A program made the position numbers and the translations under genes. Below are positions 1 through 64,000 of a stretch of 64,000 nt of DNA, piece by piece (the stretch's first letter is position 1; each line of letters opens with the position of its first letter). Origin of the DNA: Sphaerochaetaceae bacterium (GTDB lineage Bacteria > Spirochaetota > Spirochaetia > Sphaerochaetales > Sphaerochaetaceae); contig JAILPZ010000009.1 of the NCBI GenBank assembly GCA_024699225.1, forward strand, positions 1 through 64,000. Direction: 5' to 3'. A model generated the notes under the pieces. It did no database searches. It was not told the origin of the DNA and saw nothing but the letters and a program-made list of their open reading frames with translations.

Positions 1-48
1 CAACCCCATAATCATCAAGATCAGAGATATTAGCTCAAAATCAGTCAT
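1..48 (-). CDS. Putative type I toxin micropeptide, partial (MTDFELISLILMIMGL..., runs off window)
   Basis: Reverse-strand ATG at 48 preceded by AGGTGA SD; peptide nearly identical in its start to the complete micro-ORF at 344-270; hydrophobic core; Hol_Tox/TxpA-like appearance. Confidence 0.6.
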   Translation of the reverse strand, partial: MTDFELISLILMIMGL

Positions 49-164
49 ATAGTTCACCTCCTTTCCTGCATAGGATTTGAGGCAAACACCCCACTACAGG
101 AAGTAATGAGGCTCAAACCGCCTACCGTTTACTGGCCGGACATATAAATAGTAAACTTGCTTAA

Positions 165-192
165 TTGATATTTTCAGATGCTTTGTTATAAT
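165..192 (+). promoter_or_regulatory. Sigma70-like promoter of putative antisense RNA
   Basis: TTGATA (165-170), 16-nt spacer, TATAAT (187-192). Confidence 0.7.
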
Positions 193-198
193 AAAGAT

Positions 199-279
199 AG
201 AGTCCAGCCAGGATAAGCGGCTGAGCCTCTAAGATGTTTTAATAAACTGCCTTATTGCTCAAGGCAGTTTTATTTTTTT
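199..279 (+). ncRNA. Putative antisense antitoxin RNA (~80 nt) converging on the toxin micro-ORF
   Basis: Lies between a strong promoter and a perfect intrinsic terminator; no convincing ORF; 3' end complementary to the toxin mRNA 3' region. Confidence 0.6.
244..279 (+). terminator. Intrinsic terminator (stem works in both directions)
   Basis: AAACTGCCTT-ATTGCTC-AAGGCAGTTT 10-bp stem followed by TATTTTTTT. Confidence 0.8.
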
Positions 280-344
280 CTGAGAGCTTTCAGCAACAGT
301 CCCATGACTATAAAGGCAAGAGAAAGTATTTCGAAATCAGTCAT
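270..344 (-). CDS. Putative type I toxin micropeptide, 24 aa (MTDFEILSLAFIVMGLLLKALRKK)
   Basis: Read directly on minus strand: ATG at 344-342, TAA at 272-270, SD GAGGTGA upstream; single hydrophobic segment plus basic C-terminus as in Hol_Tox/TxpA/BsrG-type toxins. Confidence 0.7.
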   Translation of the reverse strand: MTDFEILSLAFIVMGLLLKALRKK

Positions 345-491
345 AAAGTTCACCTCATTATAGGAGGCTTAAACTATGTATCTGTTATGTTTGATTGTCG
401 GTTTTTAGGTTAAAAGATTCTGATTTCCGAAGAAAAATGTCGGATTAGGCAAAAATAAAAGCCCATTTCCTACACTGGCTTGAGAGGCGGT

Positions 492-1244
492 TTATTTTTG
501 TCTTGAAATCTTGCCCAGGAGAACCGGGACTTCGCTTACGAGCAGAACCAGGGCAATCATGATTAAGGCATAGGCGTAAATATCCTGGTACTCGTTGAAG
601 TAGCTGCTGCTGTGGATGGCCTTGCCAAGTGAGTTTTTAGTCTGAACAAGATATTCGGTTGAGACTACGAGCTTCATGCCCATACCTACTGCGCTTATGT
701 AGGCCTGCTTAAGATATCCTGCCATAAGAGGAAGGTGGACGGTTCTTAAGATTCTGAAGCTGAAATTTCCCTCCATCCTGTACACGTCAAGAAGGTCCTT
801 ATCAAGGCTCAGATAGCCTTCACAGGTGGCCTCGCTGATAAGGGGAATGAGAAAAAGAGAAGTTGCTATCACAGGCACTCTCTCATAGTCTGTTAAGACC
901 ATGATTATCACCACCATTATTACCATGGGAATGGAGCGAAGAAGAATCTTAAGAGGCCTGATTAGAGCCCTGAAAAACGGGCTTCTGCCCTCAAGAACAC
1001 CAAAGGTGATGCCGAGAGCAGAAGAAATTAAAAGTGAGAATAAAAGGTCTTTGAGAGTTACCAGAATCTTTGCATAGGTCTCTTCCTTCTTAAGAAGATT
1101 TACAAAGGCCTTGAGTATTTCTATAACATTCGGGAAGACAAGAGTGTCCCCCTTAAGCCATCCGGCTGCCTGAATCAGACAGCCTATGAGGATGATTCCG
1201 AGAAAAGATACAAGTGCGTTATCCTGTCGCTTATTTTGTGCCAT
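492..1244 (-). CDS. ABC transporter permease (SsuC/TauC/ThiX-like)
   Basis: Multi-TM protein with BPD_transp_1-type EAA region; internal start MAQNKRQ overlaps the upstream SBP stop. Confidence 0.8.
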   Translation of the reverse strand: MAQNKRQDNALVSFLGIILIGCLIQAAGWLKGDTLVFPNVIEILKAFVNLLKKEETYAKILVTLKDLLFSLLISSALGITFGVLEGRSPFFRALIRPLKILLRSIPMVIMVVIIMVLTDYERVPVIATSLFLIPLISEATCEGYLSLDKDLLDVYRMEGNFSFRILRTVHLPLMAGYLKQAYISAVGMGMKLVVSTEYLVQTKNSLGKAIHSSSYFNEYQDIYAYALIMIALVLLVSEVPVLLGKISRQK

Positions 1245-2154
1245 AGTAGAAATCATCAGCCGGGACGGAGCCGCCAAACTGTTTAAGATCAATATTTGCA
1301 GTACTTTCAAGGCTATCTTTTGCCTGTAAAGCTGCCACATAGTTAATACTGCAGTTGGGTATGGCGCTTAAAGCAACCTTAAGGGAAGGAAGAATCTCAA
1401 GCTCCACAGCAGCATTGGCCACAGTCTCTAAGTCTGTTGTGCACTTATCGCAGGAGGCTTTAGCTACTTCAAGGTAGGCATCAACTGTCTCAGGACTGTT
1501 TTCTGCCAGTGATGCTTTAACAAAAAGCCCTGCCTGAGTGAAACCCGTGCTTTCCATAGCCTCATTAACAGAATAGCCTGTGACATTACTGTTCTTTACG
1601 CTTGCTGCTGTAAGAGCCGGCTCTGCTGTAAGAACTATTGCAGAAGGATCAGAGAGCAAAAGCTGCTGTGTATTTGCAGCTGAAGCCAGGTAGGAAACAC
1701 TGGCAGGGGTTATTCCGTTTTTCTTAAGGGCATAAAGGGCTATGGAAGAGTTGATGGTGTTCTCGCCAAACATGGTTATGTCGGCTCCGTCAATATCAGA
1801 TAAAGTGAAGTTTTCCTTCTGGGAAGCAAAGAAAAGGTTGCCCCAGGAGATAACGGCAGCGAGTTTGTAGGTGGACTTACCCATCTTGTAGAGCTTGGCT
1901 CCTGCATTTATGGGGGCTACTATGAAATCAGATGTACCGTTGGCAAATTCAGCTGTAACTGTTTCAGCTGCTATGAATGTGTAGAGTTCAGGATTCTCAG
2001 CTGCAGCAACAGCCAGACCTATTGCAGGTGCACCACTGGGAGCTGCAATTTTTAAAGATGATAAATCAACATCTGATTTTGCCTCCTTCTTGCCCCCTGC
2101 AAAAACACAGAAAGAGATAAGAAGAACAAGTAGTACAGTTAGTAATTTTTTCAT
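1231..2154 (-). CDS. ABC transporter substrate-binding lipoprotein (NMT1/THI5-like)
   Basis: Start MKKLLTVLLVLLISFCVFAGGKKE with SD AAGGA; periplasmic SBP features (NGTSDFIVAPINAGAKLYKMGK). Confidence 0.8.
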   Translation of the reverse strand: MKKLLTVLLVLLISFCVFAGGKKEAKSDVDLSSLKIAAPSGAPAIGLAVAAAENPELYTFIAAETVTAEFANGTSDFIVAPINAGAKLYKMGKSTYKLAAVISWGNLFFASQKENFTLSDIDGADITMFGENTINSSIALYALKKNGITPASVSYLASAANTQQLLLSDPSAIVLTAEPALTAASVKNSNVTGYSVNEAMESTGFTQAGLFVKASLAENSPETVDAYLEVAKASCDKCTTDLETVANAAVELEILPSLKVALSAIPNCSINYVAALQAKDSLESTANIDLKQFGGSVPADDFYYGTK

Positions 2155-2311
2155 ATATATTCCTTCGGATTTCAAGTTAGTTTGGGCTAACCTGTCATCC
2201 GGCCCCATATTAGTCCAAGATTCGGGAAATTAAAAGACCCCCTGCTATTCTAATAAAAATCATACCTGTTATCCACTGTTTAACTGTTTCAGGCCATGTT
2301 AATATTTTCGT

Positions 2312-2854
2312 ATGAACAGAAACCTTTCGTACACACATTTTATCGGAGTACTGCCACCTGAGGATATCTCTCTGATTCTGCAGGACTGCAGAACATACAT
2401 GAACAGAACCTACGGCTGCAAGTCCGGACACAGGACTCCTCTTCACGTAACACTCATACCGCCTTTTGTATTCGATTCGACAGAAGATCTTATATCTGTT
2501 CTTAATACGATTTATTTCAAAGAGTTTACTGCACGAATTGATAATTTCAGATGCTTTGGAGAGAGAACCATATATGCCCGCGTTATTGAGGATAAAAAGT
2601 GGCTTTTTCTGAGAGATCAGGTTTTTGATGCTGTTTGTGCAGCCTTCCCTTCTGTTCTTAAAAAAGACAACAGACCCTTCAGACCACATATAACAGTTGC
2701 CAACCGTGACATTCCACAGGGCTGTCTTTGCAAAGCTTTGGGCAAGCTTGAGAATGTAAGCCTTAAAGAGAGTTTCAGTGTAAACAACATAACGCTGTTT
2801 GAGTTCAAAGAAGGGAGATGGACTGCGGTTTTCTCAAAGTCATCTCTTAATTAA
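2312..2854 (+). CDS. 2H phosphoesterase / 2'-5' RNA ligase (LigT/ThpR-like) family protein
   Basis: Two HxT motifs: LHVTLIPP and PHITVANR. Confidence 0.8.
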   Translation: MNRNLSYTHFIGVLPPEDISLILQDCRTYMNRTYGCKSGHRTPLHVTLIPPFVFDSTEDLISVLNTIYFKEFTARIDNFRCFGERTIYARVIEDKKWLFLRDQVFDAVCAAFPSVLKKDNRPFRPHITVANRDIPQGCLCKALGKLENVSLKESFSVNNITLFEFKEGRWTAVFSKSSLN

Positions 2855-4075
2855 GAGAACTGTAAGGTCGTTTACGTTTGTACCTGTTGCACCGGTAAAG
2901 ATAAGACCGCCACACTCCCTGAGGGCATGATAGGCATCATTATCGGCCAGAACGTTCTTAACAAGAATTCCCTTGTTTCTAAGCTTTTCTTCGGTTTCCT
3001 GGTCGCAGTAGCCGCCGGCTGCATCTGTCGGACCGTCCGTACCGTCTGAACCTACGGAAAAAACACAGCTGTCCCTGCACATTGAAAGACCCTCTGAAGC
3101 AGAAAGAGCTATCTCCTGGTTTCTTCCTCCAAGACCCTTTCCGGTTAGATGGACAACAGTCTCACCTCCGGCAACAAAGGCCAGAGATTTCTTTGTGTCC
3201 TGGTGGTCTCTTGCAATTGAGGCTAAAAATGATCCGGCGTCCCTGGCTTCGCATTCCAGGCAGGCAGAAAGGAAGACTGGCTCATAGCCAAGATCTTCTG
3301 CTGTTTTCATGGCAGTTTTACAAAGCTGTTTGACGCTTCCTGTTACATAGGTTGTAACATTTTCCAGTTTCTTTGGAGTTTCCTTTGCCATAAGAAGTGA
3401 GGCTTCTTTTGAAAGACTAATGTTGTAGTGAGAGATAATTGAAGCTGCCTGCTCACATGTAGAAGAATCCGGATAAGCCGGACCTGAAGCTATCATGTCC
3501 AGAGGGTCTCCGATTATGTCGGAAAGAATTATTGAATAAACATGGGCCGGGAGACATGAAAATGCAAACTTTCCTCCCTTTACGGATGAAAGACGCTTTC
3601 TTACCGTATTCATCTCAACAATGGAAGCTCCGCTTGCAAGAAGCTGTTTATTTATACTCTGAATTTCTTCCTCAGAAACCAGAGGCTTTTCAAAAAGAGC
3701 TGATCCGCCGCCAGAAAGCAGAAAGAGAACATTATCTTCCTTTTTAAGGTTCTTAACACATTCAAGAGCCCTTTCTGTAGCTTTAAAACTATTTGCATCT
3801 GATACAGGATGTCCTGCTTCAAAAATTTCAAGATTTCCTATCTGTCCCTTGCTGTGATCATACTTTGTAACCACCACACCGCTGTCTATGCGCTCCGAAA
3901 GAGCATCCCATGCTGCCTTAGCCATCTGCCAGGCTGCCTTTCCTGCAGCAACAAGTATTACTCTGCCCTGAGAGAACTGTATTTTACCCAGTGCTTCCTT
4001 TACAGCTGAATCCGGCAAAGCCGCCTTGATTGCTGCACTGATAATCTTATCCGCATCCTGTCTTAAACTATGCAT
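2840..4075 (-). CDS. Glycerate 2-kinase / MOFRL family
   Basis: LLSGGGSALFEKP, VAGGETVVHLTGKGLGGRNQE, GSDGTDGPTDAAGG motifs. Confidence 0.9.
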   Translation of the reverse strand: MHSLRQDADKIISAAIKAALPDSAVKEALGKIQFSQGRVILVAAGKAAWQMAKAAWDALSERIDSGVVVTKYDHSKGQIGNLEIFEAGHPVSDANSFKATERALECVKNLKKEDNVLFLLSGGGSALFEKPLVSEEEIQSINKQLLASGASIVEMNTVRKRLSSVKGGKFAFSCLPAHVYSIILSDIIGDPLDMIASGPAYPDSSTCEQAASIISHYNISLSKEASLLMAKETPKKLENVTTYVTGSVKQLCKTAMKTAEDLGYEPVFLSACLECEARDAGSFLASIARDHQDTKKSLAFVAGGETVVHLTGKGLGGRNQEIALSASEGLSMCRDSCVFSVGSDGTDGPTDAAGGYCDQETEEKLRNKGILVKNVLADNDAYHALRECGGLIFTGATGTNVNDLTVLLIKR

Positions 4076-4263
4076 ATTAACCCCAAAAAAACATAGCTGT
4101 GAAAATTATATCCGCTTTTTGTCTGTTTTGACATACTGCAGACTGTCAGCAGTAAGCGGCAACTAACTTCTTTTATAACAGGAATTTAAGAATTTTCAGA
4201 AATTTTAAAATTTTTAGTAAATTTTAGTAGCAATAGTATTGCAACAGGCATAGTATGACACCA

Positions 4264-4279
4264 ACTAAAACGATTTAGT
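4264..4279. promoter_or_regulatory. LacI-family operator candidate
   Basis: ACTAAA-ACGA-TTTAGT inverted repeat with central CG, just upstream of the LacI-type regulator. Confidence 0.55.
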
Positions 4280-4309
4280 AATTATTTCGGTTTTAGTAAG
4301 GAAGCTGTC

Positions 4310-5317
4310 ATGGAGCATGTAACAATCAAGAATATTGCAGCCGCAATGGGTCTTTCTATTTCTGCTGTCTCCAAGGCTCTCAACAACTATCCGGATATCA
4401 ATGAATACACCAAAGAAGCCGTTGTAAAAAAGGCCCTTGAAATGGGCTACTCCCCTAACATGATTGCCAGGAATCTGGTTAAAAGCACATCAACTTCAAT
4501 TGGTATAGTCGTCAGAGATACTTCAACCATTTACGGTGAACTTCTTAAGCCTCTCAGTGAAGCTGCATTAAAGAGAAACCTTACAATTGTCATGGGCGAC
4601 TCAAACAGAAGCAAGGAGAGGGAGATTAACCATGTAAAATCCATGGTTGCTTCAAGAGTCATGGGGTTAATTATTGCTCCGGTAGATTCAGATGTAGAGG
4701 AAATAGAAAACCTCGTTGGTTCCCGCTTCCCTATTGTTTATCTTGGCGGCCATGTTGTTAAGAAAGACAAGAACCAGGTTATGGTAGATGCAGGCTATGG
4801 AGTAAAGCTTGCAATAGATTACCTGCATGAACTGGGACATAAGAAAATTGCCCTTGTCTCTGATGCAAAAATAACAGAATCCACAAAGATCAAGACAGGC
4901 TCATTTGAAGATGAAATGAAAAAATTCGGCATGGTCCCAAAGATTTTCACTGACAGAATAAATGACGGAGACCTTGTAGCTGCCGGATACAGACAGGTTG
5001 AAGAAATACTTGAAAAAGCACCCGACACCACTGCCATTTTTGCAGTTAAGGACATGCTTGCGGCAGGAGTCATGCAGGCCCTGAAAGAAAAAAATATTTC
5101 CGTGCCCGAGGATATGTCTGTAATTGGTTACGACGGAGCAGATGTTTCGTCCTACCCCATGATTAACCTGACAACAATTGCCTCTCCCAAAAAGGAGATA
5201 GCAGACCTTCTGGTAGAGATAATTCTTTCTCAGTCAGAAGAGAAGAACACCTACATCCCAAAGCATTTTTACCTTAAGCCAAGGCTTGTAGAAAGAAACA
5301 GCTGTAAAAGGATTTAA
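4310..5317 (+). CDS. LacI-family transcriptional regulator
   Basis: N-terminal HTH VTIKNIAAAMGLSISAVSKALNNYPDI plus periplasmic-binding-like domain. Confidence 0.95.
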   Translation: MEHVTIKNIAAAMGLSISAVSKALNNYPDINEYTKEAVVKKALEMGYSPNMIARNLVKSTSTSIGIVVRDTSTIYGELLKPLSEAALKRNLTIVMGDSNRSKEREINHVKSMVASRVMGLIIAPVDSDVEEIENLVGSRFPIVYLGGHVVKKDKNQVMVDAGYGVKLAIDYLHELGHKKIALVSDAKITESTKIKTGSFEDEMKKFGMVPKIFTDRINDGDLVAAGYRQVEEILEKAPDTTAIFAVKDMLAAGVMQALKEKNISVPEDMSVIGYDGADVSSYPMINLTTIASPKKEIADLLVEIILSQSEEKNTYIPKHFYLKPRLVERNSCKRI

Positions 5318-5346
5318 TCCTTGATACATAAATGGAGGATGTAATT

Positions 5347-6513
5347 ATGAAAAAATTACTTGCTTTAGTACTGGTTGCAGGAATTATGCTTTCCTGCTTT
5401 GCCGGAGGATCATCGGAATCCGGAAAATCAGATGCTGTACAGGCAGCCATCAAAGCTGCAGAAAAAATGTCCTGGGATGAACTTCTTCAGAAAGCCAAGG
5501 AAGAGATTGGAGATAACGAGCTTGTTATTTACGGAACAACATCTCGTGTCGAAGAAAGCTCCTTCACTGAAGCAACAGGCATAAAAATCAGAACAGAACA
5601 GCCGGATGATACTCAGATTTATGAGAAAATGCAGGCAGAGGTCGGTAACGGAATTTATGGAGCAGACGTCTATGTAACAACAGACAGCTTCAACCTCGTA
5701 AATCTTGCCTTTGCAAACAACTGGGCCAAAAACTATGTTCCTGCAGATTACAAAGATCAGATTGCTGACGCTGATGAGAACCCGCTCGTAGCCCTGTATT
5801 ATGGAAGACTTTTCATCTACAACAACGGTGGAACAGAAAAGAACTACATTAAGAACATATGGCAGGTTACAGAGCCCGAATTCAAGGGAATTGAAATGAA
5901 GAGCCCGCTTCTTGAGAAGTGCTCCATGAACTTCCTTATCACACTTACAAGCCCTCAGTGGCAGGAAAAGCTCGCGGCAGCCTATAAGAGCTACTACGGA
6001 AAAGACTGGGTCAATGACGGAACATATCCAAGCATTTCCTACGAGTGGATTCACAAGTTCATCCAGAACTGCTCATTTATCAATAAGGACAGCACAATTG
6101 CAAAGGATATTGCCAAGGGTGCTAAGGGAGCAACAGGATTCTTCGTATTCTCAAAGTTCCGCTCAGTAGACTACTCTCAGCTCACAGTAGCAGCAAACGA
6201 GGGTGTTGAAGGCTTTGCCGGAATGCTCTACCCGATTTACAGCGTTGTAGCAGGAAATGCAAAATATCCTTATGCAGCATGTCTTTACATTAACTATCTT
6301 CTCAGCGAGAACGGCTTCATGAAGATCTTTGGAAAGGACATGGGTGCATATTCTGCAAACACTTCTATTTCCATCAGCGAAAACGCCAAATCCGCAGGAG
6401 ACCAGGAGATAGCTTTCTGGCTTGAGAACTGTGTAACAGAAGACAGCGCATATATCTCAACTGTCTATGCTCAGGCTTATACAAAGATTGCTGCCTGGTG
6501 TGCAGGAAAATAA
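5347..6513 (+). CDS. ABC transporter substrate-binding lipoprotein (Fe3+/AfuA-like family)
   Basis: Lipobox signal (MLSCFAGG), class-II SBP; followed by permease and ATPase. Confidence 0.85.
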   Translation: MKKLLALVLVAGIMLSCFAGGSSESGKSDAVQAAIKAAEKMSWDELLQKAKEEIGDNELVIYGTTSRVEESSFTEATGIKIRTEQPDDTQIYEKMQAEVGNGIYGADVYVTTDSFNLVNLAFANNWAKNYVPADYKDQIADADENPLVALYYGRLFIYNNGGTEKNYIKNIWQVTEPEFKGIEMKSPLLEKCSMNFLITLTSPQWQEKLAAAYKSYYGKDWVNDGTYPSISYEWIHKFIQNCSFINKDSTIAKDIAKGAKGATGFFVFSKFRSVDYSQLTVAANEGVEGFAGMLYPIYSVVAGNAKYPYAACLYINYLLSENGFMKIFGKDMGAYSANTSISISENAKSAGDQEIAFWLENCVTEDSAYISTVYAQAYTKIAAWCAGK

Positions 6514-6567
6514 AAAACTTTGCTCAGGTACCGGTGTATGCCGGTACCTGCCATTTAAGGTAACCGT

Positions 6568-8403
6568 ATGAAAAACAGTCAGACACTTACTAAATCACAG
6601 AGGGCTCTCAACAACTTTGCCGCTTATTTTTCTAAGCCCGCAAACGTTATAGTTGTTGCTTCTCTGATTATTCTGCTGTTATGCATTGTCTACCCCATGT
6701 ATGCGGTTCTCAACGCATCTCTCACTGTCGGGCAGATGGATTCTCTTATGTACAACTCCCTTTTCGGCCTGAAACTGGCCAAGGGTGATTTTACATCTCT
6801 GAATTTCCACATGCTGATGTTCGGCAAGTACAGTTCAGATTACAGCATGTCCTTCTTCTGGAAGCCGCTGTGGAACAGTATCCGAATGTCTACATATTCA
6901 TCTCTCATAGCTCTTATTCTCGGAGGTATGATAGCCTGGCTTATTACAAGAACCGACATTAAGTATAAAAAATATATTTCGTCTGTTTTTGTATTCCCAT
7001 ACATCATGCCGTCATGGACGCTTGCTCTTGTATGGAAAAACGTCTTTGCCAACTCCAGGGTTGGAACAGGAGTTACCGGCATGCTTGAAAGCCTGACAGG
7101 CATATGCGTGCCGTCCTGGTTTGTATATGGAATTTTCCCGTGTGCAGTAGTTATGGGAATTCACTATGCACCTTTTGCATACATCCTTATAGGAGGCATT
7201 CTGAGAAACATGGATGCAAACCTTGAGGAAGCTGCCACAATACTGAAGGCCGACAGGTGGAGAATAACCAGAAAGGTAACACTGCCGATTGTCATGCCGG
7301 CCCTGATTTCAACAGTGCTTCTTGTTTTCTCAAGTACCATGGCTTCATATGCCGTACCGGTGTTTGTAGGATCTCCGGGAGACTTCTATGTCATGTCAAC
7401 CATGCTCAGGTCCCTCTACAGCTCTTCTTATTCCGGACAGTCTTACGTCATGACTCTTGTTCTTGTACTTATAGGTATAATGATGCTCTCTCTGAACCAG
7501 TCTGTAATAGGAAAGAGAAAATCCTTTACAACAGTTACAGGAAAGTCAGGACAGGTATCATTTATCAGACTTAAGGGAAACAAGGCATTATCAATAGTGA
7601 TAGTCGTGCTTTTGTTCTTTATAGCAATCTTCCCCATCTTCTCCTTTGCACTCGAGTCTTTGTGCGGAGTTCAGGGAGACTACTCTACCCTTACTCTGAA
7701 ATACTGGATAAGCAGAGAGGATCTTGGAGGTTTCCATGTTCCTGTAGGAAAGGGCATTCTTTTCAACGCAGAAATCTGGGGCGCCCTCTGGGGAAGCCTG
7801 AAGCTGTCCATAGTTGTTTCTCTTGTTGTAGGAACCCTTGGCTTCCTTATCGGCTATGGTGTTTCAAAGAACAGAGGTTCAAAGCTTGCAACCCTTCTTT
7901 CAAACGTTGCATTCTTCCCCTACCTCATCCCGTCAATGGCCTTTGGATCCATCTTCCTTGCCGTTTCTACAAAGCTTCTGTTTCTGAGGGGAACTTTCTT
8001 CCTTCTTGTTCTTGTTGCATCAATTAAGTACCTGCCCTTTGCTTCCAGAAGCGGGACCAGTGCCATGATGCAGCTCTCGGGTGAGATTGAAGAAGCTGCC
8101 ATAATTGTCGGAGCACCGTGGATTGTCAGAATGACAAGAATCCTGTTCCCAATACAGAAATCCAGCTTCATCAGCGGATATCTTCTTCCGTTTGTTTCAT
8201 GTATAAGAGAGCTTTCTCTGTTTGTACTTTTGACATCAAGCGGAACTCTGATTACAACACTGCTTTCATACTTTGATGAAAGAAACGTTGTTCAGATGTC
8301 AAACGGAATAAACCTTTTGATAATCATTGTTGTTCTTGTTGTTAACTTTACAACAAACAAACTTACCGGAGCATCTATAGACAAGGGAATTGGAGGAAAC
8401 TGA
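6568..8403 (+). CDS. ABC transporter permease, fused double-domain (FbpB/AfuB-like)
   Basis: Two BPD_transp domains in one 611-aa polypeptide; EEAATILKADRWRI and EEAAIIVGAPWIVRM EAA loops. Confidence 0.9.
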   Translation: MKNSQTLTKSQRALNNFAAYFSKPANVIVVASLIILLLCIVYPMYAVLNASLTVGQMDSLMYNSLFGLKLAKGDFTSLNFHMLMFGKYSSDYSMSFFWKPLWNSIRMSTYSSLIALILGGMIAWLITRTDIKYKKYISSVFVFPYIMPSWTLALVWKNVFANSRVGTGVTGMLESLTGICVPSWFVYGIFPCAVVMGIHYAPFAYILIGGILRNMDANLEEAATILKADRWRITRKVTLPIVMPALISTVLLVFSSTMASYAVPVFVGSPGDFYVMSTMLRSLYSSSYSGQSYVMTLVLVLIGIMMLSLNQSVIGKRKSFTTVTGKSGQVSFIRLKGNKALSIVIVVLLFFIAIFPIFSFALESLCGVQGDYSTLTLKYWISREDLGGFHVPVGKGILFNAEIWGALWGSLKLSIVVSLVVGTLGFLIGYGVSKNRGSKLATLLSNVAFFPYLIPSMAFGSIFLAVSTKLLFLRGTFFLLVLVASIKYLPFASRSGTSAMMQLSGEIEEAAIIVGAPWIVRMTRILFPIQKSSFISGYLLPFVSCIRELSLFVLLTSSGTLITTLLSYFDERNVVQMSNGINLLIIIVVLVVNFTTNKLTGASIDKGIGGN

Positions 8404-8404
8404 T

Positions 8405-9532
8405 ATGCCGGAAATAGTACTTAAAAACATAACAAAAAAATGGGGTGGCTTTACTGCAGTAGAGAACCTTGACCTTAAGATAGAAGACGGAGCATTTATT
8501 ACACTCCTCGGTCCCTCAGGCTGTGGAAAGACAACAACACTCAGAATGATTGCCGGACTTGAAACACCCAGTTCCGGAGAAATAACAATAGACGGAAAGG
8601 TTGTATTCAGTTCTGACAAAGGTATAAACATTTCTGCGGCAAAAAGAGATGTAGGATTTCTGTTCCAGAACTACGCCCTGTGGCCGCACATGACAGTCTA
8701 CCAGAATATTGCATTCGGCCTTGAGACCCTTAAATGGAAAAAGCCTGATATTGAAAAGCGCGTATCTGAGATGCTTGATACCATGCAGATTCAGCAGTTT
8801 GCCCAAAGATATCCTTCAGAGCTTTCCGGAGGTCAGCAGCAGAGAGTTGCCATAGCCAGAACACTTGCTCCAAAACCAAAGGTACTGTTCATGGATGAAC
8901 CGCTTTCAAACCTTGATGCAAAACTAAGGGGAGAGATGAGAACAGAGCTTAAGCGTCTTCACATAGATACAGGTTCAACCTTTGTCTATGTTACACACGA
9001 CCAGCTTGAAGCCATGACTATGGCTACAAAGATCTGCCTCATGAAAGAAGGCGTACTGCAGCAGTATGATGCACCACTGGATGTCTACGCTCTTCCTGCA
9101 AACCGCTTTGTTGCAGACTTTGTAGGAAACCCCACCATGAACTTTATTGATGGCAAGGTAAAGGTTACCGGTAAAAGAACTGCCCAGCTCGAATTTTTGG
9201 GAAGCAGCTTTGTTTTCCATGCAAAGGAAGATATCAATCTCCAGGACGGAGATGTTACAATTGGAATCAGACCTGAGTCTCTCCCAATTGCAGAAAAAGG
9301 AAAAGCTCCAAACCAGATTACCGGCTCTGCCTACTCTACACTTCCTGCAGGTATGGAAACAACAGTTAAAATCAAGGTTGGAAACACCATACTTTCCTCA
9401 GTCATGTTTGGCTCACTGGATTACAAGGTAGACTCAGAAGTGCACTTCTCAATTCTTGGAGACAGGGTCCTTCTTTTCAACATGGAAGGAAAACGTGTTG
9501 CTTCAGGTTCAGTTGAGAAAAAAGGAGAATAA
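8405..9532 (+). CDS. ABC transporter ATP-binding protein (FbpC/PotA-like)
   Basis: Walker A GPSGCGKTT, signature LSGGQQQRVAIART, Walker B VLFMDEP, TOBE-like C-terminus. Confidence 0.95.
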   Translation: MPEIVLKNITKKWGGFTAVENLDLKIEDGAFITLLGPSGCGKTTTLRMIAGLETPSSGEITIDGKVVFSSDKGINISAAKRDVGFLFQNYALWPHMTVYQNIAFGLETLKWKKPDIEKRVSEMLDTMQIQQFAQRYPSELSGGQQQRVAIARTLAPKPKVLFMDEPLSNLDAKLRGEMRTELKRLHIDTGSTFVYVTHDQLEAMTMATKICLMKEGVLQQYDAPLDVYALPANRFVADFVGNPTMNFIDGKVKVTGKRTAQLEFLGSSFVFHAKEDINLQDGDVTIGIRPESLPIAEKGKAPNQITGSAYSTLPAGMETTVKIKVGNTILSSVMFGSLDYKVDSEVHFSILGDRVLLFNMEGKRVASGSVEKKGE

Positions 9533-9538
9533 TTGCCA

Positions 9539-10309
9539 ATGATTTTGGGTATACCGTCATTGATAGAAATGAGGACAGTAAAGGAGCAGCTCAAATTTGC
9601 ACGTGAAAACGGTTTCAGCTTTTTTGAGATGAACCTTTCTTTTCCATGGTTTCAGTCAGACAAAATTGATGAAGATCTTATGGTAAAACTTGGCAAAGAG
9701 TACGCAGTAGGATATACCATTCACCTTCATGACCAGCTAAATCCCTTTGATTTCTCTCCGGAAATAAGGGAAGGAGGTATGAAAAGCATTGAGTATGCCA
9801 TTAACCTTGCTCAGAAAACAGGTGCAAAGCGTCTTACGCTTCATCTGCAGAACGGAATGTATTCTTCTGTAGCCGGGAAAAAGATCTATGCCTATGAAGT
9901 ATGTCTTGATGAGTACCTTTCCCATGTTGAAACCATGGCTTCTCTGGTCTCCTCAAGACTTTCAGGGTCTGATATCTTCTTCTGTATAGAAAACACATCA
10001 GGCTTCAGGTCTTACCACAAGAAAGCCATTGAGCAGATGCTGAGCCATAACAACTTCGGGCTGACCTTTGACGTAGGCCATAATTTCAAGGCATCAGAGG
10101 ATGATGAGGCCTTTATCATGTCTCACAGGGACAAAATCAGGCACTTTCACATTCATGATGTAACGGAGAAGGCAAATCATGTTGCACTCGGAACAGGACT
10201 TCTTGATATCAAAAAATACATGAATCTTGTGAAGGAGCTTAACTGCCCTGCCGTTATAGAGGTTAAGGAATCGTCGGCTCTTAAAGAAAGTCTGAAATAT
10301 CTGAAATAA
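9539..10309 (+). CDS. Sugar phosphate isomerase/epimerase, xylose isomerase-like TIM barrel
   Basis: AP_endonuc_2 pattern (IENT, FDVGHNF, HIHDV, IEVK). Confidence 0.8.
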   Translation: MILGIPSLIEMRTVKEQLKFARENGFSFFEMNLSFPWFQSDKIDEDLMVKLGKEYAVGYTIHLHDQLNPFDFSPEIREGGMKSIEYAINLAQKTGAKRLTLHLQNGMYSSVAGKKIYAYEVCLDEYLSHVETMASLVSSRLSGSDIFFCIENTSGFRSYHKKAIEQMLSHNNFGLTFDVGHNFKASEDDEAFIMSHRDKIRHFHIHDVTEKANHVALGTGLLDIKKYMNLVKELNCPAVIEVKESSALKESLKYLK

Positions 10310-10313
10310 GACA

Positions 10314-10343
10314 AAGCAAGCTGCCCGAAAAGGCAGCTTGCTT
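10314..10343. terminator. Bidirectional intrinsic terminator between convergent genes
   Basis: AAGCAAGCTGCC-CGAAAA-GGCAGCTTGCTT 12-bp perfect stem. Confidence 0.8.
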
Positions 10344-10364
10344 CTATTTTGAGCTAATTAATAA

Positions 10365-11558
10365 TTATTTGCTTGTGTAGTTGTCAAAGTAACCCTGAAT
10401 AAGAATTACAGGTGTTCCCTTGTCTCCGCTACCACTTGTAAGGTCACTAAGTGATCCAAGAAGATCTGTAAGCTGTCTCGGAGTTGTTCCTTCACTTGCC
10501 ATCTGGCCCTTGAGGTCTCCGTCCTTAGCCTTGATACTCTCTTCTACAGCCTTTCTGAGCTCTTCACCCTTAAGGTTCTTGTAGTCGTTATCTGCAAGAT
10601 ACTTAAGCTTTAGCTCATTAGGTGTTCCAACAAGACCTGCTGTGTGTGCAGGTGATACTACAGGGTCAGCCAGCTCCCAGATTTTTCCAACAGGATCCTT
10701 GAAGGCACCGTCTCCGTAGACCATAACTTCAACAGTCTTTCCTGTTCTCTTAAGCATTTCCTTCTGGATATCCTCAACAAGACCCTGACAGTCTCTCGGG
10801 AAGAGCTTAACAGTATCCTCTCTTGCCTTGTTTGATCCGAGAAGACCGTACTTTTCATTACAGCCGCTTCCGTTTAAAGGAGAAGAAAGAATATCATCCA
10901 TACCAAGAACAACCCTGGCTCCTGCCTTCTTAAGCAGTTCCTTTGTTCTGAATCTTGTGTGAATGTCACAGGCAATCACTGTATCTGTATAATCAAGAAT
11001 ACTCTTCGGATTATTTGCAAAAATAACCTCGCACTCTGCTCCGCTTTCCTTAATCAGGGATGAGTAATACTCAACATAATCAACACCTGTGAACTGGTGT
11101 TTGTAAACACCGAAAATCTCACGGTACTGAGCAAGACTTAATACATCTGAGTAAGGGTTAACATTGCTGTCGTATAGCTTCTCAACATCCAGAATTGAGT
11201 TTCCAACCTCGTCTGTAGGATAGCTGAGCATAAGAACAATCTTCTTAGCTCCCTTAGCAATTCCCCTTAAGCAGATTGCAAAACGGTTTCTGGAAAGGAT
11301 AGGAAACAGTACTCCTACAGTATTTCCGCCGGTCTTAGCCTTTACGTCCTGTGCAATATCATCAACTGAGGCATAGTTTCCCTGAGCACGGGCAACAATT
11401 GATTCTGTGATGGCTATTACATCCTTGTCATGAATCTCAAGCTTTGCAGATGCAGCAGCGTCAAGGACGCTGTCAGATACAATCTTACAAAGATCATCAC
11501 CCTGTCTTATAACAGGGCACCTTACACCGAATGAGGCAGTTCCAATCATTCTGTTCAT
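10365..11558 (-). CDS. Coenzyme F420-0:L-glutamate ligase (CofE)-like family protein
   Basis: N-terminal domain with ITESIVARAQGNY and later NPKSILDYTDTVIACDIHTR / VYGDGAFKDPVG motifs of CofE-like proteins. Confidence 0.65.
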   Translation of the reverse strand: MNRMIGTASFGVRCPVIRQGDDLCKIVSDSVLDAAASAKLEIHDKDVIAITESIVARAQGNYASVDDIAQDVKAKTGGNTVGVLFPILSRNRFAICLRGIAKGAKKIVLMLSYPTDEVGNSILDVEKLYDSNVNPYSDVLSLAQYREIFGVYKHQFTGVDYVEYYSSLIKESGAECEVIFANNPKSILDYTDTVIACDIHTRFRTKELLKKAGARVVLGMDDILSSPLNGSGCNEKYGLLGSNKAREDTVKLFPRDCQGLVEDIQKEMLKRTGKTVEVMVYGDGAFKDPVGKIWELADPVVSPAHTAGLVGTPNELKLKYLADNDYKNLKGEELRKAVEESIKAKDGDLKGQMASEGTTPRQLTDLLGSLSDLTSGSGDKGTPVILIQGYFDNYTSK

Positions 11559-11561
11559 TTT

Positions 11562-12095
11562 TTATTCTCCTAATTCAGCAATATACGGTAAGGTTCTGTA
11601 CTTTTCCGCATAGTCCAGACCGTAACCGACAACCCAGACATCCGGAATCTCAAAGCCAAGATAGTCAATGCTTACGGGGTATGTGCGGTTAGTTTTCTTT
11701 CTGACAAGAACAGTAGTCTTTACAGACTTTGTATATCTTGATTTGAAATTCTTGATAAGGTAGTCGAGGGTATGTCCTGAATCCAGAATATCCTCAACAA
11801 TAAGAACATCTCTGTCCTGCTGGTTTTCCCTGCAGTCCATGATTATTCTGACGTTTCCAGATGCCTTTGTAGCATCTGAAGAGTGGCTGTAGCTTGAAAC
11901 AGCCATAAAATCTACTACGTGCGGGATGGTAAGATAGCGGCAAAGATCTGCCATGTAGATGAAAGAACCCTTAAGGATTCCAACCAGAACCAACGGCTCC
12001 TTAATATCTTTGTAGTCGTTGTTAATCTGTTCAGCCAGTTCACGAACTCTGGCCTGAATCTCATCTGCATTCAGAAGTGTACGCTTTAATTCCAT
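11562..12095 (-). CDS. hpt: Hypoxanthine phosphoribosyltransferase
   Basis: PRPP motif VLIVEDILDSGHTL, LKGSFIYMADL. Confidence 0.92.
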   Translation of the reverse strand: MELKRTLLNADEIQARVRELAEQINNDYKDIKEPLVLVGILKGSFIYMADLCRYLTIPHVVDFMAVSSYSHSSDATKASGNVRIIMDCRENQQDRDVLIVEDILDSGHTLDYLIKNFKSRYTKSVKTTVLVRKKTNRTYPVSIDYLGFEIPDVWVVGYGLDYAEKYRTLPYIAELGE

Positions 12096-12532
12096 AGAAC
12101 CTCCAGTTCTGTAATAGTTAAGTTCTCATCAACAACTACTCTGACTGAGAATGTTGCAGCAGGAGAACTTTCCCAGGATCTTCCATAGTTGAATACAAGG
12201 GTTGCTTCCCCGGCTTTTATAGTTTTGAAACTAAACTCATAAGTACCGCCGGCACCTACAAGACCACTTGTATTGTCGGCTTCATATTCACTTGAAACGA
12301 CCTTAATAACATCTGTTCCTTTGACAGTCCATTCATAGCCGGTGGTAGGATTGCCGTCAACCTTGACGGTAAGATTGCCACCGATAGAGTGAGCATACAT
12401 TGGAATTTCAGAATTAGTGATTGTAAAACTTGTGTTTCTTGAAGCAACTCCGGGAGCCGGGTTTTCAACAGAAGCACAGGAAACTGCAATAATCAAAACA
12501 ATAGAAAAAATGATAAATAATGTTTTTTTCAT
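12086..12532 (-). CDS. Chagasin-like (I42) protease inhibitor, secreted/lipoprotein
   Basis: Signal MKKTLFIIFSIVLIIAVSCAS; NPTTGYEW, GAGGTYEFSFKTIKAGEATLVFNYGRSWE. Confidence 0.75.
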   Translation of the reverse strand: MKKTLFIIFSIVLIIAVSCASVENPAPGVASRNTSFTITNSEIPMYAHSIGGNLTVKVDGNPTTGYEWTVKGTDVIKVVSSEYEADNTSGLVGAGGTYEFSFKTIKAGEATLVFNYGRSWESSPAATFSVRVVVDENLTITELEVLWN

Positions 12533-12638
12533 ACCTAAGCTATAGCACAATAAAGCTTTCAAATTCAATCAGATTAGAGTAATTCTTCATATTTTTCATG
12601 TTTAACATATGTGTTTGGTATGACTATAATAAGGACAT

Positions 12639-13580
12639 ATGAATGACAAGAAAGAATATGACGTCATATGTATAGGAATGGCCCTTGTTGACTCCATAAT
12701 AAAGGGCTTTGACAGCACCCCCGTATCAGAGTCAGGGTTCAGAGCCGCATCCTCAACTCTCGCTGCAGGAGGAGAAGCTGTTAATGAGGCAGTCACTGCT
12801 TCAAAACTCGGCCTTAAGACCTCCATCATGTGTGCACTTGGCCATGATATGGCAGGCTCTCTTGTTGAATCTTTTATCTCCGGCAACGGCGTGGACACAT
12901 CCCTTATTCTTCATCCTCAGGAGCACTCCACTCCGGTAACAACCATGTTTGTAAATGATGATGGAAGCAGAAAGTCAGTTACAAACAGATCTCACGCCTT
13001 TAACTTCAGACCGGAGGAACACACTGATAAGATTAAATACGCAAGAGCCGTTATTCTGGGCTCTCTTTTCAGAGCGCCTTTTGACAACCTAACATCAGTA
13101 AAAGAGGTAGTTGAGTGCGCCCACAGAAACAACACCCTTATTGTTGCAGATACAAAACTTCCCAACTTCAACTTCATGGGCCTTGAAGATGTAAAAGAGG
13201 TTCTTCCCCTTATTGACTTCATAACACCTAATGAGGATGAGGGACGGTATTTCACAGGGAAGAACACTGCAGAGGAAATGGCACAAGTGTTTCTCTCCTA
13301 CGGCGTAAAAAACGTGATAATAAAGCTTGGAAGCAAAGGCTGTTATTATAGCAGCTCCTCAACATCCTTCTCCCTGCCTTCCCTTAATATAAAGGCAGTA
13401 GATGCAACAGGAGCCGGAGACAACTTTGTAGCGGGCCTTGTATCGGAACTGCTTAAAGGTTCTGACATACACAAGGCTGTGGAATTTGCAAATGCATGCG
13501 GAGCTCTGTGCTGTACAAAGGTCGGAGCATGTACCGCACTGAAAAACAGGGACCAGGTATTATCCCTTATGGAGGCATAA
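12639..13580 (+). CDS. PfkB-family carbohydrate kinase
   Basis: VDATGAGDNFVAG signature; GGEAVNEAVTASKLG. Confidence 0.9.
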   Translation: MNDKKEYDVICIGMALVDSIIKGFDSTPVSESGFRAASSTLAAGGEAVNEAVTASKLGLKTSIMCALGHDMAGSLVESFISGNGVDTSLILHPQEHSTPVTTMFVNDDGSRKSVTNRSHAFNFRPEEHTDKIKYARAVILGSLFRAPFDNLTSVKEVVECAHRNNTLIVADTKLPNFNFMGLEDVKEVLPLIDFITPNEDEGRYFTGKNTAEEMAQVFLSYGVKNVIIKLGSKGCYYSSSSTSFSLPSLNIKAVDATGAGDNFVAGLVSELLKGSDIHKAVEFANACGALCCTKVGACTALKNRDQVLSLMEA

Positions 13581-14582
13581 ATGCTTGTTTCTTTTAATGA
13601 ACTGAAGAAAACACTGTATGAAAAACTGCTTAAGCTGGGTGCTAATGAAGGGATAGCAGAAAAAGCCTCTCAGATTATTGCTGAAAATGACCTGGACGGT
13701 GTAAGCAGCCACGGAACTGCACGCTTTAAGCGCATAGCTGACATGGTCAAATGCGGCACTCTTATTATAAACAACACTGCAACCCCTGTTTCTTCCAAAG
13801 GCGCTATGGAGGTCTGGGACGGAAAACTGGGCCTTGGTGTAATAAATGCTTCTATCTGTATGGACAGAGCCATGGCACTCGCCGAAAAAAACGGTATAGG
13901 CTGCGTTGCCCTGAGAAATACAAATCACTGGCTCAGGGGTGCAAGTTACGGCATACAGGCTGCAAAAAAAGGTTATGTTGCTCTTTGCTGGACAAATACC
14001 ACACCAAACATGCCGGCATGGGGAACAAAGGAGCAGTGTCTCGGAAACAACCCTCTTATCTTTGCAGCTCCCTATAAAGATTCATATATAGTTATGGACG
14101 GAGCCCTGGCCCAGTATTCTTACGGAGCACTTGGAAAGGCGGCTTCAGAAGGAAGAACCCTTCCATACCCCGGCGGTTATGATTCTGAAGGGAAGCTCTC
14201 ATGTAACCCCGCAGAAATTTCAAAAACACGAAGGGTACTTCCCATAGGATTCTGGAAAGGCTCTGGCATATCACTGCTTCTGGATATAATTGTATCCGGC
14301 CTGTCAAACGGCCTGTGCGTCCCGGAGATAGGTAAACTCGGGAGCAAGACCACAGATGAAAGAATGCTCTGTCAGATGTTTATAGCCATAAAACCTGAAA
14401 ATGCCCGGGCCATGGATATAAAGACAGAGGCGATAATAGAGGCAGTTAAACATGCTGAAGCTGTTGATTCTGAAACAAAAATAAGAATACCGGGCGAAGG
14501 TTCTCTCTCAAAAAGAGAAAAGAATCTCAGAGACGGAATTACAGTAGATGATGGTATCTGGCAGACAATTGTCAGCGTATAA
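13581..14582 (+). CDS. Malate/L-lactate dehydrogenase (YlbC/DlgD) family oxidoreductase
   Basis: DGVSSHGTARF, NTNHWLRGASYGIQAAKKGYVALCWTNTTPN motifs. Confidence 0.85.
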   Translation: MLVSFNELKKTLYEKLLKLGANEGIAEKASQIIAENDLDGVSSHGTARFKRIADMVKCGTLIINNTATPVSSKGAMEVWDGKLGLGVINASICMDRAMALAEKNGIGCVALRNTNHWLRGASYGIQAAKKGYVALCWTNTTPNMPAWGTKEQCLGNNPLIFAAPYKDSYIVMDGALAQYSYGALGKAASEGRTLPYPGGYDSEGKLSCNPAEISKTRRVLPIGFWKGSGISLLLDIIVSGLSNGLCVPEIGKLGSKTTDERMLCQMFIAIKPENARAMDIKTEAIIEAVKHAEAVDSETKIRIPGEGSLSKREKNLRDGITVDDGIWQTIVSV

Positions 14583-14603
14583 TCTGAATAAAGGAGAAAC
14601 CTC

Positions 14604-15107
14604 ATGAAGAAAGTTTTGTCTGTATTACTTGTTTTCTTTTTAGCTCTTACCGTTATTTTTGCTGCAAATATATCTGAAAAACAGGCAAAAAAGACTGCAC
14701 TGGAAAATGCCGGAGTAAAAGAGAAAGAGTGCACATACGTATATGTTGAAAAGGACTACGATAATGGACGTCTTGTCTATGAGGTGAGCTTTTACAGCAA
14801 CCACACCGAGTATGATTATGATATTGACGGTGCAAGCGGAACAATTCTTTCAGTAGAAAAAGAATACAAGGGAACAAACGCAGCAGTTACGACAGTTGAA
14901 AGCGGACCGGTTCATGGTCAGGATGCCCTGCACATTGCATTAAACCATGCAAAAGTTACAGAAGAGCAGATATCAAAAACAAAGATCAAGAGTGACACTG
15001 ATGATGGAAGGCACATCTATGAAATATCATTTAGAGTCGGAAAAACAGAGTACGAATATGATATAGATGCCCAGACAGGAACTATACTTGAATTTGATAT
15101 AGACTGA
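14604..15107 (+). CDS. Secreted protein with two PepSY-like repeats
   Basis: Signal peptide; YEVSFYSNHTEYDYDIDGASGTILSVE and YEISFRVGKTEYEYDIDAQTGTILEFD. Confidence 0.85.
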   Translation: MKKVLSVLLVFFLALTVIFAANISEKQAKKTALENAGVKEKECTYVYVEKDYDNGRLVYEVSFYSNHTEYDYDIDGASGTILSVEKEYKGTNAAVTTVESGPVHGQDALHIALNHAKVTEEQISKTKIKSDTDDGRHIYEISFRVGKTEYEYDIDAQTGTILEFDID

Positions 15108-15146
15108 GTAAAACTTAAAACCACATCTTCTTCACTTTCACAACTC

Positions 15147-15180
15147 AAAAAAAAGCTGTGGCACAAATGCACCACAGCCA
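15147..15180 (-). terminator. Intrinsic terminator downstream of glgC
   Basis: GCTGTGG...CCACAGC stem with T-tract on minus strand. Confidence 0.7.
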
Positions 15181-15204
15181 AAATTATTACCAAAAACAAT
15201 TGAA

Positions 15205-16497
15205 TCAGAGAATAGTTCCGTTAGGGATAACCTGATTCTTGTTAATAACGATAATTCCATCATGGATTGAGTATGCCTCAGTATCACAGTCAGGACGGGG
15301 AATATCATCAATACCTATACGGCAGCCCTCACCTATTCTTGCATTCATATCAATGATTGCACGCTTGATGATTGATCCCTTGCCAATACCCATGTTAGGA
15401 ATTCCCTTTCTTGCATTCTCATCCCTTTCCTCGGGTGTCTCGTAGTGAGTTGAACCCATTACGTATACACCGTCAAGAGAAGCACCGCTTTCAATAATTG
15501 TACGAACACCGATAATTGAGTTAACAATATAGGCGTTTGTAATAATTGAACCTTCAGATGTCAGAGAACTTGAGATGTTACAGAAGTTAATCTTTGAAGC
15601 AGGAAGGAATCTTCTATGTGTGTAAATCGGCATTTCCTCATCATAGAAGTTAAATCTCGGCTGAACCTTGGCCAGGTCTACGTTTGTATCGTAGAAGGCC
15701 TTGATTGTTCCAATATCCTCCCAGAAGTCATCAAACAGATAGGAAGCGAGCTTGTTGGTCTTAAGCAGGCCTGGAATAATCTCCTTACCAAAGTCTGTCT
15801 CTGTTCCTTCAAGAGCCTTTTCCATAACGTCTGCAGAGAAAATATAAATACCCATTGAAGCAAGGTATTCATTACTTGCATCTGCCTTCTTGTTCAGTGC
15901 GCTCTCAAGATAATCCGGGTTAACCTTGTACTCAGAAATATCAAGATCCGGAGCAGGCTTCTCGTAGAACTTTGTAATCATACCCTTCTTGTCTGTTGCC
16001 ATAATACCAAGACCTGTAGCCTCAGCTCTTGAAATTGGTTTTGCAGCAATAGTAAGATCGGCGCCTGATTCCTTATGACGCTTGAGCATCTCTCTGAAGT
16101 CCATTCTGTAAAGCTGGTCACCTGAAAGAATTACATAGTAGTCAGCCTTCTGGTCACGGAAGTGCTTGAGGTTCTTTCTTACAGCGTCAGCTGTTCCCTG
16201 ATACCAGGACTCGCTGCTGTATGTCTGCTCTGCTGAAAGAATTTCAACAAATCCGTTGCTGAACTGGTCAAAGTTGTAACTTGATGTTACATGGTTGTGC
16301 AGGGAGGCAGAATTGAACTGAGTAAGAAGATAAATCTTCATCATTCCACTGTTGATACAGTTTGAGATAGGAATATCAACAAGCCTGTACTTACCTGCAA
16401 GAGGAACAGCCGGCTTTGATCTGTCCTTTGTCAATGGGTATAATCTGGTACCCTTACCACCTCCGAGAATGATAGCAAGAACTTTGTCTTTCTTCAT
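15205..16497 (-). CDS. glgC: Glucose-1-phosphate adenylyltransferase
   Basis: ILGGGKGTRLYPLTKDRSKPAVPLAGKYRLVDIPISNCINSG. Confidence 0.96.
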   Translation of the reverse strand: MKKDKVLAIILGGGKGTRLYPLTKDRSKPAVPLAGKYRLVDIPISNCINSGMMKIYLLTQFNSASLHNHVTSSYNFDQFSNGFVEILSAEQTYSSESWYQGTADAVRKNLKHFRDQKADYYVILSGDQLYRMDFREMLKRHKESGADLTIAAKPISRAEATGLGIMATDKKGMITKFYEKPAPDLDISEYKVNPDYLESALNKKADASNEYLASMGIYIFSADVMEKALEGTETDFGKEIIPGLLKTNKLASYLFDDFWEDIGTIKAFYDTNVDLAKVQPRFNFYDEEMPIYTHRRFLPASKINFCNISSSLTSEGSIITNAYIVNSIIGVRTIIESGASLDGVYVMGSTHYETPEERDENARKGIPNMGIGKGSIIKRAIIDMNARIGEGCRIGIDDIPRPDCDTEAYSIHDGIIVINKNQVIPNGTIL

Positions 16498-17933
16498 TTC
16501 CTACCTCCTTTCTTATTACCTTTTGTTATTTTTTCATAAACCTTAATATATTCGGCAGCTGATGCAGACCATGAGAAATCCTGCTTCATGGCTCTGTTTA
16601 CAACATTCTTGAAGTTGTCCCTGTGATAGAGCTCAACTGCCCTCTTAACATGTTTGACTATCTCATCTGAATTAAGATCTTCAAACACCAGACCTGTTCC
16701 GTCATCCGGTCTCTCATCCAGATCTATTACTGTATCAGCCAGACCACCTGTCTTACGGACAATAGGAATGGTTCCGTATCTCAGTGAATAAAGCTGGTTC
16801 AGTCCGCACGGTTCGTAACGGCTCGGCATGAGGAAGAAGTCTGCACCGGCTTCCACCATATGAGCAGCTTTGTTACTGAACAGGATGTTAACTGAAAGAT
16901 TTTCATTTCTTGAAGCTATCTCCTGAAGCTCCCTTTCTATCCTGCTGTCACCGGTACCGATTATTACAAACTGGATTTTCATGGTCCTGAGCATGGTTTC
17001 AAGACATGGAATTACAGCATCAAAACCCTTCTGTGAAGCTAAGCGGCTAATCATGGCAAAAAGAGGTACATTTGCAGATCTGGGGAGATTAAACTCCTTC
17101 TGAACTGCAGCCTTTACATCAGCTTTATTTGCCGGTTTTGCAGCTGAGAAATGAAATGGAATATTCGGGTCATTCAGAGGATCCCAGTCCTTCACATCTA
17201 TTCCGTTTACTATTCCCTTGAGCTTGCTCTTTCTCTTTCTGAGAAGATCATCAAGACCGCAGCCCTGCTCTTCACCCTGAATTTCCTTAGCGTATGTAGG
17301 ACTTACGGTTGTAATAAAATCACTGAAGGCTACGCCTGCCTTGAGCATGTTAACCTGACCGTCTCTGAAAAGAAGCTCATGAGGCTTTTCATTACTCATA
17401 AGATAATCCATTCTCTGGAAAGTTCCCTGGTAGGCCAGATTATGGATGGTAAAGACTGTCTTGGTATCCTTGTAGTACGGACTGTTCTTTTCCTTCAGAA
17501 AGTAAGGAAGAAGACCTGCAGTCCAGTCATGGCAGTGAATTACATCCGGCTTCCATTTAATTGCCGGACAAAGTTCCAGAGCTACCTTACAGAGAACTGA
17601 GAATCTGTCAAAATTATCTGCATACGGTTCAAAACTTGTATTACCGTAAATACCCTTTCTATCACAAAAATACGGATGACAGACAAAGTAATACTTTACC
17701 TTGTTAACTGTCTTAAGCCTTATCTCGACTTCCTCAACAGAGGAAAGCATTTTCACTGAGACCTTACATACTGCTTTGCCGGCATCCTCCACGGCAGTGT
17801 TATACGCAGGCACAATAATCCTGCAGTCCTGCCCCTTTGCATTAAGAGCAATCGGGAGTGAACCGACAACATCAGCCAACCCACCCGATTTTGAAAATGG
17901 GACGGCTTCACTTGTTACCATTAAAATATTCAT
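16494..17933 (-). CDS. glgA: Glycogen synthase
   Basis: MNILMVTSEAVPFSKSGGLADVVGSLP; ATGA overlap with glgC. Confidence 0.96.
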   Translation of the reverse strand: MNILMVTSEAVPFSKSGGLADVVGSLPIALNAKGQDCRIIVPAYNTAVEDAGKAVCKVSVKMLSSVEEVEIRLKTVNKVKYYFVCHPYFCDRKGIYGNTSFEPYADNFDRFSVLCKVALELCPAIKWKPDVIHCHDWTAGLLPYFLKEKNSPYYKDTKTVFTIHNLAYQGTFQRMDYLMSNEKPHELLFRDGQVNMLKAGVAFSDFITTVSPTYAKEIQGEEQGCGLDDLLRKRKSKLKGIVNGIDVKDWDPLNDPNIPFHFSAAKPANKADVKAAVQKEFNLPRSANVPLFAMISRLASQKGFDAVIPCLETMLRTMKIQFVIIGTGDSRIERELQEIASRNENLSVNILFSNKAAHMVEAGADFFLMPSRYEPCGLNQLYSLRYGTIPIVRKTGGLADTVIDLDERPDDGTGLVFEDLNSDEIVKHVKRAVELYHRDNFKNVVNRAMKQDFSWSASAAEYIKVYEKITKGNKKGGRK

Positions 17934-17979
17934 ATTTAAATTATGAATCAGATTTCAGAAATAACAAGGAAAAAAGTTA

Positions 17980-18366
17980 TCAGATGAGCACAATTGAGGG
18001 AAAAAGAAGGTGAATTGAGGCAACAGCAAAGCTTATATAACCCAGTACTATCCCCTTCTGACCGTCCTCACCGTACCCGTCAACCTTGTCCAGAGGATTA
18101 AGAACCTGGTAGAGAACAAGAGCCAGAACTGTAAGAGCGGGAATTAAATCTCCGAGAAATGCAGGGCCCGGATCGAGGGGCATGAAGCACAGTCCAAGAA
18201 CAATTATTACCCCCAGAACAAGGGAAATAATTCTGTTTCTGCTGCTGTTTTCAAATATATTTCTTATGTTTATGAGAATCAGAACCTTGGTTCCGTACCT
18301 GTAGCTTAAAAGGACTGCGGTCCAGACAAACAGATACAACTCACTTAAAAGATAAAACTGTGCCAT
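17980..18366 (-). CDS. Hypothetical small membrane protein
   Basis: Four predicted hydrophobic segments; likely start MAQFYLLSELY. Confidence 0.5.
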   Translation of the reverse strand: MAQFYLLSELYLFVWTAVLLSYRYGTKVLILINIRNIFENSSRNRIISLVLGVIIVLGLCFMPLDPGPAFLGDLIPALTVLALVLYQVLNPLDKVDGYGEDGQKGIVLGYISFAVASIHLLFPSIVLI

Positions 18367-18375
18367 AGTGCGATT

Positions 18376-18404
18376 ATAGCACAGATTGACACTACTCAGA
18401 CAAG
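18376..18404 (+). promoter_or_regulatory. Promoter for thi riboswitch operon
   Basis: TTGACA, 17-nt spacer, TAACAT; start of transcription predicted just before the aptamer. Confidence 0.6.
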
Positions 18405-18420
18405 CGTCTAACATGAATAT

Positions 18421-18493
18421 GTCCAGGGGTGGAGACAGAGTCTCCTGAGATCAAACCCTCGAACCTGATACGGATAATACCGGCGGAGGAAGG
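18421..18493 (+). promoter_or_regulatory. TPP riboswitch (THI element)
   Basis: CAGGGGTGG...CTGAGATCAAACCCTCGAACCTGATACGGATAATACCGGCGGAGGAAGGC matches the thi-box consensus (CUGAGA / ACCCUxxGAACCUGAUxxGGAUAAUxCC). Confidence 0.92.
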
Positions 18494-18496
18494 CAC

Positions 18497-19501
18497 ATGA
18501 AAAAACTCATTATCATTATGTCTCTTTTAGTGTTTATCGTGGTCTCTGTATGCGCACAGCCAGCTGCAGAGAAGTCAAATTCAAATGAAATTACAGTCTA
18601 CGCCTACGACTCATTTACCAGTGACTGGGGTCCCGGCGCCGACCTGGTTGCTGCCTTTGAAGAAGAAACCGGAGCAAAGGTAAACCTCATTGGTTACGAC
18701 GGAGCCGTTGAAATGCTCGCCCAGGTCAACTTTGAGGGAGAAAACTGCGAGGCAGACGTAGTACTCGGAATTTCAGACGACATGGAATGCGACAAAGACA
18801 TTTTCTACAAGTGGGAGCCCAAGTGCAGCGCCACCCTTAAAGGCTACAGGGAAGATAATCCGCTGATCCCCTTTGACTACGGATTTTTTGCCTTCATATT
18901 CAACTCAAGAGCAAACATGGTCAGACCCCAGAGCCTGAAGGACCTTACCTCAGAAGCCTATAAGGACCAGGTAATCCTCATTGACCCCAGAACCTCATCT
19001 GTAGGCCGCGGTCTCTTAATGTGGACAATCAGCGTCTTTGGCGAAGAAGAAGCCATGACCTGGTGGTCAGAGGTCTCTGACAATGCCCTCACAATTGCCT
19101 CCTCCTGGTCAAATGCCTACGGTCTTTTCACCGAGGGAGAAGCTCCTCTTGTATTAAGCTACACAACAAGCCCCATCTACCATGTTATGTACGAGGATAA
19201 CAGGGACTTTGTTGCCCTTGAGTTCTCAGAAGGTCACTACATGACAACAGAGTACATGGGTATTCTTAAAACTTCAGACAACAAGGACCTTGCAAAACAG
19301 TTCTGTGAATTCATTCTTACTGAAGGTCAGAGCAGAATTGCCACAGACAACACCATGTTCCCTGCAAACACAGAGACAGAGCTTCCTGAGGCCTTTGACT
19401 ATGCCCTCATGCCGTCTCTGATTGTCAACGAAAACGTTGAAACAGATGTATCAGCTCTTGATACCTACATTGATTTATGGACAAAAGCAGTCGTGCGCTG
19501 A
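18497..19501 (+). CDS. thiB: Thiamine ABC transporter substrate-binding protein
   Basis: Signal peptide, ThiB-type SBP (TVYAYDSFTSDWGPGADL), directly behind a TPP riboswitch. Confidence 0.9.
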   Translation: MKKLIIIMSLLVFIVVSVCAQPAAEKSNSNEITVYAYDSFTSDWGPGADLVAAFEEETGAKVNLIGYDGAVEMLAQVNFEGENCEADVVLGISDDMECDKDIFYKWEPKCSATLKGYREDNPLIPFDYGFFAFIFNSRANMVRPQSLKDLTSEAYKDQVILIDPRTSSVGRGLLMWTISVFGEEEAMTWWSEVSDNALTIASSWSNAYGLFTEGEAPLVLSYTTSPIYHVMYEDNRDFVALEFSEGHYMTTEYMGILKTSDNKDLAKQFCEFILTEGQSRIATDNTMFPANTETELPEAFDYALMPSLIVNENVETDVSALDTYIDLWTKAVVR

Positions 19502-21024
19502 AGTACACGGGAATAGTTTTATACACTCTCCTTTTTACCATACCTCTGCTCATTACGCTCTCATGTACAAATTTGCAGAGTTTAAAGGAGAGTGTTACAA
19601 ACACGTACTACCTGCATATCCTCTCATTTTCATTTAAGCAGGCACTTTTAAGCGCCCTGCTTTCACTTCTTGTGGGACTTCCGGGTGCGTACATAATGGC
19701 CTACAGGGACTTTCACTTCAAAAGGCCCCTGAAGGCTCTTTTTTCACTTCCGTTCATACTCCCGCCCATACTTGTTGTTCTGGGCTTTGTAGTTTTTTAC
19801 GGAAACAGCGGCTACCTTAATAAAATTCTCATGGCAGTCTTTGGTCTTGAGAAGGCTCCGCTGAAAATTCTCTATTCATTTAAGACAGTACTTTTAGCTC
19901 ACACATTCTACAACTTCCCCATTGTTATAACCCTTGTAAGTAACAGCATAAAAAAGATTGACCACAGCTGTGAGGAAGCAGCCGCAGCCGAGGGAGCTTC
20001 TTCTTTTCAGATATTCTCACGCATTATTCTTCCAAGAATTATCCCGGCTGCTGCAAGTGCTGCAGTAATAGTCTTTCTTTACTGCTTTACAAGCTTCTCA
20101 ATCATCCTTGTTCTTGGAGGAGGCCCTGAACTTACAACACTTGAAGTTGAAATTTACAGACAGGCCAAGACCAGTTCAAACATTGAGATGGCAGCAGCTC
20201 TGTCCATTCTCTCCACAGTTACGGTTTTAATTGTTCTTCTTTTAAACAGTGCAATTGAAAACCGCTCATCTGTTTTTGAAACAGACTACACAACAGTAAG
20301 AACCAGTAAGCTTAAGTTTTCAGAAAGAATATACCTGACAGCATCAACGCTTTTTGTTCTTCTGCCTCTTTTAAGCATATTTGTAAAATCAGGGACACAG
20401 CAGGCCTGGCAAACGGCACTTGGCACCCTTGAAAGTGCCTTCAACTCAGTAAAGGTTGCCCTGCTCTCATCCTTCATTTCAACAGCCCTGGCTCTAAGTA
20501 CAGCATACCTTCTTACATCAGTTAAGGGTAAAACAAGGGCAGCTCTTTCTGCATACTGCACCCTGCCCATGGTAACAAGTTCTGTAATAGCAGGTTTAAG
20601 CTACTACGTAATAGCCAGAAGATATTTCTTTGTACCTAATGCAGTTCTTTTAATACTCTCTCATGCAGTACTGGCCATGCCGTTCTGCCTGAGAACAATT
20701 AGAAGTATGTGGAAGGATATTCCTGTGGAGTTAATTGAAAGTGCAAGAAGCACCGGAGCCTCAGAGCGTCAGATATTCTATAAAATTCAGCTTCCCATTC
20801 TGCGTCCTGCAGTAAGAAGCTCACTTCTTTTTGCCTTTGCAATCAGCATGGGAGAGCTTAACTCAACCATGATTTTAACTTCAACTAAGTTCAGAACCAT
20901 ACCAATTCAGATTTACCGCATGGTGGGATCCTACAACTATGAGGGAGCCTGTGCTCTGGGAACTGTTTTGTGTGTAATTTGTTTTGCAGCCTTTGCTCTT
21001 ATGTCAAAGGATGATCAGAACTGA
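19477..21024 (+). CDS. thiP: Thiamine ABC transporter permease (two-domain)
   Basis: 515-aa double BPD_transp permease, overlaps thiB. Confidence 0.88.
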   Translation: MDKSSRALKYTGIVLYTLLFTIPLLITLSCTNLQSLKESVTNTYYLHILSFSFKQALLSALLSLLVGLPGAYIMAYRDFHFKRPLKALFSLPFILPPILVVLGFVVFYGNSGYLNKILMAVFGLEKAPLKILYSFKTVLLAHTFYNFPIVITLVSNSIKKIDHSCEEAAAAEGASSFQIFSRIILPRIIPAAASAAVIVFLYCFTSFSIILVLGGGPELTTLEVEIYRQAKTSSNIEMAAALSILSTVTVLIVLLLNSAIENRSSVFETDYTTVRTSKLKFSERIYLTASTLFVLLPLLSIFVKSGTQQAWQTALGTLESAFNSVKVALLSSFISTALALSTAYLLTSVKGKTRAALSAYCTLPMVTSSVIAGLSYYVIARRYFFVPNAVLLILSHAVLAMPFCLRTIRSMWKDIPVELIESARSTGASERQIFYKIQLPILRPAVRSSLLFAFAISMGELNSTMILTSTKFRTIPIQIYRMVGSYNYEGACALGTVLCVICFAAFALMSKDDQN

Positions 21025-23108
21025 CCTATTCTGTTATTCTTAACGTTTTCTATCTCATCCCGCAGAAGTGCAGCCTTTTCAAACTCCAGGCGCTGTGCAC
21101 ATTCGAGCATCTGAGCCTCAAGTTCCTTTATGTACTTCTTTCTTTCCTTTGAATCCAGGAGGTTGTGGGAGGCGCGGCGGATCTTTATATCTGACTTTCC
21201 GTCCTCAACCTCGTCTTCCCTGTCGCGCTCGAGAATATCCTCAACAGCCTTTTTGATTGTCTGAGGTGTAATGTTGTGCTCGGCATTGTACTTCATCTGT
21301 ACTGCACGGCGGTGCGCTGTTTCCTCTATGGTCTCACGCATGGCGTCACTGACCCTGTCAGCATACATTATGACACGGCCCTCGGCATTGCGCGCAGCGC
21401 GGCCTGCGGTCTGGATAAGGGATGTGGTGCTTCTGAGAAAGCCTATTTTGTCGGCGTCCAGGATGGCTACAAGGGCAACTTCAGGCAGGTCCAGGCCCTC
21501 TCTGAGGAGGTTAATTCCGACAAGTACGTCAAATGTTCCCATTCTCAGGTCTCTGAGTATTTCCACGCGCTCGATCGTCTCTATGTCTGAGTGCAGATAT
21601 CTGACGCGGATTCCTTTTGAGGAGAAGAAGTCTGATATTTCTTCGGCCATCCGCTTTGTAAGCGTTGTGACCAGGACTCTTTCACCGCGCTCTGTGCACT
21701 TTCTGATTTCACCGAAGAGGTCCTCTATCTGGCCCTCTGAAGGACGCACTGAGATTTCCGGATCCAGAAGGCCTGTAGGTCTGATTATCTGCTCCACAAT
21801 GCGTTTTGAAAGTCTTTTTTCTTCCTTTCCGGGCGTAGCTGAGACAAAGATTCTCTGGCCGGTTACCTTGTCAAATTCGTCATATTTAAGGGGTCTGTTG
21901 TCCAAAGCGGACGGGAGGCGGAAGCCGTAGTTTACAAGGTTTTCCTTTCTGCTGTGGTCGCCCTCATACATGGCTCCGACCTGGGGAAGCGTTACATGGC
22001 TTTCATCTATGAATGTAAGAAAGTCGGGCTGGAAGTAGTCCAGAAGGACAGCAGGTCTTTCTCCGGGAGCCCTGTTGCTTAAAGGTCTTGAGTAGTTTTC
22101 AATCCCCGGGCAGTAACCTATCTCCTGAAGCATGTCCAAATCGTACTCAACGCGGGATTTGATTCTCTCGGCCTCCACCGGGCGCCCTGTGTTTGTAAAA
22201 TTCTCCCACTGCTCCTGCATCTCATCCCGGATTCTGTCCAAGGCAGCTAAGATCTGCTCTTTCGGAATAACAAACTGCTTGGCAGGATAAAGTGTAAACG
22301 TCTCTTCCTTATTAAGTTTCTCGCCCGTAAGGGGGTCAAACCACTGGATACTTTCAACAGTGTCCCAGTCAAGTGTTATGCGCACAGCACTTTCCACATA
22401 GGGCGGCCAGATGTCTATTATGTCTCCGTGGACACGGAAGGTTCCGTGGCTGAGAATAACGTCGTTTCTCTCGTACTGCATTCTTGTCATCTGCTCAAGT
22501 TCTGCCGCATGGTCAAAGAACATGCCGCGCCTGAACACATGGGTCATATCCCTGAGCGATACGGGGTTTGCAAGGCTGAAGATACAGGAAACTGTTGCAA
22601 CAACTATTACATCCCGTCTTTCCATAAGGGAGAATGCGGCACTGAGGCGCATTCTGTCTATTTCCTCGTTTACATCTGCATCTTTTTCTATGTAGAGGTC
22701 CTTACCGGGGACGTAGGCTTCAGGCTGGTAATAATCATAGGTTGATACAAAGTATTCAACACGGTTTTCCGGGAAAAATGACTTGAACTCACGGTAAAGC
22801 TGGGCCGCAAGTGTCTTGTTGTGGGATAAGATGAGAGTCGGTCTCTGAACCTTCTCTATGATTTTGGCCATGGTGTAGGTTTTTCCGCTTCCCGTTACTC
22901 CCTTGAGAGTCTGAAAGCGGTCCCCGGCCATTACGCCGGCAGAGAGTGCATCTATGGCCTGCTGCTGGTCTCCTGAAGTTTCAAACGGAGCATGGACTAC
23001 AAAGGGCTTGTCCAGCCACTGGACTGAGCCGTGTATGTTTTTTACAACCTCGCCTCCCCAGGAGGCATCCGGTTCCATAGTCTTTTTATCCATTATCTGT
23101 TCATCCAC
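21015..23108 (-). CDS. uvrB: Excinuclease ABC subunit B
   Basis: GVTGSGKTYTMA, VSTYDYYQPEAYVP, LREGLDLPEV, C-terminal UVR motif. Confidence 0.97.
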   Translation of the reverse strand: MDEQIMDKKTMEPDASWGGEVVKNIHGSVQWLDKPFVVHAPFETSGDQQQAIDALSAGVMAGDRFQTLKGVTGSGKTYTMAKIIEKVQRPTLILSHNKTLAAQLYREFKSFFPENRVEYFVSTYDYYQPEAYVPGKDLYIEKDADVNEEIDRMRLSAAFSLMERRDVIVVATVSCIFSLANPVSLRDMTHVFRRGMFFDHAAELEQMTRMQYERNDVILSHGTFRVHGDIIDIWPPYVESAVRITLDWDTVESIQWFDPLTGEKLNKEETFTLYPAKQFVIPKEQILAALDRIRDEMQEQWENFTNTGRPVEAERIKSRVEYDLDMLQEIGYCPGIENYSRPLSNRAPGERPAVLLDYFQPDFLTFIDESHVTLPQVGAMYEGDHSRKENLVNYGFRLPSALDNRPLKYDEFDKVTGQRIFVSATPGKEEKRLSKRIVEQIIRPTGLLDPEISVRPSEGQIEDLFGEIRKCTERGERVLVTTLTKRMAEEISDFFSSKGIRVRYLHSDIETIERVEILRDLRMGTFDVLVGINLLREGLDLPEVALVAILDADKIGFLRSTTSLIQTAGRAARNAEGRVIMYADRVSDAMRETIEETAHRRAVQMKYNAEHNITPQTIKKAVEDILERDREDEVEDGKSDIKIRRASHNLLDSKERKKYIKELEAQMLECAQRLEFEKAALLRDEIENVKNNRIGQF

Positions 23109-24376
23109 CCGACATTCTCAGATGTTCTTTCAACCAGTACAACCTTAAGTGTCATTTCTGTTCCGTTGCGGTTGATTGTTACCTTAGCCGTGTCTCCGGG
23201 TCTTGTATTTCCCAGGGCTGTGTAAAGGTCTGAATACTCAGTTGTCTCCATTCCGTTTATGGCAGTTATAACATCTCCGCCGAGGTAGATCACGGAATCT
23301 CCGTAGAGAACCTGCTTTGTTCCACCCTTAAGACCTGCCTGTTCTGCCTTGCCGCCTGCAGCGACCTGACTTACCAGAATACCCTTGGATACTGAAAGAC
23401 CTGCATAGGAAACAATCTGCTGAGACAGCTGTACGGGAACTATATCAAGCCAGCCCCTGTTAACCTTTCCGTATTTAATAAGGTCCTGGGCAGCAGCATA
23501 TGCTGTATTTGAAGCTACTGCAAAGTTAAGGCCCTGACTTACTCCCGTATCAGAGTAGATGGATGAGTTAATTCCTATTACATAACCGTTTGAATCCAGT
23601 AGCGGTCCTCCGGAGTTTCCGGGGTTGATTGCTGCGTCTGTCTGGATCATGCCTAAAAGAAGGTTTCCGCTCTCATCCCTGATTGAACGGCTGAGACCTG
23701 AGATAATACCTGTAGAGAGGGTTCTGTCGTAGCCGAACGGGTTTCCTATGGCCAGAACCTTCTGTCCTACAACAAGCTTGTCTGAATCTCCGAATGTAAG
23801 ATAGTCAAACTTACTTCCGTCCTGTGTTGTTACCTTTAAAACTGCAATATCGTTTTCTGAATCCTCACCGACAAGTGTGGCGCTGTACTGTTTTCCGTCG
23901 GATGTTGTTACCAGAATGGAGTCTGCATTATCTATTACGTGGGCGCTGGTGATTATGTAGCCGTCTTCCGAGATAAAGAACCCCGAGCCTACGCCTGATG
24001 TGGGAATAACATCCAGAAAGGATGAAACGCCTGAGAATGTTGTATTTATGTAGACTACTGCCTTGCTGCAGGATTCAAAAACATATCTGTTCTGAAGCTC
24101 ATCTGCACTGTATGTCCATTCCTGACTGTCTCCCTGGAAAAGGGTCAGACCCTCATCAGAATAGAAAATATCATTTACAGAAACACCGGCAAGCTCCAGA
24201 AGACCCCTCTCTCCGTACTCGGATATAACTTCAATCATGGCAGTTCTCAAATCCTGCTGTCTCTTTCTCTGCTCGATTGAGCGTGTCCATGTAACAAGCA
24301 GAACTGCAAGAATTACAACGAGAACAACCGTTACTGATACTACTAAGATTTTTGTTACTTTTTTCGGGATTTTCAT
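23093..24376 (-). CDS. HtrA/DegP-family serine protease with PDZ domain
   Basis: TSAHVIDNAD, NDIAVLKV, DAAINPGNSGGPLL. Confidence 0.93.
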   Translation of the reverse strand: MKIPKKVTKILVVSVTVVLVVILAVLLVTWTRSIEQRKRQQDLRTAMIEVISEYGERGLLELAGVSVNDIFYSDEGLTLFQGDSQEWTYSADELQNRYVFESCSKAVVYINTTFSGVSSFLDVIPTSGVGSGFFISEDGYIITSAHVIDNADSILVTTSDGKQYSATLVGEDSENDIAVLKVTTQDGSKFDYLTFGDSDKLVVGQKVLAIGNPFGYDRTLSTGIISGLSRSIRDESGNLLLGMIQTDAAINPGNSGGPLLDSNGYVIGINSSIYSDTGVSQGLNFAVASNTAYAAAQDLIKYGKVNRGWLDIVPVQLSQQIVSYAGLSVSKGILVSQVAAGGKAEQAGLKGGTKQVLYGDSVIYLGGDVITAINGMETTEYSDLYTALGNTRPGDTAKVTINRNGTEMTLKVVLVERTSENVGWMNR

Positions 24377-24432
24377 AAGTCAGATTTTACAGAATAACCA
24401 TGTAACAGTGCAAGGAGATAAGAGAGGAGCCG

Positions 24433-25320
24433 TCAGGCTGTAATCTCATTGTCAAACGGCGGATTGCAGCCCTCCCTTGTACAGTTGTAGGCAGCACATT
24501 CCGAGGCAAAGGCAGCAACAAGTCTTACATCTGTTTCAGAAATTCTGAAGTCTTCAAACCTGTTACGCCTGTCAAGCCAGGCCAGAACAGCACCGTTAAA
24601 AACATCTCCGCAGCCGATTGTATCTACAATCTTGTGCCAGGGCTTTGTTGCAGGACACTCTACACGGATTCTTCTTCCAAGCCATGTACTGCCCTTCTCT
24701 CCGTGGGTGACTATCAGATAGTGCTTGCAGATTTTTACAAGCTCTTCTGCACTCATACCCCAGTATTCAAGATCATCATCACTGACCTTAACCATATCAG
24801 ATATGGAGGCAGCCTCATTCAGGGCTTTTATATACTCATCCCTGTCAGTTACAAGACTTCCCCTGATATTCGGGTCAAAGAATTTTATAAGTGAGTGCCT
24901 CTTCTCAAAGAATTTCTTAAGTTCCTTTCTGACGTTTTTGTCCACAAAGGATACTGAGCCGAAGAAGACACAGTTTATATCCGAGTTGGATGAGAAAGCC
25001 TCTTCAAGTTTTTCTGCAGTAATGGAGAAGGCACTTGTTCCCTTCCAGTCAAATTCATATTTATTTACCGCTCCGGAGACAACAGCTGTTGTAGTCATGG
25101 TAGGAGCCATGTCGTTACAGAAAACAGGGTCAAAGAGGATATTGTTGTCTATCATGTGATTGAGAATCCTGTTTCCGTACTTGTCCGAGGATACTCCGCC
25201 TAAAAAACAGGATGGAGAGCCAAGTCTTGCTACTGCTAAAGCTGTATTGAGAGGGCCTCCGCCTACGTAGAACTCATTTTCCTTGATATCAATCAAGGCT
25301 TCACCAATTGAAACAATCAT
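24433..25320 (-). CDS. PfkB-family sugar kinase (fructokinase-like)
   Basis: GEALIDI, GGGPLNTALAVARLG, DTIGCGDVFNGA. Confidence 0.88.
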   Translation of the reverse strand: MIVSIGEALIDIKENEFYVGGGPLNTALAVARLGSPSCFLGGVSSDKYGNRILNHMIDNNILFDPVFCNDMAPTMTTTAVVSGAVNKYEFDWKGTSAFSITAEKLEEAFSSNSDINCVFFGSVSFVDKNVRKELKKFFEKRHSLIKFFDPNIRGSLVTDRDEYIKALNEAASISDMVKVSDDDLEYWGMSAEELVKICKHYLIVTHGEKGSTWLGRRIRVECPATKPWHKIVDTIGCGDVFNGAVLAWLDRRNRFEDFRISETDVRLVAAFASECAAYNCTREGCNPPFDNEITA

Positions 25321-25386
25321 GACCTAAGTGTATCATATCCGGATGAAATACCAAAGGGTCCCTTTGGAAGGACATTCGGAGGAAAA

Positions 25387-27057
25387 ATGGCTGATAATTT
25401 TATTGAGAAAATCATTGAAGATGATCTGGAAGCAGGGAGAGTTCCCAACAACACAATTGTAACAAGATTTCCACCTGAGCCTAACGGCTATCTGCATATA
25501 GGACATATAAAAAGCATATGTCTGAACTTTGGTCTTGCTGCAAAGTACAACGGACGCTGCCACCTGCGCCTTGATGATACAAACCCGGCAAAAGAAGACA
25601 TGGAGTATATTGATTCCATTAAGAGCGACATAAAGTGGCTTGGTTTTGACTGGGGAAAATATGAATTCTATGCATCTGACTACTACGACCAGCTGCATGA
25701 AATAGCAATTGACCTGATTAAGAAGGGCCTGGCCTACGTTGACAGCCAGACTCCTGAGGAAGTTCGCATTAACCGCGGAACTCTCACAGAGCCGGGTAAG
25801 AACAGCCCTGACAGAGACAGAAGCGTTGAGGAGAACCTCAGACTGTTTAAGGAGATGGGAGAAGGAAAGTACCCTGAGGGAAAGTACCTTTTAAGGGCAA
25901 AGCTCGATATGGCATCTCCGAATATAAACATGAGGGACCCCGCCCTTTACAGAATCAAGTTTGCCGAGCATCCGAGAACAGGAAACAAGTGGTGTGTCTA
26001 CCCAATGTATGACTTTACCCATCCTATCAGTGATGCTATTGAAGGAATTACCCACAGTATCTGTACCCTTGAGTTTGAGGACCACAGACCTGCATACGAC
26101 TGGGCATGTTCAATTGACAATATTGAGCACGCTCCTCACCAGTATGAGTTTGCAAGACTTAATATCAACTACCTGGTTATGAGCAAGAGAAAGCTCCTGC
26201 AACTGGTTAATATGGGAATAGTTTCAGGCTGGGATGATCCGAGAATGCCGACCATAAGCGGAATCAGAAGAAGAGGATACTCTCCTGAGGCCATGAAGGA
26301 CTTTGTAAACAGAGTCGGTGTTGCCAAGGTTGAGTCAGTTGTAGACTACTCTCTTATGGAATTCTGCGTAAGGGAAGACCTTAATAAGAGAGCCCGCCGA
26401 GTAATGGCAGTATTAGACCCAATTAAGCTTGTTATAGACAACTATCCGGAAGACCAGACAGAGTACTTTGAAGCTGAGAACAATCCTGAGAACCCTGCAG
26501 AAGGAAAGAGAAGCCTTCCCTTCACAAAGGAACTCTATATTGAACGTGAGGACTTTATGGAAGAGCCTCCCAAAGGCTACCACCGCCTTTACATTGGCAA
26601 TGAAATCCGCTTAAAGGGTGCCTACTACGTAACAGCGGTAAGCTGTGAGAAGGACAGCGAAGGCAAGGTTACTGTTGTACACTGCACATATGATCCCCAG
26701 AGCAAGGGCGGAGAGACTCCTGACGGAAGAAAGGTTAAGGGAACAAGCCACTGGGTAAGTGCAAAGTATGCCATCTCCGGTGAAATCCGTCTTTATGACA
26801 AGCTCTTTAAGTCCGAGAACCCAGGAGCAGAGACAGGAAACTACCTGGATGATCTGAATCCCGAGAGCCTTGTTATAGTAAAGGATGCTAAGCTTGAGCC
26901 GGGTCTTTCAGATGCAAAGCCCGGAGACTACCTGCAGTTTATGAGAAGCGGGTACTTTACTCCTGACTACGACAGCACAAAGGATCATCTGATTTTCAAC
27001 AGAACTGTTACCTTAAAGGACAGCTGGTCAAAGCAGATGGCAAAAAACAACAAGTAA
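25387..27057 (+). CDS. glnS: Glutaminyl-tRNA synthetase
   Basis: RFPPEPNGYLHIGHIKSICLNFG, DDTNP, VMSKRKL. Confidence 0.96.
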   Translation: MADNFIEKIIEDDLEAGRVPNNTIVTRFPPEPNGYLHIGHIKSICLNFGLAAKYNGRCHLRLDDTNPAKEDMEYIDSIKSDIKWLGFDWGKYEFYASDYYDQLHEIAIDLIKKGLAYVDSQTPEEVRINRGTLTEPGKNSPDRDRSVEENLRLFKEMGEGKYPEGKYLLRAKLDMASPNINMRDPALYRIKFAEHPRTGNKWCVYPMYDFTHPISDAIEGITHSICTLEFEDHRPAYDWACSIDNIEHAPHQYEFARLNINYLVMSKRKLLQLVNMGIVSGWDDPRMPTISGIRRRGYSPEAMKDFVNRVGVAKVESVVDYSLMEFCVREDLNKRARRVMAVLDPIKLVIDNYPEDQTEYFEAENNPENPAEGKRSLPFTKELYIEREDFMEEPPKGYHRLYIGNEIRLKGAYYVTAVSCEKDSEGKVTVVHCTYDPQSKGGETPDGRKVKGTSHWVSAKYAISGEIRLYDKLFKSENPGAETGNYLDDLNPESLVIVKDAKLEPGLSDAKPGDYLQFMRSGYFTPDYDSTKDHLIFNRTVTLKDSWSKQMAKNNK

Positions 27058-27077
27058 ATAAAGTATTCAGACAGAAA

Positions 27078-27107
27078 AAACGGGACTGCTACATGGCAGC
27101 CCCGTTT
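27078..27107. terminator. Intrinsic terminator between glnS and phosphomannomutase
   Basis: AAACGGGACTGC..GCAGCCCCGTTT stem. Confidence 0.65.
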
Positions 27108-27127
27108 CTGTATTTGCACAAATATTC

Positions 27128-28471
27128 TTACTTGAACTTTTTAATTATAGCCTCAAGCTCGGAGAAGTGCTTCTTAAGCTCTTCCTGTGTCTTGGCTTCT
27201 ACGACAAGACGCAGATACGGTTCTGTGTTTGACTTACGTACGTTGAACCACCATGTGGGGAACTCAACCCTGTATCCGTCAAAATCAAGGACCTTAACCG
27301 GGTTCTTCTTTGAATACTCGTCAAAGAGAGCCTTCATGGCCTCATCCTTCTGCTCAAGCTTGAAGTTAACCTCACCGCTGTTTGCATAGACGATAATCTC
27401 ATCAAGAAGCTGTCCCAGGGTCTTTCCTTCCTTCTTGAGCTTTGCAACAGTCTGGAGAACAAGAAGTGAAGCGAGAATACCGCTGTCACAGTTGTAGAAG
27501 TCTCTGAAGTAGTAGTGACCTGCAAGCTCACCGCCGAAGATGCAGTGCTCTTCCCTGATTTTCATCTTTGCAAATGCATGTCCGACCTTCCAGGTAAAGA
27601 CCTCTGTTGCACCCTTCTTCATAAGGTATTCTGATGTTGAACGTGAAGTTCTTATATCAACCAGGACCGAGCCCTTCTCCTTCTCAAGATAGTAGGCTCC
27701 TATTACTGCAGTTATGTAGTCAGGCTGCAAGAAGCGTCCGCGGTCGTCTATGAACATGACTCTGTCAGCATCTCCGTCGTAGATGACACCTACATCTGAC
27801 TTGTTCTTAAGGACTGCTGCCTTAATCTGAGCACAGTTTTCTTCCTCAAGAGGATTGGGTTCATGGGCCGGGAATGTTCCGTCCATTACGTCGTTAATGT
27901 ACTTTGCATGGTCTCCGAAGAGCTCCTTGATGTAGAGGTTGCTCATTCCGTTTGAACCGTCAACGGAGATATTAATTCCGCTGAGGTCCGGAAGGAACTG
28001 CTTCTGGAAGTTAAGATAAGCCTCATGGATGTCTTTTTTGATTATCTTTCCCCTCTTCTCCGGGGCAACAGGCTTTACCACTCCTTCTGCGCAGAGCTTC
28101 TCAAGTTCCTTAAGACCTGATTCTCCGCCTACAGGAATGGCTGCGGCTCTTGAGATTTTCATGCCGTTGTATTCTTTCGGGTTATGGCTGGCAGTAATCT
28201 GAACAGATGCACCGGCCTTAAGATAAACAGTTGCAAAATAAACCATAGGAGTTGTGGCCAGGCCAATATCCCATACATCCACTCCCCTGTCATTTATACC
28301 CTTACAGAGATTGTCATGAATCTCATCACTTGTAAGTCTGACATCTCTTCCGACTACTACAAAATCACAGGGAAGAAGCTGTGGAAGAAAGTATCCTACC
28401 TTGTATGCTGTTTCCTTGTTGAAATCCTTGTTGTAGATTCCTCTGATGTCATAAGCTTTAAATGCGCCCAT
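27128..28471 (-). CDS. Phosphomannomutase/phosphoglucomutase
   Basis: AYDIRGIYNKD, TASHNPKEYNGMK, DGDADRVMFID. Confidence 0.93.
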   Translation of the reverse strand: MGAFKAYDIRGIYNKDFNKETAYKVGYFLPQLLPCDFVVVGRDVRLTSDEIHDNLCKGINDRGVDVWDIGLATTPMVYFATVYLKAGASVQITASHNPKEYNGMKISRAAAIPVGGESGLKELEKLCAEGVVKPVAPEKRGKIIKKDIHEAYLNFQKQFLPDLSGINISVDGSNGMSNLYIKELFGDHAKYINDVMDGTFPAHEPNPLEEENCAQIKAAVLKNKSDVGVIYDGDADRVMFIDDRGRFLQPDYITAVIGAYYLEKEKGSVLVDIRTSRSTSEYLMKKGATEVFTWKVGHAFAKMKIREEHCIFGGELAGHYYFRDFYNCDSGILASLLVLQTVAKLKKEGKTLGQLLDEIIVYANSGEVNFKLEQKDEAMKALFDEYSKKNPVKVLDFDGYRVEFPTWWFNVRKSNTEPYLRLVVEAKTQEELKKHFSELEAIIKKFK

Positions 28472-28490
28472 TTTGATTCTCCTTTATCTA

Positions 28491-28931
28491 TCAGTTAAAA
28501 AAGTCCTTATCCACTAACTGGAAGAACCTGACTGTTCCATCTTTAAGCTGAATTTTTGTAACGGTTTCAAGAAAAACACGGGAGAAGGCTGAAGCCTCTT
28601 TGGCTTCCTTTCCCTTCTCAATAAAGGCCCTGGCTGCAGATTTTCTGACAGTCTCAACACCCACTATATCCTGGGAATTGAAGGACCTTTCAAACTTTAC
28701 ATATTTTTCATTTTTCTTGCTTGATACGGTAAACCCGAGTATGCTGGCACGCCTCTTGAAATCCTCGTAGTGGTAGATACCGTTAATTCTGTAAACAAAA
28801 ACACCTGCTTCCCTTATGTTTCCTTCAGAATCACCGTACCACAGAGAAAAATTCCTTCTGTCTATTTTTCCGCCGTGTTTTTCCTCGAGCTTTTTAAGAA
28901 ATTCTTCTGCGTCTGACTCTATTTCAGCCAT
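28491..28931 (-). CDS. Uncharacterised protein, apparent paralogue of 32414-32845
   Basis: SD GAGG; shared LEEKxGxKI...W(Y/A)DSxG layout. Confidence 0.6.
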   Translation of the reverse strand: MAEIESDAEEFLKKLEEKHGGKIDRRNFSLWYGDSEGNIREAGVFVYRINGIYHYEDFKRRASILGFTVSSKKNEKYVKFERSFNSQDIVGVETVRKSAARAFIEKGKEAKEASAFSRVFLETVTKIQLKDGTVRFFQLVDKDFFN

Positions 28932-28996
28932 AAAAACCTCATTGTCTTTCTTTTTTTTATCTTAGCAGATATAATCGCCTAACAAAAGGAATATTT

Positions 28997-30535
28997 ATGG
29001 ATTACGAGGCAAAGGATTTCGGCAAAATCCTCAAGAAAAATGCACAGGCGCTGCGCCACGAACTACTTGCTCAGCAAACTGACTGCATGCGGGTTTACGA
29101 TAGAAATCTCCAGGCCTTCCCTGTGACGGTTGACCTGTACGGAAAGTACGCAAGAGTCACTGATTACGGTGAGCAGATGATGGAGGAAGAGACTAAGGCA
29201 AGCTGTCTTGATATCTGTTCAAGAATGCTTTACCTGAATCCTGAGAACGTCATTTACACCTACAGAGCCAAAAGAGAAAAAGGCGAACAGCATGAAAAAT
29301 CAGAATCTCAGGCCGTAATTACACAGGTTTCTGAGAACGGTCTTATGTTTACGGTAGATCTTGCAAGCTACACAGATACGGGTCTATTTCTGGATCACAG
29401 CGTTACAAGGCAGATGATCCGTGAAAGAAGTAACGGCTGTGATGTGCTTAACCTTTTCTCCTACACAGGAAGTTTCTCTGTTTACGCAGCAGCCGGCGGA
29501 GCAAAGAGCGTAACCAGTGTTGATCTTTCTGCAACCTATACAAAGTGGGCTGAGAAGAACCTCAGTGACAACGGTTACAGCGGAAGTCTTTACAGCTGCC
29601 TCTGTATGGACGCAGAAAAGTTCCTGCTTCAGGCTGCAGAAGAACATAAAAAATACGATATAGTAATTTTTGATCCTCCTTCTTTCTCAAACAGCAGGAA
29701 GATGGAAAGAGACTTTGATGTTGCACGGGACTGGAGTGCATGGATCCGGAAAATAGTTGCAGTTTTAAGACCGGAAGGTTTTATCCTGTTTTCAACAAAC
29801 CTCGGAACCTTTACAATGGATAAGAGACGGGTAAGAGGATTATCCGTCAAAGAAATAACCGGATACCTTTCGGCTCCGGGATTTACAAAACGCAGCAGAG
29901 GTGCTGTCAGGAGTTGGCTAATGGCTTTTGATGATGATTCACTCTCACTCGACTGGAGTGAAGACGTAAAGACCGGCAGGAAAAAAGAGCAGCCGGTAAA
30001 GAAAAAGGAAAACAGGCCCTACAGGGATAAGGGCTCAGACAACAGAACACGAAGATATGGTTCTGAACGCAGGGGAGAAAGGTCTGACAGACCGTACAAA
30101 TCAGACAGATACGAGAGAAACGACAGGTACGAAAGAAAAGACAGGGATGACAGATATGACCGCCGTTCCTACTCCGACAGAACTGACAGATCAGATAGAG
30201 AATACAGAGATTACAGAAGTGACCGCCGTTCCTACTCTGACAGATCTGATAGAGGAAACAGGGAATACAGAAGCGACAGATACGACAGGTCAGACCGCAA
30301 TCCGAGATACTCTGACAGAGACAGGTCATACAAATCTTCATACGGGGACAAGCGCCAGGAAAGATACTCAGACAGGAAGCCTTCAGAAAAGACATACGGA
30401 AAGAATGAGTACAGAAAGCCTGCACAAAAACCATCAGGAAGAGAGAGGCCTTATGGATACGACAGTTTCCGCCCTGCCCGCTCAAGAAATGACAGCTCTG
30501 ACTTCTTCTGGAACGACGAGGATCTTGATAACTGA
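28997..30535 (+). CDS. RlmK/RlmI-like rRNA methyltransferase with long RD/RS/RY-rich C-terminal tail
   Basis: VLNLFSYTGSFSVYAAAGGAKSVTSVDLS, FDPPSFSNSRKM; low-complexity basic/acidic tail from about 29978. Confidence 0.85.
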   Translation: MDYEAKDFGKILKKNAQALRHELLAQQTDCMRVYDRNLQAFPVTVDLYGKYARVTDYGEQMMEEETKASCLDICSRMLYLNPENVIYTYRAKREKGEQHEKSESQAVITQVSENGLMFTVDLASYTDTGLFLDHSVTRQMIRERSNGCDVLNLFSYTGSFSVYAAAGGAKSVTSVDLSATYTKWAEKNLSDNGYSGSLYSCLCMDAEKFLLQAAEEHKKYDIVIFDPPSFSNSRKMERDFDVARDWSAWIRKIVAVLRPEGFILFSTNLGTFTMDKRRVRGLSVKEITGYLSAPGFTKRSRGAVRSWLMAFDDDSLSLDWSEDVKTGRKKEQPVKKKENRPYRDKGSDNRTRRYGSERRGERSDRPYKSDRYERNDRYERKDRDDRYDRRSYSDRTDRSDREYRDYRSDRRSYSDRSDRGNREYRSDRYDRSDRNPRYSDRDRSYKSSYGDKRQERYSDRKPSEKTYGKNEYRKPAQKPSGRERPYGYDSFRPARSRNDSSDFFWNDEDLDN

Positions 30536-30561
30536 TTTTTTTAATTATTTAGTGCATATGA

Positions 30562-30590
30562 TTGACAGAAAAGTTCATTTGGAGTACATT
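30562..30590 (+). promoter_or_regulatory. Promoter of tRNA-Asn
   Basis: TTGACA, 17 nt, TACATT. Confidence 0.6.
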
Positions 30591-30607
30591 CTTTTCTGTT
30601 AACGCAT

Positions 30608-30680
30608 TCCCTTGTAGCTCAGCCGGTAGAGCGGGTGGCTGTTAACCACTAGGTCGGCGGTTCGAGTCCGTCCGGGGGAG
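30608..30680 (+). tRNA. tRNA-Asn (GTT)
   Basis: TCCCTTG/CGGGGGA acceptor; anticodon loop CTGTTAA; TTCGAGT T-loop. Confidence 0.93.
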
Positions 30681-30682
30681 CT

Positions 30683-30716
30683 AAAACCAGTCAGAAATGA
30701 CTGGTTTTCTTTTTTA
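30683..30716 (+). terminator. Intrinsic terminator after tRNA-Asn
   Basis: AAAACCAGTCA-GAAA-TGACTGGTTTT + T-tract. Confidence 0.85.
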
Positions 30717-30792
30717 TATGCTTTAGTTCTGACTTATAGCCTTTTTTTGCTCCGGATGTAAGAAAAAGTATTACATCGAGCACCATTTTTTT

Positions 30793-30831
30793 TCCAAAAA
30801 AACGAAAAACCTCCATGCTTTCACATGGAGG
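30793..30831 (-). terminator. Intrinsic terminator of the sodium/solute symporter gene
   Basis: CCTCCATG-CTTTCA-CATGGAGG stem with minus-strand T-tract. Confidence 0.8.
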
Positions 30832-30852
30832 CGTATAAGAATCAGATTAAAT

Positions 30853-32289
30853 TCAATCTTCGTAGGCTGACGGTGCTGCGGGAACTCCCTTCTTCCATTC
30901 AATTGCGTTAACGATATAGAAAGTTACAACACTTACCAGACATCCGAATACTACCGGCATGAGGTACTTTGTAGCAGCAACACCCTTTGTTGAAAGGATC
31001 TGCCAGAAAATGAAACCGATTGTACCGACAATGATTGAGATGCGTCCGGAATTCTTTGTTGCGTTTGCAACGACAAGACCAAGGCCATAGGCTGCAAATG
31101 GTCCGGCACATCTGATACCGAATGCAAATGTATTCATGGTTGTGATTGGAACACCTGCAAATGAAATGACCATGGCAACTGCGCAGCAGATAACGTTACA
31201 AAGTCTTGTAGCACGAACTTCCTTCATACCCTCAAGGCCTGACTTGCAGTAAGGCTTGTAGAGGTCGTTGATAATCATAGTGGACATACAGAGAAGGTTG
31301 GAGTCTGCTGAAGACATGGTAGCTGAAATAATGGCTGCAGAAACAATACCTGTGATGATTGTCGGTGCATATGCCTGTGTTACAGCCATCATTGCGTTTG
31401 ATCCGTTTGCAAGCAGATTAGGAAGACTGTCCTTGGCTGCAAGAGCGGCAAGACCGAGCAGTGTGGGGAATGCTGACATGGCTGCCATAAGAACTGCAGA
31501 AACAAAAGAAGCCTTCTTTGCTGTTGCCTCATCCTTGGCTGTCTCAAATCTTGAAATCATTTCAGGACCTGAAAGGAAGGTACAGAAGTAGTTAAAGATG
31601 TAGCCGAAGATAAATGCCCAGCCAATCTTTGTGAAACTTGTCTGACCTGCAGGAAGCTTTGCTGAAATTGCTGCCCATCCGCCGAGTGATGAGATAACAA
31701 CAGGTGTGGCAATTGCAAGACCGATAAGAATGATAAGGAACTGAACCATATCAGAAATCTGGTCTGCAATCATTCCGCCGAATGTTGTGTACAGGATAAT
31801 AACAATACCGGCAATGATCATACAAAGCTTTACGTTAAGACCTGTGAGTGTGGCAACAACAGAACCTGATGCAGCAACCTGAGAAGATGTAAGACAGAAA
31901 AGAGCCAGAATGTTAAGGACTGCTGTGAATCCTGAACTGAACTTTCCGAAGCGTCTCCCAACAACTTCAGGAATAGTTACAGCCATTGTCTTTCTGATTT
32001 TTGGAGCAAAATATGCAAGGGGGATCATTGCTATTGATGCAGCAAGGACATACCACATTGCACTCATTCCCCAGGAACCGAAAGCCTTCTGGGCAAGACC
32101 TGTTGTACAGCCTCCACCAATGTTATTTGCAGAAAGAGAGAATGCAACCATAAAGACGCCCATTCTTCTTCCGGCAAGCATGTAGTCTTCAGCGCCTTTA
32201 ATTTTAAGCTTACCGACTACATAACCGACAATCAGCATACCTGCAAGGTAGCCAATTACGATTATAAGAGCACTTGTGTTTACTACCAT
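30853..32289 (-). CDS. Sodium:solute symporter family protein
   Basis: About 13 TM; NNIGGGCTTGLAQKAF, SSADSNLLC. Confidence 0.88.
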   Translation of the reverse strand: MVVNTSALIIVIGYLAGMLIVGYVVGKLKIKGAEDYMLAGRRMGVFMVAFSLSANNIGGGCTTGLAQKAFGSWGMSAMWYVLAASIAMIPLAYFAPKIRKTMAVTIPEVVGRRFGKFSSGFTAVLNILALFCLTSSQVAASGSVVATLTGLNVKLCMIIAGIVIILYTTFGGMIADQISDMVQFLIILIGLAIATPVVISSLGGWAAISAKLPAGQTSFTKIGWAFIFGYIFNYFCTFLSGPEMISRFETAKDEATAKKASFVSAVLMAAMSAFPTLLGLAALAAKDSLPNLLANGSNAMMAVTQAYAPTIITGIVSAAIISATMSSADSNLLCMSTMIINDLYKPYCKSGLEGMKEVRATRLCNVICCAVAMVISFAGVPITTMNTFAFGIRCAGPFAAYGLGLVVANATKNSGRISIIVGTIGFIFWQILSTKGVAATKYLMPVVFGCLVSVVTFYIVNAIEWKKGVPAAPSAYED

Positions 32290-32374
32290 ATAATTCTCCT
32301 TTTTTAGTAGTGTACTGTAATATCATATAGCAACAGTATTTACATGTAAAATTATTTTTTCACGGATTTATTTC

Positions 32375-32405
32375 TTGACAGAAGAGTCTCAATAAAAAAG
32401 ATAAT
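32375..32405 (+). promoter_or_regulatory. Promoter very close to start codon
   Basis: TTGACA, 19 nt, GATAAT; ATG at 32414. Confidence 0.45.
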
Positions 32406-32413
32406 TAAATGTT

Positions 32414-32845
32414 ATGTCTGATGAAAAAAAACTTACTGAAGAACTTGAAAAACGCTACGGAAAGAAGATTTCCTGGAGTAAATGGTGCACATTTTATGCC
32501 GACAGCCGTGGCCATTTAAAACAGGACGGAGCCCTCCTCTGCCTTACGGATGTTACATTCCATGTATGGAATGAGGACTTTGAAGACAGCTTCACTTCTC
32601 TGGATGTGCTGTATACGGATTTTGTGCTCAAGTCAGAGGCAATTGAGTTTGCCGAAGGAAAAATAGAAAAAGTCCATCGTGCCAACCCTTTTAAAGCTTT
32701 GACAAAACCGACTGTACTGAGTATTGAACTTGAAGGAAAGAAATTCATGTTCTTTGAGATGAAGGGACAGGAATTCAGACAGCTTTTAAGTATAGCTCAG
32801 GCAAAACAGAAGTACAGCCACAGAGTATCCGACAGAAACAGCTAA
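32414..32845 (+). CDS. Uncharacterised protein, apparent paralogue of 28491-28931
   Basis: ORF with own promoter; shared layout with 28491-28931. Confidence 0.6.
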   Translation: MSDEKKLTEELEKRYGKKISWSKWCTFYADSRGHLKQDGALLCLTDVTFHVWNEDFEDSFTSLDVLYTDFVLKSEAIEFAEGKIEKVHRANPFKALTKPTVLSIELEGKKFMFFEMKGQEFRQLLSIAQAKQKYSHRVSDRNS

Positions 32846-32870
32846 AAAAAGCAGTGCCGAAGCACTGCCT
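32846..32870 (-). terminator. Intrinsic terminator (cUUCGg loop on minus strand)
   Basis: GCAGTGC-CGAA-GCACTGC with T-run on minus strand. Confidence 0.8.
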
Positions 32871-32877
32871 GTAAGTT

Positions 32878-33864
32878 TTACTTTTTCTTCTTAATCTTTG
32901 GTTTGTGTACAGTAAAGTAATAAAGAATTCCAAGAAGAATACACAGACCTACAACACCTAAGATTACAATCAGAGGATTTGCAGTAATCCATGTTCCCTG
33001 AACTTCTTCTTTTCTCACCTCTGCAGTTTGTTCTGCAGATTCCAGAGCCTTTGAAACAGCCTCAGCAAGAGGAACTGAAGGAACCTCAGGGACAACCTCT
33101 TCTGTCTGCTTAACAGCAACCTCAGGAACTACAGATAAAGAAGCAGCAAACTCTGCTACTGCGTTCTCTGCAGCCTTTGCCATTACAAGAATATCTGAAA
33201 GAGCGGGACTCTCTGTAAAAGAGCAGGAATTATTCTCATCAAGGACAACGGAGAAATTATCAGAAAGATAATTCTTTACACTCTGAATTTCTTCATCCGT
33301 GAAATCATGCGGGAAAGATACTGTAAGATTCTCATCTGTGAAAACAGCTGAGAGTACTCCGTATTCCGTATTAACGTCATATGTTACTGAAGAGTCAGAG
33401 ACAGTCAGCTTTGTTAAAGGAACATATGAAGGATCTGAATACTGTTTTACATAGTCTTCAAGCTGATAATCAATGAATAATGTAAAATCTTTAACATCTT
33501 CAAGAGACAGACCTGTAACTGTTACAGAACCTTCTGTTTCATAGTTGAATTCAGCATTCTGAAGGATACTGTAGTCAGAGCTTATTAAAGATATTAAGGC
33601 TTTTACACTTTCGGCAGAAAATGCTGACGGATAAGAAATTACCGCATTCCCTTCTTCTGCAGAAATCTTAAATGAACTTCCGTTAAAATCATGGGACCAC
33701 TCGTAAACTTCCTTTTCCTCACTTTCTACTGCCACCGGTTCTGTTGCAGCTGGTTCTGCAACCTCAACAGGTACAACCTCGGCCTCTTTGACGGCAACTG
33801 TTGAGCAGCCTGCAAGGATTATGAGAACAAGCAAAAAAACGGAAATAACAGAATAGCGTTTCAT
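32878..33864 (-). CDS. Lipoprotein with duplicated domain and C-terminal TM anchor
   Basis: Lipobox LIILAGC; C-terminal LIVILGVVGLCILLGILYYF...KPKIKKKK. Confidence 0.75.
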   Translation of the reverse strand: MKRYSVISVFLLVLIILAGCSTVAVKEAEVVPVEVAEPAATEPVAVESEEKEVYEWSHDFNGSSFKISAEEGNAVISYPSAFSAESVKALISLISSDYSILQNAEFNYETEGSVTVTGLSLEDVKDFTLFIDYQLEDYVKQYSDPSYVPLTKLTVSDSSVTYDVNTEYGVLSAVFTDENLTVSFPHDFTDEEIQSVKNYLSDNFSVVLDENNSCSFTESPALSDILVMAKAAENAVAEFAASLSVVPEVAVKQTEEVVPEVPSVPLAEAVSKALESAEQTAEVRKEEVQGTWITANPLIVILGVVGLCILLGILYYFTVHKPKIKKKK

Positions 33865-33932
33865 TATAGACTCCTGTTGGGAAAAAGCAGAAAGAGGTCT
33901 GCCTACAGGACAGACCCCAATCTGATTATTAC

Positions 33933-35027
33933 TTATTTCTTCTTTCTGTAAACAAGGAAGTAGTAAGCACAGGCTGCTACGAGCAGTACAATTATGATAA
34001 TAAGGATAACTGTACCGGCACTTGACTTCTTGGCTTCAACTTCTTCAGGAAGCTCGATTGAAGAAACAACTTCCTTGGCCTTTTCAACAACTTCAGAAGA
34101 TTTCTCAGCAACTGTTTCTGCAGCCTTCTGAGCAACTTCCTTTGTTGCCTCAACAGCCTTTTCTGCTGTTTCCTTAACTGTCTCTACAGCAGTTTCTACA
34201 GCAGTTTTAACAACTTCCTTCTCTTCTGCTGCCGGAACATACTGGGCAAGAGCATCCACATCTGAGCTTGAAGCTGAAAGGAAAGATACAACTTCAGCAT
34301 AAGTTACTGTCTCAGGATATGTAACACTAAGAAGACCATCCTCAACAAGTTCAACTGTTGTTCCTTCAAGATAGCTGGGGTATGAAGCAAGAAGAGCTTC
34401 TCTTACAGCAAGAAGACTTTCAACAGAAACTGTCTCAGGATAACTGATATAGGCTCCACCCTTGTAGAACTTAAACTCAAGTTCCTGTCCGTTGACTGAT
34501 ACTGTGTAAACAAGAGCTCCGTCCTCATCAAAGGTAATCTTTGTGTTCTGAACATCTTCAGCACCGGCTGCAACAGCTACATAATGGTCAAGATACATAT
34601 CAAGGATCTCTGTAGCGAGAATTGCATCCTCCTTGGAAAGACCCTTTATCTCATAGTCTGCATTCTCTGACGGTCCATAGGTAACTCCATCAAGGATTGC
34701 ACCATAATCATTAAATAAAGCAGCAGCAAAAGCGTTAACATCTTCCGCAGTAACAGATGCAGGAACTGTTACATATGTAACACCATCATAAATTGCAAAT
34801 ACAACGAAACCATCACCAAGCTGCTTTTCCCATACTACTGCTGCAGGTTCTTCAACAACCGGTTCTTCAACAACCGGTTCTTCAACAACTGGTTCTTCAA
34901 CAGCTTCAATCATGGCTACAGGAACTGTAACCTCTTTAACATCTCCTGTATCTACAGAAGCAACTGAGCAGCTGACTGCAGCAAGAAGAACTGCTGCCAG
35001 TAAAATAATCTTTGAAAAATGCTTCAC
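33933..35027 (-). CDS. Lipoprotein with VVEEP repeats, helical Lys/Glu-rich region and C-terminal TM anchor
   Basis: Start MKHFSKIILLAAVLLAAVSCSVAS; C-terminal VILIIIIVLLVAACAYYFLVYRKKK. Confidence 0.78.
   Translation of the reverse strand: MKHFSKIILLAAVLLAAVSCSVASVDTGDVKEVTVPVAMIEAVEEPVVEEPVVEEPVVEEPAAVVWEKQLGDGFVVFAIYDGVTYVTVPASVTAEDVNAFAAALFNDYGAILDGVTYGPSENADYEIKGLSKEDAILATEILDMYLDHYVAVAAGAEDVQNTKITFDEDGALVYTVSVNGQELEFKFYKGGAYISYPETVSVESLLAVREALLASYPSYLEGTTVELVEDGLLSVTYPETVTYAEVVSFLSASSSDVDALAQYVPAAEEKEVVKTAVETAVETVKETAEKAVEATKEVAQKAAETVAEKSSEVVEKAKEVVSSIELPEEVEAKKSSAGTVILIIIIVLLVAACAYYFLVYRKKK
34846..34905. repeat. Four tandem 15-bp repeats (ggttcttcaacaacc) encoding VVEEP
   Basis: Direct reading of sequence. 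Confidence 0.9.
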
Positions 35028-35159
35028 GTATTTTCCTCCCAAATTATTGTTATCATTTTGGACACAATTCAGTGCCACATATAGTATAACAAGGTAAGGG
35101 CAATAAAATTACAAAAAATAATTAGAATCTGAAAAAAATAAGAAACTGGAGAAATGCCC

Positions 35160-35190
35160 TTAAAAACAAAAAACCCGTATTAATACGGGC
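35160..35190 (-). terminator. Intrinsic terminator
   Basis: CCCGTATTAATACGGG perfect palindrome followed by T-rich tract on minus strand. Confidence 0.75.
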
Positions 35191-35203
35191 CTTCTGTTAT
35201 GAA

Positions 35204-35374
35204 TTACATTAAATCCTTCGGCTTGCGGGCTGTATTGCCTGTCTTTGTGCAATATGCAAGATGGTGAAGCTTACCATTCTCAAAAACAGACTTAGTCTTA
35301 ATCTGACCACCCCAGCGGCTTGTAAGGACCTTCTCTCCGCCACGCTTGGCGTTCTTTGAAACGGCTCCTGCCAT
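35204..35374 (-). CDS. Small basic hypothetical protein (56 aa)
   Basis: SD GGAGG before ATG at 35374; MAGAVSKNAKRGGEKVLTSRWGGQIKTKSV...; own terminator. Confidence 0.65.
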   Translation of the reverse strand: MAGAVSKNAKRGGEKVLTSRWGGQIKTKSVFENGKLHHLAYCTKTGNTARKPKDLM

Positions 35375-35493
35375 ATTATTCCTCCAAAAGAATCTCAATA
35401 ACTGAGATAATATATACCAATTGAGCTGTGAAAGTCAAACACCATCAAATGCAAAGACTTGAAAGATTTACTTTCGGCATGTATTTTTAACCC

Positions 35494-35793
35494 ATGAAGA
35501 TAGGTCTTGTAAAGAGGGTTTACCTTTTTCCGGTACGTTTTTATAAAAAACACATCTCCCCTGCCCTGGGCGGGAACTGTATCTATACCCCTTCATGCTC
35601 TTCCTACTTTGAAAAATCAGTAATAGAACACGGAATACTTAAAGGTACAATTCTCGGACTTGCAAGAATATTAAGGTGCAACAGACTGTTTATGGGTGGT
35701 CCTGACGAGGTTCCCAAATACTTTACATTCAAAGCCCTGAAAGAACCCTATACCATATACAGACGTCACTATTTCAGAAAAGACAAAAACTAA
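35494..35793 (+). CDS. yidD: Membrane protein insertion efficiency factor YidD
   Basis: CIYTPSCSSYFEKSVIEHG, RILRCNR. Confidence 0.9.
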   Translation: MKIGLVKRVYLFPVRFYKKHISPALGGNCIYTPSCSSYFEKSVIEHGILKGTILGLARILRCNRLFMGGPDEVPKYFTFKALKEPYTIYRRHYFRKDKN

Positions 35794-36407
35794 CCGTTTA
35801 TGTGGGTTACAAAGGAAATGAGAACCGACATGGCCTTTTCATTGTAACCGCCTTCAGGAATAATCAGATCAGCATAGTCCTTTGTGGGCTCAATAAACTC
35901 CATATGGCCGGGCCTTACAACCTCAAGGTACTGCTTAATAACAGATTCCATGGTTCTTCCTCTTTCCTTTATGTCTCTCTGAAGTCGTCTTATGAATCTT
36001 ATGTCAGCAGGAGTATCTACAAAGATCTTAAGATCAAGAAGTTTTCTGATCTCAGGGTCATGAAGAACCATAAGGCCGTCAAGAATAATTAGCGGGGCCG
36101 GTTCAACATGCACAGTCTCAGCTTTTCGTGAATGTCTTACAAAGTCATACTGAGGCATTTCAATAGCCTTACCGTTTTTAAGGTCCTGGAGCTGAGAGAT
36201 AAGAAGCTCAGTTTCAAAGGCATCCGGTCTGTCAAAGTTTACTGCCGTGATATTGGAGTTGTTTACAAAAGCTGCACTGCGGTAGTAGTTATCCTGCTCA
36301 ATAATTACAAAGTCCGGGCATACTTCTCCGATTTTGCGTACAACTGTTGATTTTCCGCTTCCGGTTCCGCCTGTAATACCAATAATCTTGACTTCCATTG
36401 TTTTCAT
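35790..36407 (-). CDS. udk: Uridine kinase-like protein
   Basis: GITGGTGSGKSTVV, EQDNYY, RRLQRDIKERGR. Confidence 0.85.
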   Translation of the reverse strand: MKTMEVKIIGITGGTGSGKSTVVRKIGEVCPDFVIIEQDNYYRSAAFVNNSNITAVNFDRPDAFETELLISQLQDLKNGKAIEMPQYDFVRHSRKAETVHVEPAPLIILDGLMVLHDPEIRKLLDLKIFVDTPADIRFIRRLQRDIKERGRTMESVIKQYLEVVRPGHMEFIEPTKDYADLIIPEGGYNEKAMSVLISFVTHING

Positions 36408-37405
36408 CCCCTTTCAGAATCAGTTGAGAAACTGTATGTTGTAGAACTTTCAAAAATCTGGCCACCCTTTACCGTACAGGACGGAAAGCTTTCTATATTG
36501 GGTGTGTCAGGATAAAACTGTGTTTCAAGACAGAGAGCCTGGTAGTTGCTGTAGCCCAGCTCTGATTTTGCAAGAGTGTTTGAAGTATAGAACTGAAATG
36601 AAGGAAGGTCAGTGTAGCAGTCCATGACTCTTCCGCTGTCAGGGTCAGTTATTCTTGCAAAGTGTGTGTAGCCGCGGCTCTTTCCGCCATCTCTTCTTAC
36701 AGTATACGGATGGTCGTAGCCTCCGGCCTCTTCTATGTTAAGACCTATCTCGTGTTCAGTTGAAAAATCAAAACAAGTGCCTGCAGTATTCATAAGGGCT
36801 CCGGTAGGAACCTTTCTTTCATCAAGGACTGCCATGGAATCTGAATCAAAAACAGCCTTTTCCCTCAGAATATCCTTACTGAAGTCTCCGCTGAGGTTGA
36901 AATAAGCATGGTTTGTAAGATTTACGGGACAGTCCTCAGAACAGAGGACCTTGTAATGAATGGTAAAGTTTCCACCGCTTGTCATGGTGTACTTAACCCA
37001 GGTATCCATGGTGCCGGGAAAGCCGTCATCTGCTTCATTTACACGCAGGTGGCAGAGAAAGCCGTTGTCAATCTTTCTCACTTCCCAGAATTTATGGATA
37101 AAGCTGTTCTTGCCGCAGTGGCACATTACATCTCCTTTATTGGGCTCGAAACTGTATGTTTTATCCCCGATTTTAAAAGAAGGTCCGCTGATTCTGTTGG
37201 CAAAGCGTCCTACTACAAAATTTAAAAAGCCCTTGCCTTCAAGGAGTTTCTGAGGATCATTCTTCCAGTTCGGATAGGTCAAAACTACATTTTCAACCTT
37301 GCCGTTTCTGTCCGGAACACAAAGAGATGAAATGTGGGCACCGAGGTTAAGAATTGAAAATGAATAAGAACCGTTTCTGAATGTGTACTCGGCAATTTTT
37401 TCCAT
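36404..37405 (-). CDS. galM: Aldose 1-epimerase
   Basis: VGRFANRISG, LTNHAYFNLSGD, LETQFYPD. Confidence 0.93.
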   Translation of the reverse strand: MEKIAEYTFRNGSYSFSILNLGAHISSLCVPDRNGKVENVVLTYPNWKNDPQKLLEGKGFLNFVVGRFANRISGPSFKIGDKTYSFEPNKGDVMCHCGKNSFIHKFWEVRKIDNGFLCHLRVNEADDGFPGTMDTWVKYTMTSGGNFTIHYKVLCSEDCPVNLTNHAYFNLSGDFSKDILREKAVFDSDSMAVLDERKVPTGALMNTAGTCFDFSTEHEIGLNIEEAGGYDHPYTVRRDGGKSRGYTHFARITDPDSGRVMDCYTDLPSFQFYTSNTLAKSELGYSNYQALCLETQFYPDTPNIESFPSCTVKGGQIFESSTTYSFSTDSERG

Positions 37406-39219
37406 TATCTTTCCTCGTCATTGCTCTTGAGCACAGCAAGGAAGGCACGCTGAGGGATTTCGACATTTCCGACAAGCTTCATGCGCTTCTTTCCTTCTTT
37501 CTGTTTTTCAAGAAGTTTTCGCTTACGGGTAATGTCTCCACCATAACACTTGGCGGTAACATCTTTTCTGTAAGCATTAATTGTCTCACGTGCAATTATA
37601 TTACCACCTATTGCGGCTTGGATAGGAATTTTAAACTGCTGACGGGGAATTTCGGTCTGAAGCCTCTCACAAATCTGTCTTCCGCGCTGAACAGCACCCT
37701 GTCTGAAGACAAGCTGGCTCAGTGCATCCACAGGTTCTCCGTTTACAAGAATCTCCATACGGACAAGGTCTGTTTTCTTGTATCCTGTCACCTCATAGTC
37801 AAAAGAGGCATATCCTCTGGATATGGATTTTAATCTGTCGTAGAACTCAAAGAGAACCTCACTTAAAGGCATGTCGTAGATAAGCTCTACTCGTTTTTCG
37901 TCAATATATGTCAGAGAAGTCTGTACACCGCGCTTTTCAAGACAGAGACTGATAATAACGCCAAGGTAGGTAGCAGGAGCTATGATACTTGCCCTTATGT
38001 ACGGCTCCTCAACGTAATTTATTCTCATGGGATCCGGATAGTCCATAGGATTATCCACATACAGCTCTTCTCCGTTCTTCATGTGAATAAAGTATCTTAC
38101 GGATGGAGATGTAAAGACTATTGAAAGGTCAAACTCCCTTTCAATTCTCTCCTGAACAACCTCGAGGTGCAGAAGACCGAGAAAACCGCATCTGAAACCC
38201 TGACCAAGGGCGGCACTGCTGTCCTTCTCATATACAAGTGAAGCGTCATTGAGCTTAAGTTTCTCTATGGCGGAGAGCAGTTCCTCATAATCATTTGAAT
38301 CAACGGGATAGATTGATGAGAAAACTACAGGTTTTACTTCTTTAAAGCCCTCACAGGGAGAAGTTGCAGGATGGGATGCAAGGGTTACTGTATCACCGAC
38401 TCTGATATCACTGATAGTTTTGATTCCGGCTATGAAGTAGCCTACATCTCCGGCCTCAAGAGTTTTTGTTCTGATTAAATCAAGCTGGAAAATACCAACT
38501 TCCTCAACCTTGTAGACAGCCTTGCTGTTCATGAACATTATTTCCTGTCCCTCGGAAACAGTTCCTTCAAAGAGACGGAAATGAACTATAACACCGCGGT
38601 ACGGGTCGTAATGGCTGTCAAAAATAAGGGCCTTAAGCGGGTCTTCTGCTTTTCCCGCCGGAGGCGGAATGAGGTCTACTATAGCCTCATAGAGATTATC
38701 AACACCAAGACCTGTCTTGGCACTGACCTGAACGGCCATGGAAGAATCAAGTCCAAGGTCGTTGTCAATCTGGTGCATGCATGAGGGAATATCAGCACTG
38801 GCAAGGTCAATCTTGTTTATTACGGGAATAATCTCCAGTCCGTGCTCTATGGCCATGTAAAGATTGGCCAGAGTCTGGGCTTCAACACCCTGTGATGCAT
38901 CAATAAGCAAAAGGGCACCCTCACATGAGGAAATTGCCCTTGATACTTCGTATGAGAAATCTACGTGACCCGGAGTATCTACAAGATTAAGCTCGTAGAG
39001 CTCTCCGTTTCTGGCTGTATACGGAACGGTAACAGCCTGACTTTTTATTGTAATTCCGCGTTCACGCTCAATATCCATGTTATCAAGGATCTGAGACTGC
39101 GCAGGACCACGGGAAGTTACCAGACTTGCCTTCTCTATAAATCTGTCAGCAAGTGTACTCTTACCGTGGTCTATATGTGCAATAATGCAGAAATTTCTTT
39201 TATGAGCAGAGTCAACCAT
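37405..39219 (-). CDS. lepA: Elongation factor 4
   Basis: IIAHIDHGKSTLADR, DTPGHVDF, VINKIDL, C-terminal LepA domain. Confidence 0.97.
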   Translation of the reverse strand: MVDSAHKRNFCIIAHIDHGKSTLADRFIEKASLVTSRGPAQSQILDNMDIERERGITIKSQAVTVPYTARNGELYELNLVDTPGHVDFSYEVSRAISSCEGALLLIDASQGVEAQTLANLYMAIEHGLEIIPVINKIDLASADIPSCMHQIDNDLGLDSSMAVQVSAKTGLGVDNLYEAIVDLIPPPAGKAEDPLKALIFDSHYDPYRGVIVHFRLFEGTVSEGQEIMFMNSKAVYKVEEVGIFQLDLIRTKTLEAGDVGYFIAGIKTISDIRVGDTVTLASHPATSPCEGFKEVKPVVFSSIYPVDSNDYEELLSAIEKLKLNDASLVYEKDSSAALGQGFRCGFLGLLHLEVVQERIEREFDLSIVFTSPSVRYFIHMKNGEELYVDNPMDYPDPMRINYVEEPYIRASIIAPATYLGVIISLCLEKRGVQTSLTYIDEKRVELIYDMPLSEVLFEFYDRLKSISRGYASFDYEVTGYKKTDLVRMEILVNGEPVDALSQLVFRQGAVQRGRQICERLQTEIPRQQFKIPIQAAIGGNIIARETINAYRKDVTAKCYGGDITRKRKLLEKQKEGKKRMKLVGNVEIPQRAFLAVLKSNDEER

Positions 39220-39228
39220 ACTCCAACC

Positions 39229-41241
39229 TTAATCTGTTAAGTCAGTGTTCTTTGGACCAATGGCCTCAAAACCAAGAAGTTCACGAACCTCAGAATCGTC
39301 AAGAGTTTCCTTGACCATAAGCTCCTGTGCAAGCTTATCAAGCTGATCCTTATGTTCGTTAAGGAGCTTTCTGGCATTTTCAAGACAGGATTTGAGGATC
39401 TTCTGAATCTCCTTGTCAATTTTCTCTGCTGTGTACTCTGAGAAATCCTTGTGAGTTGCAATCTCACGGCCAAGGAAGAGCGGCTCACCTTCACTTCCGA
39501 GAGAAATGAAGCCAAGGTCACTCATACCCCACTCTGTTACCATACGTCTTGCAATCTCTGTTCCCTGCTTGATATCTGAGCTCGGTCCTGTTGAGGTCTG
39601 GCCGCCGATAATTTCTTCTGCAACATAGCCACCCATTGCCATGGTAATGTGGCTGAGAAGTGTACTCTTCTTGTAGTAGTTAACATCATCCTCAGGCAGT
39701 CCCATCGTTACACCGCCTGCATTTCCGTGCGGGATGATAGTTACCTTATACAGCGGGTCAATGTCCGGCAGATAGTAGTACAGAAGAGCATGGCCTGCCT
39801 CGTGATAGGCAGTCATTTTCTTATCCTCGTCCTTCATGACATGGCTCTTCTTGGCAACACCGAGAACCATCTTGTCTCTGGCCTGCTCAAAGTCCTGCAT
39901 GACAACAGTCTTTCTCTTTTCTCTTGTAGCAAAGAGAGCTGCTTCATTAACAAGGTTTGCAAGATCTGCACCGCTGGCGCCCGGAGTTGCACGTGCAATT
40001 CTTCTCAGATCAACACTGCTGTCGAGCTTAACCTTTGCTGCATGAATCTTAAGAATATCTTCTCTTTCCTGAATATCAGGAAGGGTAATGGCAACCTGTC
40101 TGTCAAAACGTCCCGGTCTGAGAAGTGCCGGATCAAGTACGTCTGCTCTGTTGGTGGCAGCAATAACAATAACGCCGGATGTTGTATCAAAACCATCCAT
40201 CTCAACCAGAATCTGGTTAAGTGTCTGCTCTCTTTCATCATGTCCGCCGCCAAGTCCGCTTCCTCTGGACCTTCCGACTGCGTCAATTTCGTCTATAAAC
40301 AGGATACACGGTGAATGCTTTCTGCCCTGGTCAAAGAGGTCTCTGACTCTTGCAGCACCCATACCTACAAACATCTCAACAAAATCAGATCCTGAAGTAT
40401 GGAAGAAAGATACACCGGCTTCACCGGCAACTGCCTTTGCAATAAGGGTCTTACCTGTTCCCGGAGGACCTACAAGCAGGACACCGCGAGGAATTCTTGC
40501 ACCAATTTCATTAAAGCGCTTAGGGTTCTTCAAGAACTCAACAACCTCTTCAAGCTCGTACTTTGCTTCCTTCTGGCCTGCAACATCCTTGAACTTGATT
40601 TTGACATCCTTGTCCGTGAACTGCTTTGCATGGCTCTTTCCGAACTGCATGAGCTGGCCATTGCCGGAGGCGCTCTTCATGAGCATGACATAGAATCCGA
40701 TAATGAAGATCCACGGCAGAAGTTCAAGAAGGATGGCAAGAATGGATATTTCCTGCTCACTGCTGCTGATAGTTACTTCGTTTTCCTCGAGGAAAGGAAG
40801 CAGGTTACTGTCCTGCATGGGAATTCTTGTGTAGTATTCGTTTCCGTTTGCAACAAAATAAACTGTTGAATCAGCCTTAATGTCTACGCTTTCAATTGTG
40901 CCGTTCTCAACTGCGTTCTTGAATGTAGTATAGTTAACTTCAATGCTTGTATTTCTTGATGAGAAAATTGTGAACATGAACATAAGAAGAATGGCTGCAA
41001 ATACTGCAAGACCTATTCTGTTCTTATGAGAACCAAACGGTGAAAAACCGCCGTTGTTTCCGGAATTGGGGTTCTGGCTGTTATTGTTTTTGCCTTCCTT
41101 ATTATCATTTCCCTTACCAGGCTCAAGAGAAGCATCACGCGGATGCCAGTAATCATCACCTTTAGGAGCCTTCTTTTCAGGTTTTTCTTTAGGGGTTTCT
41201 TCGTTATTTATCTGATCATCTTTTTTGATTTCATCGTCCAT
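39229..41241 (-). CDS. ftsH: ATP-dependent zinc metalloprotease FtsH
   Basis: [24 protein letters not shown] zinc motif. Confidence 0.97.
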
Positions 41242-41291
41242 TTATATAACCTCTTTGAAAAAATATACCTATTTTAAACTAACTAGACAAG

Positions 41292-42635
41292 TCAAACGCC
41301 AAACTTAAAATAAAGTGTATGCTCAGCATTAAGATATCTGAGGGCCACACGGTTCCTGCCGCCAAAGATTTCTGCAGCTACTGCACATACACCGAAGCTA
41401 TCACAGATAAGGGGAACACGGGACCTTAGGGCTGACGGGATTTTCATGTCCTGAAGCAGTTTCAAAACTGTTTTCCTACCCTCTTTAAGAATTATATCAT
41501 CCCCGACTTTTACAAATCTTACGCTGAAAGAACCCTCTGACGGCAGTCTTATGTCTGTACTGCTCCCGGATTTTGAAAGTTCACAAATCATACCGGAGGG
41601 AAGGATGGTCTTTTCTCCCGGGACAAGCGGCTTACAGAAACTGTTAAACAGCAGATCTTCAGAAGCATCTGAAATAATGATTAAGGAGTCTGTGATACTT
41701 ACATGCGCTCCATTTGCACTTATTCTTCCGCTCTTCCCCAGAGATACTGTTTTTATAATTCTTGAGCAGAGTGTCTGCGGCATGCTCTTATAGCCAAAAA
41801 CATGGTCCCAGCAGCGGTACAGTTCCAGTGTCTTCTGAAGATCATTCATTTTATTAAAACTACTGATCTCAATTACGTTACCGGTACTTCCGCCTGACAT
41901 GGCCATGCAGAGATTTACGGCACGGTCGCGGATTGAAAGGATGCGTTTGCCGTAGTCCTCCATCACCGTCTTAAGGGAAGGAATAACATTTAAGCGTATG
42001 TCGTTGCGTTCATAATCCGGCAGTGCATTTGTACTGTCAGTACTCCATGAGAAACCCTGAGAAGCAACATAGTCTTCCAGGCAATCCCTTGAATAATCAA
42101 GAAGAGGCCTGATAATAACGCCGTTTTTCTCGCTGATTCCCCTGAGTGACGGGAGAGGTGCCTTTCTCATTATCTTCATGAGAACAGTTTCAATCTGATC
42201 ATCCTTATGATGAGCTGTAGCTATAAAATCAGAACCTGTTTTAAGTCTGAAATCTTCAAGTTCTGCATATCTTAAGCTTCTTGCAGCATCCTCCAAGCCG
42301 CCTTTTCTCCGGGAAGCCAGAGAAGAGACAGTGTTCTTTTGCAAATCTGCCACACTCAGCTTTAAACCGAGTTTCCTGCAGTTTTCCTTATTAAGAGTAA
42401 TCTCCCCTTCAAGTTCAGAATCAGTTCTGAGTCTGTGGTTAACATAAAGAGGGTGCACATGTTCCTTACCAAGGGTTTTAACACAAAGAATAAGAAGTGC
42501 AAGCGAATCACAGCCGCCAGAGAAAGCAACAACAAGATTCAGAGGCTTTTTAAAATCAGTTAGAAGCGTAACCGTGTCAGAGAACGCCCTTTCTGTTAAA
42601 TTCACGCTGCAGTTCCTCCACATCAGAACCCTCAA
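41292..42635 (-). CDS. tilS: tRNA(Ile)-lysidine synthetase
   Basis: AFSGGCDSLALL PP-loop; start uncertain (overlaps pth). Confidence 0.9.
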   Translation of the reverse strand: MRVLMWRNCSVNLTERAFSDTVTLLTDFKKPLNLVVAFSGGCDSLALLILCVKTLGKEHVHPLYVNHRLRTDSELEGEITLNKENCRKLGLKLSVADLQKNTVSSLASRRKGGLEDAARSLRYAELEDFRLKTGSDFIATAHHKDDQIETVLMKIMRKAPLPSLRGISEKNGVIIRPLLDYSRDCLEDYVASQGFSWSTDSTNALPDYERNDIRLNVIPSLKTVMEDYGKRILSIRDRAVNLCMAMSGGSTGNVIEISSFNKMNDLQKTLELYRCWDHVFGYKSMPQTLCSRIIKTVSLGKSGRISANGAHVSITDSLIIISDASEDLLFNSFCKPLVPGEKTILPSGMICELSKSGSSTDIRLPSEGSFSVRFVKVGDDIILKEGRKTVLKLLQDMKIPSALRSRVPLICDSFGVCAVAAEIFGGRNRVALRYLNAEHTLYFKFGV

Positions 42636-43137
42636 GAAATTTCACTGAAGCTTTCATGGCTAAATCGAGAGCCTGATTATAAAGCTCAGCTTTTCTCTCA
42701 TCCTTTTCAACCTGCAGGACGTGGTCTACTACATCCACACCTTCCTCAGGTCTTCCCACTCCTACATATATTCTTATGAAATCAGGACTTCCAAGAGCTT
42801 CTGAAATACTGTTTAAGCCTTTCTGGCCGCTGGAGCCTCCACCGCGTCTGATTCTAAGTCCTCCTACGGCAAGGTCCATGTTGTCACAGATAACGGCAAC
42901 TGAAGAGGCATCTTTAATTCTGAGATATTTAATTATATTACCACTTTTGTTCATATAGGTAAGTGGCTGAACTATAAGCCCTCCGGGAACAGTTGCACGG
43001 CGGTATAAACGCAAACAGCGCTTTTTCAGAGTTACCTGAAAAAACGCTGCAAGTCTGTCAGTTGCATCAAATCCGGCATTATGCCGAGTATGAGCATATT
43101 TTGTACCCGGATTTCCCAATCCGATTACAAACCTCAT
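42577..43137 (-). CDS. pth: Peptidyl-tRNA hydrolase
   Basis: IGLGNPGTKYAHTRHNAGF, PLTYMNKSG. Confidence 0.96.
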   Translation of the reverse strand: MRFVIGLGNPGTKYAHTRHNAGFDATDRLAAFFQVTLKKRCLRLYRRATVPGGLIVQPLTYMNKSGNIIKYLRIKDASSVAVICDNMDLAVGGLRIRRGGGSSGQKGLNSISEALGSPDFIRIYVGVGRPEEGVDVVDHVLQVEKDERKAELYNQALDLAMKASVKFLEGSDVEELQREFNRKGVL

Positions 43138-43415
43138 ACAATCTGGAAGTCTGCGTGGATAAGAGTTCCTGTCATGACATTTTCCTGGAGCTCTTTGAAG
43201 ATGCAGTTGTAGGTCTTTCCGTCAAGTTCTACTTCACACTTCATACCTTCAGCGAGTTTTCTGAGCTGAAGATCAAAGTCATGAGCGTTCAGATAAACAT
43301 GAAGGTTTCCGTCTTTTCCGTACATTTCTGCAGGAACAAAACCCTTGCGGACAAGTCTTCTTGATCCGGCTGAACCGAAATCTTCTGTTCTGAGTGTAGC
43401 TTTTACTGTTACCAT
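43134..43415 (-). CDS. rplY: 50S ribosomal protein L25 (short form)
   Basis: RKGFVPAEMYGKDGN, MTGTLIHADFQIV; adjacent to pth. Confidence 0.8.
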   Translation of the reverse strand: MVTVKATLRTEDFGSAGSRRLVRKGFVPAEMYGKDGNLHVYLNAHDFDLQLRKLAEGMKCEVELDGKTYNCIFKELQENVMTGTLIHADFQIV

Positions 43416-43518
43416 TATTTTCCTCCTACTCTCGTTCCTGTAAGGAACTACCATTGAAATCAAAATGACTATAGCAAAGTTGCCTTACAAAAGTCAAGTT
43501 TGCCATGTTTATAAAAAA

Positions 43519-43590
43519 CTGGGGAAGGTAGAGTCGAACTACCATCGTCGGAGCCAAAACCCGATGTCTTAACCGTTGGACCATTCCCCA
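43519..43590 (-). tRNA. tRNA-Gln (TTG)
   Basis: TGGGGAA/TTCCCCA acceptor; anticodon loop TTTTGGC. Confidence 0.93.
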
Positions 43591-43623
43591 AACTGTAGAT
43601 AATAGTACGGTTCAAAGCCCGAT

Positions 43624-44370
43624 TTAGTCAACTTGTACTGAGTATCTGGCACTTCCGCTTCCGCTTAAAAACAGACCTTCTGAACAGCCGCTCATGTCGT
43701 TGATAATCTCAAAGTCATTTTTAAAGCTCCACTTCTCAAAAGGAGAGAGATACATGGAGTAAAGCTCCTCACAGGAAGGCAGTGAAGGCAAGTCGGTTCT
43801 CTTATCCAGAACAGAGTAAGCATAGGCTGTACTTACTCCGCTTCCCTCAGGAATGGTTATCTCAAACCTGAGGTCTTTTCTCTCCTTCAGAGGCTTAACT
43901 ATCTCACCGCGCCCTGTAACATAGGCCAAGGTACAACCGTAAACAAAAAACGGCACATCACTTCCAACCTTAAGAGCTATTTCACTGAGGCTGGAAACTG
44001 AAAGAGAGGTTTCAAAGATTTTATCAAGTGCAAGTATTACCGAAGCTGCATCTGACGAACCGCCGCCAAGGCCTGCCTTGGCCGGAATGTGCTTTTCAAC
44101 TGAGATTGAAACAGATCCTGTAAGATTGCAGTATTCAAGAAAGGATACAGCTGCCTTGTAGACTGTGGACTTTTTCTCTTCAACATAGGAGTCAAGACCT
44201 GTTACAGAAACAGATACAACAGAAGAAGAACTAACAGAGACTTTTACAGTGTCATGCATGTTCTTTACTTTCTGGAAAAGAGAAGAAATTTCATGGTAGC
44301 CGTCTTCTCTCTTCTTTCCCACATAGAGACCTATATTGACCTTAGGATAAGCTTTAAGCGTCACTTCCAT
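43624..44370 (-). CDS. ispE: 4-diphosphocytidyl-2-C-methyl-D-erythritol kinase
   Basis: AYPKVNIGLYV, PAKAGLGGGSSDAASVI. Confidence 0.93.
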   Translation of the reverse strand: MEVTLKAYPKVNIGLYVGKKREDGYHEISSLFQKVKNMHDTVKVSVSSSSVVSVSVTGLDSYVEEKKSTVYKAAVSFLEYCNLTGSVSISVEKHIPAKAGLGGGSSDAASVILALDKIFETSLSVSSLSEIALKVGSDVPFFVYGCTLAYVTGRGEIVKPLKERKDLRFEITIPEGSGVSTAYAYSVLDKRTDLPSLPSCEELYSMYLSPFEKWSFKNDFEIINDMSGCSEGLFLSGSGSARYSVQVD

Positions 44371-45086
44371 ATACCAAGGCTCCTCAGTTTTTCTTCTGTC
44401 TTTTCCTGCCATCCCCTGTTAGCCTGAGGATTTCCCGGACTGGGGTGAATAATTGAAGAAACAGTTCTTCCTTCAGAGGCAGGATTTGAAAGTATTCTCT
44501 TCTCAGCGTACTTTCCCACACCAATGAGGTAGGACGGATTTACAAGGTTTATTACATTCTCAAGGTATCTGTCACAGAGTTCTTCCAGGCGTTTTCTTTC
44601 AGAGGCCGGTAACAGATCCGGTGTAGCATTTTTGGCTGTTGGGGTCGGAAGCAGAAATCCAAGAGGACAGTAGTTGAAAACACAGTAAGTATCTGCAAAA
44701 TCCGAGGCACAGGGATAGGCGCTTTTAAACAGACCCCAGAGCCTTTTGCCGCTGACCTCACTTTTTGGACAGTCAAGACCTAAAACAGGGCGGCCCGGAT
44801 GCTCTCTTTCAGGCTTTCCGATTTTAGCCGTACATTTTAGATAGTCCCTTACAGTCTCAACTTCCCCGAAAGGAACTCCGTTCTGCATCATGCCATATGG
44901 GCCCGGATTCATACCGAGAAACAGAACTGAAGCTGTGCTTTTTACATATTTTTCCAGGAAAAGTCTGTGGTTATCCCAGGCATAGGAAAGTGGATTATAG
45001 ATATAACCGTCAAATGAGAGTTCAAGGGCCGAACATTCATCTGAGAATGTACGTGTAAGTTCAATAAGGTCGGATGAAAAACTCAT
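44361..45086 (-). CDS. SMUG1-type uracil-DNA glycosylase
   Basis: GMNPGPYGMMQNGVPFGEV, VSGKRLWGLF, HPSPGNPQANRGW. Confidence 0.85.
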   Translation of the reverse strand: MSFSSDLIELTRTFSDECSALELSFDGYIYNPLSYAWDNHRLFLEKYVKSTASVLFLGMNPGPYGMMQNGVPFGEVETVRDYLKCTAKIGKPEREHPGRPVLGLDCPKSEVSGKRLWGLFKSAYPCASDFADTYCVFNYCPLGFLLPTPTAKNATPDLLPASERKRLEELCDRYLENVINLVNPSYLIGVGKYAEKRILSNPASEGRTVSSIIHPSPGNPQANRGWQEKTEEKLRSLGIWK

Positions 45087-45088
45087 AT

Positions 45089-45159
45089 AGGCGCTGCCAG
45101 GATTGAACTGGCGACTTCTACCGTGTGAAGGTAGCACTCTCCCGCTGAGTTAAGCGCCC
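45089..45159 (-). tRNA. tRNA-Val (CAC)
   Basis: CTACC-TTCACAC-GGTAG anticodon arm; GTTCAAT T-loop; GGGCGCT/AGCGCCT acceptor. Confidence 0.88.
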
Positions 45160-45171
45160 GAAATAACAGAG

Positions 45172-45987
45172 CTAATTATAAAGACCGAAGACAAACTTGG
45201 CAATTGCTTTTGCTACGCCGCTGTCGTTATTGGAGGCTGTAGTATACCTGGCTGCAGAGATGGCCTCAGGTACTGCATTTGCAACTGCAACAGATACTCC
45301 TGCTATCTCAAGCATGGGTATGTCATTATAGTCGTCCCCTATTGCCATGATCTCTGAAAGAGGCACCTTGTAATACTCACTTAAATCCTTAACTGAAGTA
45401 CCCTTTGTAAAGCCTCCTTCCATAATCTCAAGGAAGTTTGCTCCGGGATAGAATGAAACTCTCTCTTCATTAAGACCGGCCTCAAACAGAGCATCTACAA
45501 AGTTCCAGAGTTCTTTTTTGTTCTTTGCCATTGTAACTACTTTGTTGGTTTTTCTTGTTTCACAGAAGCTGTCAAAGTCTACAAGCTCACACTCTCTGCG
45601 GTACAGCTCTCTCTTCTGGGTATAGGTAAAGCCTTCCCTCTTCTCCATACACCATGAAGTTCCGTCAAAGAGAATAAGGTCCATGGAGCATTTTCTTGCA
45701 GTATCAATTATAATCCTGAGGTTTTCAGAGCTCATTCTGTGCTCCATGACAACCCTGTCGTTTTCGTCATACAGGGCACACCCGTTAAAACCTGAAACAG
45801 GTCCTGTTATTCCAAGATCCTCATAGACCATTCTGATTGCAGGAAGAAGACGGCCCGAGACCAGGACAAACTTTACGCCCTTTTCCTCCACTGCCTTCTT
45901 TATCCAGAGCCTGTTTTCGTCTGTGATTCTCTTGTCATCTGTAACAAGAGTTCCGTCAATATCGCAACAAATGATTTTTACAGCCAT
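45172..45987 (-). CDS. HAD-superfamily Cof-type hydrolase
   Basis: CCDIDGTLVTDD, GDDYNDIPML. Confidence 0.92.
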   Translation of the reverse strand: MAVKIICCDIDGTLVTDDKRITDENRLWIKKAVEEKGVKFVLVSGRLLPAIRMVYEDLGITGPVSGFNGCALYDENDRVVMEHRMSSENLRIIIDTARKCSMDLILFDGTSWCMEKREGFTYTQKRELYRRECELVDFDSFCETRKTNKVVTMAKNKKELWNFVDALFEAGLNEERVSFYPGANFLEIMEGGFTKGTSVKDLSEYYKVPLSEIMAIGDDYNDIPMLEIAGVSVAVANAVPEAISAARYTTASNNDSGVAKAIAKFVFGLYN

Positions 45988-46039
45988 GGTTTAATTCTAC
46001 ACAATTGAACAAACCCTGCCAATGTGAGAAACTCAAGTT

Positions 46040-47662
46040 ATGGCAGAAGCTCAAAGAAACGAAGAAGAAAAATTTATAGAAATTCATTCATGTGCTGCAG
46101 AAAACAGTACCATGAGTTTTCCTCTTGGAGCTCTCTGTATCAAAACAGCCATAAATACACACAAATTTGACTCATTTAAAGTTAAGGCCGCAGTTTATGA
46201 GAACTACGTAACCTACAACCCTCAGGAACAGGCAAGACTGTGTGCAGACAGAAATCCGGATGCCGTAGGTCTTTCCGTTTATATCTGGAACTACGAGTGG
46301 ATGAAAAGCTTTGCAGAAGAACTGCACAGCCTTAACAGCAAAATAATAATCTTTGCCGGTGGCCCGCAGGCTTCAGTCTACAGAACAGACTTTCCTTCTT
46401 ACCTGAGTTTTGCAGTAACCGGCGAAGGAGAAGTTACAACAGTCAAACTTCTTCAGCAGGCCTTTGAGGGCAACATAGTCAGGGAAACCGTTCAGGCCGA
46501 GCTGCCTGATCTGGATAAACTTGAAAGTGTATTTTTAACCGGACAAGCTGATAATCAGCTCAGGCAGACAGATTCAGTTTTATGGGAAATGACCCGTGGC
46601 TGTCCTTTCGCCTGTGCCTTCTGCTTTGAAAGCCGCGGAAACAGGAAGGTCAGAAACTTCCCCCTGGAAAGAATTAAAAAAGAGCTTTTTTATCTGCTTA
46701 AATTTGATATCAACAAAATCTTTGTTCTTGACCCGACATTCAATCTTGATATGAACAGGGCCAAGGAGATTCTTACTTTCCTGATAGAGAATGCCCCACA
46801 GGACATTCATTTTACCTTTGAGATAAGGGCTGAACTGATAGATCAGGAGCTGGCCTCTCTTCTTGCAAAACTCAACTGCTCGGTTCAAATCGGCCTTCAG
46901 AGTTCAGAACCTGAGGTTCTTAAGAACATAAACAGAATGTTTGACAGACAGCTGTTTGAGAAAAACATGAGATTGCTTTCAAAGGAAGGAGTTGCCTTTG
47001 GCCTTGATATAATAATCGGACTTCCGGGGGATAATCTTAAGAGATTCCGCTCCACAGTGGATTTTGCAGTTTCCCTTCAGCCGAGTAATATAGACTGCTT
47101 CATTCTCTCCCTGCTGCCCGGTACGGAACTTAATGAAAGACAGGCAGAGTTCTCTCTTGTAACGGATAACAGTGTTATGCGTAATCTTGTAAGCTCTCCC
47201 ACCTTCAGTGAGGACGATATAGAATCTGCAAAAGAGCTTGCCCATGCCATGGACCTCTTCTACACAAAGGGAGAATCAGATATGTGGATTCACTGCATTC
47301 TTGAAACTCTCAATATCAGTGCCTGTAATCTCTTCTCTCTTTTCTCAAAGTGGATGAAACAGACGGGAAGGAGCGAGGAAGAGGATATATGGATCCTTCA
47401 GGATGATTTTGTCACCTCTCTGTTTGAAAAGACCAGCAACAACAAACTCATCCCGGCAATCAAGAGTTTTATGGAACTTCATCAGGGCCTGTGTTATGTC
47501 AGAGACTGCGGAGAAAGCGTAACGCTTGAACTTTCATACACTCCGGAAGATCTGTCACTGCTGGACAGAATGAGTCTCAGTGAGTTTGTAAAAACGAGAA
47601 GAATCAAAAGGTGTAATCCTACTGTTGACCTTGATTACGACGGAAGCATAATAATCAGATAA
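46040..47662 (+). CDS. B12-binding domain radical SAM protein
   Basis: TRGCPFACAFCFES CxxxCxxC; N-terminal B12-binding-like region; IQLGLQS-like VQIGLQSSEPEVLKNINR. Confidence 0.88.
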   Translation: MAEAQRNEEEKFIEIHSCAAENSTMSFPLGALCIKTAINTHKFDSFKVKAAVYENYVTYNPQEQARLCADRNPDAVGLSVYIWNYEWMKSFAEELHSLNSKIIIFAGGPQASVYRTDFPSYLSFAVTGEGEVTTVKLLQQAFEGNIVRETVQAELPDLDKLESVFLTGQADNQLRQTDSVLWEMTRGCPFACAFCFESRGNRKVRNFPLERIKKELFYLLKFDINKIFVLDPTFNLDMNRAKEILTFLIENAPQDIHFTFEIRAELIDQELASLLAKLNCSVQIGLQSSEPEVLKNINRMFDRQLFEKNMRLLSKEGVAFGLDIIIGLPGDNLKRFRSTVDFAVSLQPSNIDCFILSLLPGTELNERQAEFSLVTDNSVMRNLVSSPTFSEDDIESAKELAHAMDLFYTKGESDMWIHCILETLNISACNLFSLFSKWMKQTGRSEEEDIWILQDDFVTSLFEKTSNNKLIPAIKSFMELHQGLCYVRDCGESVTLELSYTPEDLSLLDRMSLSEFVKTRRIKRCNPTVDLDYDGSIIIR

Positions 47663-48476
47663 CAGATTCTATAAACCAGTCCTTAAGGGATGTAAGTCTC
47701 TTCATAAATGCTGACGGAAGGTCAACAGATGTGACAAGAACATTTACTGTAGGCTTCTGGTTATAAACAACAGCAAGACCGTAAACAACAACTCCCTCTT
47801 CTGTCATAACTGCATCAACATACATATGAAGGGCATTTGCAGCAACACAAGAGAAACCCATATACTTCATGGTTTTGGTGTTTGTTATTTCCAGGAAGAT
47901 TTCATTTCCATATGCATAATACTCAATCTTGTAGACATTTCCGCCAAAGCGGTTGTCCTTAAGATATGCATATGAAGATGTGCGGTTTGGAACGCTGTCA
48001 TATACAGGATCATCTATTCTGTTTTTCTTGTTTGAAGAGGAGAGCATGTAAGCATCTGTAAAGAGTACCTCTTCCTCTCCGCCTGAACTGTGTGATCTGT
48101 ATGTAATTCCAACAACTGTTGAAATTTTTTGCATGGTGTTAAAGAGCTCAAGATAAATCTCGTCCTCTGTCATGCTCTTAAACTCATCATTATAAGGAAC
48201 AAATGAAACAAGAGCCTCAGAGAAGGCGTAATCCAGATCCTGAGTATCAGAAGCCATGTTGTAAGCAATTGAGTTTGCAGCAGCTAAGACTGCAGTCTTA
48301 TCACCTTTAACAGTGTATGCCTTAATGGTTTCTCCATTAAGAAGACTCTGAATTTCTTCTTCAGACAGACCGGGAAGAGCTTCCCTCAGTGAGTTGAGAC
48401 AGAATGCCGGGAATACAGCAAATACAAGTACAAACAGTAATATAACAATTCTTTTAATATGCATTTTTATTGACAA
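47655..48476 (-). CDS. Hypothetical secreted protein
   Basis: Signal peptide IVILLFVLVFAVFPAFC; no recognised domain. Confidence 0.6.
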   Translation of the reverse strand: MSIKMHIKRIVILLFVLVFAVFPAFCLNSLREALPGLSEEEIQSLLNGETIKAYTVKGDKTAVLAAANSIAYNMASDTQDLDYAFSEALVSFVPYNDEFKSMTEDEIYLELFNTMQKISTVVGITYRSHSSGGEEEVLFTDAYMLSSSNKKNRIDDPVYDSVPNRTSSYAYLKDNRFGGNVYKIEYYAYGNEIFLEITNTKTMKYMGFSCVAANALHMYVDAVMTEEGVVVYGLAVVYNQKPTVNVLVTSVDLPSAFMKRLTSLKDWFIESVI

Positions 48477-49854
48477 AACCCTTTACGAAAGTCAGGACTA
48501 CAATCTTGATATCAAGCCAGGGAGTCCAGTTTCTAATATAGTAAAGATCAAAGTCAATCCTTTTTTCAAGTGATGTGTTTCCCCTGAAACCATTAACCTG
48601 AGCCCAGCCTGAAATTCCGGCCTTAACTCTGTGTCTCATATTGTATCCTGGTATTTCTTTCTCAAACTGTTCAACAAGTTCCGGTCTTTCGGGTCTCGGA
48701 CCTATAAGGCTCATGGTTCCCATAAGTACGTTGAAGAACTGAGGAATCTCATCAAGACTTGTCTTTCTGAGAATTCTTCCAACCTTTGTTATTCTCGGAT
48801 CGTTTTCTTCTGTCCAGTGTGCTCCACCCTGCTCCGGCATATCAATTCTCATGCTGCGGAACTTAAGCATATTGAAAACAGCACCGTCACGTGTTACACG
48901 CTCCTGTTTGAAGAGAACCGGTCCCTTTGAAGTAATTTTTATGAGAATGGCAATAACAATATAGAAAGGTGAAAGAAGAATAATTCCAAACAGGGAAGAA
49001 ATAATATCAAAAGTTCTCTTTATAAATCTCTTACCAAATGTGAAATCATGACAGTTAACCTCAAGAAGAGGAATGTAATGGAAGTCAGAAATAGTTGTCC
49101 CGACATAGGACTTGGGAAGGTCCGGGAGGAAGTATACCTGCTGCTCAAAGAGCTCAAGAGCTTCCTTTCTGATTTCCGCCTTCATCTCAGAATTCTCATC
49201 ATCGTAGGCAATAACAACAACGTCTGCCTTAGCCTTAGCTACAGCATCTGCAAGATTCCTGGCTTTTATGCTCTTTATTCCCTTAACATCATTTCCAAGA
49301 TACTGGGCTACAACTCTCAGTCTTCCGGCTTCTGATGCAGTAAGGGTAGCATTATAGTAATCAATTATATTCTTGCCAGTTCCTACAAGAAGAACATTTG
49401 CCTTGAACTCTCCTGCCTTAATGTGGGAGGCAAAAACGCAGTTACATATATATCTGCCAATATCAAGGAAGCAGAAAGACATGCCTCCAAACATAACAAG
49501 ATGAACACGGCTTATTTTAAGGTTGAAACAGAAGTAATAGAAAATAACAAAGGTAACAAACAGAGATACGCTTGTCTTTACCAGTGCTCCGGTCTCAACT
49601 CTCCAGTTACTTGTCATATTAGGCTCATAGAGCTTGTACACATAGTTAAAGAAGATGGTGGCAATAAGAGCGAGAAGTGAAAGTACAGAGAAAAGGAGGG
49701 TTGATGTCTCATCCCCCTCTCCATCAAGAAACACAAAGAATCTCAAATAATATGATGAAAACCAGGCCAGCAGCACCATCAGAGAATCAGAAACCAAACG
49801 AGTTGCAAACTGAAATCTGCCGAAGCGGTCGGCCACAGTCCTTCTAGCTGTCAT
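48454..49854 (-). CDS. Polyprenyl glycosylphosphotransferase (WcaJ-like initiating sugar transferase)
   Basis: KRTFDIISSLFGIILLSPFYIVIAILIKI, PRPERPELVEQFE, RHRVKAGISGWAQVNG. Confidence 0.93.
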   Translation of the reverse strand: MTARRTVADRFGRFQFATRLVSDSLMVLLAWFSSYYLRFFVFLDGEGDETSTLLFSVLSLLALIATIFFNYVYKLYEPNMTSNWRVETGALVKTSVSLFVTFVIFYYFCFNLKISRVHLVMFGGMSFCFLDIGRYICNCVFASHIKAGEFKANVLLVGTGKNIIDYYNATLTASEAGRLRVVAQYLGNDVKGIKSIKARNLADAVAKAKADVVVIAYDDENSEMKAEIRKEALELFEQQVYFLPDLPKSYVGTTISDFHYIPLLEVNCHDFTFGKRFIKRTFDIISSLFGIILLSPFYIVIAILIKITSKGPVLFKQERVTRDGAVFNMLKFRSMRIDMPEQGGAHWTEENDPRITKVGRILRKTSLDEIPQFFNVLMGTMSLIGPRPERPELVEQFEKEIPGYNMRHRVKAGISGWAQVNGFRGNTSLEKRIDFDLYYIRNWTPWLDIKIVVLTFVKGFVNKNAY

Positions 49855-49857
49855 GTC

Positions 49858-51660
49858 TTAAAGATACACCTTTATTCCAATATTTGCCATAGCCAGCACT
49901 TCTGGAGTATTCCAGTCTCCAAATGTGACGCTGCCAAGATTATACTTGCCATCGTTGAATCTTGTATCACCATCTCTATAAAGATTGTCAATAGTATAAT
50001 CTCTGGTCCACTCTATCTTTCCGGTAATTCCCAATGTAAGTGTTAAAGGAATACCACTGAATTTATAATCAGCATCTGCATCAACAATCAGAGTGTTCTT
50101 CCAGATGTACTTCCATGGCTTCTTATACTCATATTCTTCAGCATGGTCATAATTTATTGATGTAAATATATCTGTACCGTTAGTTGTATTTACAGCATAC
50201 TGAGCGCTTCTCATCTGGTCTCTGAGAGTTACATTAAGATCAATTTTCCTGTTAAGAGCCACATCATAGGCCATCTTCAGCTCAATTGTATCGGGATCAA
50301 CCGGGTAGAAAATATTCTTTCCGCCACTGACATAACTTGTCTCATAGTCAACATCACCCCACGGGTTTACGTCAGATTCTACTGTATAATGTGCGCCGTA
50401 GAATGGCGGGATATATGTTGCCTGGAAAGAAAGGACACTGAAGTTTCCGAGCTTTCCGTCAACTGAAATACCTGCCTGGAAGGCAAAGATATGTCTTGGG
50501 TCTGTAATAAAATGCTTTATATTGATGGAACTGATTTCATCTACAGAGATTGCAGCATAAATCTTTCCCATACCCTTTACTGTATAGGCAACATCTGCAC
50601 CGAAGATCATGTTGTCATAATTACCTGTCTCGTTCTGAAGAATCTGTACAATCCCGAAAGGAGCCAGATAGCCAAGTTCAAAACGCTTTCTCCAGATATT
50701 ACTTTCATAAAGGCCAATATCCAGATTGCCGAAGGTAAGATCTATTCTGTGGATGCTGAAATTATTGTCATATTCAGCTTCCTGATACCCTTCATCATCT
50801 GCCCAGTCTATTCCGGCATAAGTTTTCATCATAAGAGACGCAGCTGAGGCGTGGAGAACAGAGTACTCAAACCAGTCAAACGGAGTTACGTTAACCTCAA
50901 AACCTGACATGGCTGCTGTTGTGCTTGCAAGATCAAGGTTGTTGTCAGCCGGACCCCAGTCTCTTGAAACTGTTCCGAATCTTAAGCTGAGCTTGCCGTC
51001 AAGAAGAGAAGATGCAATCTCTGGATATGCACCTACGCCGTAGATAATGTGTGAATCACTGCTTATATCCCATGCATCATCACGCGGGAGTTCCCAGTAG
51101 TTTGCCCTGGCAAAGAACGGAGTGTCATGGAAAAGATAGGCATCTGTATTAACCTTCATTACTTCCAGACCGAGATTTGCATTTACAGAGACAGCATTAA
51201 AAAGGTCCCCTTTCAGAGCAAAGGTAAAGACGTTTCTTGAATCAAGTATTTTCCCGTCATCAACCTTGTAACCTACTCTGTTATTTGATGAAAAAGTTAC
51301 ACCGGCGTAGAGGTTTGAATCCCCTTTTTCGTACTTATAGTAGCCGTTCTTAAGCACGTCCATAAATGAGTTTGTATCACTTTCGCCGTATCTTGAGGCA
51401 AGGCGTGCAAGAGTAGCATCTATAACACCAATTTCTTCAGAATTAAGGAGGCCCGAGACTTTGATTTCTGTAAGAAGATTTTTAACCTGGGTATATGTAT
51501 ACGGTTTTACAGAACTTGGATTCTCTATAATCCCCCTGTATGAAGCATTCTCTATGATTCTGTAACATGGATCATCAACAGAAACTGAAAGATACTTTGC
51601 ACCAAATGCAGAAGAACATACTGCAAGAACAATCAATAAAACTGTAAAAAACTTTTTCAT
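49858..51660 (-). CDS. Wzi-like capsule assembly / outer-membrane beta-barrel protein
   Basis: Signal peptide, GTVSRDWGPADNNLDLASTTAAMSGF, beta-rich C-terminus. Confidence 0.7.
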   Translation of the reverse strand: MKKFFTVLLIVLAVCSSAFGAKYLSVSVDDPCYRIIENASYRGIIENPSSVKPYTYTQVKNLLTEIKVSGLLNSEEIGVIDATLARLASRYGESDTNSFMDVLKNGYYKYEKGDSNLYAGVTFSSNNRVGYKVDDGKILDSRNVFTFALKGDLFNAVSVNANLGLEVMKVNTDAYLFHDTPFFARANYWELPRDDAWDISSDSHIIYGVGAYPEIASSLLDGKLSLRFGTVSRDWGPADNNLDLASTTAAMSGFEVNVTPFDWFEYSVLHASAASLMMKTYAGIDWADDEGYQEAEYDNNFSIHRIDLTFGNLDIGLYESNIWRKRFELGYLAPFGIVQILQNETGNYDNMIFGADVAYTVKGMGKIYAAISVDEISSINIKHFITDPRHIFAFQAGISVDGKLGNFSVLSFQATYIPPFYGAHYTVESDVNPWGDVDYETSYVSGGKNIFYPVDPDTIELKMAYDVALNRKIDLNVTLRDQMRSAQYAVNTTNGTDIFTSINYDHAEEYEYKKPWKYIWKNTLIVDADADYKFSGIPLTLTLGITGKIEWTRDYTIDNLYRDGDTRFNDGKYNLGSVTFGDWNTPEVLAMANIGIKVYL

Positions 51661-51796
51661 AAAATCTCCGGCTTGACGGGTGAACTTTCTTTTCAAATGC
51701 CCGTATAGGCATAATTTTTTATTATATTAGCACTAATACAAGTGGAGGGAAAGTACTAAATCTACTTAATATAGTGGATATTGAAAGATTTCTAAG

Positions 51797-52870
51797 TTAT
51801 TTTATGTTTTCAAGATAGGTTTCAACTATAATTGAACGGTCAAAGCACTTCTCTACGAGAGAACGTCCTGCAAGACCCATTGCACGCCGCCTTTCATAAT
51901 CAAGGCTGACAAAATCAGAAATTACCGAGCAAAGGTTATCTGTATCCTTTTCCCTGCAGTACAGACCGTTAACCTGGTCCTTAATTATCTCACGGCATCC
52001 GGTGCGGTCGGTACATATGGCAGGACGCCCTGTGGCGCAAGCCTCAAGAAGGACATTACTCATGCCTTCCGGGTGATAGGTCGGAAGAACAAGGCAGCTG
52101 CACTTTTTAAGAACTTCCCTGCTGTCTCCAACCATTCCCAGATAATCAAGTTTTCCTTCTGATACCAGGCTGTTAACAAGAGGGGCAAACTCATCATCAC
52201 ATTTTCCGGCAGCTACAAAGCACAACTTGTCACCTGCAAGCCTTTTGGCAGCTTCAAGGAACTCTCTTATTCCCTTGGCCTCAGTAAGTCGTCCTATAAA
52301 GGCAAAAACAGTCTTGTTTCCCTGAGGATATTCCTGAAGAGCGTACTTTGAAAGATTAATTCCGGATCCGGGGACAATTATGCCCTTATTAATCCTTATA
52401 TTATTCTTCTTAAAGAAATTAAGATTATCTTCATTCTGGAACAGGACACACTTTGCATGAGGCATGACAAGGCGGTGAAGAGCAAGAAGTACGGTTCTGA
52501 GCCTTCCTTCTTTCTCAAGTTCTCCAAGACCCGTAATCATGGGAATCCAGGGAATACCGGAATTTTTCAGGCAGAGTCCGCCATAGAGGTTCATCTTGAT
52601 TGTAAAGCTTAAAACAAAATCGGGTTTTGCCCTTCTGATTATCCCGCGATAGGTCTTAATCAGCTTAAGCTCCTCAAGTGGATTCTTTCCCTTACCATTA
52701 AAAGGAACATTTATAAAGGAGCATGTTTTCTCTATCTCTTTTCTCTTATCACTGTCGTCGTCCTCACAAACTACGGTAACGCAGTCTCCCCTGCTGACCA
52801 ATGCATCGATCAGTTCCTTACGGAAGTTGTAGGTATAGGACATGAGGTTTGAAAGAATAAGAACGTGCAA
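51797..52870 (-). CDS. Glycosyltransferase family 4/1
   Basis: TTG start with AAGGAG SD; FAFIGRLTEAKGIREFLEAA, PTYHPEGMSNVLLEACATGRP. Confidence 0.9.
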   Translation of the reverse strand: MHVLILSNLMSYTYNFRKELIDALVSRGDCVTVVCEDDDSDKRKEIEKTCSFINVPFNGKGKNPLEELKLIKTYRGIIRRAKPDFVLSFTIKMNLYGGLCLKNSGIPWIPMITGLGELEKEGRLRTVLLALHRLVMPHAKCVLFQNEDNLNFFKKNNIRINKGIIVPGSGINLSKYALQEYPQGNKTVFAFIGRLTEAKGIREFLEAAKRLAGDKLCFVAAGKCDDEFAPLVNSLVSEGKLDYLGMVGDSREVLKKCSCLVLPTYHPEGMSNVLLEACATGRPAICTDRTGCREIIKDQVNGLYCREKDTDNLCSVISDFVSLDYERRRAMGLAGRSLVEKCFDRSIIVETYLENIK

Positions 52871-52950
52871 GACGGAACTCCTTTTGCCCAAGTATAGCAC
52901 GTATAAAAGAAAAACTGCCATGCTTTAATAAAACACGGCAGCTTTCTTAA

Positions 52951-53322
52951 TTAATATCTTTTTTTGTTTTTCTCGTCTTCTGTTTTGCAGTGCATGCAAA
53001 GAAGAGCATACGGAACGGCTCTGAGCCTTTCTTCGGGAATCTTTTTTCCGCACTGTGCACAGTAACCGTATTTTCCGTTACGTACACGACTAAGTGCCTG
53101 TTCTACAGCTTTAAGTCTATTTGCATCTATCTGACTTACAGCTTCCATCTTCTTAGTAGCCATGTCATCTGTAGCAAGATCAATACTGTCCTTGATTCCC
53201 ATAGCTCCCACTACATCACGGAAATCATTATCGGTCTTACTTATCTTGCTCTTAATGACGGCCTGCATTTCAACGAGCTTCTGCTCCATCTCCTTCTCAA
53301 AAGGGGACATCTCGTAACTCAT
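52951..53322 (-). CDS. DksA/TraR-family zinc-finger protein
   Basis: YGYCAQCGKKIPEERLRAVPYALLCMHCK. Confidence 0.9.
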   Translation of the reverse strand: MSYEMSPFEKEMEQKLVEMQAVIKSKISKTDNDFRDVVGAMGIKDSIDLATDDMATKKMEAVSQIDANRLKAVEQALSRVRNGKYGYCAQCGKKIPEERLRAVPYALLCMHCKTEDEKNKKRY

Positions 53323-53463
53323 AGGCAGCCTCCAGACCAGCTTATGTTTCTAGAGTGAATATGCTTCATAAAAAGTCAATCGTCAAGCAAAAAATATGAT
53401 AATTTTAGAAAAAGTAGAAAGCCAAAAAATGAGAGAGAACGTTATTATATATAGTAACAGAAA

Positions 53464-54621
53464 TTACTGATTCTTGTTTTTTGGAGAAACGTCTTCACCC
53501 GGCATAAAAACATCTGAGTAATTTGATGAAGAGACTATAGAATCCCTGCTCCTTGTCTTATACCGTTTTTTAAACGAAGAACCACTGGAAAGAAGTATGG
53601 CTATTCCCTTTGTTGTTTCCATATTGGCAAAGATAATTTCAATAATGCTCAAAAGAGGAACAGCAAGGAACATTCCCACCACACCCCATATGTAGCCGAA
53701 AATTGAAAGAGAAACAAGGATAATAAACGGGCTGAGGTTCATATTGTTTCCCTGAAGACGCGGGTCAATAATATTACCGAGAATCATCTGAGTTCCAACT
53801 GCTCCGATTGCTGCTATAAGTACAGGTGTCCAATCCGGGGCATACTGCAAAACAGCCATGAAGATTACCATGACGGAAATAATTATGCTTCCGAATGTAG
53901 GAATGAAGTTCAAAACAAAGGCCAGAACGCCCCAGATTATGGCAAAGTCAAGTTTTGCAAGCATTGCAGTCAGGTAAAAAAGAATACCGGTTGCCACGCT
54001 GATTACAGTTTTAAGTCCAAGATACTTTGAAACCTGTTTTACAATTCTGTCCAGTACAGAGGCAACCTTGGACTGCTTGTCCGGTCTGCTTATCTGAATA
54101 ATTTTTGAAATGAGGGTTGATCTTTCAAGAAGAAGGAAAACAGTAAGGAGGAAGGTGACAGACACATCTCCGACAATACTGATGGCTGATGATGAAAGAG
54201 ATCTGAGTCCGGGCATGAGAACACCACCCATCCAGTCTATACTCAGGTTATCAAACAGTGAATAATCATCAGGCAGCTCCACCCATCTGGAAACAAACTT
54301 CAGAAGCAGGGACTCAATTTCATCAAGACGTGAATAATAATTAGGAAGCGTCTTAACAAGAATATCTACTGTATAAAATATGAACCAGACGGCAGCAGCA
54401 AGAACGATAAGAATCATAAACGCCGCAAAGAACGTGGACAGGAAAGAAGGTAACCCTGCTTTTTCCAGCGCAGTTGCAACAGGAAAAACCATGAAGAACA
54501 GAAAAATGGCAAGAACTATCTTAACAGAAACTTCACCGGTGAGCTTAAGGGAAGCCACTACAACAAAGACTGCAAGCACAATAAGGAGGTTTCTTATCTG
54601 TTTAAGATATTTATTTTCCAT
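53464..54621 (-). CDS. AI-2E family transporter
   Basis: Eight TM-like layout; FIPTFGSII, GNIIDPRLQGNNMNLSPFII. Confidence 0.88.
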   Translation of the reverse strand: MENKYLKQIRNLLIVLAVFVVVASLKLTGEVSVKIVLAIFLFFMVFPVATALEKAGLPSFLSTFFAAFMILIVLAAAVWFIFYTVDILVKTLPNYYSRLDEIESLLLKFVSRWVELPDDYSLFDNLSIDWMGGVLMPGLRSLSSSAISIVGDVSVTFLLTVFLLLERSTLISKIIQISRPDKQSKVASVLDRIVKQVSKYLGLKTVISVATGILFYLTAMLAKLDFAIIWGVLAFVLNFIPTFGSIIISVMVIFMAVLQYAPDWTPVLIAAIGAVGTQMILGNIIDPRLQGNNMNLSPFIILVSLSIFGYIWGVVGMFLAVPLLSIIEIIFANMETTKGIAILLSSGSSFKKRYKTRSRDSIVSSSNYSDVFMPGEDVSPKNKNQ

Positions 54622-54678
54622 AAAATAGATAATATAACAGTTGAGACTCACTGGCAATAATCTGTTATAATCTCTGCC

Positions 54679-55422
54679 ATGTTAAAAACAGATAAAACAA
54701 CAAATCTTGACAGAATTGAGATAGTTCTTGTTGAAACACAGGATGGTGCAAACATTGGCAGTGCATGCAGAGCCATGAAGGCAATGGGTATTACGCACCT
54801 TACTCTTGTTACCGACAAAATATACGATGAGAACAGGGTTAAAACTCTTGCCCTTCACGCCTTTGACATTTATGAAAACAGAAAGGAATTTAAAACCCTC
54901 AGAGAAGCTCTGGACGGAACAGTTATGTCATTTGCCACAACAAGAAGGCACGGAAAAGACAGAAAAACAAGTTTCATCCTCCCTGAGGAGCTTGCTCAGA
55001 TAATAAACTCAACCGGAGAAGGAAGAATAGCCGTTGTTTTCGGCTGTGAGGCTTACGGTCTTTCAGATGAGCAGGTCCACGAGTGTTCAAGAGCCGTAAC
55101 CATTCCTACAAGTGACCTCTTCCCTTCTTTGAACCTGGCCCAGGCAGTTCAGGTAATCTGTTATGTTCTCTATCAGAACCTGAAAAAATATCCTAACCAG
55201 GGACATGCAGTTGGGATGGAAAGAGCCGTAAAAGCTTCTGAGAAGTGCATACAGGCCCTGGACAGTTTCGGATATTTCAAAAGTCCGGATGAAAAAAACT
55301 ATACAAGAGACTTTCTCAGAGACCACATCTCAAGAGCATCCATGACAGAAAGCGAAGTTGCAAGATTTGAGAAGATATTTGTAAAGTCAGGTGCAATTAT
55401 TGCCCATAAGGATGAAAAATGA
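54679..55422 (+). CDS. trmJ: TrmH/TrmJ-family RNA methyltransferase
   Basis: LVETQDGANIGSACRAMKAMG, VFGCEAYGLSDEQV, LNLAQAVQVICY. Confidence 0.85.
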   Translation: MLKTDKTTNLDRIEIVLVETQDGANIGSACRAMKAMGITHLTLVTDKIYDENRVKTLALHAFDIYENRKEFKTLREALDGTVMSFATTRRHGKDRKTSFILPEELAQIINSTGEGRIAVVFGCEAYGLSDEQVHECSRAVTIPTSDLFPSLNLAQAVQVICYVLYQNLKKYPNQGHAVGMERAVKASEKCIQALDSFGYFKSPDEKNYTRDFLRDHISRASMTESEVARFEKIFVKSGAIIAHKDEK

Positions 55423-55555
55423 TTCTTATAAAAAAGATAAGGATCTTCTCAAGACCCTTGCCATGGCCCGTGCTGAGAAGAACGGCAGACCCAACATCAT
55501 CCTGATTTCAGCTGAAGAGTTTAAGGCCTACAGTATTGAGGAAAGCCGTCAGTAG
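55412..55555 (+). CDS. Small conserved-looking protein, 47 aa, overlapping trmJ stop
   Basis: ORF MKNDSYKKDKDLLKTLAMARAEKNGRPNIILISAEEFKAYSIEESRQ*, overlaps trmJ 3' end by 11 nt; not in the ORF track. Confidence 0.5.
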   Translation: MKNDSYKKDKDLLKTLAMARAEKNGRPNIILISAEEFKAYSIEESRQ

Positions 55556-55599
55556 AAGGAAAAGAACGGTGGAAACAAAGGAAAAGGAAACAGAACTAA

Positions 55600-56508
55600 T
55601 TAAACGAACAGTTTCAGTTTCTTTCCCAGAACAGGCCAGATCCCAAGGCACCAGAGTCCTGCAAGGAAATACCTTAACTGGGCTGTAACAGGATTATAGT
55701 AACCTGCCTTCAAAAGAAGAGTTTTTGCAACGGGAAGGAAGAACAGTACTCCCAGAAATCCCAGAACATATCTGGCTGTCTTTCTTCCCCAGCAGCCCTC
55801 TTCAATCTGAAAATCAGAAGTGTGCATCTCAAGAACATAACCGAGTGAAAAACCTCCGACAATAGCAAGACTCTTTGACAGGTCACTGAGCAGAATTTCC
55901 TCATATTTCCCGCTGTTTAACATAAGACCTGTAACTAAAGCCGCAACAGAACCTGCTGTACCCAGAGCAAGAAGAACCTTTGTCGTCAGACTCCTGTTCT
56001 CAAGCATCTTCATGACCGGATTCATAACTACAAACACAAAGAAAGAACCAACAAGAAGACCGCCGGCAACATCTATGGGCCAGTGTACACAGAGATACAG
56101 ACGTGAAAAACCTACAAGGGCAATTATAAGAGCGCAGATGATGGAAAGCCCTCTCTTTTTATAGACATAGGCTATACTTCCGAAAGTTGCAGTAACTCCT
56201 GTTGTATGACCGCTTGGAAATGAATAGCCTGTGGCATTTGCATCCCTCTGAGTTCCTATTTCAGAGAGAACCTGCCATGGTCGCGGAGACCTTACAAGCG
56301 CCTTAATGATATTTGTTGTGGCATTTGCAAAAACAAGGGTAAAACCAATTAAAAAACCCTTCTTCTTATCCATACACCAGAAAATTAAAAGGATAAATAC
56401 AAGGTGCATGGTTCCAAGTCCCAGATAGCTTATAAAAGAAAAAACAGTATCAGCTACCGGGTTGAAAATGCTGTTAAAGAAAATCATTATGCTATGTTGA
56501 ATGTTCAT
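55600..56508 (-). CDS. PAP2 superfamily phosphatase
   Basis: KALVRSPRPW, SFPSGHTTG, SRLYLCVHWPIDVAGG. Confidence 0.93.
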   Translation of the reverse strand: MNIQHSIMIFFNSIFNPVADTVFSFISYLGLGTMHLVFILLIFWCMDKKKGFLIGFTLVFANATTNIIKALVRSPRPWQVLSEIGTQRDANATGYSFPSGHTTGVTATFGSIAYVYKKRGLSIICALIIALVGFSRLYLCVHWPIDVAGGLLVGSFFVFVVMNPVMKMLENRSLTTKVLLALGTAGSVAALVTGLMLNSGKYEEILLSDLSKSLAIVGGFSLGYVLEMHTSDFQIEEGCWGRKTARYVLGFLGVLFFLPVAKTLLLKAGYYNPVTAQLRYFLAGLWCLGIWPVLGKKLKLFV

Positions 56509-56594
56509 GTGCCATCTCCACTTTTTTTAAGAATTGTATCAGACGTGTTGACAAAAACAAATGGATAATGTAATTTCATAACTGCGTAAAGCAA

Positions 56595-56668
56595 GGGATC
56601 TTGGTGAAGCTGGTTATCACGCCACCCTGTCACGGTGGAGGCCACGGGTTCGAGCCCCGTAGATCTCG
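56595..56668 (+). tRNA. tRNA-Asp (GTC)
   Basis: GGGATCT/AGATCTC acceptor; CCACC-CTGTCAC-GGTGG anticodon arm; TTCGAGC T-loop. Confidence 0.93.
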
Positions 56669-56675
56669 TAGATTT

Positions 56676-56710
56676 AACCCTTATAAGCATCTGTCTTATA
56701 AGGGTTTTTT
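56676..56710 (+). terminator. Intrinsic terminator after tRNA-Asp
   Basis: AACCCTTATAAG-CATCTGT-CTTATAAGGGTT + T-run. Confidence 0.85.
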
Positions 56711-56711
56711 A

Positions 56712-57410
56712 TTATGGAACCAGGATCTGCCAGAGAATAGTAATCGGGACAATCAGAATAACGCTCAGCACAGCATTCATAGGCTTTGCCTTTGACAGAC
56801 CGAACATGCGGACAGCTCCCATGAGGGTGAGCATACCGCCTGTGGCTATAAAGTTTGCATAAACTACGTCATTCATATACGGCATAAGAAGCTGAGCTGA
56901 AAAATAGAATAAAGAAAGGCTTAGGAGACTTGTGCCTCCTGCTATTGCAGCAACAGGTCCCAGTGTAGTTCCGAACATAAGGGAAGTAATGAAGTCACAG
57001 ACGGCCCTTCCCATAAGAAGGGAAGAATCTCCCGTCATGGATTCAGTCATGGATCCCATTATGCCGCCTCCTCCGAATCCCATCAGGACTATAAGGACTG
57101 AAAGACTGCTTACGTCAAAATTCTGAGGACCCCTGAAGACCTTTCCCGTGAGCCTTAGAATGGTTGAATTGACATGCCCGTCAATATTCAGGGCGCTGCC
57201 TATGCAGTAGCTTGACACCACTGCGAGCATTACAGCACCGAGAATTTCCATTTTAGGAATCATATAAAGAGCAATTCCCATGGCCATTATACTGACCACG
57301 CTGTTCATTTCTTTTTTGAAATTATCTGTAAGATGGCGGCCTATAAGCCCACCGGAAAGACCTCCGAGGGTAATGGCCGCCACATCAGTAAAAAGACCTA
57401 CAGGTACCAA
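56712..57410 (-). CDS. DUF554-family membrane protein
   Basis: DVAAITLGGLSGGLIGRHL, multi-TM Gly-rich. Confidence 0.75.
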   Translation of the reverse strand: MVPVGLFTDVAAITLGGLSGGLIGRHLTDNFKKEMNSVVSIMAMGIALYMIPKMEILGAVMLAVVSSYCIGSALNIDGHVNSTILRLTGKVFRGPQNFDVSSLSVLIVLMGFGGGGIMGSMTESMTGDSSLLMGRAVCDFITSLMFGTTLGPVAAIAGGTSLLSLSLFYFSAQLLMPYMNDVVYANFIATGGMLTLMGAVRMFGLSKAKPMNAVLSVILIVPITILWQILVP

Positions 57411-58097
57411 TCAGCTGAATTCCTTAAGTCCTTCAATTGCATAGAGTCTTACAGGACATGAATCAAGACCCTTGATGTACATGGGTGCAAAGCTCACAAA
57501 GAAGGTATCACTCTTCAGCTGGTCAAGGTTCTTTACAACCTCCAGGAAGGTAATGTTCTTTGCCATACAGACATCATGGAAAGGTTTTACGTCTTCGTTA
57601 CAGTTTTCAATGGAAACACCGTCACCGAAACCAACACACTTTACTCCGTGGTCTACCATCCACTGTGCAGTCTCTCCGTTGACAAGAAGTCTCTTGTCTT
57701 CCGGTCCGTTTGTCTTCGGTGTAAAAGGAGCAAGCTTGTAAACTGAATCAAGAATAAGAATATCTCCGGGTTTTACCTTCTTTCCAAGAGCTTCATCAAG
57801 GTCCTTTGCACTGATGTGTGACAGAGGCTTGAGGTTCTTGAATTCGTAGTAGACTCCTCTGCCCATGAATGAGGTAAGTGGAAGGTCTGCCACACTTGCT
57901 CCATCTTCAAAATGATGATACGGACACTCACAATGGGTTCCCAAATGTGTCATGATATCAACATTTGTGTGGAAATCAGGGATTGCTCCGCCTGTATTGA
58001 ATCTGTCCAGCTTACATCTTCTTGTCTCTGTTGCCGGATCGATATACTTTGTAAGATCAATGACTCTGAGGCCATTAAGTTCATAAACACACTGCAT
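57411..58097 (-). CDS. Cyclase / kynurenine formamidase-like family protein
   Basis: VIDLTKYIDP, HLGTHCECPYHHF motif. Confidence 0.85.
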   Translation of the reverse strand: MQCVYELNGLRVIDLTKYIDPATETRRCKLDRFNTGGAIPDFHTNVDIMTHLGTHCECPYHHFEDGASVADLPLTSFMGRGVYYEFKNLKPLSHISAKDLDEALGKKVKPGDILILDSVYKLAPFTPKTNGPEDKRLLVNGETAQWMVDHGVKCVGFGDGVSIENCNEDVKPFHDVCMAKNITFLEVVKNLDQLKSDTFFVSFAPMYIKGLDSCPVRLYAIEGLKEFS

Positions 58098-58110
58098 CTG
58101 CTGCTTCTCC

Positions 58111-59034
58111 TTATTTCTGTGTTTTGTTTTTATTTTCAAGAGCATGTATTGATTTCACCAGCATCTCATGGAAAGGAACAGGGATTCCCTGTTCATGAGC
58201 TGCCTCAACAACACTGCCGCTGATTGTATCAACTTCAGATCTTCTGCCATCCCTGATGTCAGCATAGATTGAGGTAAGTCCGTTCGGTGCATTAATACAT
58301 ACGGTATCAACATCTTTGTATACCTCCTCAACATCAAAGCCAAGGCCAAGAGAATTGGCGACGTTAACTGCCTCAATGCACAGTTGCTTCATAAGATAGT
58401 TTGCATTTTCATCAGAATGAATGAATCCCAGAGGAACCTGGAAAAGAGCAGTCAGAGCTGAAGCAGATGTATTTGTAAACATCTTTTTCCAGACTGACTT
58501 CTGTACATTTGATTCTGTTTTGCATTCAAATCCGGATTCAGTAAATACAGAAGCAATTTTTTCCAGCTCTGCATTAACGCCGTCAAGCAGTCCTATGCAG
58601 GTAATTCCGCTTCCTCCGTGGTTTATTGTTCCCGGCTTTACCAGTGAGCTGTTATGCTGGGTTGAGCCGATTATTACGTGTTTTCTGTCTGCAAATTTCA
58701 GAAGTTTGCTTTCATGCCCTGCTCCGTTCTGAAGTGTCATGAGATAGGTATCAGGACCAATTATGTTTTTATTGCTTTCCAGTGCAGAAACCGAAAACAT
58801 GGATTTTACAAAAAGAACTACAAGATCCTGCTTGGGCATTCCTTTTGTATTTGACAACGCCATGGGTCTGTATACCGAAGAACTGCCGTCTTTCTCGTTA
58901 ATGGTAACTCCATCTCTGTTGATGGTTTCAATTGTTACCGGGTTTACATCAACTACCGACACATCATTACAACGGGAAAGATATCCGCTGAAAAGGGAAC
59001 CCATGGCCCCCGCTCCAAGAACTGTAATCCTCAT
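58111..59034 (-). CDS. 2-dehydropantoate 2-reductase (ApbA/PanE family)
   Basis: ITVLGAGAMGSLFSGYLS, TLQNGAGHE, VWKKMFTN. Confidence 0.88.
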   Translation of the reverse strand: MRITVLGAGAMGSLFSGYLSRCNDVSVVDVNPVTIETINRDGVTINEKDGSSSVYRPMALSNTKGMPKQDLVVLFVKSMFSVSALESNKNIIGPDTYLMTLQNGAGHESKLLKFADRKHVIIGSTQHNSSLVKPGTINHGGSGITCIGLLDGVNAELEKIASVFTESGFECKTESNVQKSVWKKMFTNTSASALTALFQVPLGFIHSDENANYLMKQLCIEAVNVANSLGLGFDVEEVYKDVDTVCINAPNGLTSIYADIRDGRRSEVDTISGSVVEAAHEQGIPVPFHEMLVKSIHALENKNKTQK

Positions 59035-59126
59035 TCTCTCTCCTAATAAATTGACAGTTTCTAGTATATCTTCTTTTATTTAAAACACAAGCAAACTATA
59101 ATGATAAATATATGGAGGAAACCGAC

Positions 59127-59999
59127 ATGAAGGGAATTTTTGTTGCTTCACTTACACCTTTTGATAAAGACGGGAAGTTAAATGCAGCTGCTCTTGAAAA
59201 GCTTATGGAAAGAAATCTGAAAGAAGGAGCTGCCGGATTCTTTATGGGAGGCTCAAGCGCTGAGTGCTTTCTTCTTACCCATGAGGAGAGAGTTGCAGCT
59301 TTTGAAGTTGCTTCACAGTTTAAAAACCGTACAGAGTTGATTGCCCATATCGGGGCCATAAGCACAGAGGAAGCTGTAAAATTCGGAAAAGAAGCAAAGG
59401 CTCTCGGATTCGGACACATTGCAGCAACGCCTCCGCTTTACTACGGATTTACTCCTAAAGAGATTGCATCATACTACTATGATATAGCTGATAAGGTTGG
59501 TATGCCTGTTATAGTTTATAACTTCCCGGGAAACACAAAAAAGGAATTTGACCTTTCAAATCCGGTATACAGAGAGCTGTTTACAAGCAGTGCAATAGAG
59601 GGTGTAAAACACACAAACCAGGTTGTATATCAGATGGAGAGGTTTTTAAATCTTAATCCCAGCCTTGTTGTTCTCAACGGTTTTGATGAAACAATGGTTG
59701 CTGGTCTTGCCCTTGGTGCCCACGGATCAATCGGAAGTACCTTCAACTGTATGCTTCCTCACTATCTTAAGATTTATAACGCATTTAACAGCGGCGAGAT
59801 TGCAAAAGCACGTGAAATGCAGCATAAGGCCAATACAATCATGGAGACGTTCTGTAATGTAGGATTGATTCCTGCTGTGAAATACGTTGTGTGTAAACAG
59901 GGAATAGATGTAGGCATTGCCCGCAGGCCGTTCGGAGAACTGTCACCTGAGGCAATGCGTATGGTCGATAAGGCTCTTGAAGAAAACCTTATCAAATAA
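59127..59999 (+). CDS. Dihydrodipicolinate synthase / N-acetylneuraminate lyase family
   Basis: ASLTPFDKDGKLN, GGSSAECFLLTHEER, IVYNFPGNTK. Confidence 0.9.
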   Translation: MKGIFVASLTPFDKDGKLNAAALEKLMERNLKEGAAGFFMGGSSAECFLLTHEERVAAFEVASQFKNRTELIAHIGAISTEEAVKFGKEAKALGFGHIAATPPLYYGFTPKEIASYYYDIADKVGMPVIVYNFPGNTKKEFDLSNPVYRELFTSSAIEGVKHTNQVVYQMERFLNLNPSLVVLNGFDETMVAGLALGAHGSIGSTFNCMLPHYLKIYNAFNSGEIAKAREMQHKANTIMETFCNVGLIPAVKYVVCKQGIDVGIARRPFGELSPEAMRMVDKALEENLIK

Positions 60000-60318
60000 A
60001 CTCATCCCTCATAGGGGTGAAAATATCAAGAAGTATGCCTTCTTCTATACAAAGGCAGCCGTGTTCCGTATCAGGATCAACTTCAACGGATTCTCCGGCA
60101 TGGAGGATCCGTTTTTCATCTTTAACTGAATACTCAAAAACACCGCTCTTAACATAGGATATCTGTGTGTGCGGATGAGTGTGTACACTGCCGCATGAAC
60201 CCTTGTCAAAGTGCATTTCGACAAGCATGACATCCTTGCTGTAGGCAAGGACTTTACGTGAAAGCCCCTGCCCCAGATCTTTTTCCTTAATATCTTTCTT
60301 CTGCACAAAACAGGACAT
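59992..60318 (-). CDS. Cupin-domain protein
   Basis: HTHPHTQISYVKSGVFEY, AGESVEVDPDTEHG. Confidence 0.85.
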   Translation of the reverse strand: MSCFVQKKDIKEKDLGQGLSRKVLAYSKDVMLVEMHFDKGSCGSVHTHPHTQISYVKSGVFEYSVKDEKRILHAGESVEVDPDTEHGCLCIEEGILLDIFTPMRDEFI

Positions 60319-60332
60319 TTATATCTCCTGAA

Positions 60333-61751
60333 TCAGACAGCCATTCCAAGTGCATTTGGAATCAGGAGAGAGAATGAAGGAATAAATGTTACTGCCATGA
60401 GCGTTGCAAACATGACAAGGAACATAGGAAGAAGAGCCTTTGTTGTCTTCTCTATTGTTGTTCCACCGACTGCACATCCGACAAACAGGGCACTTCCTAC
60501 AGGAGGGGTACAGAGACCTGTGGCAAGGTTAAGGATGAGCATAATACCAAAGTGGATAGGACTCATTCCTATAGCCGGGTTTGTTACAACCGGAAGAAGA
60601 ATCGGAGTCATGATCAGGATAAGCGGAGCCATATCCATGAAACAACCGAGAAGCAGAAGAATAAGGTTAATGATGATCAGAAGAATATACTTGTTGTCAG
60701 TAATTGAAAGCAGTGCATTTGTAAGCATTGCAGGAATTCTGAGTGCTGTCATCATGTATGCAAAAGCCTTGGCTGTAGCAAGAAGTGTCATAACAACTGC
60801 CAGGGTCTTAAGAGAATTTTTGAGAACCTTCGGGAAGTTTTTAATCTTATCCTTTTTATAAACAACATAGGTAAGAAGGAATGTATAAACACATGCAATA
60901 GCTGAACTTTCAGTAGCAGTGAAGATACCGACAGCAACACCAACCATAATAATAACAAGTGTCATCATAGGAAGAATTGCATCCAGAACTATTTGCATAC
61001 ATTTTCCCATTTCAACTGTAAACAGCGGAGTTCTGACTACAGCCCAGGTTTCCGGATTCTTTCTTGCAGACCATTTTCCGCCCTTAGAGAACTTCATCCA
61101 GCGAACCCTGTCTCCGGCTCCAATCTTATCACCCTTGGGGAAGTTGTACTTGAATCTCATAAGGAAACACATGAACATGAGTGCGCCACCGAGAAGAATT
61201 CCCGGGAAAATACCGGCCATGAACATGGAACCGATTGAGACTCCTGCACCGGCTGCAAGGGCATAAATAACCATGTTGTGGCTTGGCGGGATAAGAACAC
61301 CCTCACAAGCAGTGGTTACAGTAAGTGCAACTGCAAACTCCTTTGAATATCCCTGTTTAACCTGAAGCGGAATAACAATGGCTCCGAGAGAGCTGACATC
61401 AGCAACAGCAGAACCTGAAACACCGCCGAAGAACATGGAGTCAAGACAGTTTACATAAGCAAGACCGCCACGGAATCTTCCGACAACGAGGTTTGCGAGT
61501 GCAACAATTTTATCTGATATTTCACCTACACTCATGATCTCACCCATGAGGATAAAGAAAGGAATGGAGAGAAGTGAAATATTATTAACACCGTCAATCA
61601 TCATTCTGATGAGGGTAGTAAGGTTTGTGCCCTCAATAAGAGCTGCAGCACATGTACTCAGAAGAAGTGAGAATGTTACAGGTATCTTGAGGAACATCAG
61701 CAGAAAGAATCCGCCAATAAGAACTATGGTAGCTAATGTGGAGATTGACAT
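60333..61751 (-). CDS. dctM: TRAP transporter large permease DctM
   Basis: ILMGEIMS, SGSAVADVSSLGAIVIP. Confidence 0.93.
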   Translation of the reverse strand: MSISTLATIVLIGGFFLLMFLKIPVTFSLLLSTCAAALIEGTNLTTLIRMMIDGVNNISLLSIPFFILMGEIMSVGEISDKIVALANLVVGRFRGGLAYVNCLDSMFFGGVSGSAVADVSSLGAIVIPLQVKQGYSKEFAVALTVTTACEGVLIPPSHNMVIYALAAGAGVSIGSMFMAGIFPGILLGGALMFMCFLMRFKYNFPKGDKIGAGDRVRWMKFSKGGKWSARKNPETWAVVRTPLFTVEMGKCMQIVLDAILPMMTLVIIMVGVAVGIFTATESSAIACVYTFLLTYVVYKKDKIKNFPKVLKNSLKTLAVVMTLLATAKAFAYMMTALRIPAMLTNALLSITDNKYILLIIINLILLLLGCFMDMAPLILIMTPILLPVVTNPAIGMSPIHFGIMLILNLATGLCTPPVGSALFVGCAVGGTTIEKTTKALLPMFLVMFATLMAVTFIPSFSLLIPNALGMAV

Positions 61752-62374
61752 TATTTAACCTCCTTGTTTTTTTTATCTCGCTCTTTTACAAGCTCAACAT
61801 AGTCTATATCCTTTTCTGAATAATACAGATCATCCGGTTTGAGGACACCTGTCAGGAAAAGAATAGAGTCAAATGTCATTAGAAAACCTGCAATAGGAGC
61901 CGGAGAATACTGTACCCATGTAGGAAGTCCTGTCATGGGAAGTGTTCCTGTTACGCGCATAAGCTTTGAAACGTAGCTTGCTCCATAAATGAGCAGAAGC
62001 AAACCACAAAGGAGCGTAGCAAAGTCTGAAAGGATATCCAGAGCCTTTCTGATTTTGGGGTTTTTAATTTTTGAATATAAAACAGTAACACATACATGCA
62101 TGTGGTCTCTTACTCCAACTGCACATGCAATGAATGAGAACAGAATAACCATAAGTCTGGGGACTTCTTCTGCCCATCCTATTCCTGTGTTAAAAACATA
62201 GCGGAGAACAACTGTAAAAAACAGAATTGCAAGCATAGCAATTTCAGCTATCTGCGCTATTGTGAGAACAACCTTGTGTGCCCAGTGGTTTGCAAGGATA
62301 ATTGTCCCCTTAAATCCCGGAGCTGTCCTTACAAGCTTATTCTCTTTCAGCCATTTTCGTGTATTATCTTTCAT
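61751..62374 (-). CDS. dctQ: TRAP transporter small permease DctQ
   Basis: Four TM; position between DctM and DctP. Confidence 0.85.
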   Translation of the reverse strand: MKDNTRKWLKENKLVRTAPGFKGTIILANHWAHKVVLTIAQIAEIAMLAILFFTVVLRYVFNTGIGWAEEVPRLMVILFSFIACAVGVRDHMHVCVTVLYSKIKNPKIRKALDILSDFATLLCGLLLLIYGASYVSKLMRVTGTLPMTGLPTWVQYSPAPIAGFLMTFDSILFLTGVLKPDDLYYSEKDIDYVELVKERDKKNKEVK

Positions 62375-62397
62375 TTTTACCTCTTGGCGTGTGAACA

Positions 62398-62431
62398 AAA
62401 AAGGGGTGACCGCCGAAGCGGTCACTCTTTC
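62398..62431 (-). terminator. Intrinsic terminator/attenuator between dctP and dctQ
   Basis: Minus strand GTGACCGC-TTCG-GCGGTCAC followed by CCCTTTTTT. Confidence 0.8.
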
Positions 62432-62452
62432 TTGAAATACAAGAAAAACAAA

Positions 62453-63457
62453 TCAATACTTTGTAGCCTTGATCTGTGCAATTATATCCTCGTAACCTGC
62501 GCCATACTTTGCGTAGATAGGAGCTACAGCGTCCTGGAAAGTCTTAAGCTCAGCAAGAGATGGCTCATAAACAGTATTACCGTTTCCTCTGACGCCAGCT
62601 TCTGCTTCTTTTTCCATTGCCTTCCATGCTGCAATTTCATATTCCTGTGTTTCCTTTGCACAAGCCTTGATTATAGCAATATCAGATTCTGAAACACCTG
62701 CATTCTTAAGAGCAGCAACAGAACCGAGAAGAATCTCAGGAACTCTTGTATGTGCATCAAGACAGTAGTAAGTAGCTACTTCGTAGTCGCCCTTTGAGTA
62801 GTATGTCGGCCAGTTATTCTCTGCACCGTCAATAACACCCTGCTGAACAGCTGAGTAAATGTCGTTAGGACCAATACCTGTGATAGGAGTACCACCACAA
62901 AGTCTTACGATCTCACACATCATTTCGTTATTCTGCATTCTGATTTTGAGACCCTTGAGGTCTGAAGCCTGGTGAACAGCTTTTGTTGTATAGAAACTTC
63001 TTGATCCACTGTCATACCAGCAGAGGCCGATAAGTCCAGAACCGCTCTCTTCTACAGCATCAAGCATTCCCTGTCCGATTTCTCCGTTAAGAACTGCCCA
63101 CATGTGGTCAGTGCTGTTATAAAGATATGGAAGCTGAATTACGTTAAGAGCTGGTACATAACTTGCAACAGGAGATGCAGAAACACGTGCGAATGCACAG
63201 TCACCAATCTGCATTGCTTCAATAGCACCGGTCTCTTCACCATAGAGAGTTCCGTTTGAGTAAACTTCAATCTTTACTCTTCCATCTGTCCTCTCCTCAA
63301 CAAGTCTTGCAAATTCCTTATCTGCCATTGTTGTCGGATAACCATCTACGTGAACTTCTGAAAGTTTCAGTGTGACAGTTTTTTTTGCTCCGCATGAAAC
63401 CAATACAAGGCAACAAACAAGAGCCAAAACAACCAGAACTACAGTTGCTTTCTTCAT
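62453..63457 (-). CDS. dctP: TRAP transporter substrate-binding protein DctP
   Basis: Lipobox LVSCGAKK; LKGLKIRMQNNEM, QQGVIDGAENNWPTYYS. Confidence 0.93.
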   Translation of the reverse strand: MKKATVVLVVLALVCCLVLVSCGAKKTVTLKLSEVHVDGYPTTMADKEFARLVEERTDGRVKIEVYSNGTLYGEETGAIEAMQIGDCAFARVSASPVASYVPALNVIQLPYLYNSTDHMWAVLNGEIGQGMLDAVEESGSGLIGLCWYDSGSRSFYTTKAVHQASDLKGLKIRMQNNEMMCEIVRLCGGTPITGIGPNDIYSAVQQGVIDGAENNWPTYYSKGDYEVATYYCLDAHTRVPEILLGSVAALKNAGVSESDIAIIKACAKETQEYEIAAWKAMEKEAEAGVRGNGNTVYEPSLAELKTFQDAVAPIYAKYGAGYEDIIAQIKATKY

Positions 63458-63847
63458 TTTTCCTCCTACGGCAAGCCATTATGCCTGCCTCTTTTCGGCC
63501 GAGCCGAATTAAATATAATTAGCTGAGAATATAAAGATTATAGTAACAGTCAGCCATAAAAATTATCACATACGAAAAATCAGCATGCAAGAAGAATAAA
63601 TTTATACTAAAGCGAACAACATTTGAACTATATTTATTACACAGGTACATCACCAAAAAAATCCGTCCAACTTTACTGAATTTGCATCCATAAACACATT
63701 TAAAATGCATAATAATACCGCATAGTAATGATTAACTATAAAATAAATCCTTTTTCTGATAGAACTTGTATTTCTATTGACAATTTATAACTATATAACA
63801 AATAATATCGTATCCGGTGAATTGCACCGCCAAAAGGATAAACAAAG

Positions 63848-64000
63848 ATGAATGAAACATGGGAGGAACTTGTTCCTTACAAAGGAAGCTTCTTTAACGG
63901 TGAGTGGCCTACTGTAACTGAAATGTTTAATATTACGCTTTCACGTTTTCCTGAAAGGCCCTGCTTTACATTTTATAACCCTGACAGAATCAGTTACTCA
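63848..64000 (+). CDS. AMP-binding (acyl-CoA synthetase-like) protein, partial N-terminus
   Basis: MNETWEELVPYKGSFFNGEWPTVTEMFNITLSRFPERPCFTFYNPDRISYS; runs off the window. Confidence 0.55.
   Translation, partial: MNETWEELVPYKGSFFNGEWPTVTEMFNITLSRFPERPCFTFYNPDRISYS

Follow-up and report, generated by a model that had tools for sequence, protein, structure and literature searches.

A candidate type I toxin-antitoxin family of Spirochaetota that resembles Hol_Tox, with a predicted 5'-3' fold-back in its toxin mRNAs

Before a cyanobacterial candidate appeared in 2025, type I toxin-antitoxin systems were known only from Proteobacteria, Firmicutes, and Tenericutes (PMC12390103), and the literature searched here, which was covered in part, reports none from a spirochaete. 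In txpA/RatA and bsrG/SR4 of Bacillus subtilis, the antitoxin pairs with the 3' end of the toxin mRNA and the duplex is cut by RNase III, with SR4 making contact with the 3' part of bsrG helix P1 (PMC6562991, PMC7430163). AapA/IsoA mRNAs of Helicobacter are silenced by a 5'-3' interaction that is removed by 3' trimming, and transient hairpins masking the Shine-Dalgarno sequence (SD) act before that interaction; type I toxin mRNAs typically have layered masking of this kind (PMC6733600). The locus described here lies at the start of the window, i.e., the whole stretch of 64,000 nucleotides analyzed from a Sphaerochaetaceae bacterium. In common with bsrG/SR4, txpA/RatA, and bsrE/SR5, to which it is likened by layout, it has a predicted overlap of antitoxin and mRNA 3' end and a partly sequestered SD, although the B. 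subtilis antitoxins (163-222 nt) and toxins (30-59 aa) are longer (PMC6562991, PMC7430163). With aapA/IsoA and hok/Sok, the family to which the locus belongs shares long-distance 5'-3' pairing and SD-masking hairpins, which in those systems silence the mRNA (PMC6733600), but the spirochaete antitoxin overlaps the 3' end, and its first nucleotides are almost identical to those of the toxin mRNA. We propose, with a probability of roughly 0.8, that the locus belongs to a tandem array on the chromosome, made up of members of a type I toxin-antitoxin family that resembles Hol_Tox and works by the mechanism set out below (features in Table 1).

Table 1. Features of the two units at the start of the window, by position and strand.
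Feature	Position	Strand	Basis
Toxin-like ORF T1, MTDFEILSLAFIVMGLLLKALRKK*, 24 codons	270..344	-	ORF call, paralogue comparison
T1 Shine-Dalgarno GAGGTG (356-351) and its pairing partner GCCTCC (368-363)	351..368	-	remnant of family leader
Antisense promoter TTGATA-16-TATAAT, TG before the -10, 11/12	165..192	+	pattern; antisense model
Predicted antitoxin RNA for T1, ~80 nt	199..279	+	ends inferred from promoter and terminator
5' hairpin of T1 antitoxin RNA	199..230	+	predicted fold
Bidirectional terminator, end of antitoxin RNA; 10-bp stem 244-270, T tract 270-279	244..279	+	
Start of toxin-like ORF T2 (MTDFELISLILMIMGL...), completed on contig C31	1..48	-	
T2 leader: 5' fold-back element (141-108), middle hairpin, SD-masking hairpin (SD 62-55)	49..142	-	

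The elements of the flagged unit, T1, that the initial annotation had described are all present, namely the 24-aa minus-strand ORF with its good SD, the plus-strand promoter, and the predicted ~80-nt RNA ending at a 10-bp terminator over the toxin stop, and the type I layout that it proposed, a membrane peptide with a convergent antisense RNA overlapping the 3' end, holds up at sequence level. What it missed was the second unit at 1-142, which makes T1 the atypical copy of a tandem pair, the pairing of the SD with GCCTCC, which in RNA folding forms a predicted hairpin masking the SD, and the repeat that gives mRNA and antisense RNA similar 5' ends. The terminator stem overlaps the T1 stop codon and could be used by the toxin mRNA too. 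The sequence of the 5' hairpin in the T1 antitoxin RNA recurs at the start of the T2 toxin mRNA, as an inverted repeat in the DNA. In par/Fst of Enterococcus, RNAI and RNAII are likewise convergent and have a common bidirectional terminator; there, direct repeats make both RNAs complementary outside the terminator, whereas the spirochaete repeats are inverted. Pattern counts do not exceed chance (4.4 +/- 2.2 promoter-like sites expected and 6 present; 3.1 terminator-like sites expected and 3 present), and it is the antisense-model match to the T1 promoter and 5' element at 161-232 (E=2.6e-5), together with further paralogous copies of the T1 peptide elsewhere in the same genome, that lifts the locus above chance. 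The T1 antisense was left out of the training set of that model but the T2 antisense, a close relative, was included, so that the match is not a fully independent test.

Judged from its sequence, T1 is the atypical copy of the pair, as the 5' half of its fold-back has been lost. Its leader does not match the family leader model, the 5' element and the middle being gone; the 5'-3' fold-back is absent (-18.2 against -15.5 +/- 2.9 for shuffled sequences); and a convincing toxin promoter was looked for and not found. With the fold-back absent and no convincing promoter found, T1 could be decaying. It is possible, though less likely than not, that T1 is a decaying relic and that its antisense RNA alone has kept a function, perhaps as an antitoxin acting in trans on T2, which has a nearly identical 3' UTR: the missing 5' element and leader-model match, the near-shuffled folding energy, and an ORF-less antisense-like remnant in the same genome would all fit, but T1 retains its SD with the masking hairpin and an intact ORF that differs from that of T2 with pS 0.62 and pN 0.16. 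The remnant, on contig C36 (L016 1501-1548, G000), consists of a promoter and a 5' element of the antisense kind but has no neighbouring toxin ORF, and is possibly an orphan antitoxin or a relic; an apparent likeness between C36 and the region upstream of T1 found no support in a search. Adjoining the T1 locus, window positions 492-2208 encode an ABC transporter permease (BPD_transp_1) and a probable substrate-binding lipoprotein without a Pfam match at the threshold used, and no phage-like features were seen there.

T2 is the better-preserved unit, with the full canonical anatomy. The window starts at the first base of contig C51, and over positions 1-141 C51 and C31 are exact reverse complements of each other, a typical assembly overlap; joining the two contigs gives a complete second unit of leader, ORF, terminator, and antisense gene. 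The leader model matches T2 at 46-142 (E=1e-24, with the T2 leader in the training set), and the fold-back with the 3' UTR, which is nearly identical to that of T1, reaches -50.9 kcal/mol compared to -21.9 +/- 3.2 for shuffled sequences. The translation (MTDFELISLILMIMGLLLKAFRKN...) extends to 33 aa across the terminator because the A run before the stop has one A fewer than in T1, a difference (L002 94-192) that is either real or a homopolymer assembly error. A third toxin copy in this genome, on contig C68 (L003 1400-1800, G000), abuts a transposase-like ORF; its own antisense gene has apparently been replaced, and a further toxin-less antisense-like sequence follows it.

A covariance model built from seven leaders, which includes the SD and ATG and no codon beyond, matches 54 of 141 genomes searched from the spirochaete family of the window, in 5/22 genera. 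Among the 111 leader matches inspected in fetched loci, 82 run directly into a hydrophobic ORF of 20-42 aa, most commonly starting M[ST]D[FY]E[IL]L. Across 21 disjoint pairs, the codons show purifying selection (pN/pS about 0.25; codon-position differences 75/21/119). The spirochaete host suggested at the outset is also borne out: a 3003-base exact match between an 'uncultured Spirochaetaceae bacterium' locus (L177) and L073 (G138), which belongs to the family of the window, places the host in Spirochaetota. L177 came from a contig scan for MTDFE[IL][LI]S, which also returned loci from Lachnospiraceae and Clostridiales; the peptide alignment A4 was too diverse for such a scan. Across 395 genomes of the phylum, matches of the antisense model beyond the family were mostly promoter-only; two longer ones (L160, L164) were rejected because no such locus is present there. 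Chloroflexi matches (L174/L175) were rejected as long unrelated ORFs. Searches of phage, plasmid, and viral-contig sequences for the spirochaete version gave no match or unrelated sequences. Tandem arrays occur also on G080 contigs, and G085 contig C5 carries four antisense copies ~430 bp apart (7077-8435).

A second peptide class, e.g., MKEILDLVLKALEVAKAAVSLLRDIKETRRSTKK, stands under the same leader. Six loci (L111 251-344, L117 251-349, L129 251-340, L128 601-690, L119 601-705, and L118 251-349) combine the same leader and fold-back with a different peptide class, which is amphipathic, charged, and 34-39 aa long; coding selection on this class is less clear, with pN about equal to pS between L111 and L117. 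This class suggests that toxins may have been swapped under one RNA cassette.

How far the family resembles Hol_Tox depends on whether peptide or locus is compared. The resemblance claimed in the initial annotation stands for the anatomy of the locus and fails for the Pfam profile (PF16935): the HMM search that it had advised gave no match for the window peptide or its relatives, no genome over the cut-off among 101 of the spirochaete family, and sub-threshold matches there that look like chance. The nearest relative by N-terminal motif, Lachnospiraceae locus L172, itself scores 20.9 bits against a cut-off of 23.3, and 19/120 genomes of its Lachnospiraceae family carry Hol_Tox genes over the cut-off. 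One genome of that Lachnospiraceae family, G561, holds three Hol_Tox copies (L205, L208, L210) exactly 401 bp apart. The Lachnospiraceae and Clostridiales loci from the contig scan have the layout of the spirochaete loci, as do three loci annotated 'putative holin-like toxin', of which two are from lactobacillus plasmids and the third is from phage Osiris (Brevibacillus). Hol_Tox loci of Lachnospiraceae, lactobacillus plasmids, and the Brevibacillus phage share with the spirochaete loci a short N-terminal motif, one hydrophobic helix, and a basic end in the peptide. In both sets compared, 81 spirochaete-family and 20 Firmicutes loci (mostly Pfam Hol_Tox), the common pattern is a terminator just past the stop, a convergent antisense promoter beyond it, and a leader whose 5' end is complementary to the 3' UTR; T2 shows all of this and T1 all except the 5' half. 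An antisense promoter-like sequence was present in most of the 20 Firmicutes loci, and their 5'-3' complementarity reached z<-3 in 18. In contrast, peptides of the spirochaetes have fewer residues (about 23 aa) or a KNNRH ending and fall below the Pfam profile, and the 5' element of the RNA follows a consensus of its own (GGCACTGCC...ACGG...GACCTC). Searching 125 kb with the spirochaete leader model placed several Firmicutes leader-position matches, all weak, among the eight best. That anatomy, found also in toxin-annotated plasmid and phage copies, and the layered SD masking typical of type I toxin mRNAs make it improbable that the peptide is instead a small membrane regulator tuned by an antisense RNA, as the several copies tolerated per genome might suggest.

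Predicted folds of the family leaders comprise a 5' element, a hairpin in the middle, and a further hairpin that masks the SD. An antisense gene with its own promoter overlaps the predicted toxin mRNA: the promoter, TTGAC-N17-TATNNT, is nearly universal (at least 9/12 in 69/75 loci compared to 11% of shuffles), and a toxin promoter of at least 8/12 occurs in 63/74 loci compared to 35% of shuffles. As the antisense RNA start (RAAAGAGGCACTGCCGATR) and the toxin mRNA start (GGCACTGCC) are nearly alike, the 5' end of the leader is complementary to the mRNA 3' UTR; this complementarity takes in roughly 35 nt at the start of the toxin mRNA, and z<-3 was obtained in 75/81 spirochaete-family loci against mononucleotide shuffles. 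In register, 95% of cells pair and 119 are double-change cells, whereas an alignment slid by 1-3 columns gives at most 72% and 24, with the caveat that the cells are not all independent because the loci are related. Differences between leader and antisense keep G-U pairs in 233 cases and break pairs by transition in 66, an asymmetry that comes partly from a few fixed columns and does not represent 233 independent events, and some fold-back columns are 32% identical yet 99% pairable. The covariation and the kept G-U wobbles point to a fold-back within the mRNA, which would fit these data better than a repeat acting at the DNA level. Covarying 5'-3' pairing of the hok/aapA kind is found in the toxin mRNAs, T1 being the exception, and the fold-back dominates the predicted ensemble in 75/76 of them. 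It is very improbable that the units are MITE-like small mobile elements whose terminal inverted repeats create the complementarity and whose ORF is a passenger, since, despite ~30-nt inverted repeats around each unit and several dispersed and tandem copies per genome, the conserved promoters lie outside both repeats, the ORF is under codon constraint, and neither the bias toward G-U pairs nor the pairable, dissimilar columns are expected from selection on a DNA repeat.

In the type I reading, a short mRNA would encode a membrane peptide of 23-36 aa, formed of one helix and a basic C terminus, and a stronger convergent promoter would produce a ~80-100 nt antisense RNA over the ORF end and 3' UTR. 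In a canonical unit such as T2, the toxin mRNA would be translationally silent, with a hairpin enclosing its SD and the initial ~35 nt folded back onto the 3' end, a fold that requires the toxin mRNA to read through the bidirectional terminator. The antitoxin RNA is an exact complement of the mRNA 3' end, where the mRNA 5' element would pair through G-U pairs and a bulge, so that the antitoxin should win the competition; the resulting long duplex would be cleaved by RNase III. From this arrangement we infer transcription of both RNAs and repression of the toxin. When antitoxin runs short, end-trimmed mRNA may be translated and the peptide could then damage the membrane. Thermodynamic folding leaves the SD mostly paired either way (median unpaired 0.27, and 0.23 after removal of the 3' end), and since the SD is not freed, the calculation does not support the activation step. 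T1 keeps the peptide ORF, the antisense gene, and the SD-masking hairpin and lacks the 5' half of the fold-back. More tentatively, and we consider this rather unlikely, Spirochaetota and Firmicutes might have a fold-back RNA cassette in common, in which the antitoxin is a copy of the mRNA 5' end, perfect and wobble pairs compete for the 3' end, and toxin peptides are swapped in. Helix P1 of bsrG might be the same 5'-3' helix, which we offer as a lead rather than a result.

Searches of the window locus against Pfam, NCBIfam, PADLOC, and Rfam (4227 families) returned nothing, and neither the peptide nor the RNA falls within a family of Pfam, NCBIfam, or Rfam. We conclude that the locus probably represents a known kind of system in an added phylum, with Spirochaetota having a type I toxin-antitoxin family that is Hol_Tox-like. 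Its presence in 54/141 genomes of one spirochaete family would extend the type I kind to another phylum, and RNA-based searching finds such loci where peptide profiles miss them. The family would also provide a sharp, testable claim on how these toxin mRNAs are silenced in both phyla.
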